Source of the DNA: Rhodocyclales bacterium
GTDB lineage: Bacteria; Pseudomonadota; Gammaproteobacteria; Burkholderiales; Rhodocyclaceae
Assembly (NCBI GenBank): GCA_016214175.1
Contig: JACRPB010000177.1
Coordinates: 1 to 39,090 of the forward strand
DNA: 39,090 nucleotides
Direction: 5' to 3'
A program made the translations under genes and the position numbers. Positions 1 through 39,090 of the stretch are shown here, piece after piece (position 1 is the first letter of the stretch; every line of letters starts with the position of its first letter). The notes below the pieces were generated by a model. It was not told the origin of the DNA. It searched no databases and worked only from the letters and a program-made list of their open reading frames with translations.

Positions 1-527
1 CGCAGCGCCGACTTGACCTGCTCGCGCATGAAGCGCTCGAACTCCATGTGGTCGAACAGGCGCAGGAAGATTTCCTCCAGGCGGCCGGTCATTTCGCCGA
101 CGCGGACCATGGAGAGGTAGAAGGGCGTGAAGACCTTGGGGTGACGCGCCAGGGCCATCGAGAGTTCGCGGCCGGAATCGAGGCTGTCGCGCAACTGGCC
201 GAGCATGGACTTCATGGCCTTGTTGTTGTTCGATTCCTGCAAGCCGGCCAGCGCGCGCATGATGGGAACGCCGGCCTTCATCAGCGTGTGGAGCTGGCGC
301 GTGAACAGCAGGATGTCGACGTGCTCGATTTTTTCGGCGAAGAGGTCGAAGCCGCCGGCGCCGTCTTCCTTCTTTTTCAGCGCAGCGGCCGGGGCATCCT
401 TGATTTCCAGGGGAGTGATGCCTTGACCGAGCAGGCTGCCGGCGGCATCGTTGCTGGTGGCGGCTTCGACGACGCCCTGCACTGCTTCGCCCGTGGCGTT
501 GCGCCCCTTGTAGGAAAACGCGGGCAC
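1..527 (-). CDS. mshG: Type II secretion F family / MSHA inner-membrane platform protein (MshG/PilC-like), partial
   Basis: Partial gene; its 3' part lies beyond the left edge and it is missing from the ORF track. The reverse strand reads from a GTG at 527 as MPAFSYKGRNATGEAVQG and continues open to base 1. This is the usual start of PilC/GspF platform proteins ('F-Y-G' followed by a G-x-V-x-G type segment). The first cytoplasmic GspF domain is visible, with the family stretch LFTRQLHTLMKAGVPIMRAL and, further on, a MVRVGEMTGRLEEIF-like segment. These proteins sit in the inner membrane and couple the assembly ATPase to pilus extension. The start lies 2 bases after the stop of the mshE-like ATPase gene, so the two are surely co-transcribed. 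The MshG label rests on the MshE type of the neighbour; a generic PilC paralogue is the alternative. Confidence 0.85.
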   Translation of the reverse strand, partial: MPAFSYKGRNATGEAVQGVVEAATSNDAAGSLLGQGITPLEIKDAPAAALKKKEDGAGGFDLFAEKIEHVDILLFTRQLHTLMKAGVPIMRALAGLQESNNNKAMKSMLGQLRDSLDSGRELSMALARHPKVFTPFYLSMVRVGEMTGRLEEIFLRLFDHMEFERFMREQVKSAL

Positions 528-529
528 CG

Positions 530-2242
530 TCAGTCCTCGAGCTGGCTGGAAATGCTCATCGCTTCTTCGACGGTGGTACGGCCATTCACGGCGAGGCGCA
601 CGGCGTCGCGGCGCAGGGTGTTGCCGGCCATCTGTTCGCGGCCGATGCGAATGAATTCGTTGGGGTCGCCGTGGTTGGCGGCTTCGACCAGGGCATTGGA
701 CATTTCGAGGAATTCATAGACGGCCTGGCGGCCCGTGAAGCCGGTGTTGGCACAGTGCGCGCAGCCGGCGCCGTGGCGGTACTTGAAGTTGTCGACGCGT
801 TCGCCGAGTTCGTATTTCAACCACTCGCGCTCATGCGGCTCCAGCGGATGCGGCTCGGCGCAGTTGTCGCAGATCACGCGCACCAAGCGCTGGGCCAGCA
901 CCATCTGGATCGACAACGCCACCATGTAGCGCGGCACGCCCATGTCGAGCAGGCGGATCGGCGTCGACAGGGCGTCGTTGGTGTGCAGGGTGGACAGTAC
1001 GAGGTGGCCTGTCATGGCGGCGCGCATGCCGATTTCGGCAGTTTCCTGGTCGCGCATTTCGCCGATGAGGATGATGTCCGGGTCCTGGCGCAGGGCGGTG
1101 CGCAGCACGCGCGAAAACGAGAGGTCGATCTTTTCCAGCACCTGCACCTGGTTGAGGCCGGCGAGGCGGTATTCGACCGGGTCTTCGACGGTGATGATCT
1201 TTTCTTCCGGCGTGTTGAGCTCGTTGAGCGCGGCGTAAAGCGTGGTGGTCTTGCCCGAGCCGGTGGGGCCGGTGACGAGGACGATGCCCGAGGGCTTCGA
1301 TATGGCGTGGCTAAAGCGCTCCAGCACGCGCGGCGGCATGTTGAGCTTGTCGAGTTGCAGCAGGCCGGTGTTCTGGGCCAGCAGACGCATGACGACGGAT
1401 TCGCCGTTCTGGGTCGGCATGGTCGAGATGCGGACGTCGACGTTGGAATTGCGCAGTTTGATGGCAAAGCGGCCGTCTTGCGGCAGGCGCTTTTCCGAGA
1501 TGTCGAGGCCGGACATCAGCTTCAGGCGCAGCACCAGGGCGGTGGAGATCTTGCTGTCGGCTTCCGTCTGCACGTGCAGCACGCCGTCGATGCGGAAGCG
1601 GATGATCAGCGACTTTTCCTGCGGCTCGATGTGCACGTCCGAGGCGCGGGTTTTCAAGGCCTCCTCGAACACGGTCTGCAAGAGCTTGACGACCGGCGCG
1701 TCTTCGGAGGAACTCGACGAAATGCCGAGCATGGCGCCGAAATCGCTCGGCACGTCGCTCATCTCGGCCGTCAGTTCCTTGGCGAGGCCGGAGATTTCTT
1801 CGGTGCGGCGATAGACCCGGTCCAGCAGCGGCATCAACTGGCCTTCGGTGATCACCGCCAGCAGGATGTCGCGCTTGACCAGGCGCATCATTTCGTCATA
1901 GACGACGAGGTCGGTGGGGTCGGTGAAGCCGACCCGCAACATGCCGTCCTTCTCGTCGAGGGCGAGGGTGCGGAAGCGGCGCGCCTGCGCCTCGGGGATG
2001 AGCTTGATGAGGTCGGGGCGCGGCTGGAAGCTGCGCAGGTCGACGAAGTCGGCCTGCAACTGGCGCGCCAGCGCCTTGGCGATGGCTTCCTCGGTGACGT
2101 AGCCGCTATCGACGAAAATGCGCCCGAGCTTGCGCCCGCTGCGCTTCTGTTCGCCCAGCGCAAGCTTGAGCTGCTCGTCGGTAAGCAGTCCTTGTTGGAT
2201 CAGCAGGTCGCCGAGGCGGATCCGTTCGGGCGGACGGGCCAT
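530..2242 (-). CDS. mshE: MshE-type assembly ATPase with N-terminal c-di-GMP binding domain
   Basis: 570-residue GspE/PulE-family ATPase that powers pilus or secretion-fibre assembly. Residues 9-32 (RLGDLLIQQG...) and 38-61 (KLGRIFVDSG...) are two 24-residue motifs separated by 5 residues. This is the architecture described for the MshEN c-di-GMP binding domain. A second N-terminal domain follows, then the catalytic core: Walker A GPTGSGKT at 325-332, Asp box, Walker B ILIGE near 391-395 and a His box (STLHTND). A zinc module near the C-terminus has two CxxC pairs (CDNC, CAHC). The start is ATG with GGAG about 7 bases upstream. MSHA-type ATPases with this domain respond to c-di-GMP, which fits the diguanylate cyclase and HD-GYP genes further along. 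Whether the fibre is MSHA or a type IVa pilus cannot be told here. Confidence 0.9.
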   Translation of the reverse strand: MARPPERIRLGDLLIQQGLLTDEQLKLALGEQKRSGRKLGRIFVDSGYVTEEAIAKALARQLQADFVDLRSFQPRPDLIKLIPEAQARRFRTLALDEKDGMLRVGFTDPTDLVVYDEMMRLVKRDILLAVITEGQLMPLLDRVYRRTEEISGLAKELTAEMSDVPSDFGAMLGISSSSSEDAPVVKLLQTVFEEALKTRASDVHIEPQEKSLIIRFRIDGVLHVQTEADSKISTALVLRLKLMSGLDISEKRLPQDGRFAIKLRNSNVDVRISTMPTQNGESVVMRLLAQNTGLLQLDKLNMPPRVLERFSHAISKPSGIVLVTGPTGSGKTTTLYAALNELNTPEEKIITVEDPVEYRLAGLNQVQVLEKIDLSFSRVLRTALRQDPDIILIGEMRDQETAEIGMRAAMTGHLVLSTLHTNDALSTPIRLLDMGVPRYMVALSIQMVLAQRLVRVICDNCAEPHPLEPHEREWLKYELGERVDNFKYRHGAGCAHCANTGFTGRQAVYEFLEMSNALVEAANHGDPNEFIRIGREQMAGNTLRRDAVRLAVNGRTTVEEAMSISSQLED

Positions 2243-2350
2243 CCGTCACTCCATAAAGGGACAAAAACCGGCGAGAATGCTCGCCAGGGGCCGATTATCG
2301 CCGAGGCGGCCGGCGCCGAACACGCTAACAGGCTCGATCTTTCCCCTCAT

Positions 2351-2815
2351 ATGTTCCACATCGTCCTTTATCAGCCCGAAATTCCGCCGAATACCGGCAA
2401 CGTCGTGCGCCTGTGCGCCAATACCGGTTGCGCGCTGCATCTGGTGAAGCCGCTCGGCTTCAGTCTGGCGGAACCGGCGCTGCGGCGCGCCGGCATGGAT
2501 TATGCCGAATTCGCCGCCGTGCTCGTGCATGAAAGCTGGGACGACTGTCGGCACACGCTGCCCGGCGAGCGCCTGTTCGCGCTGACGACCAAGGGCAGCC
2601 GGCGTCATGACGACCCCGGCTATCAAGCCGGCGACGCCTTCGTTTTCGGGCCGGAAAGCCGGGGGCTGCCGGAAGAACTGCTGGCGGGCTTTCCGGCGGA
2701 GCGGCGCATCCGCCTGCCGATGGTGCCGGGCAACCGCAGCGTCAATTTGTCGAATGCGGTGGCGGTGACGGTCTACGAAGCCTGGCGCCAGTGCGGATTC
2801 GCCGGCGGCCGTTGA
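2351..2815 (+). CDS. trmL: tRNA (cytidine/uridine-2'-O-)-methyltransferase TrmL
   Basis: 154-residue SPOUT methyltransferase that 2'-O-methylates the wobble base (position 34) of certain leucine tRNAs, using SAM. The ORF track merges it into a long frame beginning at 671; the real start is the ATG at 2351 (MFHIVLYQPEIPPNTGN). Family motifs: PEIPPNTGN at the N-terminus (residues 9-17), FGPESRGLP in the middle, and the C-terminal knot segment RLPMVPGNRSVNLSNAVAV. Length is typical (E. coli TrmL is 157 residues). It converges with gpsA, leaving one base between the two stop codons. In E. coli trmL is also found in the secB-gpsA-cysE neighbourhood. There is no clear Shine-Dalgarno, but the start is fixed by alignment to the family. 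Confidence 0.93.
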   Translation: MFHIVLYQPEIPPNTGNVVRLCANTGCALHLVKPLGFSLAEPALRRAGMDYAEFAAVLVHESWDDCRHTLPGERLFALTTKGSRRHDDPGYQAGDAFVFGPESRGLPEELLAGFPAERRIRLPMVPGNRSVNLSNAVAVTVYEAWRQCGFAGGR

Positions 2816-2816
2816 T

Positions 2817-3797
2817 TCATTCGGCCTTCTGATCGCGGTTCATCAGCCGGTCGACGACCTGGGCCGGGCCGATGCGGCCTTCGAGGATGTCGCAGACGGC
2901 CGCCGTGATGGGCATGTCGATGCCAAGGCCGGCGGCGCGGTGCGCGACTTCGCGCGCGGTCGGCACGCCTTCGGCGACGTGGCCGAGCTCGCGCGTGATG
3001 GCGTCGAGCGCCTTGCCGGCGGCCAGGGCGAGGCCGACGCGGCGGTTGCGCGAGAGATCGCCGGTGCAGGTGAGGATCAGGTCGCCGAGCCCGGTGAGCC
3101 CCATGAAGGTGTCGCGCTTGGCGCCGAGCGCGACGCCGAAGCGCGTGATTTCCGCGAGCCCGCGCGTCAGCAGGGCGGCACGGGCGTTAAGGCCGAGGCC
3201 GAGGCCGTCGCAAATGCCGGTGGCGATGGCCAGCACGTTCTTGACGGCACCGCCGACTTCGGCGCCGACGACGTCATCGCCGGCATAGATGCGCAGCCGC
3301 GGCGCGTGCAGTTCCTCGGCCCAGGTGCGGGCGAAGGCGGCGTCGCGCGCGGCCAGGGTAATTGCGGTCGGCTGGCCGCGCGCCACTTCTTCGGCGAAGC
3401 TGGGGCCGGTGAGCACGCCGCAATTGGCATTGGGCTGGACGGCACCGACCACTTGATGCGGCAGCAGGCCGGTCTTCGCCTCCAGGCCCTTGCAGACCCA
3501 GACGAAGGGCAGGCCGGGGGCGTGGCGCGCCAGCGCTTCGAGCGTCGGCCGCAGGCCGGCGACCGGCGTCGCGATCACGGCGAAGGCGGCATCCTGCAAA
3601 CAGGCTGCGATATCGGCGCTCACCGCCATCGAAGCGGGAAACGCATGGCCGGGCAGAAAGAGTTTGTTTTCGCGGTCGGCCTTCATGGCCGCGGCGTGGT
3701 CGGCTTCGAAGGTCCAGAGCGCGACGGCGTGACGCGGCGCAAACGCCAGCGCAAGGGCACTACCCCAGGCGCCGGCGCCGAGGATCGCTAACTTCAC
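2817..3797 (-). CDS. gpsA: NAD(P)-dependent glycerol-3-phosphate dehydrogenase
   Basis: 326 residues; makes sn-glycerol-3-phosphate from DHAP for phospholipid synthesis in the cytoplasm. The N-terminus VKLAILGAGAWGSALA carries the GxGxxG Rossmann motif; the track's extra 30 residues upstream are not part of it. Other family marks: the 'PNANCGVLTGPSFAEEVARG' block, the catalytic-lysine segment VGGAVKNVLAIATGICDG, and GLTGLGDLILTCT. The start is a GTG whose last bases overlap the stop of the upstream SH3 gene (GTGA), implying translational coupling. It is the last gene of the rhodanese-grxC-secB-SH3-gpsA run, the same order as yibN-grxC-secB-gpsA in E. coli apart from the SH3 gene. Confidence 0.96.
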   Translation of the reverse strand: MKLAILGAGAWGSALALAFAPRHAVALWTFEADHAAAMKADRENKLFLPGHAFPASMAVSADIAACLQDAAFAVIATPVAGLRPTLEALARHAPGLPFVWVCKGLEAKTGLLPHQVVGAVQPNANCGVLTGPSFAEEVARGQPTAITLAARDAAFARTWAEELHAPRLRIYAGDDVVGAEVGGAVKNVLAIATGICDGLGLGLNARAALLTRGLAEITRFGVALGAKRDTFMGLTGLGDLILTCTGDLSRNRRVGLALAAGKALDAITRELGHVAEGVPTAREVAHRAAGLGIDMPITAAVCDILEGRIGPAQVVDRLMNRDQKAE

Positions 3798-4228
3798 AGG
3801 CCCCAGACCTGGGTTGCCTTGATGAAGCCGGCCTGACCGTCGCGATGTTTGACGCGCGCCCAGCCGAGCGGGCCCGGCTCCAGCCATTCGAGCACGACGT
3901 CCTTCGCCGCCTTGAAGACCGTCCCCGACTTCTCGTCGGCCTGGACGCGCACCTCGGCCAGCTCGACCTTGACGATGACGGTGCGCTTCTGGCTGAGGAA
4001 GCGCTTCTCGACCCAGGCCAGATCGCCCTTGGCGTCGCGCACCTTGACCCAGGCGTCGAGCGTCACGACGGCCTCGACCGGAGTGCCGGCGGCAATGGCG
4101 AACAGGGGGCGCGCCTTCTGCGACGGCGCGTCGTACATCGGGGCGGCCTCGGCCACCGACAGGTAATCCAGCGCCCAGGCCGCCGGCGCGAGCAGGCAGG
4201 CGAGGACGATGGCGGCAAAACGGCGCAT
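3794..4228 (-). CDS. Secreted SH3-like domain protein
   Basis: 144 residues. An N-terminal signal peptide ([19 protein letters not shown]) is followed by two bacterial SH3-type repeats: one around residues 20-85 (YDAPSQKARPLFAIAAGTPVEAVV...WVKVRD...LAWVEKRFL) and one around 85-144 (EVRVQADEKSGTVFKAAKDVVLEWLE...GWARVKHRDGQAGFI). It probably acts in the periplasm. SH3b repeats of this kind often bind peptidoglycan or proteins, but the partner is unknown. The ATG overlaps the secB stop by one base (TAATG) and its own stop overlaps the gpsA start, so it is embedded in the operon. Related SH3 genes next to secB/gpsA are known to me from Betaproteobacteria; E. coli lacks it there. Function is inferred only at domain level. 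Confidence 0.8.
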   Translation of the reverse strand: MRRFAAIVLACLLAPAAWALDYLSVAEAAPMYDAPSQKARPLFAIAAGTPVEAVVTLDAWVKVRDAKGDLAWVEKRFLSQKRTVIVKVELAEVRVQADEKSGTVFKAAKDVVLEWLEPGPLGWARVKHRDGQAGFIKATQVWGL

Positions 4229-4695
4229 TACTGGATCGGCACTTCGCGCGCCGCGCCGGACTGGGCCTGCTGCTCCAGGCGCTGGCGATAGAGGTTTTCG
4301 AAATTCACCGGCGCCAGCAGCACCGGCGGGAAGCCGGCGCGATTGACCGCATCGGAGACGGCTTCGCGCGCATACGGGAACAGGATGTTGGGGCAGGCCA
4401 CGGCGACGATGGGTTCGAGTTCCTCTTCCGGCACGTTGCGGATCTGGAACAGGCCGGCCTGGGCGGCTTCGACCAGGAACAGGGTCTTCTCGCCGACCTT
4501 GGCGGCAACGGTCACCGTCAGCACGACGTCGAAGAGGCCTTCGCCGACGGCCTGGCCGCCGGTCTGCAACTGGATCTCGACTGCGGGCGCTTCCTGTTCG
4601 AAAAAGCACTGCGGGGCGTTGGGGACTTCAAGGGAAAGATCCTTGACGTAAAGCTTCTCGATGCTGAAAACGGGCGCCTGTTGTTCGTCGCTCAT
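4228..4695 (-). CDS. secB: Protein-export chaperone SecB
   Basis: 155 residues; homotetrameric cytoplasmic chaperone that keeps preproteins unfolded and hands them to SecA. Family marks: N-terminal [19 protein letters not shown], then the acidic [25 protein letters not shown] segment of the substrate groove and SecA-binding face, and C-terminal [20 protein letters not shown]. Length matches E. coli SecB (155). It lies 39 bases downstream of grxC and overlaps the following SH3 gene by one base. The grxC-secB-gpsA order is widely conserved in Beta- and Gammaproteobacteria. Confidence 0.97.
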
Positions 4696-4734
4696 GATGT
4701 CGGGTCGGTGGTTGGATAACGGAGCGGCATTCTA

Positions 4735-4995
4735 TCAGGCGGCCAGCAGCCCATCGAGCTTGCCCGCATGCTCCAGTTCGTGTAGGTCGTCGCAGCCGCC
4801 GACGTGGGTATCGCCGATGAATATCTGCGGCACCGTGCGCATGCCGTTCGAGCGCGCCAGCATCTCCTCGCGGCGTTGCGGTTCGAGGTCCACGCGGACC
4901 TTTTCAATCTCCGTCACGCCCTTGCGGCGCAACAGTTGTTCGGCGCGGACGCAATAGGGGCAGACCGCGGTGGCATACATGAGGACTTTGGCCAT
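4735..4995 (-). CDS. grxC: Glutaredoxin 3
   Basis: 86-residue dithiol glutaredoxin. The active site CPYC is at residues 12-15, followed by the TVPQIFIGDTHVGG cis-proline and glutathione-binding segment and the CDDL helix start. It reduces protein disulfides and mixed glutathione disulfides in the cytoplasm. It lies 7 bases after the rhodanese gene and 39 before secB. Its place under a probable dithiol-sensing ArsR repressor and beside a rhodanese makes a role in handling protein persulfides plausible, as inference. Confidence 0.95.
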   Translation of the reverse strand: MAKVLMYATAVCPYCVRAEQLLRRKGVTEIEKVRVDLEPQRREEMLARSNGMRTVPQIFIGDTHVGGCDDLHELEHAGKLDGLLAA

Positions 4996-5002
4996 GGCGT
5001 TA

Positions 5003-5410
5003 TCAATGCTTGGTGGTGAGGGGAAGTCCGGCTTCCTTCCAGGCGCCGATGCCGCCGGACAGGTTGAACACCTTCTGGAAACCGGCCTTGCGCAGCGCAG
5101 CGGCGGCCGACGACGAACGGTTGCCGCTGGCGCAGCAAACGATGACTGGCTTTTCCTTGTACTTGTCGATTTCGGACAGGCGCTTTTCGATCTGGCCGAC
5201 GGCGATATGCCGCGCAGCGGGGATGTGCCCGGCCGACCACTCGCCGGTTTCGCGCACGTCGAGCACCAGCGCGTCTTCGCGATTGATGAGCAGCGTCGCT
5301 TCCGTCACCGACACGCCGCCCGCCGTGCCGACCGCCGTCATGAAAATCAACATGCCGCCGCTGACGGCGGCGAGGACGACCCAAATCAGATTCTGCTCAA
5401 GAAACTCCAT
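5003..5410 (-). CDS. yibN: Membrane-anchored rhodanese domain protein (YibN-like)
   Basis: 135 residues. An N-terminal membrane helix (about residues 8-28, IWVVLAAVSGGMLIFMTAV) is followed by one rhodanese domain (about 33-130). The domain has ALVLDVRETGEWSAGHI and the active loop CASGNRS, with the persulfide-carrying cysteine at about residue 93; a second cysteine immediately precedes it. It transfers sulfane sulfur at the membrane; the natural acceptor is unknown. It corresponds in position and architecture to E. coli YibN, upstream of grxC-secB. The ArsR-type gene 16 bases upstream on the same strand probably shares its transcript, unlike in E. coli. Confidence 0.9.
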   Translation of the reverse strand: MEFLEQNLIWVVLAAVSGGMLIFMTAVGTAGGVSVTEATLLINREDALVLDVRETGEWSAGHIPAARHIAVGQIEKRLSEIDKYKEKPVIVCCASGNRSSSAAAALRKAGFQKVFNLSGGIGAWKEAGLPLTTKH

Positions 5411-5426
5411 GGACTGACTCTTCCTT

Positions 5427-5753
5427 TCAAGATCGCGACATCGGAACGCCGCAAAAAACCTCGCGCATCAGCGCGACCAGTTGCAGGGTGCGCTTGTCCG
5501 CCACCCGGTAAAAAACCCGATTGGCATCCTTGCGCGTTTGCAGCACCCCCTTATCGCGCAGAATGGCGAGGTGCTGGGATATATTGCTTTGCGACGTGCC
5601 GACCGCTTCGACGATGTCCTGCACGCACACCTCCTGGCCGCCGACGACACAGAGGATTTTCAGGCGCAGCGGATGCGATATCGCCTTCAAGGCGCGCGCG
5701 GCGGTCTCGATGTGTTCCTTGTGGTCGATCAAATCCACGATCGGGCTGTTCAT
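5427..5753 (-). CDS. ArsR-family repressor with BigR/SqrR-like cysteine pair
   Basis: 108-residue winged-helix protein. The recognition helix region is [19 protein letters not shown] (about 53-71), followed by the beta wing ([11 protein letters not shown]). It lacks the full metal-site pattern of ArsR/SmtB sensors. It has C35 in 'KILCVV' and C101 in 'EVFCG', 66 residues apart, plus C43. The persulfide sensors BigR and SqrR use cysteines with the same spacing and local context (ILC..., ...FC), forming a tetra- or disulfide with reactive sulfur species. It sits upstream of, and likely in operon with, a rhodanese and a glutaredoxin. Expected role: repress its own operon and release DNA on sulfide or persulfide stress. 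The function is inferred from cysteine position and context. Confidence 0.8.
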
Positions 5754-5770
5754 GCGGGCTCCGCAGATGC

Positions 5771-5810
5771 AATTCGGAATATTATAGATTACTACTTTTC
5801 TGCCTTTCCG
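5771..5810 (-). promoter_or_regulatory. AT-rich divergent promoter region between arsR-type gene and gpmA
   Basis: An AT-rich island in an otherwise GC-rich window. On the minus strand it holds a perfect TATAAT (bases 5786-5781), about 28 bases before the repressor's ATG, so it can serve as the -10 box of the arsR-rhodanese-grxC operon. No strong TTGACA is seen at the right distance, as expected for a regulated promoter. The surrounding GGAATATTATAG...TACTAC stretch could hold the repressor's operator, but no clean palindrome can be proved by eye. Confidence 0.45.
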
Positions 5811-5867
5811 TATCGATCGGACTTATTATTCGCGCGTCGATTTTTATCTTTGCCGAGCCCTCCATCC

Positions 5868-6617
5868 ATGTACAAGATCGTGCTTCTTCGCCACGGCGAA
5901 TCCACCTGGAACCAGGAAAACCGCTTTACCGGCTGGACCGACGTCGGCCTCACCGAAAAAGGCATGGCCGAAGCGGTCGCCGCCGGCCGCTTGCTGAAAA
6001 AGGAAGGCTATGCCTTCGACGTCGCCTACACCTCGGTGCTGAAACGCGCTAACAAGACGCTCAACGTCGTCCTCGAAGAACTCGACCAGCTCTGGATTCC
6101 GGTCGAGCATTCCTGGCGTCTCAACGAGCGCCACTACGGCGCGCTGCAAGGGCTCAACAAGGCCGAAACCGCCGCCAAGTACGGCGACGCCCAGGTCAAG
6201 ATCTGGCGCCGCGCCTACGACACGCCGCCGCCGCCGCTTCCGGAAGGCGATCCGCGCATCGAGGAGAACGATCCGCGCTACGCCGGTATGGCGCCGGGCG
6301 AGTTCCCGCGCACCGAATGCCTGAAGGACACCGTCGCCCGCTTCCTGCCCTACTGGCTGGAGACCATCGCGCCGACCGTCAAGACCGGCAAGCGCGTCGT
6401 CATCGCCGCCCACGGCAACAGCCTGCGCGCCCTGATCAAGTATCTCGACAACGTCTCCGACGACGACATCGTCGAACTCAACATTCCGACCGCGCAGCCG
6501 CTGGTGTACGAGCTCGACGCCGAGCTCAAGCCGATCCGGCACTACTACCTCGGCGACGCCGCGGCGATCCAGAAGGCGATGGAAGCGGTTGCCAATCAGG
6601 GGAAAGCGAAGGCTTGA
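5868..6617 (+). CDS. gpmA: 2,3-bisphosphoglycerate-dependent phosphoglycerate mutase
   Basis: 249 residues; interconverts 3- and 2-phosphoglycerate in glycolysis and gluconeogenesis. N-terminal LLRHGEST contains the phosphohistidine (H9) motif. Other marks are [15 protein letters not shown], the E-containing [10 protein letters not shown] block, the [11 protein letters not shown] insert typical of the dPGM family, and the second catalytic histidine in [12 protein letters not shown]. The start is ATG at 5868; the track begins far upstream at 5481. It is divergent from the arsR-rhodanese operon and is followed directly by envC and ctpA. In E. coli this place is occupied by the unrelated cofactor-independent mutase gpmM. 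Confidence 0.96.
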
Positions 6618-7870
6618 TTTTCACCGCCGAGGACACGGAGATCGCAGAGGAAGACGGCGGCAAGAAGAAGTTCTCTGTGCCCTCCGCGGTGGGAGTGTTC
6701 CTGGCATGTCTGTCTTTTCACCTGGCGGCCGCTCCCGTCGCGGAAAAGAAGGCCGAGCTTCGAGAACTGAAGGGCCGCATCGAGGCCCTGACGCACGACC
6801 TCGCCAAGAGCGAGGAATCCAAGGCCTACGCCGCCGACCAGTTGCGCGCGACCGAGACCACCATCTCCGCCGCCAACCGCCGCCTGCATGAGCTCGGCGT
6901 CGAGCGCGCTGCGGTCCAGGCCGAGCTCGTGGCGCTCGAACGGCAGACCCAGCGCCTGATGCAGCAGACCGAGACCCAGCAGCATCAGCTCTCGCGCCTG
7001 ATGTTCCGCCACTATGTGCGCGGCGACGCCGACGCGCTGCAACTGCTGATCGCCGGCCGCGACCCGAACCAGACGGCGCGCGACTACCATTTCCTGACCC
7101 TGCTCTCGAAGGCCAAGGCCGAGCTCATCGACGGCCTGCGCGTCGCCGCCGCCGAGAAGAAGCGCCTCGCCGCGGCGGCGCGCGAGAAGAGCGAACAGCT
7201 TGCCGCCATCGAAAAGCAGCAGCAACAGGAGAAAAGCGCGCTGCTCGCCCAGCGCCAGCAGCGCCAGGCGATGCTGGCCAAGGTGGCCGACCGCATCAAG
7301 GCGCAGCGGCGCGAAATCGACACCTTGCGCCGCGACGAGCAGCGCTTGGGCAAGCTGATCGCGGCGCTAGCCAAGCTCGCCGCCGCCCGTCCGCAAGCCA
7401 AGCCGCCACAGGCCGGCGCCAGGCCCGCGCTGAAGAACGAACGCACACCCGATCCGGCCCTGGCCGGCGGCGCTTTCGCGGCCCTGAAGGGCAAGCTGCG
7501 CCTGCCGGTGAAAGGCGAGATCGCCGGCCGCTTCGGCGCGCGGCGCGCCGAGGGCGGCGCCACCTGGAAGGGCCTCTTCATCCGCGCCGCCGAGGGCGCC
7601 GAAATCCGGGCCATCGCCCCCGGCAGCGTCGTCTTCGCCGACTGGCTGCGCGGCTTCGGCAACTTGATGATCGTCGACCACGGCGACGGCTTCCTTTCGG
7701 TCTATGGCAACAACGAATCGCTGCTGCTGCAGCCGGGTGCCGGCGTCAAGAGCGGCGACGTCATCGCCACCGCCGGCAACAGCGGTGGCAACCCGGAATC
7801 GGGTTTATACTTTGAACTCCGGCACCAAGGTCAGGCCTTCGATCCCTTGATGTGGGCCAATCTCAGATAG
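6614..7870 (+). CDS. envC: Murein hydrolase activator EnvC-like, M23 (LytM) domain protein
   Basis: 418 residues if started at the TTG at 6614, which overlaps the gpmA stop (TTGA) and has AGGGGA about 10 bases upstream. The GTG at 6677 ([19 protein letters not shown]) would give a shorter, cleaner signal peptide. Next comes a long coiled coil (about residues 40-260, rich in E/K/Q/R heptads), a Pro/Ala linker, and a C-terminal LytM domain ([17 protein letters not shown]...[31 protein letters not shown]...[11 protein letters not shown]). The first zinc ligand of active M23 peptidases (H in HxxxD) is replaced here (FGARRAEGG), so it is probably a catalytically dead activator of division amidases, like E. 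coli EnvC. Its 5' coding region contains a palindromic repeat (separate entry). It lies between gpmA and ctpA. Confidence 0.9.
6622..6691. repeat. Imperfect long inverted repeat inside the 5' end of envC
   Basis: Left arm CACCGCCGAGGACACGGAG (6622-6640) pairs with right arm CTCTGTGCCCTCCGCGGTG (6673-6691): 16 of 19 positions match when reverse-complemented, around a 32-base loop. Elements of the 'CACCGCGGAGGACACAGAG' kind are common intergenic palindromes in many Proteobacteria. Here the element lies between the two candidate envC start codons and, if the upstream TTG is used, is translated into the N-terminus. Confidence 0.7.
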
Positions 7871-7893
7871 CCGCCCCACCCCGGGGAGATTCC

Positions 7894-9369
7894 ATGCGCA
7901 GCAAATTCGAAAAAGCCGGCCTCGTCTTCATCGGCCTCGTCGCCGGCATCCTGGTCAGCCTCAACTTCTCCGCCAGCGCCCAGAAGGACGGGCAGACGCC
8001 GCTGCCGGTGGAGGAACTGCGTTCCTTCGCCGACGTCTTCAACGCCATCAAGCAGGGCTACGTCGAGCCGATCGAGGACAAGAAACTGATCACCCATGCC
8101 ATCTCCGGCATGTTGTCCAATCTCGATCCGCATTCGGCCTATCTCGACGCCGACGCCTTCAAGGATCTGCAGGTCAGCACCCAGGGCGAGTTCGGCGGCC
8201 TCGGCATCGAAGTCGGCATGGAAGACGGCTTCGTCAAGGTCGTGGCGCCGATCGAGGACACGCCGGCCCACCGCGCCGGCATCAAGGCCGGCGACCTCAT
8301 CATCAAGCTCGACGAAACGCCGGTGAAGGGCATGACGCTCAACGACGCCGTCAAGCGCATGCGCGGCAAGGTGAAGACGTCGATCAAGCTCACCGTCGTG
8401 CGCAAGGGCGAGGCGCAACCGCTCGAAATCGTCATCGTGCGCGACAAGATCAAGGTGCAGAGCGTCAAGTCGAAAATGATCGAGCCGGGCTACGGCTACC
8501 TGCGCATCACCCAGTTCCAGGAAGAGACCGTCGCCGACGTCGCGCGGCATCTCGACAAGCTGTTCCATCCCGCGGCGGACACCAAGGCCGACAAGCCCAA
8601 GGACAAGGCGGCGGCGAAGACTGACGCGAAAGCCGAAACCGCGCCCGAGGAACTCAAGGGCCTGGTCCTCGATCTGCGCAACGATCCGGGCGGCCTGCTG
8701 CACAGCGCCATCGGCGTCTCCGCCGCCTTCCTGCCGCCGAAGACCCTGGTCGTTTCCACCGACGGCCGTACCGAAGACGCCAAGCGCAAGTACATCGCCA
8801 GCACCGAAGACTATCTGCGCGGACAAAAGGACGACTTGCTCAAGAACCTGCCGCCGGCCGTGAAGACGATACCGCTGGTGGTCCTGGTCAACGGCGGCTC
8901 GGCCTCGGCTTCCGAAATCGTCGCCGGCGCCCTGCAAGACCACAAGCGCGCCATCGTCATGGGCACGCAGACCTTCGGCAAGGGCTCGGTGCCGACCATC
9001 CTGCCGCTGTCGAACAGCACCGCCATCAAGCTGACCACGGCGCGCTACTACACGCCGAACGGCCGCTCGATCCAGGCCAAGGGCATCGTCCCCGACGTCG
9101 CCGTCGAGGAAACGGCCAACGGCGACACGCGCGAGCGCATCCGCGAGGCCGATCTCGACCGCCATCTCGACAACGACAAGGAGCAGCCGCCGGCTGCCGG
9201 CGAGAAGCCCGCCGCCAAGCCGCACGTCAAGAACGGCAAGGCCAAGGGGGCGAAAGACGAAGGCGAAGACGCGCCGAAGGCGGCGCCGTTCGAATTCGCG
9301 ACCAAGAACGACTACCAGCTCGGCCAGGCCATGAATCTGCTCAAGGCCTGGCAGATCATCAAGAAGTAA
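7894..9369 (+). CDS. ctpA: S41 family carboxyl-terminal processing protease
   Basis: 491 residues, ATG at 7894 behind a GGGGAG ribosome site. An N-terminal membrane anchor or signal (about 8-30) is followed by the N-terminal cap, a PDZ domain (about 97-185, GGLGIEVGMEDGFVKVVAPIEDTPAHRAGIKAGD) and the S41 core. The catalytic dyad fits S338 in VNGGSASASEIVAG and K363 in TFGKGSV, 25 residues apart as in Prc and CtpA. A charged Ala/Lys-rich insert (about 229-252, ADTKADKPKDKAAAK...) splits the core upstream of LVLDLRNDPGG, and a second low-complexity stretch precedes the conserved C-terminus. It trims periplasmic proteins. Its position just after envC suggests a part in turnover of cell-wall hydrolases or their regulators, which is inference. 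Confidence 0.94.
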   Translation: MRSKFEKAGLVFIGLVAGILVSLNFSASAQKDGQTPLPVEELRSFADVFNAIKQGYVEPIEDKKLITHAISGMLSNLDPHSAYLDADAFKDLQVSTQGEFGGLGIEVGMEDGFVKVVAPIEDTPAHRAGIKAGDLIIKLDETPVKGMTLNDAVKRMRGKVKTSIKLTVVRKGEAQPLEIVIVRDKIKVQSVKSKMIEPGYGYLRITQFQEETVADVARHLDKLFHPAADTKADKPKDKAAAKTDAKAETAPEELKGLVLDLRNDPGGLLHSAIGVSAAFLPPKTLVVSTDGRTEDAKRKYIASTEDYLRGQKDDLLKNLPPAVKTIPLVVLVNGGSASASEIVAGALQDHKRAIVMGTQTFGKGSVPTILPLSNSTAIKLTTARYYTPNGRSIQAKGIVPDVAVEETANGDTRERIREADLDRHLDNDKEQPPAAGEKPAAKPHVKNGKAKGAKDEGEDAPKAAPFEFATKNDYQLGQAMNLLKAWQIIKK

Positions 9370-9377
9370 AGGACGCT

Positions 9378-9842
9378 ATGGATGTCGAGCACGCCCGGCT
9401 GATGCGAGACAAGGAACGGGGCTTGCACCGCGCCCAGCCGTTCGCGCCGCAGGCCGGGATGCGCAAGCATCGCGAAATCCGCTTCAACAAGCTGCGTCCC
9501 GGACAGGTCGAGCAAGGGCGCCTCGTCCTCGAAAACCTCGGCCACATCGAAGTTGCCGACGGCCTGCTGCCGAACAGCCTGTCGGTATGGTACGACGTCA
9601 CCGAACACACGATGGAAGGCATCGAAAGCGCACTCATCGCCCAGGGCTTCCATCTCGAAAACACCCTCTACTGCAAACTGATCCGCGCCCTCGTCGCTTT
9701 CTGCGAGGAAACGCAGTTGCGCAACATGCGCCAGCCGGAGCGGCTACTGAAGAAGTACAACGAAACCTATTCCAAGGCCTGGGAACATCATCCCCACGGC
9801 GACCACGACGACACGCCGCCGGAACTGCGGCAAGATCGTTAA
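9378..9842 (+). CDS. Conserved hypothetical protein, 154 residues
   Basis: Starts with ATG behind AAAGGA, 8 bases after the ctpA stop, so it is probably co-transcribed. There is no signal peptide or membrane helix. The middle (MEGIESALIAQGFHLENTLYCKLIRALVAFCEETQLRN) looks like the alpha/beta fold of small heavy-metal-associated or ACT-like domains, preceded by a strand VWYDVTEHTMEG, but the CxxC metal site is missing. The C-terminus is His/Asp rich (HHPHGDHDDT), a possible metal-binding tail. I recognise no named family. Codon use matches its neighbours and the frame is clean, so it is a real gene of unknown function. Confidence 0.75.
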   Translation: MDVEHARLMRDKERGLHRAQPFAPQAGMRKHREIRFNKLRPGQVEQGRLVLENLGHIEVADGLLPNSLSVWYDVTEHTMEGIESALIAQGFHLENTLYCKLIRALVAFCEETQLRNMRQPERLLKKYNETYSKAWEHHPHGDHDDTPPELRQDR

Positions 9843-9871
9843 GGATCAAGATGCACAGCATCTTGATCCTT
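9841..9871. terminator. Perfect 14-bp palindrome at the stop of the hypothetical gene
   Basis: AAGGATCAAGATGC (9841-9854), loop ACA, then its exact reverse complement (9858-9871). It begins within the TAA stop codon of the preceding gene. The long perfect stem could end transcription of the gpmA-envC-ctpA operon, but no U-run follows, so it could equally stabilise the 3' end or be a protein-binding site. Confidence 0.6.
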
Positions 9872-9888
9872 GACGACGTTAAGACGGC

Positions 9889-9921
9889 CCCCCACCCCCA
9901 GCCCCCGCCCCAGGGCGGGGG
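9889..9921. repeat. C-rich REP-like hairpin upstream of moeB
   Basis: A run of C-tracts (CCCCCCACCCCCAGCC) leads into a hairpin CCCCCGCCC-CA-GGGCGGGGG with a 9-bp perfect stem (9902-9921). C-rich elements of this style recur between genes in many GC-rich proteobacterial genomes and act as REP-type or terminator sequences. The G-rich strand could also fold as a G-quadruplex. Confidence 0.5.
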
Positions 9922-9987
9922 ACTATGTTTGCTCGCTGCGCTCGATAAAGTTTGTGTCCCTTGTCCTGCTGTTGAGCGATCGTCCCG

Positions 9988-10740
9988 ATGAACGACGGAC
10001 AACTCCTCCGCTACAGCCGGCACATCCTGCTGCCCGAGATCGGCATCGAAGGCCAGGAGAAGCTGCTGGCGGCGCGCGTCCTCGTCATCGGCGCCGGCGG
10101 TCTCGGTTCGCCGGCCGCCTATTACCTGGCCTCGGCCGGCATCGGCACCCTGGTCATCGCCGACGGCGACCGCGTCGATCTCACCAACTTGCAACGCCAG
10201 ATCCTGCACTCCACCGCCGCCCTCGGCTGGCCGAAGGCCGAGTCGGGCGCACGCACGCTGGCCGGCATCAACCCCGAGTGCCGCGTCGTCGCCATCACCG
10301 AACGGCTGGAGGGCGCGCGGCTGGACGCCGAAGTCGCCCAGGCCGACGTCGTCCTCGATTGCTGCGACAACTTCGCCACGCGCCATGCCGTCAACCGCGC
10401 CTGCGTCAAGCACAAGGTGCCGCTGGTGTCGGGCGCCGCGATTCGCTTCGACGGCCAGATCGCCGTCTTCGACAAGCGCAATCCGGCCGCGCCCTGCTAC
10501 CACTGCCTGTTTCCCGAAAGCCAGGACGTCGAGGAAATGCGCTGCGCCGTCATGGGCGTCTTCGCGCCGCTGACCGGCATCGTCGGCACCGTGCAGGCGG
10601 CGGAAGCCTTGAAAGTGCTGATCGGCTGCGGCGAAACCCTCGCCGGCCGCTTGCTGCTGCTCGACGGCCTCGGCATGGAATGGCGCTCGATCAGCGTGCC
10701 GCGCGACGCCGGCTGCGCGGTATGCGGGACGGTGCGATAG
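9988..10740 (+). CDS. moeB: HesA/MoeB/ThiF family adenylyltransferase
   Basis: 250 residues; an E1-like enzyme that adenylates the C-terminal Gly-Gly of a sulfur-carrier protein (MoaD or ThiS). Marks: N-terminal RYSRHILLPEIGIEGQEKL, ATP-binding GAGGLGSPAAYYLASAGIG, DGDRVDLTNLQRQILH, the catalytic-Asp region DVVLDCCDNFATRH, and two zinc CxxC pairs (CYHC about 170 and CAVC near the C-terminus). The activating-cysteine crossover region reads EEMRCAVMGVFAPL. MoeB cannot be separated from ThiF by eye; moeB after ctpA is a common betaproteobacterial arrangement. It starts at ATG 9988. Confidence 0.92.
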   Translation: MNDGQLLRYSRHILLPEIGIEGQEKLLAARVLVIGAGGLGSPAAYYLASAGIGTLVIADGDRVDLTNLQRQILHSTAALGWPKAESGARTLAGINPECRVVAITERLEGARLDAEVAQADVVLDCCDNFATRHAVNRACVKHKVPLVSGAAIRFDGQIAVFDKRNPAAPCYHCLFPESQDVEEMRCAVMGVFAPLTGIVGTVQAAEALKVLIGCGETLAGRLLLLDGLGMEWRSISVPRDAGCAVCGTVR

Positions 10741-10762
10741 GTTCGTTGTTCGCCGAGGCGAT

Positions 10763-10891
10763 CTAACCTCCAGACAGTGGTCGGGCACCTGTCGCCCAAC
10801 GGTATACGGACAGCGGTAGCAGTATCGGCAGACTGCCGATGGTGAAGGCAATCAGAATGGGCAGGAAGAAAATTGCCTTGACCTTGTTCAT
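10763..10891 (-). CDS. Small membrane protein, 42 residues, downstream of a sigma-54 promoter
   Basis: Reads MNKVKAIFFLPILIAFTIGS and on to VYRWATGARPLSGG. It has a lysine-tagged N-terminus, one long or two short hydrophobic segments (about 7-31) and a basic C-terminus, so it is likely an inner-membrane micropeptide. AAAGGAG lies 7 bases before the ATG. A second in-frame ATG at 10921 (MAIQPQRSDT extension), behind GGAG, would give 52 residues. The track shows it only as the tail of a 117-residue frame whose upstream part looks non-coding. About 200 bases upstream on the same strand lies a good -24/-12 promoter (11116-11101), with TGCCA palindromes behind it. I recognise no family and infer no biochemical function. 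Confidence 0.65.
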   Translation of the reverse strand: MNKVKAIFFLPILIAFTIGSLPILLPLSVYRWATGARPLSGG

Positions 10892-11100
10892 GGTGTCGCT
10901 CCTTTGCGGCTGAATAGCCATCGCTGATCTCCGTCGGGAAGGTAAGAATCTCGTTTGCCGCCCCGGGCACTCAAGGACGACGAAACGCCGGTGAAAGCGG
11001 AAGCGCCGTGCATCGGTGCACCGGCACAGCATGTTGCGGAAAGGGGAGACTGTGTCCGATCCCGGCAGCCGCGATGGCGTCGCTTCCATCGGTGGACAAG

Positions 11101-11116
11101 GCAATTGCCGCGCCAC
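11101..11116 (-). promoter_or_regulatory. Sigma-54 promoter (-24/-12), minus strand
   Basis: The minus strand reads GTGGCGCG-GCAA-TTGC. GG (-24) and GC (-12) are separated by exactly 10 bases, with one departure from the TGGCACG-N4-TTGC consensus. Predicted start of transcription is near 11090, giving a leader of about 170-200 bases before the micropeptide ORF. Two TGCCA-type palindromes lie 100-130 bases upstream, the usual enhancer distance. The rest of the 10892-11249 gap shows no convincing coding sequence. Confidence 0.65.
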
Positions 11117-11214
11117 CTCCGCCGTGGAAGCGCTAAGGTCTTCAGCTTGCAGGATTTAATCGGCAACCGTGCCGCGCCGTAGCGCAGGCGCCGCCGCAGG
11201 AAACCTCAAATACA

Positions 11215-11248
11215 CTGCCATCATGGCAGCAGCCACGCCATAGTGGCA
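11215..11248. promoter_or_regulatory. Two TGCCA-N3-TGGCA enhancer sites (UAS) at the 3' side of the regulator gene
   Basis: CTGCCATCATGGCAG (11215-11229) is a perfect palindrome about a central base. GCCATAGTGGC (11237-11247) is the same site with one outer base changed. Their centres are 20 bases apart, about two helical turns, which suits cooperative binding of an enhancer-binding protein. They end 1 base from the regulator's stop codon. The same motif recurs at 12577 and 12670. Confidence 0.7.
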
Positions 11249-11249
11249 G

Positions 11250-12545
<1,296 letters not shown>

Positions 12546-12576
12546 GAGCGAAGTCCGGCACAGTAGAAAGGAATTA

Positions 12577-12606
12577 CTGCCATAATGGCAGCAGTGCCAC
12601 TGCCAC
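12577..12606. promoter_or_regulatory. TGCCA palindrome and half-sites upstream of the regulator; possible autoregulatory promoter
   Basis: CTGCCATAATGGCAG (12577-12591) is a perfect palindrome of the same type as at 11215. It is followed by two directly repeated TGCCA half-sites (12595-12605). On the minus strand 12606-12591 also reads TGGCAGT-GGCA-CTGC, with GG and GC 10 bases apart, so a weak sigma-54 promoter for the regulator may overlap its own binding sites. That would imply autoregulation; this last point is speculative. Confidence 0.6.
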
Positions 12607-12669
12607 GCAAGCCGACAACAAGCCAGGCAACCCGATAACGCTCCTATCGCGAACCGAGACGTCCATGTA

Positions 12670-12683
12670 TGCCAATAGTGGCA
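12670..12683. promoter_or_regulatory. TGCCA-N4-TGGCA site upstream of the plus-strand sigma-54 promoter
   Basis: TGCCAATAGTGGCA has the same half-sites as the other palindromes, with a 4-base rather than 3-base spacer. It sits about 100 bases upstream of the -24 element at 12783, a normal enhancer distance. It probably serves as an upstream activating sequence for the regulator at 11250-12545. Confidence 0.55.
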
Positions 12684-12781
12684 GATGGCAAACTCAAACA
12701 GGTCACACGTCCCGTCGGTAATAGGATAAATGTCCCATTAAAACAGCGCATTGCCGTCCAGATACGGCTAAGCGCCTGATT

Positions 12782-12797
12782 GGGCACATGTCTTGCG
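12782..12797 (+). promoter_or_regulatory. Sigma-54 promoter (-24/-12), plus strand
   Basis: Sequence GGGCACA-TGTC-TTGCG. GG at 12783-12784 and GC at 12795-12796 are separated by 10 bases, with a good fit to TGGCACG-N4-TTGC. Predicted start of transcription is near 12808, about 50 bases before the DUF3149 start codon. The gap 12546-12857 otherwise holds only the operator sites described separately. Confidence 0.7.
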
Positions 12798-12857
12798 TTC
12801 TACACAGACGACAGGGGCAATCCCGGCATCCTGTTCGCCGTTAATCGGAGAAAAATC

Positions 12858-13022
12858 ATGGCATGGAATCTATTGCTCACTTCAGACATTGGCCTGCTTA
12901 GCCTATTCACCATTTTCTTCTGCGTGGCGATGGCGGTGTACATCGTCTATTTTGTCAAACAGCGCGCTGCCACCGAGTTGAAGAATGGGGCCGCGTCCAA
13001 TCAAGTTCCCAGCAGCCACTGA
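12858..13022 (+). CDS. DUF3149 family membrane micropeptide, 54 residues
   Basis: MAWNLLLTSDIGLLSLFTIF followed by CVAMAVYIVYFVKQR and a polar tail. The 'W..L..SD.GL.SL' start, single membrane helix (about 11-34) and basic stop-transfer match the small DUF3149 family of Beta- and Gammaproteobacteria, whose function is unknown. The start is the ATG at 12858 with CGGAG 9 bases upstream; the track's start at 12780 lies before the predicted transcription start and is not used. The sigma-54 promoter at 12782-12797 drives it. It is followed 99 bases later by a damaged Rieske gene, which may share the transcript. Confidence 0.8.
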   Translation: MAWNLLLTSDIGLLSLFTIFFCVAMAVYIVYFVKQRAATELKNGAASNQVPSSH

Positions 13023-13121
13023 CTTGGAATCTAGCCCGTGCAGGCGGCTAGAGCCGTACAAGGTGCCGGCGCCGCGGCGAGCGGCCCGGCCCGTCAATCA
13101 TCACCATAAGAAAGTAGCCTC

Positions 13122-13689
13122 ATGAACACTAGCTGCACATGCTGCCCAGGCGCACCGATGAACCCCAAGCGCCGTCAGCTCCTGCTCGCCACCGGCGCTG
13201 CCGGCGCGGTCGGAACGGGCCAAGGCCGCTGGCGCTCCCGTGGAGGCGGATATCTCCAAACTCTTGCCGGGCCAGATCATGACTGTCGAATGGCGCGGCA
13301 AACCCGTCTGGATCGTACATCGGACGCCGGCGATGCTCGCCGCGCTCAAGCAGGCCGAGCCTCATCTGGCCGACCCCGGATCGACGCGTCCGCAACAACC
13401 GGACTACGCCGCCAACGAGTGCCGCTCCATCAAACCGGAGATCATGGTGGCCGTAGGCATCTGCACCCATCTCGGCTGCTCGCCGACCGAGAAGTTCCGG
13501 CCAGGGGCCGCACAAGGCATGCCCGCCGACTGGCCGGGCGGTTTCTTTTGCCCCTGCCACGGGTCGCAGTTCGATCTCGCCGGACGCGTTTTCAAGAACA
13601 TGCCAGCGCCGACGAATCTGGAGATTCCGTCTCACACCTACCTAGCCGACACGCGCTTGTTGATCGGCGAAGACGGTAAATCAGCCTGA
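13122..13689 (+). pseudogene. petA: Orphan Rieske [2Fe-2S] protein (petA-like), internally deleted and frameshifted
   Basis: Two track frames together make one gene. The first (from 13122) gives MNTSCTCCPGAPMNPKRRQLLLATGAAGAVG, a twin-arginine-type leader. The second, entered near 13212, gives SERAKAAGAPVEADISKLLPGQ and the whole Rieske domain, with cluster motifs CTHLGCSP and CPCHGS and the end TRLLIGEDGKSA. In bc1-complex Rieske proteins the missing piece between 'GAVG' and 'SERAK' is the rest of the membrane anchor, so tens of bases appear deleted, with loss of frame. The repeatable GTCGGAACG at the joint could have caused slippage. A GTG at 13240 could start a soluble, anchorless Rieske domain of 149 residues. 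No cytochrome b or c1 genes follow, so this is an orphan copy. It could be a decayed duplicate or a sequence error. Confidence 0.75.
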
Positions 13690-13712
13690 GAGGCTCCGCG
13701 CGGAGCAGCGCC

Positions 13713-14801
13713 TTACTTGAAGCGCGCCAGCAAGCGCATGTCGCAACCGATGCGGCGGCTGTCGACGATCTCCAGTTCGCGCCGGCCGGTGAGGTCCGTC
13801 AGTTCCGGCAACACGGCGAGGCCGCGCGCCGGATCGCCGATCAGGATCGGCGCCTGGTAGAGCAAAAGCTCGTCGACGCAGCCGGTCCGGATCAGGGCGC
13901 CGTTGAGTCGCGCCCCGGCTTCGACCAGCACCTCGTTCACGCCGCGCCGGCCGAGTTCGCCGAACATGCCGGGCAGATCGACCTTACCGGTGCCGTCGGG
14001 CAGGCAGATCACGTCGGCGCCTTGTGCCCGCAGCGCCGCTGCCCGCTCCGCATCGTCGACCGCGGTGAACACCAGGGTGTTGCCGCCTTCGACCACGCGC
14101 GCGGTCGGCCGCAGTTCGAGCCAGCCGTCGACGACCACGCGCAAGGGCTGGCGTGTCGTCGCCACCGCGCGCACGGTGAGCTGCGGATCGTCGTCGCGCA
14201 CCGTGCCGATGCCCGTCAGCAGCGCGCAGGACCGCGCGCGCCAGGCGTGGCCGTCGCTGCGCGCCTCCGGGCCGGTGATCCATTGCGAGACGCCGTTGTT
14301 GAGCGCCGTCCTGCCGTCGAGGCTGATCGCCGCCTTCAGCCGCACCCAGGGCCGGCCGCGCGTCATGCGGGACACGAAACCGAGGTTGAGTTCGCGCGCT
14401 TCGGTCGCCAGCAGGCCGACCGCCGTCTCGATGCCGGCGCTCGCCAGTTTCGCCATGCCCTGGCCGGCCACCAAGGGATTCGGGTCCGCCATCGCCGCGA
14501 CGACGCGCACGACGCCGGCGGCGATCAGGGCGTCGGCGCAGGGCGGCGTGCGGCCAAAGTGGGAACAGGGTTCGAGCGTGACGTAGGCCGTGGCGCCGCG
14601 CGCCAAGTCGCCGGCGGCGCGCAAGGCATGCACCTCGGCGTGCGGCTCGCCCGCTTTCGCATGCCAGCCTTCGCCGACAAGCTTGCCGTCGCGCACGACG
14701 ACGCAGCCGACGCGCGGATTGGGGGCGGTCGTATTGAGCCCCTGCGCCGCCAGCCGCAGCGCATGGGCCATGAATGCGTGGTCGGCGGCGGAGAAGGGCA
14801 A
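13713..14801 (-). CDS. ribD: Bifunctional riboflavin biosynthesis deaminase/reductase RibD
   Basis: 362 residues; performs the second and third steps of riboflavin synthesis from GTP. The N-terminal cytidine-deaminase-type domain has the zinc motif PHAEVHAL (about 53-60) and PCSHFGRTPPC. The C-terminal reductase domain (about 148-362) has RPWVRLKAAISLDGRTAL and VLVEAGARLNGALI. Length is typical. It follows nrdR by 7 bases on the same strand. The glyA-nrdR-ribD order is common in Beta- and Gammaproteobacteria. Confidence 0.96.
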   Translation of the reverse strand: MPFSAADHAFMAHALRLAAQGLNTTAPNPRVGCVVVRDGKLVGEGWHAKAGEPHAEVHALRAAGDLARGATAYVTLEPCSHFGRTPPCADALIAAGVVRVVAAMADPNPLVAGQGMAKLASAGIETAVGLLATEARELNLGFVSRMTRGRPWVRLKAAISLDGRTALNNGVSQWITGPEARSDGHAWRARSCALLTGIGTVRDDDPQLTVRAVATTRQPLRVVVDGWLELRPTARVVEGGNTLVFTAVDDAERAAALRAQGADVICLPDGTGKVDLPGMFGELGRRGVNEVLVEAGARLNGALIRTGCVDELLLYQAPILIGDPARGLAVLPELTDLTGRRELEIVDSRRIGCDMRLLARFK

Positions 14802-14808
14802 GGCCGAA

Positions 14809-15285
14809 TCAGGCCGTCCGCGGACGGCGGACCTTGGGTTTCTTGACTTCGCGGATCGCGTCCGAGAACTCGTCGAGATCCTCGAAGTTGCGATAGACCG
14901 AGGCGAAGCGGATGTAGGCGACCTTGTCGAGCTTCTTCAACTCGCGGATCACCAGTTCGCCGATGCGGTCGGAGGCGACTTCGCGTTCGGCCAGTTGCAC
15001 CAGCTTTTCCTCGATGCGGTCGATGGCGGCATCGAGGCTTTCGGTGGTCACCGGCCGCTTGCGCAAGGCCAGCATCATGCTGGATTTGAGCTTGTCGCGG
15101 TCGTACTCGGTGCGGCTGCCGTTCTTCTTCACCACCAGCGGCAGTTGCAGTTCGACGCGCTCGTAGGTGGTGAAGCGCTTGTCGCAGGTAAGGCAACGAC
15201 GGCGGCGACGTACGGTGTCGCCGTCCTCGTTCTCGCGCGTGTCCACTACTTGCGTGTTGGGGTCCGCGCAGTAGGGGCACTTCAC
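14809..15285 (-). CDS. nrdR: Transcriptional repressor NrdR
   Basis: 158 residues. An N-terminal zinc ribbon ([31 protein letters not shown] then LTC: two Cys pairs) is followed by an ATP-cone domain (about 49-139, [19 protein letters not shown]). It senses ATP/dATP and represses ribonucleotide reductase genes by binding NrdR boxes. It sits between glyA and ribD on the same strand, 9 bases after the glyA stop. The arrangement is classic and the frame is intact. Confidence 0.97.
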
Positions 15286-15294
15286 GGCTCGCTC

Positions 15295-16615
<1,321 letters not shown>

Positions 16616-16716
16616 TTTTTGCTCCAAAAAACGCTTCAGAGAAAGCTAATGCGCCTCGCGCCTTAGCTGAGCCTGGAACATTGGGGGAATTCGTTCGGAA
16701 TGGTCAAGGGCGGATT

Positions 16717-16767
16717 TTACCCTAGGCCGTCAGCGCGTCCAATTACCCTAGGCGGTCACCTCGTCCA
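16717..16767. repeat. 26-nt period direct repeat at the 3' end of the phosphatase gene
   Basis: TTACCCTAGGCCGTCAGCGC... (16717-16741) and TTACCCTAGGCGGTCACCTC... (16743-16767) agree at 22 of 25 positions. The second copy contains the phosphatase's last codons and stop (DEVTA-stop on the minus strand); the first is a downstream echo that would read D-A-L-T-A-stop. It looks like an old duplication of the gene's end. The remaining gap to glyA holds no gene. Confidence 0.6.
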
Positions 16768-17383
16768 GCGTCGCATCCAGATGCGCCTTTTCGCCCCAGG
16801 TCAGCAGCCGCCAGGCGCCGGCACGGTATTCGAGCCAGTTGAGTCCGGCATTCGGGATCGGGAAATCGCGCGGCCCGGCCAGGTCGCGCCCGGTGGCAAG
16901 GCGGTAGGCGATGTCGAGCACGCCGCCATGGGCGACCAACAGCAGGGTCTGTCCGGCGTGGGCGCTCGCGAGTTCCAGCAACGCCGCCGTCACGCGCGCC
17001 GCGAAACGCCGCAGCGATTCGCCGCCGTCGAGATCGTAGTCGGGATCGCGCGCCGTGTGCGCGGCATGCAAGGCGGGAAACTGTCCGCGCGCCTCGTCGC
17101 CGGTGAGGCCCTGCATTTTGCCGAAGTGGCGCTCGCGCAGCGCGGGCGCCGCGCGCACGGGCAGGCCGAGCGCGGCGCCGATCGGCTCGGCGGTCTGCCA
17201 GGTGCGGGCGAGGTCGCTGCTGTAGAGCGCGTCGAAGCGCCGCCCGGCCAGGCCGGCGGCGGTGGCCGCAGCCTGGGCACGGCCGGCGGCATTCAGCGGG
17301 ATGTCGATCTGGCCCTGGAGACGCTTCTCGGCATTCCAGTCGGTTTCGCCGTGGCGGACGATGCAGAATCGGGTCGAGGTCAT
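16748..17383 (-). CDS. Histidine phosphatase superfamily protein (phosphoglycerate mutase-like, CobC/GpmB type)
   Basis: 211 residues. The N-terminal FCIVRHGETDWN has the phosphohistidine motif RHG, and the second histidine lies in TLLLVAHGGVLDIAYR. The intervening RERHFGKMQGLTGDEA carries the usual catalytic glutamate. This fits small phosphatases such as alpha-ribazole phosphatase (CobC) or GpmB-like enzymes; no cobalamin genes are nearby, so the substrate is unknown. The start is ATG at 17383. It lies upstream of glyA on the same strand with about 130 bases between them. Confidence 0.88.
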   Translation of the reverse strand: MTSTRFCIVRHGETDWNAEKRLQGQIDIPLNAAGRAQAAATAAGLAGRRFDALYSSDLARTWQTAEPIGAALGLPVRAAPALRERHFGKMQGLTGDEARGQFPALHAAHTARDPDYDLDGGESLRRFAARVTAALLELASAHAGQTLLLVAHGGVLDIAYRLATGRDLAGPRDFPIPNAGLNWLEYRAGAWRLLTWGEKAHLDATLDEVTA

Positions 17384-17547
17384 GAGTGTCGTGGGTCGGC
17401 GGCATTGTGGTTTTCCACAACCGTCTACGAAAAGAAGCCAAACCGCATTAAGCTTAGCCAGCCGCCAGACGGCGCCCGGCGGGGCACGCCAAGAAAGGCC
17501 GGCTGGGAATTCTAACCGCAGCGGCCGTACCCGGAGGAGACAAACGC

Positions 17548-18204
17548 ATGCAACCCCTGCTCAAACTGTCGGCGCTGATCGACGCCCTGAACGAACGCGT
17601 CGGTCGCTCGGTGATCTGGCTCGTGCTCGCCGCGGTGGTCATCAGCGCCATCAACGCGATGGTGCGCAAGGCATTCGACACGAGTTCGAACGCCTTTCTG
17701 GAAATCCAGTGGTACCTGTTCGCCGGCATTTTCCTGCTCGGTTCCGGCTACACCATGCTGCGCCAGGGTCACGTCAAGATCGACGTCGTCCTTGGCCATT
17801 TCTCGAAGCGCACCCAGATCAAGGTCGATATCTTCGGCATCCTGTTCTTCCTGATGCCCTTCGTCTACTCGGTGATCAGCCAGGTCTGGCCGCTGGTCGT
17901 GAATGCCTACGTGCACAACGAGATGTCGGAAAACGCCGGCGGCCTGCCGCGCTGGCCGGTCTATGCGCTGATCCCCGCCGGCTTCGCCCTGCTCGGCCTG
18001 CAAGGAGTGTCCGAGGCGATCAAGCGCCTCGGCTACCTCAAGGGCCTCTGCGCCGATCCGACCCACGCGGTGCAGACCAAGACCGCCGAGGAGGAACTGG
18101 CCGAGGAAATCCGCAAGCACCAGGTCGCTCCCGAGGTGATCGATCGCGTCGAGGACGCGGTGGATATGGTCGACGACAAGAATAAAGAAGGGAGCAACAA
18201 GTGA
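17548..18204 (+). CDS. dctQ: TRAP transporter small permease (DctQ-like)
   Basis: 218 residues, ATG at 17548 behind GGAGGA. Four membrane helices are seen (about 23-43, 55-75, 97-118, 142-162), with the family motifs FLEIQWYLFAGIFLLGSGYTMLRQGHVKIDV. A charged cytoplasmic tail (EELAEEIRKHQVAPEVIDRVEDAVDMVDDK) is longer than usual. It partners the large permease, whose ATG overlaps its stop by four bases (GTGA), and the periplasmic binding protein encoded convergently. The sub-family with this DctQ is the mannitol/chloroaromatic/2-oxoacid type of TRAP system. The substrate is not deducible. Confidence 0.92.
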   Translation: MQPLLKLSALIDALNERVGRSVIWLVLAAVVISAINAMVRKAFDTSSNAFLEIQWYLFAGIFLLGSGYTMLRQGHVKIDVVLGHFSKRTQIKVDIFGILFFLMPFVYSVISQVWPLVVNAYVHNEMSENAGGLPRWPVYALIPAGFALLGLQGVSEAIKRLGYLKGLCADPTHAVQTKTAEEELAEEIRKHQVAPEVIDRVEDAVDMVDDKNKEGSNK

Positions 18205-19900
18205 TCGAATTCCTCCAGTCCAACATGGCGCCGGTGATGTTCTCCGGCCTCATCGTCTTCCTGCTGATGGGCTATTCGGTGGCCTTCTCGCTCGCCGCCT
18301 GCGGCCTCTTCTTCGGTTACCTCGGCGTCCATCTCGGCATGCTGCCGGAATCCCTGCTGTCGGCGCTGCCGCTGCGCATGATCGGCATCCTGAAGAACGA
18401 CACCCTGCTCGCCATTCCCTTCTTCACCTTCATGGGCCTGATCCTGGAGCGCTCGGGCATGGCCGAGGACCTGCTCGATACGATCGGCCAGTTGTTCGGC
18501 CCCATCCGCGGCGGCCTGGCCTATGCGGTGATCCTGGTCGGCGCCATGCTTGCCGCCACCACCGGCGTCGTCGCCGCCTCGGTGATCTCGATGGGCCTGA
18601 TCTCGCTGCCGATCATGCTGCGCTACGGCTACGACCGCCGCATCGCCTGCGGCGTGATCGCCGCATCCGGAACATTGGCGCAGATCATCCCGCCCTCGCT
18701 GGTGCTGATCGTGATCGCCGACCAGCTCGGCCGCAGCGTCGGCGACTGGTCAATCCGACCCTGGTCCCGGCGCTGCCGCTGGAAGCGCGCACCATCCGCG
18801 AGGACGACGGCAGCGCCGGCATGCGTTCGCTGCTGGCCCTGACCGCACTCTCGACCGGCGCCGCGCTCACCTTCGCCAAGACGCGTCCGGCGGAAACGCC
18901 GCTGGACGAAACCATCGTCGTCTCGATGTGCGTCGGCGTCGGCGTCGCCTTTGCGTTGGCGGTGGCCAACCGCTCGTTCAAGCTGAAGCTGCTGTCGCGC
19001 ATCGCCGAGCGCGTCACCTTCGTCCTCATCCCGCCGCTGGCGCTGATTTTCCTGGTGCTGGGCACCATCTTCCTCGGCATCGCGACGCCGACCGAGGGCG
19101 GCGCCATGGGCGCCATGGGCGCCCTGATCATGGCCGTCAGCCGCGGCCGTCTGAGCCAGAAGCTGATGAAGCAGGCGATGGAGGCGACCATGAAGCTTTC
19201 CAGCTTCGTGCTTTTCATCCTGCTCGGCGCCACCGTGTTCAGCCTGAGCTTCCAGGCCGTCGACGGCCAGAAATGGGTCGAGCACCTGCTGACCGGCCTG
19301 CCCGGCGGCCAGCTCGGCTTCCTGATCGTGGTCAACCTGCTGGTGTTCTTCCTCGCCTTCTTCCTCGACTTTTTCGAACTCGCCTTCATCGTCGTGCCGC
19401 TGATCGGGCCGGTCGCCGACAAGCTGGGCATCGATCTGGTCTGGTTCGGCGTCGTGCTGGCGGTCAACATGCAGACCTCGTTCATGCACCCGCCCTTCGG
19501 CTTCGCGCTGTTCTACCTGCGCAGCGTGGCGCCGCACGAGGAGTACGAGGACCGCCTGACCAAAAAGAGAATCGCCCCCATCACCACCGGCCAGATCTAC
19601 TGGGGCGCCGTGCCCTTCGTCATCATCCAGGTCATCATGATCGGCCTGGTCATCGCCTTCCCGGCCATGGTCACCGGCGGCCTCGACAAGGAGACGAAGG
19701 TCGATCTCGATCAGATCCAGCTTGAGGCGGAACCGGGCGGCTACGGGGCGCAGCAGGAAGACGCCCCCAAGGAGGGCGGCGGGGCCGCCGCCGAAGCCGC
19801 AAGAGAACCTGCCGGAGAAGCCGCAAAGCCGAAGGAAGACGAAGATCCGTCGGCGGCGTTGATGCGCGAAATGGCCGAGGAGTCGAAGAAGAAGAAATAG
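18201..19900 (+). pseudogene. dctM: TRAP transporter large permease (DctM-like), interrupted by a deletion/frameshift
   Basis: The first frame (GTG at 18201, MIEFLQSNMAPVMFSGLIVF) holds the N-terminal DctM helices up to ADQLGRSVGD near 18749. It then leaves frame and ends at 18842. The true continuation lies in another frame, visible as VNPTLVPALPLEARTI and then MRSLLALTALSTG, through to 19900. Homologues have a 'MY.GALIPG....GLY' membrane segment between these points, so roughly 80-100 bases are missing, with loss of frame. The later part has the expected motifs (FLGIATPTEGGAMGAMGAL, MQTSFMHPPFGFALFYLR). The C-terminus carries an unusual 60-residue Ala/Glu/Lys-rich tail ending SKKKK. Either the permease is dead or the sequence has a local error; both flanks look well conserved. 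Confidence 0.88.
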
Positions 19901-19921
19901 CCGGCCCGAAGGGCAGGCGCA

Positions 19922-19954
19922 AAAAAACCCGCGGCGACGAACCGCGGGTTTTTT
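19922..19954. terminator. Bidirectional rho-independent terminator between dctM and dctP
   Basis: AAAAAACCCGCGG, loop CGACGAA, then CCGCGGGTTTTTT: a 13-bp perfect stem with an A-run on one side and a T-run on the other. It serves both convergent genes. Confidence 0.93.
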
Positions 19955-19970
19955 CTTTCAGTGCGCAGGC

Positions 19971-21050
19971 TTAGAGCTTCTGTCCCTGCATGAAGCTGTC
20001 GAAACCCATTTCGGCGAAGCGGAACCACTGGTTCTGCTCGCGGCGGAAGTCGGAATAATCCGCGTAGATCTTTTTCCAGGCCGGGTTCTTGGTCGAGAGA
20101 TCGGCGTAAAGATCCTGGGACGCCTTGAAGGCCGCTTCCATTACGTCCTTCGGCATGCGCTGCAGCTTGACGCCGGCACCGACGAGTTCCTTCAATGCCT
20201 TCGGATTCTTGGCATCGTACTTGGCCTGCATGTCGCTGTGGGCCGTCGCCGCGGCGCATTCGACGATGGCCTTGTGCTCGGTCGACAAGGACGCCCAGGC
20301 CTTGCTGTTGATGTACAGCTCCAGTTCCGGGCCGCCTTCCCACCAGGCCGGATAGACGTAGTTCTTCGCCACCTTGTAGAAGCCGAGCTTCTGGTCGTCG
20401 TAGGGGCCGACCCATTCCGTGGCGTCGATGGTGCCTTTCTCCAGGGCCTGATAGATCTCGCCGCCGGGAATGTTCTGCGGCACGCCGCCGATGGCCGACA
20501 GCACTTTGCCGCCGAAGCCGCCGATGCGCATCTTCATGCCCTTGATGTCCTTCAGCGACTTGACTTCCTTGCGGTACCAGCCGCCCATCTGCGCGCCGGT
20601 GTTGCCCATCGGCATGTTGACGATGTTGAAGTTGGCGTAGAACTCGCGGAACAGCTTGAGGCCGTTGCCTTCGTACATCCACGCCGTCATCTGGCGCGAA
20701 TTGAGGCCGAAGGGAATCGCGCAGTTGAGGGCGAAGGTGTCGTCCTTGCCGAAAAAGTAATAGGGAGCGGTATGGGCGCACTCGACGTTGCCCTGCTGCA
20801 CGCCATCCACGACACCGAAGGGCGGCATCAGCTCGCCGCCGGCATGCACCGAAATCTCGAACTTGCCACCCGACATTTCCTTGACCTTCCTGGAAAACAC
20901 GTCGGCCGCACCGAAGATGGTGTCGAGGGCCTTCGGGAAGCTCGAAGCCAGGCGCCAGCGGATGGCTTGCTGCGCGTGCACCGCCGGCGCGACGCCGGCT
21001 GCCAGGATGCCGGCCATGCCGGCGTTCTTGAGGAATTTGCGACGTTCCAT
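19971..21050 (-). CDS. dctP: TRAP transporter periplasmic solute-binding protein (DctP/TakP type)
   Basis: 359 residues. It starts MERRKFLKNAGMAGILAAGV, a twin-arginine-like leader ending near AVHAQ. The mature DctP fold shows RWRLASSFPKALDTIFGAADVFSRKV, the ligand-binding central motif MKMRIGGFGGKVLSAIGGVPQNIPGGEIYQALEKGTIDATEWVGPYDD and the EGGPELELYINSKAW segment, typical of the TakP group that binds 2-oxo acids or related carboxylates. It is convergent with dctQM, with its own promoter presumably in the 133-base gap to pmbA. Substrate unknown. Confidence 0.93.
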   Translation of the reverse strand: MERRKFLKNAGMAGILAAGVAPAVHAQQAIRWRLASSFPKALDTIFGAADVFSRKVKEMSGGKFEISVHAGGELMPPFGVVDGVQQGNVECAHTAPYYFFGKDDTFALNCAIPFGLNSRQMTAWMYEGNGLKLFREFYANFNIVNMPMGNTGAQMGGWYRKEVKSLKDIKGMKMRIGGFGGKVLSAIGGVPQNIPGGEIYQALEKGTIDATEWVGPYDDQKLGFYKVAKNYVYPAWWEGGPELELYINSKAWASLSTEHKAIVECAAATAHSDMQAKYDAKNPKALKELVGAGVKLQRMPKDVMEAAFKASQDLYADLSTKNPAWKKIYADYSDFRREQNQWFRFAEMGFDSFMQGQKL

Positions 21051-21183
21051 ATTGTCTTCTCCTGATGTTGGCGACCGGGCGCCGCCAGTTGGATTACGAA
21101 CGCCCCTTATGCTCGGGGGGTGCCGGGCATACTACACCAAGCGAATCGGGCAACGGCGTTGCGGTAAACCGCAATGGGAGAGG

Positions 21184-22524
21184 CTAGTTTCCTGCCACCG
21201 TCATGCGCTCGATCAGGATCGAGCCGACCTGCTTCGCGCCGCGCACGACGACGTCGTTGCCGATGGCGACGATGCCGCGGAACATGTCGCGCAGATTGCC
21301 GGCGACGGTGATCTCCTGCACCGGGTAGGCGATCTCGCCGCCCTCGACCCAATAGCCGGCGGCGCCGCGCGAATAGTCGCCGGTGACGTAGTTGATGCCG
21401 TGGCCGAGCAATTCGGTGACGAGCAGGCCCGTGCCCATTTCCTTCAGCAGGCCGCGAAAATCGAGGGCGCCCGGCGCGACGATCAGATTGTGGCTGCCGC
21501 CGGCGTTGCCGGTGGTTTCCATGCCGAGCTTGCGCGCGGTATAGGTGGACAGGAAATAGCCCTGCAGCACGCCGCCGTCGATCACGCAGCGATCCCGCGT
21601 CGCCACGCCGTCGTCGTCGAAGGGGCTCGACCCGAGGCCCTTCTTCAGATGCGCGAGCTCGTCGATGCGGACGCAGGACGGAAATACCGGCTTGCCGAGC
21701 GAATCGACGAGGAAGCTCGACTTGCGGTAGAGCGAGCCGCCGGAGACGGCATGGACGAAGCTGGCGATCAGGCCGGCCGCCAGCGGCGCTTCGAGCAGGA
21801 TCGGCACCTCGCGCGTCTTCAGCTTGCGCGCCTTGAGGCGCGACAGCGCGCGCCGCGCCGCGTAGTCGCCGATGGCCTCGGCCGAGGCCAGGTCGGCCGG
21901 ATCGCGATGGCCCGAATACCAGTCGTCGCGCTGCATGTGGTCGCCCTTGCCGACGATGGGCGCACAGGACAGGTAGTGGCGCGTCGTGGCATAGCCGCCC
22001 ATGAAGCCGAGGCTGTTGGCCGAGGCGAACTGCGATTGCTGGGCCGACACGCTGGCGCCTTCGGTATTGGTCACCAGCGGACTGACGGCGAAGGCCGCCT
22101 GCTCGCACCGGCGCGCCAAGTCGATGGCCTCCTCCACCGGCAGGTGCCAGGGATGGAAGAGATCGAGATCCGGCGTCTCGCGCGCCAGCAACTGCGCATC
22201 GGGCAGTCCGGCGGCGCTGTCCTCGGCGGTGAAGCGGGCGATCGACAGCGCAGCTTCGACGGTGGCGCGCAAGGCGTCGAGGGAAAAGTCCGAAGTCGAG
22301 GCGTGGCCGCGGCGCTGGCCGAGATAGACGGTGACGCCGATGCCCTTGTCGCGGTTGTACTCGATGGTCTCGACTTCGCCTCGGCGCACGGTCACCGACT
22401 GCCCCAGCCCCTCGGAGACGTCCGTTTCGCACGCGCTGGCGCCCAGCTTGCGCGCATGGTCGATCACCGCCTGGGCGAGTTCGCGCAAGCGCTCCTGGGT
22501 ATAGCTGAATTCGTGGCCGGACAT
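21184..22524 (-). CDS. pmbA: TldD/PmbA family metalloprotease regulator subunit PmbA (TldE)
   Basis: 446 residues. With TldD it forms a heteromeric protease that processes modified peptides and antitoxins in the cytoplasm. Family marks: N-terminal ETDVSEGLGQSVTVRRGEVETIEYNRDKGIGVTVYLGQRRGHASTSD (quoted in parts: VRRGEVETIE, GIGVTVYLG), central SPFDDDGVATRDR and C-terminal GTGLLVTELLGHGINYVTGDYSRGAAGYWVEGG. PmbA lacks the HExxxH site of TldD, and indeed none is seen. Length matches E. coli (450). It is divergent from darP, as in many Beta- and Gammaproteobacteria. Confidence 0.96.
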   Translation of the reverse strand: MSGHEFSYTQERLRELAQAVIDHARKLGASACETDVSEGLGQSVTVRRGEVETIEYNRDKGIGVTVYLGQRRGHASTSDFSLDALRATVEAALSIARFTAEDSAAGLPDAQLLARETPDLDLFHPWHLPVEEAIDLARRCEQAAFAVSPLVTNTEGASVSAQQSQFASANSLGFMGGYATTRHYLSCAPIVGKGDHMQRDDWYSGHRDPADLASAEAIGDYAARRALSRLKARKLKTREVPILLEAPLAAGLIASFVHAVSGGSLYRKSSFLVDSLGKPVFPSCVRIDELAHLKKGLGSSPFDDDGVATRDRCVIDGGVLQGYFLSTYTARKLGMETTGNAGGSHNLIVAPGALDFRGLLKEMGTGLLVTELLGHGINYVTGDYSRGAAGYWVEGGEIAYPVQEITVAGNLRDMFRGIVAIGNDVVVRGAKQVGSILIERMTVAGN

Positions 22525-22562
22525 GGGGAAGGGAGGGGAAAGCGAAGGCTATAATCATACCC

Positions 22563-23084
22563 GTGGAAACCTACGATCAGCCCAGCAAGTCGCAGAAGAA
22601 GCGCGAAATGACAGCCTTGCAGGACCTGGGCGCGGAACTCGTCGCCCTCGGCCGCGAGTCCCTGGCGAAGGTCGCCTTGCCCGAAGATCTGCTGGACGCC
22701 GTGCGCGACTACCAGCGCTTCACGCAACACGAAGCGCGGCGGCGCCAGTTGCAGTACATCGGCCGCCTCATGCGCGACGTCGATGCGGCGCCGATACGCG
22801 CCGCGCTGGATGCGATCAACGGCGTTTCCGCCGCCGCCACGGCGCGCCAGCACGCGCTGGAACGTCTGCGCACGCGGCTGCTCGAAGACGAAAGCGTGCT
22901 CGGCGAAATCGCCAGCGCGCATCCGCGCGCCGACTTGCAGCGGCTGCGCCAGTTGCGGCGCAATGCGCTGAAGGAACAGGAACTGACCAAGCCGCCGCGC
23001 GCCTACCGCGAACTGTTCCGCGTGCTGCGCGGCCTTGAGGAAAATCGCCATGACCCAGATGACGCTGGAACTGCCGACGACTGA
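22563..23084 (+). CDS. darP: Ribosome biogenesis factor DarP (YjgA, DUF615)
   Basis: 173 residues from a GTG at 22563. The start is chosen because the family's conserved PSKSQKKREMTALQDLGAELV lies immediately downstream. Further DUF615 marks: RRRQLQYIGRLMRDVD and HPRADLQRLRQLRRNALKEQ. It acts in late assembly of the 50S subunit. It is divergent from pmbA and overlaps the start of mog by 35 bases. Confidence 0.94.
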   Translation: METYDQPSKSQKKREMTALQDLGAELVALGRESLAKVALPEDLLDAVRDYQRFTQHEARRRQLQYIGRLMRDVDAAPIRAALDAINGVSAAATARQHALERLRTRLLEDESVLGEIASAHPRADLQRLRQLRRNALKEQELTKPPRAYRELFRVLRGLEENRHDPDDAGTADD

Positions 23085-23679
23085 AGCCCTGATCGTCGGA
23101 CTGGTTTCGATTTCCGACCGCGCCGCGGCCGGCACCTACGCCGACCAGGGCATCCCGGCCCTGCGCGACTGGCTCGGCGCCGCCTTGACCAGCCCCTGGC
23201 GCGCCGAGGAACGGCTGATTCCCGACGAGCGGCCGGTCATCGAACGCACCCTGATCGAGCTGTGCGATACGGTCGGCTGCCATCTCGTCCTCACCACCGG
23301 CGTCACCGGGCCGGCGCCGCGCGTCGTCACGCCGGAGGCGACCCTGGCCGTGGCGCCGAAGCTGATGCCCGGCTTCGGCGAGCAGATGCGGCAGATTTCG
23401 CTGCACTTCGTGCCCACCGCCATCCTCTCGCGCCAGGTCGGTGCGATCCGCGAAACAGCGCGCGGCAACACGCTGATCGTCAATCTGCCGGGACAGCCGA
23501 AGTCGATCCGCGAAACCCTCGAAGGCGTCAAGGACGGCGCCGGCAAGACCCTCGTTCCCGGCATCTTCGCCGCCGTGCCCTATTGCATCGAACTGATCGG
23601 CGGGCCGCTCGTCGCGACCGACGCCGCCGTGGTCAAGGCCTTTCGCCCGAAGTCGGCCAAGCCCCTGAATTTGGCTTAG
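23050..23679 (+). CDS. mog: Molybdopterin adenylyltransferase
   Basis: 209 residues from ATG 23050, with GAGG 11 bases upstream. It adenylates molybdopterin before molybdenum insertion. MoCF-fold motifs: GLVSISDRAAAGTYADQGIP, then LVLTTGVTGPAPRVVTPEAT (GGTG-like loop written here as TTGVTG), and NTLIVNLPGQPKSIRETL. The common mog sequence 'GGTG' varies as TGVTG, but the family assignment is secure. It overlaps darP, so the two are translated from one message. Confidence 0.93.
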   Translation: MTQMTLELPTTEALIVGLVSISDRAAAGTYADQGIPALRDWLGAALTSPWRAEERLIPDERPVIERTLIELCDTVGCHLVLTTGVTGPAPRVVTPEATLAVAPKLMPGFGEQMRQISLHFVPTAILSRQVGAIRETARGNTLIVNLPGQPKSIRETLEGVKDGAGKTLVPGIFAAVPYCIELIGGPLVATDAAVVKAFRPKSAKPLNLA

Positions 23680-23725
23680 AATTCCGGCGTCCTAACCCGT
23701 AGCGGCCCAGCCGGCGACGACCACC

Positions 23726-25168
23726 ATGCCCGAGCAGGACAACGTAATCGCCACCGACCAGCTCCAAATAGGCATCTACGTCTATCTCGACGTCGGCTGG
23801 ATGCATCACCCCTTCAGCTTCAACAATTTCAAGATCAAGTCCGAAAGCCAGCTCGAAGCCATCAAGAGTCTCGGGCTGAAGAAGGTGCGCTGGGATCCCG
23901 AGCGCAGCGACCTCAAGCCGCTGGCGGCGAAGCCCGCGCACGCCAAGCCGCAGGCGACGGCCGCGCACGCGACGCCGCAAGCGCAGGCGCTGGCCGCGAC
24001 CGAGGAAACGCTGGCGGCGACAACGGAGCACGCCGCGGCGATGCCGGCGGAACACGCGGAAGCGGACGCGGCCGCGCACACGGGCGAGACGCTGCCGACG
24101 GCGGCGCTAGCGGCAGCCGCGGCCGCCGAAACGGCCGCCGCGCACGAGGCCGCGGTGGCGGCGAAGAAACAGCGCGTCGAGCGCCTCAACGTCCAGCGCC
24201 AGCAGATCGCCCAGGTGCAGTTGGCCTTCGCCGGCACGGCGGCGACCATCCGCGCCATCAGCAAGAACATCTTCTCCCAGCCCAAGGAAACCGTACGCCA
24301 GAGCGAAACCCTGGTGCGCAAGATGGTGGACGAACTGCTCGCCGCCCCGGAAGTCGCGATCCAGGTCATGAGCGAGAAGCCGGGCGGCGAAGACATCTAC
24401 CTGCATTCGCTGAACGTGTCGGTGCTGGCGATGATGATCGGCCGCGAACTCAAGCTCTCCGGCGACGAGGTCGGCCTGCTCGGCATGGGCTGCCTCTTCC
24501 ACGACATCGGCATGGCCGAGATTCCGACCAAGATCCTGGTCAAGACCGATCCGCTGACCAAGGCCGAACGCGACTTTCTCGAAATGCACTGCGCCTACGG
24601 CGTCGATATCGCCAAGCGCGTCGGCCTGCCGGCGGCGGTGCAGTCGATCATCTACCGCCATCACGAACTGCAGGACGGCAGCGGCTATCCGCTGCGCCTG
24701 AAGGGCGAGGCGATCGACCTCCTCTCGCGCATCGTCTCCATCGCCGAGCACTACGACGAACTGTGCAACCCGGTCAACCTGGCCGTCGCGCTGACGCCGC
24801 ACGAAGCCCTGTCGCAGATGTTCGCGCAGCAGCGCGCGAAGTTCGACCCGCGCCTGCTGCAAGTCTTCATCCGCTGCCTCGGCGTGTTTCCGCCGGGAAC
24901 CGTGGTGCGCCTCAACAACGACGTCGTCGGCCTCGTCATTTCGATCAATGCCGCCAAGCCGCTCAAGCCCAGCGTCATCATCTACGACGAGGACGTGCCG
25001 AAGAACGAAGCCATCATCGTCGACCTCGACGCCGAGCCCGACATCAACATCAGCCAGGCGATCCGCCCGGCGCAACTGCCCAAGGCCATCTACGAGTACC
25101 TGAGTCCGCGCAAGCGCATCAGCTACTACTTCGATCCGGACGCCGGCAAGCAGGCGAAACCCGCTTGA
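23726..25168 (+). CDS. HD-GYP domain cyclic di-GMP phosphodiesterase with DUF3391
   Basis: 480 residues. N-terminal DUF3391 (about 7-65, [22 protein letters not shown]). An unusual Ala/Glu/His-rich low-complexity linker follows (about 66-145). The HD-GYP domain (about 205-360) has HD at 259-260 in [11 protein letters not shown] and the extended motif [11 protein letters not shown]. The C-terminal part (about 375-480, [21 protein letters not shown]) is the usual beta-rich tail. It should hydrolyse c-di-GMP to GMP in the cytoplasm. The hybrid kinase gene starts 8 bases later, so both probably act in one pathway. Confidence 0.95.
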
Positions 25169-25176
25169 GCACCGCC

Positions 25177-27573
<2,397 letters not shown>

Positions 27574-27678
27574 CGCCGATTGCGCGGCCGGCGCCGCAAG
27601 TTCGCGCGGCGCCGCGGCGCCAACTGCGGCGCGGCTTCCATTTCCTTTAGAATATTCGTTCGAATTTAAGGACTTCCC

Positions 27679-28473
27679 TTGCGCCAATACCTCGACCTGA
27701 TGCGTCACGTGCTCGAGCACGGACACGAAAAATCCGATCGCACCGGCACCGGCACGCGCTCGGTGTTCGGTTGGCAGATGCGCTTCGATCTCGCCGCCGG
27801 CTTTCCGGTGCTGACGACGAAGAAGCTGCACCTGCGCTCCATCATCGTCGAGCTGCTGTGGTTCCTGCGCGGCGAGACCAACATCGGCTGGCTCAAGGAA
27901 AACGGCGTGCGTATCTGGGACGAATGGGCCGACGAGAACGGCGACCTCGGCCCGGTGTACGGCCACCAATGGCGCCACTGGCCGGCCGGCGACGGCCGCG
28001 AAGTGGACCAGATCGCCGAATTGATCGAAGGCCTGAAAAGAAATCCGGATTCGCGCCGCCACATCGTCAGCGCCTGGAACCCCGGCGACGTGCCGCAGAT
28101 GAAGCTACCGCCCTGCCATGCGCTGTTCCAGTTCTACGTCGCCGACGGCAAGCTCTCCTGCAAGCTTTACCAGCGCAGCGCCGACATCTTTCTCGGCGTG
28201 CCTTTCAACATCGCCTCCTATGCGCTGCTGACGCTGATGGTGGCCCAGGTCGTCGGCCTGCGCCCCGGCGAATTCGTCCACACCTTCGGCGACGCGCATT
28301 TGTACTCGAACCACCTCGAACAGGCGCGCCTGCAATTGGCGCGGGAGCCGCGGGCGCTGCCGACGATGCGCCTCAACCCGGCGGTGCGCGACATATTCGC
28401 CTTCCGCTACGAGGACTTCAGCCTCGACGGCTACGACCCCCATCCCCATATCGCCGCCCCCGTGGCGGTCTGA
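27679..28473 (+). CDS. thyA: Thymidylate synthase
   Basis: 264 residues, the same length as E. coli ThyA. It starts at a TTG (27679) with AAGGA 7 bases upstream; the N-terminus [26 protein letters not shown] fixes this start. The catalytic cysteine is C146 in [12 protein letters not shown], and the dUMP-binding arginines are in [13 protein letters not shown]. It converts dUMP to dTMP with methylene-THF. The usual folA partner is not downstream; a diguanylate cyclase gene follows instead. The 105-base gap before it is GC-rich then AT-rich (TTTAGAATATTCGTTCGAAT) and may hold its promoter. Confidence 0.97.
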
Positions 28474-28521
28474 TTTCTTGCGTTAGACTCGGCCCTTCCC
28501 TTGACCCCGGAGACCCCAGAC

Positions 28522-31128
28522 ATGACCATGACGGAACTCGTCGCGCCTACCGCCGCACGCCTCAACGTCGGCCACCTGACCCAACGTACCCTGCTCCATT
28601 GCACGCCCGCGACGACCGTGGCGGAGGCGGCGCGGCAAATGAGCGAAACGCATTGCGGCTCGATCATCGTCGTCGACCACGACACGACCGTCGGCATCTG
28701 GACCGAGCGCGACGCCGTCAGCCTCGATCTCGCCGACGCCGGCGTCCTCGACGCCCCGGTGGCGCGCTTCATGTCGGCGCCGGTAATGACCATCCGCGAG
28801 ACCGAATCGATCCAGACCCTGACGCTGCGCCTGGAAAGCCAAGGCTTACGCCATCTGCTGGTCGTCGACGACTACGGCAACCGCGTCGGCATCGTTTCCC
28901 AGACCGACGTCGTCAACAACCAGGGCGTCGAGTTTTTCGTCCAGATGCGCGACGTGGACTCGGTGATGCGCAAGGCGCCGCTGACGGTGTCCGGCGAACT
29001 GCCGCTGGCCGAGATGCTGAAAATGATGCGGCGCTTCAAGCAGGACGCGGTCATCGTCGAGGACGGCGAACGGCTGGGCATCTTCACCGAAACCGATGCG
29101 CTGCGCCAGTTGGGCGCGCGCAACGCGCGGGCGACGGCGCGCGAGGTGGCCTCGTTTCCGCTGCAAACCGTGACGCTGCAAACCAGCCTCTTCAAGGCGC
29201 GCGCCATATTCGCCGAGCGCCACGTGCGCCATCTCGGCGTCACCGACGGCGACAAGCTGGTCGGCGTGCTGACCTACGGCGACATCCTGGTCAGCGTCGA
29301 GCAGGTCTATGTGCGCGAGATGCAGCAGGCGCTCGGCGCCCAGGCGCAGGAACTGCTCTCCTCGCGGCGCACGCTGGCGCTGGCGCAGAAAGTCGCCGAA
29401 TCGACGCTGCATGGCATACTCATCACCGACGCCACCGGCTTCATCGAGTCGATCAACCCCGCCTTCACCGCGATCACCGGCTATGCCCCGGCCGAAGTCG
29501 TCGGCCGCAATCCGCGCCTGCTCAAGTCCGGCCAGCACGACGACGCCTTCTACCGCCAGATGTACGAGGCGCTCGCGCGCCACGGCGTCTGGCACGGCGA
29601 GATCGCGAACCGCCGCAAGAACGGCGAGATCTACCCCTGCCAGATGACCATCACCGTCGTCCGCGGCGACGGCGGCGAGATCGTCAATTACGTCGGCATG
29701 TTCGCCGATCTCACCGAACAGAAGCGCTACCAGGAAGACCTGCAACTGGCGAAGCGCCAGCTCGAAGGCCAGGCCGACCTCAACCGCCTGATGTTGGAAA
29801 CCCTGCCGATCAACGCCTTCATCAAGGACGCCAACGGCCGCTACCTGGCGGTCAACGACCGCGCCGCCGAGTTCTTCGGCTTTTCCAAGGACGACCTGAT
29901 CGGCCGCTCCGACTACGAGATCTTCCCGCTGGAAACGGCCGAGAGCCTGCGCAACTTCGACCGCCAGGCGCGGCAGCTCGGCCATACCTTCATCACCGAA
30001 ACCCGGCTCACCCACCGCGGCGCCGAATCCTTCCAGCTCGTGCACAAGCGCGCCGTGGTGATCCAGGGCGAGCATTACGTGATCGGCGCCGCCGTCGACA
30101 TCACCGAGCGCAAGCAGGCGGAGCGGCGCCTGGAGGACGAGCGCGCCGTGCTGACCATGATCGCCCGCGGCAGCCCGCTGGCCGAAGTGCTCGACGCCAT
30201 TTGCGTGCGCGTCGAGCACCATCTGCACGGCGGCGTCGCCGCCATCATGACGCTCGACGCCGACGGCGTGCACCTGCGGCACGGCGCCGCGCCCGGCCTG
30301 GCGCCGGCCTTCATCGGCGCCATCGACGGTCTCGACGTCGGTCCGCTCGACGCTTCCTGCGGCGCGGCGGTATACACGCGACGGCAGGCAGTGGTCGAGG
30401 ACATCGCCAGCGACCCGCGCTGGGAGCGCCTGCGCGAAGCCGCCGAGCTGCAGGGCTTGCGCGCCTGCTGGTCGACGCCGATCGTCGCCAGCGACGATCA
30501 GGTGCTCGGCACCTTCGCCCTGTACTTCCGCGCGCCGCGCCGGCCCGGCGCGTTCGAACTGACGCTGATCGAACACGTCACCGCGCTTGCCGCCATCGCC
30601 CTCGAACGCGCCCAGGCCACCGAGCAGTTGCACCGCATGGCGACCACCGACATGCTGACCAACATCCCGAACCGGCGGCACTTCTTCGCCATCAGCCAGC
30701 ACGAAGCGACGCGCGTCGGCCGCTCCGGCCAGCCGCTGACGCTGTGCATGATCGACATCGACGGCTTCAAGGCCATCAACGACACCTACGGCCATCCCGC
30801 CGGCGATGAGGTGCTGCGGCAGCTTGCCGCCGTCATGGGGCGCTCGACCCGCAACGTGGACGTCTGCGGACGCCTCGGCGGCGAGGAATTCGCCATCCTG
30901 CTGCCGGGAACGGATCTCGAAGCCGCCCGCCAGGTCGCCGAACGCCTGCGCGAGGATGTCGCCGGCGCCCGCTTCGCCGTCGGCGGCGACGTGACGATCG
31001 GCATCACGGTCAGCATCGGCATTTGCCAGCTCGCGGCGCCGGAAGCGCTCGACCAGCTCATGATCCGCGCCGACCAGGCACTCTACGCGGCCAAGCGCGC
31101 CGGCCGCAACCGGGTCGTTTCCGGCTAG
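28522..31128 (+). CDS. Diguanylate cyclase with four CBS, two PAS and one GAF domain
   Basis: 868 residues from ATG 28522; the track's TTG at 28501 is less likely. Order: two CBS pairs (about 15-130 and 137-262; e.g. GSIIVVDHDTTVGIWTERDAV, HLLVVDDYGNRVGIVSQTDVV), PAS (about 287-405, ILITDATGFIESINPAFTAITGY), PAS (about 425-535, FIKDANGRYLAVNDRAAEFFG), GAF (about 555-690) and GGDEF (about 700-865). The active site is GGEEF, with an inhibitory I-site RNVD exactly five residues before it. There is no transmembrane segment. It should make c-di-GMP, with input from adenine nucleotides (CBS), PAS ligands and GAF. It is followed after 5 bases by glucokinase, suggesting co-transcription. Confidence 0.95.
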   Translation: MTMTELVAPTAARLNVGHLTQRTLLHCTPATTVAEAARQMSETHCGSIIVVDHDTTVGIWTERDAVSLDLADAGVLDAPVARFMSAPVMTIRETESIQTLTLRLESQGLRHLLVVDDYGNRVGIVSQTDVVNNQGVEFFVQMRDVDSVMRKAPLTVSGELPLAEMLKMMRRFKQDAVIVEDGERLGIFTETDALRQLGARNARATAREVASFPLQTVTLQTSLFKARAIFAERHVRHLGVTDGDKLVGVLTYGDILVSVEQVYVREMQQALGAQAQELLSSRRTLALAQKVAESTLHGILITDATGFIESINPAFTAITGYAPAEVVGRNPRLLKSGQHDDAFYRQMYEALARHGVWHGEIANRRKNGEIYPCQMTITVVRGDGGEIVNYVGMFADLTEQKRYQEDLQLAKRQLEGQADLNRLMLETLPINAFIKDANGRYLAVNDRAAEFFGFSKDDLIGRSDYEIFPLETAESLRNFDRQARQLGHTFITETRLTHRGAESFQLVHKRAVVIQGEHYVIGAAVDITERKQAERRLEDERAVLTMIARGSPLAEVLDAICVRVEHHLHGGVAAIMTLDADGVHLRHGAAPGLAPAFIGAIDGLDVGPLDASCGAAVYTRRQAVVEDIASDPRWERLREAAELQGLRACWSTPIVASDDQVLGTFALYFRAPRRPGAFELTLIEHVTALAAIALERAQATEQLHRMATTDMLTNIPNRRHFFAISQHEATRVGRSGQPLTLCMIDIDGFKAINDTYGHPAGDEVLRQLAAVMGRSTRNVDVCGRLGGEEFAILLPGTDLEAARQVAERLREDVAGARFAVGGDVTIGITVSIGICQLAAPEALDQLMIRADQALYAAKRAGRNRVVSG

Positions 31129-31133
31129 GCGCC

Positions 31134-32075
31134 ATGGCCATCCTGTGCGGCGACGTCGGCGGCACCAAGGCCTTGTTCGGCATTGCCGACATCGCCGCGG
31201 GCAAGCCGCAGTTCGTGTTTCGCCGCCGCTACGTCTGCGCCGATTACCCAAGCTTCGAGGCATTGTTCGAGCAGTTCCGACGCGACGCCGCTGCGTTCGC
31301 CGTCGCCGGCGGCTGCCTGGCCGTCGCCGGCCCGATCGATGACGACGGTCTCGGCGCCGGAATCACCAACCTGCCCTGGCGCGTCGATGCCCGCAGCGCC
31401 GGCGCCGCTTTCGGCCTGCCGCCGCTGGCGCTGGCCAACGATTTCGCCGCCGCCGCCGCGGGCATCGGCAGCGTCGCAGCCGATGCGCTGGTCACGCTAC
31501 AGGCCGGTGCCCCGCTGGCCGCGGGCGTGCGTCTGGTCATCGGCGCCGGCACCGGGCTCGGCATGGCGATCCTGGCGCCCGGCGCCGAGGGCCATCGCGT
31601 TTTGCCCGGCGAAGGCGGCCACGTCGGCTTCTCGCCGCAGGACGGCGACCAGGGGCGCGTGCATGCGGCGCTGCTCGCCGCGCATGGGCGCGTCACGGCC
31701 GAGCGCGTAATCTCGGGACCCGGCATCGCGGCGATCCATCGCGCGCTTGCCGGCGAAGACGCCGCCGCGGCCGACATTGCGCATCGAGCGATGCAAGGAG
31801 AGGCTGCGGCGCAACGAAGTCTGAACTGCTTTCTTGGCGCCTACGGCGCCTACGCCGGCGACATGGCGCTCGCCGTCAATGCGCGCGGCGGCGTCTATCT
31901 GGCCGGCGGCATCGCGGCAAAAATCCTGCCGCTGATGCAGGCGGGACCGTTCATGGCAGCCTTCGCCGCCAAGGCCGAGCATGCGGCGCTGGCCGCGCGC
32001 ATGCCGGTGCACGTCGTCACCGATCCCGAACTCGGCCTCAAAGGCGCCGCGACCCTCGCCGCGCGGGAATCGTAG
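31134..32075 (+). CDS. glk: Glucokinase
   Basis: 313 residues, ATG 31134. N-terminal LCGDVGGTKALFGIAD is the phosphate-1 motif. The glucose-binding region ITNLPWRVDA...LALANDFAAAAAGI contains the catalytic Asp (ND). Then VIGAGTGLGMAILAPG, LPGEGGHVGFSPQD (Glu/His of the E. coli Glk type) and GGVYLAGGIAAKILP. It phosphorylates glucose to glucose-6-phosphate. It lies 5 bases after the cyclase gene and just before the glycogen genes, so it could recycle glucose freed by glycogen debranching, which is inference. Confidence 0.93.
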   Translation: MAILCGDVGGTKALFGIADIAAGKPQFVFRRRYVCADYPSFEALFEQFRRDAAAFAVAGGCLAVAGPIDDDGLGAGITNLPWRVDARSAGAAFGLPPLALANDFAAAAAGIGSVAADALVTLQAGAPLAAGVRLVIGAGTGLGMAILAPGAEGHRVLPGEGGHVGFSPQDGDQGRVHAALLAAHGRVTAERVISGPGIAAIHRALAGEDAAAADIAHRAMQGEAAAQRSLNCFLGAYGAYAGDMALAVNARGGVYLAGGIAAKILPLMQAGPFMAAFAAKAEHAALAARMPVHVVTDPELGLKGAATLAARES

Positions 32076-32217
32076 AGCCTGCCGCAAGATCGCGCGTGCG
32101 CGACGCGGGCCGGATCATGCTCCACGTCAACTGCATGGCAATCCGGCCTTGACCTGGTCAAGCGCCTGAAATATGGTGGAAGTATATTTGCAGAACTACA
32201 ACTCAGGAGGATCAGGT

Positions 32218-32577
32218 ATGCCCGCCCCCACGAAGGCCAAGTCGAGCAAGACCGCTACCGTACTGCCGGCCAAGAAGGCAGCGCAGCCCGCCGTGGCGAA
32301 GAAAGCTGCCGTAGCGAAGAAGGCTGCCGCACCGGCAAAGCCCGCCGCATCGAAGAAGGCTGCGGCACCGGCAAAACCCGCCGCGGCCAAGGCGGCCAAG
32401 GTGACCAGCCGCGCGCGTGCGGAGGTGCCGGCCGAGCAGCGGCGCAACTATGTCGAGGTCGCGGCCTATTACATCGCCGAGCGGCACGGGTTTACGCCCG
32501 GGCGCGAACTCGACGATTGGGCTTCGGCCGAGACCGAGATCGACCGCCTGCTGCGCGAAGGCCTGCTCAATCCCTGA
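32218..32577 (+). CDS. DUF2934 protein with a lysine/alanine-rich histone H1-like tail
   Basis: 119 residues from ATG 32218, with AGGAGG 9 bases upstream; the track's start at 32173 is upstream of this site. Residues 1-75 are repeats of A-K-K-A and A-A-P-A-K-P, like the tails of bacterial histone H1-like proteins (AlgP, Hc1). Residues about 80-119 ([38 protein letters not shown]) are a DUF2934 domain of unknown function. The tail likely binds DNA or RNA non-specifically. Its stop codon overlaps the convergent glgB by 11 bases. The 142-base gap before it has no gene. Confidence 0.85.
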
Positions 32578-34489
32578 CCAGGACGACGGCCGCCAGCGGC
32601 GGCAGCGTCAGCGTCAGCGAAGCAGGCCGCCCCATCCAGGGTTGGTCGATGGCGACCAGGCCGTCGGCGTTGCCGAGGTCGCTGCCGCCGTAATAGCGGG
32701 AGTCGCTGTTCAACAATTCCCGGTAGCGGCCGGTCTGCGGCAGGCCGATGCGGTAGCCGGTCCGCGGCACGGGCGTGAAGTTGAGCATGACGGCGACGAA
32801 GCTGCCGTCGCGCGCATGGCGCAGCCAGCCGACCACCGATTGATCGGCGTCGTGACAGTCGATCCAGGAAAATCCGGCGCCGTCGAAGTCCTGGTCGTGC
32901 AGGGCCGGCAGCGCCGCATGGAGTTTGTTGAGGTCGCGCACCAGCGCCTGCACGCCGGCATGGAGCGGCCATTGCAGCAAGTGCCAGGGCAGTTCCTCGT
33001 TGCTGCGCCATTCGCTGGTCTGGCCGATTTCGTTGCCCATGAAGGAGAGTTTCTTGCCCGGAGCCGTCGCTTGATACGCGAGCAGCAACCGCAGATTGGC
33101 GAAGCGCTGCCATTCGACGCCCGGCATCTTGCCGACCAGCGAGCTCTTGCCGTGTACGACCTCGTCGTGGGAAAAAGGCAGGACGAAGTTCTCGCTGTAG
33201 GCGTAGAGCTGGCCGAAGGTGAGGCGCTCGTGGTGATAGCGCCGATGCACGGGGTCCTGTTGCGCATAGGCGAGGGTGTCGTTCATCCAGCCCATGTTCC
33301 ATTTCATCGAGAAGCCGAGGCCGCCGAGGTGCACCGGCCGCGACACCATCGGCCAGGCCGTCGATTCCTCGGCGATGGTCAGGGCGCCGGGGAAATCGCG
33401 ATGCACCATGGCGTTCATTTCGCGCAGAAAGTCGATGGCCTCGATGTTCTCGCGCCCGCCGTAGCGGTTGGGCAGCCACTCGCCGGCCTTGCGGGAATAG
33501 TCGAGATACAGCATCGAGGCGACGGCGTCGACGCGCAGCCCGTCGGCGTGGAACTCGGACAGCCACCAATGGGCCGAAGACAGCAGAAAGCTCTTGACCT
33601 CGTTGCGACCGAAGTTGAAGACGTAGGTGCCCCAGTCGGGGTGCATCTTGAGGCGCGGATCTTCGTGTTCGAAGAGCGCCGTGCCGTCGAAGTGGGCGAG
33701 CGCCCAGGCATCCCGCGGGAAATGCCCCGGCACCCAGTCGAGGATGACGCCGATGCCGGCGGCGTGGCAACGGTCGATGAGGAACTTGAGGTCGGCGGCG
33801 GAGCCGTGGCGGCTGGTCGGCGCGAAGTAGCCGGTGCATTGGTAGCCCCAGGACTCGTCGAGCGGATGCTCCATCAGCGGCATGAACTCGATGTGGGTGT
33901 AGCCGAGATCGGCGACGTAGGGCACCAGACGCTCGGCCAGTTCGCGGTAGCTGTAGAAGCGGCCGTCGGCGTGGCGCATCCAGGAGCCGGCATGGACTTC
34001 ATAGACGCTCATCGGCGCGTGCAGCCAGTCGCGGTCGGCGCGGCGTTGGTGCCAGGCGGCATCGGTCCAGGCGTAATCGGCCGGCGCGACGACGACGGAA
34101 GCCGTCGCCGGACGCAGTTCGCAGGCGCGGGCGTAGGGGTCGGCCTTGACCAGCAGCGCGCCGCTGTGGCGGTTGCGGATTTCGAACTTGTAGAGCGCGC
34201 CGGCAACCAGACCGGGAACATGGATTTCCCAGACGCCCGAATCGCCGAGGCAGCGCAAGCGATGAACGCGCCCGTCCCAGCGGTTGAAATCGCCGACGAC
34301 GGCGACCTGGTCTGCGTTCGGCGCCCAGACGCGGAAGGCGACGTCGGTCGCATCGGGCAAGGCGCCGAGAAGGCGGTAGGATTGGTAGTTGGTGCCCTGG
34401 CTGAAAAGATAGAGATCGTGGTCGCTGGCCGACGATGCCGCGCCGCCGGCGGGCGCCGCGGCGATTGAATTATTGGATGCGTCGATCAT
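32567..34489 (-). CDS. glgB: 1,4-alpha-glucan branching enzyme
   Basis: 640 residues from ATG 34489 ([16 protein letters not shown]); the track's 97-residue extension overlaps glgC and is rejected. It makes alpha-1,6 branches in glycogen. CBM48/E-set domain (about 28-130, [36 protein letters not shown]), GH13 barrel with [11 protein letters not shown], nucleophile D321 in [16 protein letters not shown], acid E374 in LTIAEEST, third acid in [10 protein letters not shown], then a C-terminal all-beta domain. It lacks the extra N-terminal N1 domain of E. coli GlgB (about 730 residues), so it is the shorter class. It is divergent from glgC with only 49 bases between the starts. Confidence 0.96.
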
Positions 34490-34538
34490 CGTCCACTTTC
34501 GTTGATTTGCAGCTATTGTAGCGGCGGAGGAGATGCCC

Positions 34539-35843
<1,305 letters not shown>

Positions 35844-35904
35844 CGCGCCGCGGTTCATCCACCCCGATGACGACACGCACGCCCCGGACTCCCCTATCGT
35901 CGCC

Positions 35905-37596
35905 ATGACCGAACGCCGCCTCGACCTCGTCTTCCTCTGGCACATGCACCAGCCGGACTACCGCGACCACGCCAGCGGCGAGTTCGTGCTGCCCTGGGTC
36001 CTGCTGCATGCGATCAAGGACTACACCGACATGGCAGCGCATCTGGAGCGCCATCCGCAAGTTCGCGCCGTCGTCAATTTCGTGCCTATCCTGCTCGACC
36101 AGATCGAGGACTATTGCGAGCAGATCGACAGTGCCCGCTACCGCGATCCGCTGTTGCGGCTGCTGGCCCAGCCCGATCTCGACCGCATCGACCTCGACGA
36201 CCGGCGCCTGCTGCTGAAGACCTGCTTTCTCAACAGCCACAGCACGATGCTTGCGCCCTTCCCGCACTATCTGCGGTTGCACAAGCTCTACAGCCACGTC
36301 GTCAAGGAAGAGGGCGAAGCCGCGCTCGGCTATCTGTCGGGCGCCTATTACGGCGATCTCGTCACCTGGTATTTCCTCGCCTGGTCCGGCGAAACCGAAA
36401 GGCGCCGCCAGCCGCTGCTGGCGAACCTGATGACCAAGGGCGACCATTTCGACCACGGCGACCGCCTGCAACTGCTGGCCTGGATCGGCGCCACGCTGAA
36501 AGGCCTGGTGCCGCGCTACCGCGCCCTGCAGGAACGCGGCCAGATCGAGCTCTCGACGACGCCGCACACCCATCCGCTCGGCCCGCTGCTGCTGGACTTC
36601 GCCGCCGCCAGGGAAAGCCTGCCCGACGCGCAACTACCAGAGGCGCGGGGCTTTCCGGGCGGGCGCTCGCGCCTCGAAGCCCATATGGAACGGGCGAAGG
36701 CCAGCCATGCGGCACGCTTCGGCAGGCTGCCGGTCGGCATGTGGCCGGCCGAGGGCGCGGTATCGACCGGCCTCGCCGTGCTCTTCGCCGAGCACGGCTG
36801 CCGCTGGATCGCCAGCGGCGAGGGCGTGCTCAGGAACAGCCTGCGCGACGCCAAGCTGCCCGACCAGCGCGCCGCCTATCGGCCCTGGCGCCTGGCCGAC
36901 TGCCCCGATCTCAGGCTGTTTTTCCGCGACGAACGGCTGTCCGACCTGATCGGCTTCGAGTATGCGAAATGGCACGGCCGCGACGCCGCGCGCGACTTCG
37001 TCGCCAAGCTCGAAGACATCCTCGCCGCGGCGCCGGCCGGCGAGACGCCCGCCGTCGGCATCGTCCTCGACGGCGAAAACGCCTGGGAGCACTATCCCTA
37101 CAACGGCTACTACTTCTTCGACGATCTCTACGCCCTGATCGAGGCCCACCCGACGATCCGCAGCACCACCTACGCCGAAATCGTCGGCCGCGCAGCGCCG
37201 CCGCCCTGCGGCACGCTGCCGCGCCTGACCGCCGGCAGTTGGGTCTACGGTTCGCTATCCACCTGGATCGGCGATGCCGACAAGAACCTGGCCTGGGATC
37301 TACTCTGCGAAGCCAAGCAGAGCTACGACCTTGTCCTCGCCAGCGGCCGCCTCGACGCCGCCGAAGCCGCCGCGGCCCAGGCGCAGTTGGCGGTATGCGA
37401 AAGCTCGGACTGGTTCTGGTGGTTCGGCGACTACAACCCGGCGCACGCCGTCGCCAGCTTCGACCAGCTCTACCGCCGCAATCTGGCCAACCTCTACCGC
37501 CTGCTCAAGTTGGCGCCGCCGGCCGAACTCGACGCCGCCATCTCCGCCGGCAGCCGCGACGCCGCCGGCGACGGCACCATGCGGAGGGCGACATGA
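35905..37596 (+). CDS. Glycoside hydrolase family 57 protein (alpha-amylase/branching type)
   Basis: 563 residues from ATG 35905, 61 bases after glgC. GH57 marks: N-terminal LVFLWHMHQPDYRD (His-x-His-Gln-Pro), NFVPILLDQIEDY, the HTHPLGPLLLD block, GMWPAEGAVS with the probable nucleophile Glu, and LDGENAWEHYPYNGYYFFDDLY with the probable Asp acid. It likely cuts or rearranges alpha-glucans as part of glycogen metabolism. Its stop codon overlaps an ATG (ATGA at 37593), suggesting that another gene of the operon once followed; after about 70 bases foreign repeats begin. Confidence 0.92.
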   Translation: MTERRLDLVFLWHMHQPDYRDHASGEFVLPWVLLHAIKDYTDMAAHLERHPQVRAVVNFVPILLDQIEDYCEQIDSARYRDPLLRLLAQPDLDRIDLDDRRLLLKTCFLNSHSTMLAPFPHYLRLHKLYSHVVKEEGEAALGYLSGAYYGDLVTWYFLAWSGETERRRQPLLANLMTKGDHFDHGDRLQLLAWIGATLKGLVPRYRALQERGQIELSTTPHTHPLGPLLLDFAAARESLPDAQLPEARGFPGGRSRLEAHMERAKASHAARFGRLPVGMWPAEGAVSTGLAVLFAEHGCRWIASGEGVLRNSLRDAKLPDQRAAYRPWRLADCPDLRLFFRDERLSDLIGFEYAKWHGRDAARDFVAKLEDILAAAPAGETPAVGIVLDGENAWEHYPYNGYYFFDDLYALIEAHPTIRSTTYAEIVGRAAPPPCGTLPRLTAGSWVYGSLSTWIGDADKNLAWDLLCEAKQSYDLVLASGRLDAAEAAAAQAQLAVCESSDWFWWFGDYNPAHAVASFDQLYRRNLANLYRLLKLAPPAELDAAISAGSRDAAGDGTMRRAT

Positions 37597-37663
37597 GGGC
37601 CGCGTCCGTGCGCCGTGCCGTTTTTGAGGTTCACTGCCACCGACGTATCCGGCCACGGATGGC
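37593..37663 (+). pseudogene. Possible 5' remnant of the next glycogen-operon gene, cut by repeats
   Basis: An ATG overlapping the GH57 stop (ATGA) opens MRAASVRRAVFEVHCHRRIR before the sequence enters the 162-bp repeats at 37664. In a tight operon this overlap usually marks the next start codon. The short peptide matches no family that I recognise, so the remnant call is an inference from position alone. Confidence 0.3.
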
Positions 37664-37986
37664 GGGTGTCCGGTTCCCGCAAGTAAAGGAGGAGGGCCGG
37701 CGCCTTTTCGGCCCGGGGGACATGGAGGGAATCGGACACCCGCCGGCCGTGGCGTGCGGACAGGACTTCCTCTTCTGCAGCAACACGAGGCCTACTTGAC
37801 GTTATCCATCTATCGAAACCGCAACGGGTGTCCGATTCCCGCAAGTAAAGGAGGAGGGCCGGCGCCTTTTCGGCCCGGGGGACATGGAGGGAATCGGACA
37901 CCCGCCGTCCGTGGCGTGCGGACAGGACTTCCTCTTCTGCAGCAACACGAGGCCTACTTGACGTTAGCCATCTATGGAAACCGCAA
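37664..37986. repeat. Tandem pair of ~162-bp structured repeats at the cassette array edge
   Basis: Copy 1 is 37664-37825 and copy 2 is 37826-37986, with about four mismatches. Each unit holds a long hairpin: GGGTGTCCGATTCCC pairs with GGGAATCGGACACCC (perfect in copy 2, one wobble in copy 1), enclosing an inner stem GGGCCG...CGGCCC. The unit ends ...GGCCTACTTGACGTTA(T/G)CCATCTAT(C/G)GAAACCGCAA, so the repeat runs 23 bases into the first integron cassette, including its ATG (ATC in copy 1). The gap 37597-37973 contains nothing else that looks coding. Confidence 0.9.
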
Positions 37987-38594
37987 TCCTCACATCAATC
38001 GTCGCCGGTTCATCCGCGCTACTTGGCGTTGCATTGACGTCGGCTATTCAGTCACGCACGCAGCGAAACAATCAACAGTTTCAACTCGCGCTCGAATCAT
38101 CGAAACGGGAAAGCGATCTGCGGGAAAAGGAAAGAGTACTCGCACTTGAGCGGCTGGCTGTGGCGCATCGCAAGTTGAATATCATAGGTCGGGAGTTTTC
38201 GCTCACAAGCCTTGACATAAATTGGCGTGCCGAAATGAAAGACTCTGAGTACGACCAACGGTACTTATCCGTGTGCGAGAACGTCGATGAATTGCGGGTC
38301 ATTGCAGGCCTGTACGAAACGTCGTTGATTGAAGACGTCGAGAAAATGTATGGTCAGATGAACATATTCTGGGGCAATTTTAAGAATGTCTTGCGCTTAA
38401 CGAACCTTGGCGAGAAAGTAGACCATACGACTTCGTGCTTCCAGCAAGCGCATGCCACGGCTATTGACATTGGCCGTCAAGCCCAAGCTTTGAAGTCCAA
38501 ACTGTCAGAGCTTGCACGAAGGTATCGAACCGATGGCTAACCCTGCGTTCGAGCGGACCTGCGCGAAAAGCCGCGCAGGCCGCTCACTTCCACG
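37964..38594 (+). mobile_element. Integron gene cassette (631 bp)
   Basis: Bounded on the left by G^TTAGCC (cut after G37963) and on the right by G^TTGGAC (cut after G38594). It contains one ORF filling almost the whole cassette, whose TAA stop lies inside the attC. The cassette's first bases TTAGCC complement its attC R'' box GGCTAAC exactly, as expected if both come from one circular cassette. Base composition is clearly lower in GC than the neighbouring genes. No integrase gene lies in the window. Confidence 0.85.
37974..38540 (+). CDS. Cassette-borne hypothetical protein with N-terminal membrane helix and coiled coil
   Basis: 188 residues. METAILTSIVAGSSALLGVA forms one hydrophobic helix (about 4-25). 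A charged coiled-coil stretch follows (about 30-70, QRNNQQFQLALESSKRESDL), then a mostly helical soluble region without known motifs. Likely an inner-membrane anchored protein with a cytoplasmic helical domain. Its stop TAA falls in the attC R'' box, typical of integron cassettes. No Shine-Dalgarno precedes the ATG, also common in cassettes. I recognise no family. Codon use and GC differ sharply from the host genes to the left, showing transfer. Confidence 0.8.
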   Translation: METAILTSIVAGSSALLGVALTSAIQSRTQRNNQQFQLALESSKRESDLREKERVLALERLAVAHRKLNIIGREFSLTSLDINWRAEMKDSEYDQRYLSVCENVDELRVIAGLYETSLIEDVEKMYGQMNIFWGNFKNVLRLTNLGEKVDHTTSCFQQAHATAIDIGRQAQALKSKLSELARRYRTDG

Positions 38595-38600
38595 TTGGAC
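38535..38600. other. attC recombination site
   Basis: R'' box GGCTAAC (38535-38541) and R' box GTTGGAC (38594-38600, fits GTTRRRY) enclose an imperfect palindrome: GAGCGG-A-CCTGCGCG, loop AAAAGC, CGCGCAGG-CCGCTC. The single unpaired A is the extrahelical base that lets the integrase choose the bottom strand. Total length 66 bases, in the normal attC range. Confidence 0.92.
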
Positions 38601-38612
38601 GTCTTAGTCCGC

Positions 38613-39090
38613 ATGAATCCGCACCTTACCGCACTTGGCATTTCGAGCGAATTGATAACGGCTCGTGGCTTACGCGAATGCGAGGAGGCTGCGACGCTTG
38701 AAGTTGCCGAAGTGGGGGCGGATGGTCGAGATCACTTGCTTATCCCTTTGGCCGCCGAAGCGTGGCGCGCACTCAAGGCGGCGGCGCTCGCTGATGGCAT
38801 CGATCTATTCATTGTTTCGGCCTTTCGCAGCATTGACCGGCAAGCCGAGATAGTTCGCCGAAAGCTTGAAAGTGGGGCGGTGGTTGAAAGCATTCTCACC
38901 GTTTGCGCGCCTCCGGGCTTTAGCGAGCATCACACCGGGCGAGCCGTCGATCTTTCAACCTTTGGCAGCCGCGCGCTCGAAGTCGAGTTCGACCAAACTG
39001 CTGCATATGGCTGGCTCATTCAGCACGCTTCTGAATTCGGCTACTATCTTTCGTATCCCGTTGGCAACTGCTGGGGCTATCAATATGAAC
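38613..39090 (+). CDS. M15/VanY-like D,D-carboxypeptidase, partial, in the second cassette
   Basis: Absent from the ORF track because it has no stop in the window. From ATG 38613, 13 bases after the attC, 159 codons stay open to the right edge: MNPHLTALGISSELITARGL... Marks of peptidase family M15B (VanY type): LFIVSAFRSIDRQAEIVRRK, then APPGFSEHHTGRAVDLSTFG with the zinc ligands of the SxHxxGxAxD motif, and at the edge YYLSYP...WGYQYE, just before the expected final WHW zinc motif. No signal peptide is seen, so it may act in the cytoplasm or on free peptides. In the VanY family such enzymes remove terminal D-Ala from peptidoglycan precursors. Gene order and base composition make it cassette cargo. 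Confidence 0.85.
   Translation, partial: MNPHLTALGISSELITARGLRECEEAATLEVAEVGADGRDHLLIPLAAEAWRALKAAALADGIDLFIVSAFRSIDRQAEIVRRKLESGAVVESILTVCAPPGFSEHHTGRAVDLSTFGSRALEVEFDQTAAYGWLIQHASEFGYYLSYPVGNCWGYQYE

Follow-up and report, generated by a model that had tools for sequence, protein, structure and literature searches.

The probable left edge of an integrase-less cassette array at an attG-type site, most likely inside a glycogen operon, and attI-led arrays in related genomes

Integrase-less attC cassettes in genomes that encode the integron integrase elsewhere are among the closest known systems to the locus described here and share its arrangement. Insertion of cassettes into bacterial genomes at attG sites has been reported (Loot et al., 2024, Nat Microbiol 9:228, as cited in the accessible parts of PMC11023631 and PMC12444791), the target, as in our locus, being a G^TT distinct from both attI and attC. 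In E. coli, attG insertions affect numerous loci with little site specificity (PMC12444791), whereas our locus presents a single base, occupied in two species, with an attI-like core. The scattered pattern found in the present family is also known from Xanthomonas, where CALINs lie away from ilvD, at conserved places in related species, in genomes with one main intI locus (PMC12444791). In addition, attI sequence outside its normal place, likewise seen in the family studied here, occurs in the Delta-attI-type cassettes of class 1 and 2 integrons, where, according to the accessible part of PMC12901181, it mostly measures 14-18 nt and replaces the attC of a cassette within the integron.

The DNA analysed (hereafter, the window) is a stretch of 39,090 bp that represents the entire contig C51 of a draft genome (G000; 368 contigs, 81% complete) from a bacterium most likely of the family Rhodocyclaceae, and its right-hand stop at 39090 is a contig end with a technical cause. 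We read the right-hand end of the window, with a probability of roughly 70%, as the left edge of an integrase-less cassette array that occupies a secondary (attG-type) site inside the glycogen operon and would be loaded and exchanged in trans. Compared with the integrase-less cassettes known so far, it is distinguished by a single attC before the contig ends, by its most likely position within a core operon, and by a sister species in which that base carries another cassette. Taken alone, the window array belongs to a known class, that of cassettes without integrase at an attG-type site, and the same-base occupancy comes on top of this; it is the attI copies detected across the family, among which the window's own site is not counted, that make the system a variant.

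A genuine attC, as claimed in an earlier note on this DNA, was found on the forward strand at 38535-38600. An attC model (R3) built from 18 sequences of relatives, with the window's own site left out, scored it at 83.6 bits (E 1.3e-20), and no further attC was recognised in the 39 kb, all other R3 matches being no better than E 0.26. For the bottom strand, a fold of -23 kcal/mol was obtained (z -4.2 against shuffles), in which a bulged T faces the extrahelical A. The R'' and R' boxes that had been named are real, but their coordinates had to be corrected: R'' (GGCTAAC) occupies 38535-38541, and R' (G^TTGGAC) 38594-38600. In a closed relative (G014), the array next to intI contains an attC with 95% identity to this element. 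A search for Rfam families in the window gave no matches.

Cassette 1 (37964-38594, forward strand) begins at G37963^TTAGCCATC and is closed by this attC. The GTTAGCCATC at 37963-37972 is the reverse complement of the R'' region in 10 of 10 nt, in line with the claim that the left end of the cassette matches the complement of its own R''; such a match is expected by chance in only about 0.2% of cases, because the 3.5 kb upstream contain only 26 GTT. The cassette carries an ORF of 188 aa (37974-38540, forward strand) belonging to no known family. Directly after the attC, as had been proposed, cassette 2 begins (38595-39090, forward strand) and is cut by the contig end; its gene, with an ATG probably at 38613, encodes an M15/VanY-type peptidase (PF02557, E 2e-28). 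GC content is 50% in the coding part of cassette 1 and 57% in cassette 2, whereas the host DNA of the window reaches 66%. By its attC structure and left-end signature, the feature is an integron gene cassette. The window shows a single attC before it ends at 39090, the default of IntegronFinder 2.0 for a CALIN being at least two attC sites. Homologues of cassette 2 were found between two attC in G167 (87% identity at the amino acid level) and G307 (71%). The prediction that the R'' of cassette 2 should be close to GTCCAAC found support in its two closest homologous cassettes, that is, outside the window's contig: these carry AAGACTTCCAAC (87% aa identity) and AAGACGCCCAAC (85%), each agreeing in 11 of 12 nt with the expected AAGACGTCCAAC, the sequence complementary to the left end of cassette 2.

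To the left of the array, neither intI nor attI was detected, as the earlier note had also stated, and only an operon gene and REP-like palindromic elements are present. Two copies of the latter were identified, at 37652-37753 (27-nt inverted arms) and 37825-37904 (16-nt perfect inverted arms), both without assigned strand. They correspond to the structured repeats noticed earlier and belong to a genus-wide REP-like family, with at least 21 exact-pattern copies in the window's genome, and are not integron parts; none was found in six genomes outside the genus, the element being thus genus-specific among the genomes tested. The pattern GTAAAGGAGG..GGGGACATG is present in G000-G004 in 8 to 25 exact-pattern copies per genome, often as inverted pairs about 110 bp apart. 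The repeats were rejected as a form of attI, since they stand in many places in the genus and neither of two inspected gene-adjoining copies is accompanied by a cassette. A link of all scattered arrays with the REP family found no support: among the sites with exact boundaries, an element within 400 bp was found only at the window and at G004:C12.

The same flank contains a 162-bp tandem duplication (37663-37986, forward strand), whose copies, 37663-37824 and 37825-37986, are 98% identical and include the REP element, the core site and the first 23 bp of the cassette, giving rise to a second core site at G37801^TTATCC. Of the attachment site, the left half (GCCTACTTGAC G^, 37952-37963, forward strand) is attI-like in its core only. 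When the 751 GTT sites of the window are ranked for the attI core, the boundary core ACTTGAC G^TT and its own tandem copy take the first two places. A full attI at the boundary was rejected on the basis of 1.8 bits with the full attI sequence model, trained on five intI-adjacent attI sites. The likeness to attI is short, and we read the boundary as an attG-type site, the G^TT belonging to host DNA and to neither attI nor attC.

The left neighbour of the array is an ORF for a GH57 protein of the glycogen operon (GH57a, 35773-37596, forward strand). Relatives of GH57a were found in 21 of 41 genomes, in most of which a second GH57 gene (GH57b) comes next; the gap between both genes measures 2-109 bp in 18 related genomes, and about 20 bp, uninterrupted, in G001, which belongs to the same genus. 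No attC was found at the GH57a-GH57b junction in 22 such loci, and relatives carry the operon without an insertion there. In the window's own genome, 354 bp separate the start of another contig, C242, from the start of GH57b. Because the GH57 genes adjoin each other in relatives and the genome's own GH57b is located near a contig start, the array most likely sits inside the glycogen operon, between GH57a and GH57b and in the same direction, and not behind the operon, as had been claimed. The implied join of C51 and C242 would follow from synteny. Between positions 37400 and 39090 no terminator-like site was found, and the only promoter-like site is on the reverse strand. Since the array has the same direction as the operon and lacks forward promoter-like and terminator-like sites, read-through may express the cassettes, the host operon perhaps supplying their expression.

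Directly before GH57b, positions 1-210 of C242 (L153) hold the 3' end of a gene for a PDC-S02/NucS-like nuclease (a candidate defence family). This gene is possibly the last cassette of the array, and no attC was recognised next to GH57b on C242, that is, at the right edge of the array.

The same place is occupied in a sister species (G004), whose GH57a is 79% identical to that of the window. On a single 95-kb contig, two REP-like elements precede the boundary G^TTATGCGC; a lone cassette of roughly 0.34 kb follows with an attC (R'' GCATAAC, R' GTTAAAC), and then comes the second GH57 gene, with no integrase between the cassette and GH57b. The 58 bp to the left of the boundary can be aligned between both species as far as the same G, none of 2000 shuffles aligning as well, whereas the cassettes behind this homologous flank differ. 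Therefore, one nucleotide position is followed by different cassettes in two species. In another member of the genus (G002), a small ORF without attC match is found at this place. Exchange of cassettes, loss from an older and longer array, or two insertions at a preferred base are possible origins of the same-base occupancy.

The last of these, two unrelated single insertions at a preferred base in the window's species and in G004, with no later exchange, is unlikely, although it ranks as the strongest competitor. It agrees with the different cassettes and with the lack of any cassette at this place in G001 and G002; however, it would imply a preferred site anyway, the two boundaries coinciding at one base of homologous flanks. 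According to the reading that we favour, circular cassettes would have been inserted via their attC at the short core site beside the REP-like repeat, and later exchanged, by an integrase acting in trans. The occurrence of different cassettes at the same base of a core operon in two species is a hint that sites of this type may remain functional over time.

The integrase in question would be that of contig C365, the only one in the window's genome with a match above the family cut-off (476.8 bits; cut-off 265); other integrase-like matches fell below this value and were dismissed. It is the sole intI in a genome that is 81% complete, which leaves some room for a second one. The C365 intI adjoins an attI-like site, CACTTTACG^TTAGCC. 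Of the two alternatives put forward earlier, a CALIN would fit the data as far as the contig reaches, and an array facing away from a distant integrase does not, because, given the direction of the cassettes, any attI would have to be on the left, and there the operon goes on, and because the only intact intI, on C365, has its own attI.

CALINs, which are common, have been proposed to be degraded integrons (accessible part of PMC9024848). Decay of a complete intI-attI-array formerly present at this place, with intI and most of its attI gone and the cassettes now immobile, is distinctly improbable, even though such decay happens in the family, as shown by a truncated intI beside the copied attI of G027 and by a fragment of intI near an array in G022. 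Beyond the core, no attI was found at the boundary in the window or in G004, while attI copies elsewhere remain recognisable; moreover, in both species the operon gene and the REP-like elements extend to roughly 50 bp from the boundary, so that there is no room for remnants of intI. Finally, a wrong joining of the C365 integron cassettes to the GH57a contig during assembly, to which the position of the boundary after a tandem and a dispersed repeat, the contig break shortly after it, and the inflation of CALIN counts by draft genomes (PMC9024848, accessible part) might point, is very improbable in view of the same GH57a-cassette-GH57b arrangement on one 95-kb contig in G004 and of the splitting off of the genome's own GH57b at exactly this place.

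In our preferred reading, the window array would be one among several scattered docking sites of a single integrase. With the attC model, clusters of attC away from intI were found in nine genomes of the family, with many clusters in most of them. The attI model detected, besides intI-adjacent sites, copies without adjoining intI in the same genomes. Six genomes with exactly one intact intI contain 12 such copies (one each in the window's genome, G014 and G027, two each in G002 and G004, and five in G035), all of which lead an attC in the correct orientation. A seventh genome, G024, with one intI and a different attI type, has three copies of its own type. Altogether, 15 scattered arrays without a usable integrase start with a copy of the attI of their own genome, in seven genomes with one intact intI each; G035 combines a single intact intI with six attI-led arrays. 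A family-wide scan gave an attI-model match in 38 of 249 genomes, and among another 40 loci that were retrieved, 23 lacked a neighbouring intI, 17 of which led an attC by our own count; whole-genome intI counts cover the seven genomes. An intI-less attI copy leading an array is also carried by G307.

The attI-led pattern, absent at the window's own site, is present in the same genome on contig C178 (L086, boundary near 829), where 36 nt are identical to the C365 attI and an attC lies downstream. Some copies of G035 share up to 254 bp with each other, but their similarity to the attI beside intI ends after about 56 bp, a hint that new copies arose from earlier ones. Because the copy in G027 includes an intI fragment, duplication plus loss also occurs. 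In three congeners (L086, L101, L105), a 145-bp palindromic repeat, 82-84% identical in two of the three comparisons, was observed about 100-270 bp upstream of the attI copy.

The family's copies are, unlike the attI sequences of Delta-attI-type cassettes as far as the accessible part of PMC12901181 describes them, about 40 bp or longer, array-leading and located at distant chromosomal places. Similarly, no attI copies are described for the Xanthomonas CALINs in the accessible part of PMC12444791, whereas here 15 arrays in seven genomes start with one. An open-access search of the literature on CALINs and attG, in its accessible text, returned no description of scattered attI copies, which is weak evidence of novelty; one paper uses the term 'attI-like' together with integron and cassette, its topic being off-target inversions. 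As far as found, integrase-less arrays led by attI copies are new. The pattern could easily be missed, because attI detection in IntegronFinder 2.0 is limited to class 1 (accessible part of PMC9024848).

Tentatively, and at slightly worse than even odds, one chromosomal integrase would serve a docking network composed of its own attI, scattered attI copies (up to five extra per genome) and attG-type sites, between which cassettes would move, so that the integron would be spread over many operons. The attI copies make it testable whether one integrase maintains several landing sites.

Regarding plasmids, the window attC (38535-38600) was compared with the records NZ_LC589514.1 and NC_003486.1: identity is 92% with the attC of a small hypothetical cassette carried by a plasmid class 1 integron, and 83% with the one following blaOXA-9 in pJHCMW1, a level at which 572 plasmid records match. 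In a megablast comparison of the region with plasmids, the attC was the sole matching part. This likeness hints at a related source for those cassettes.

A second attC of the window's genome, 98% identical over 51 nt, is located on contig C90 (L025, 5045-5111, minus strand), behind genes that look by eye like VapB/VapC-type genes and downstream of a response-regulator gene. Since its R'' box is damaged, this cassette may be frozen in place.
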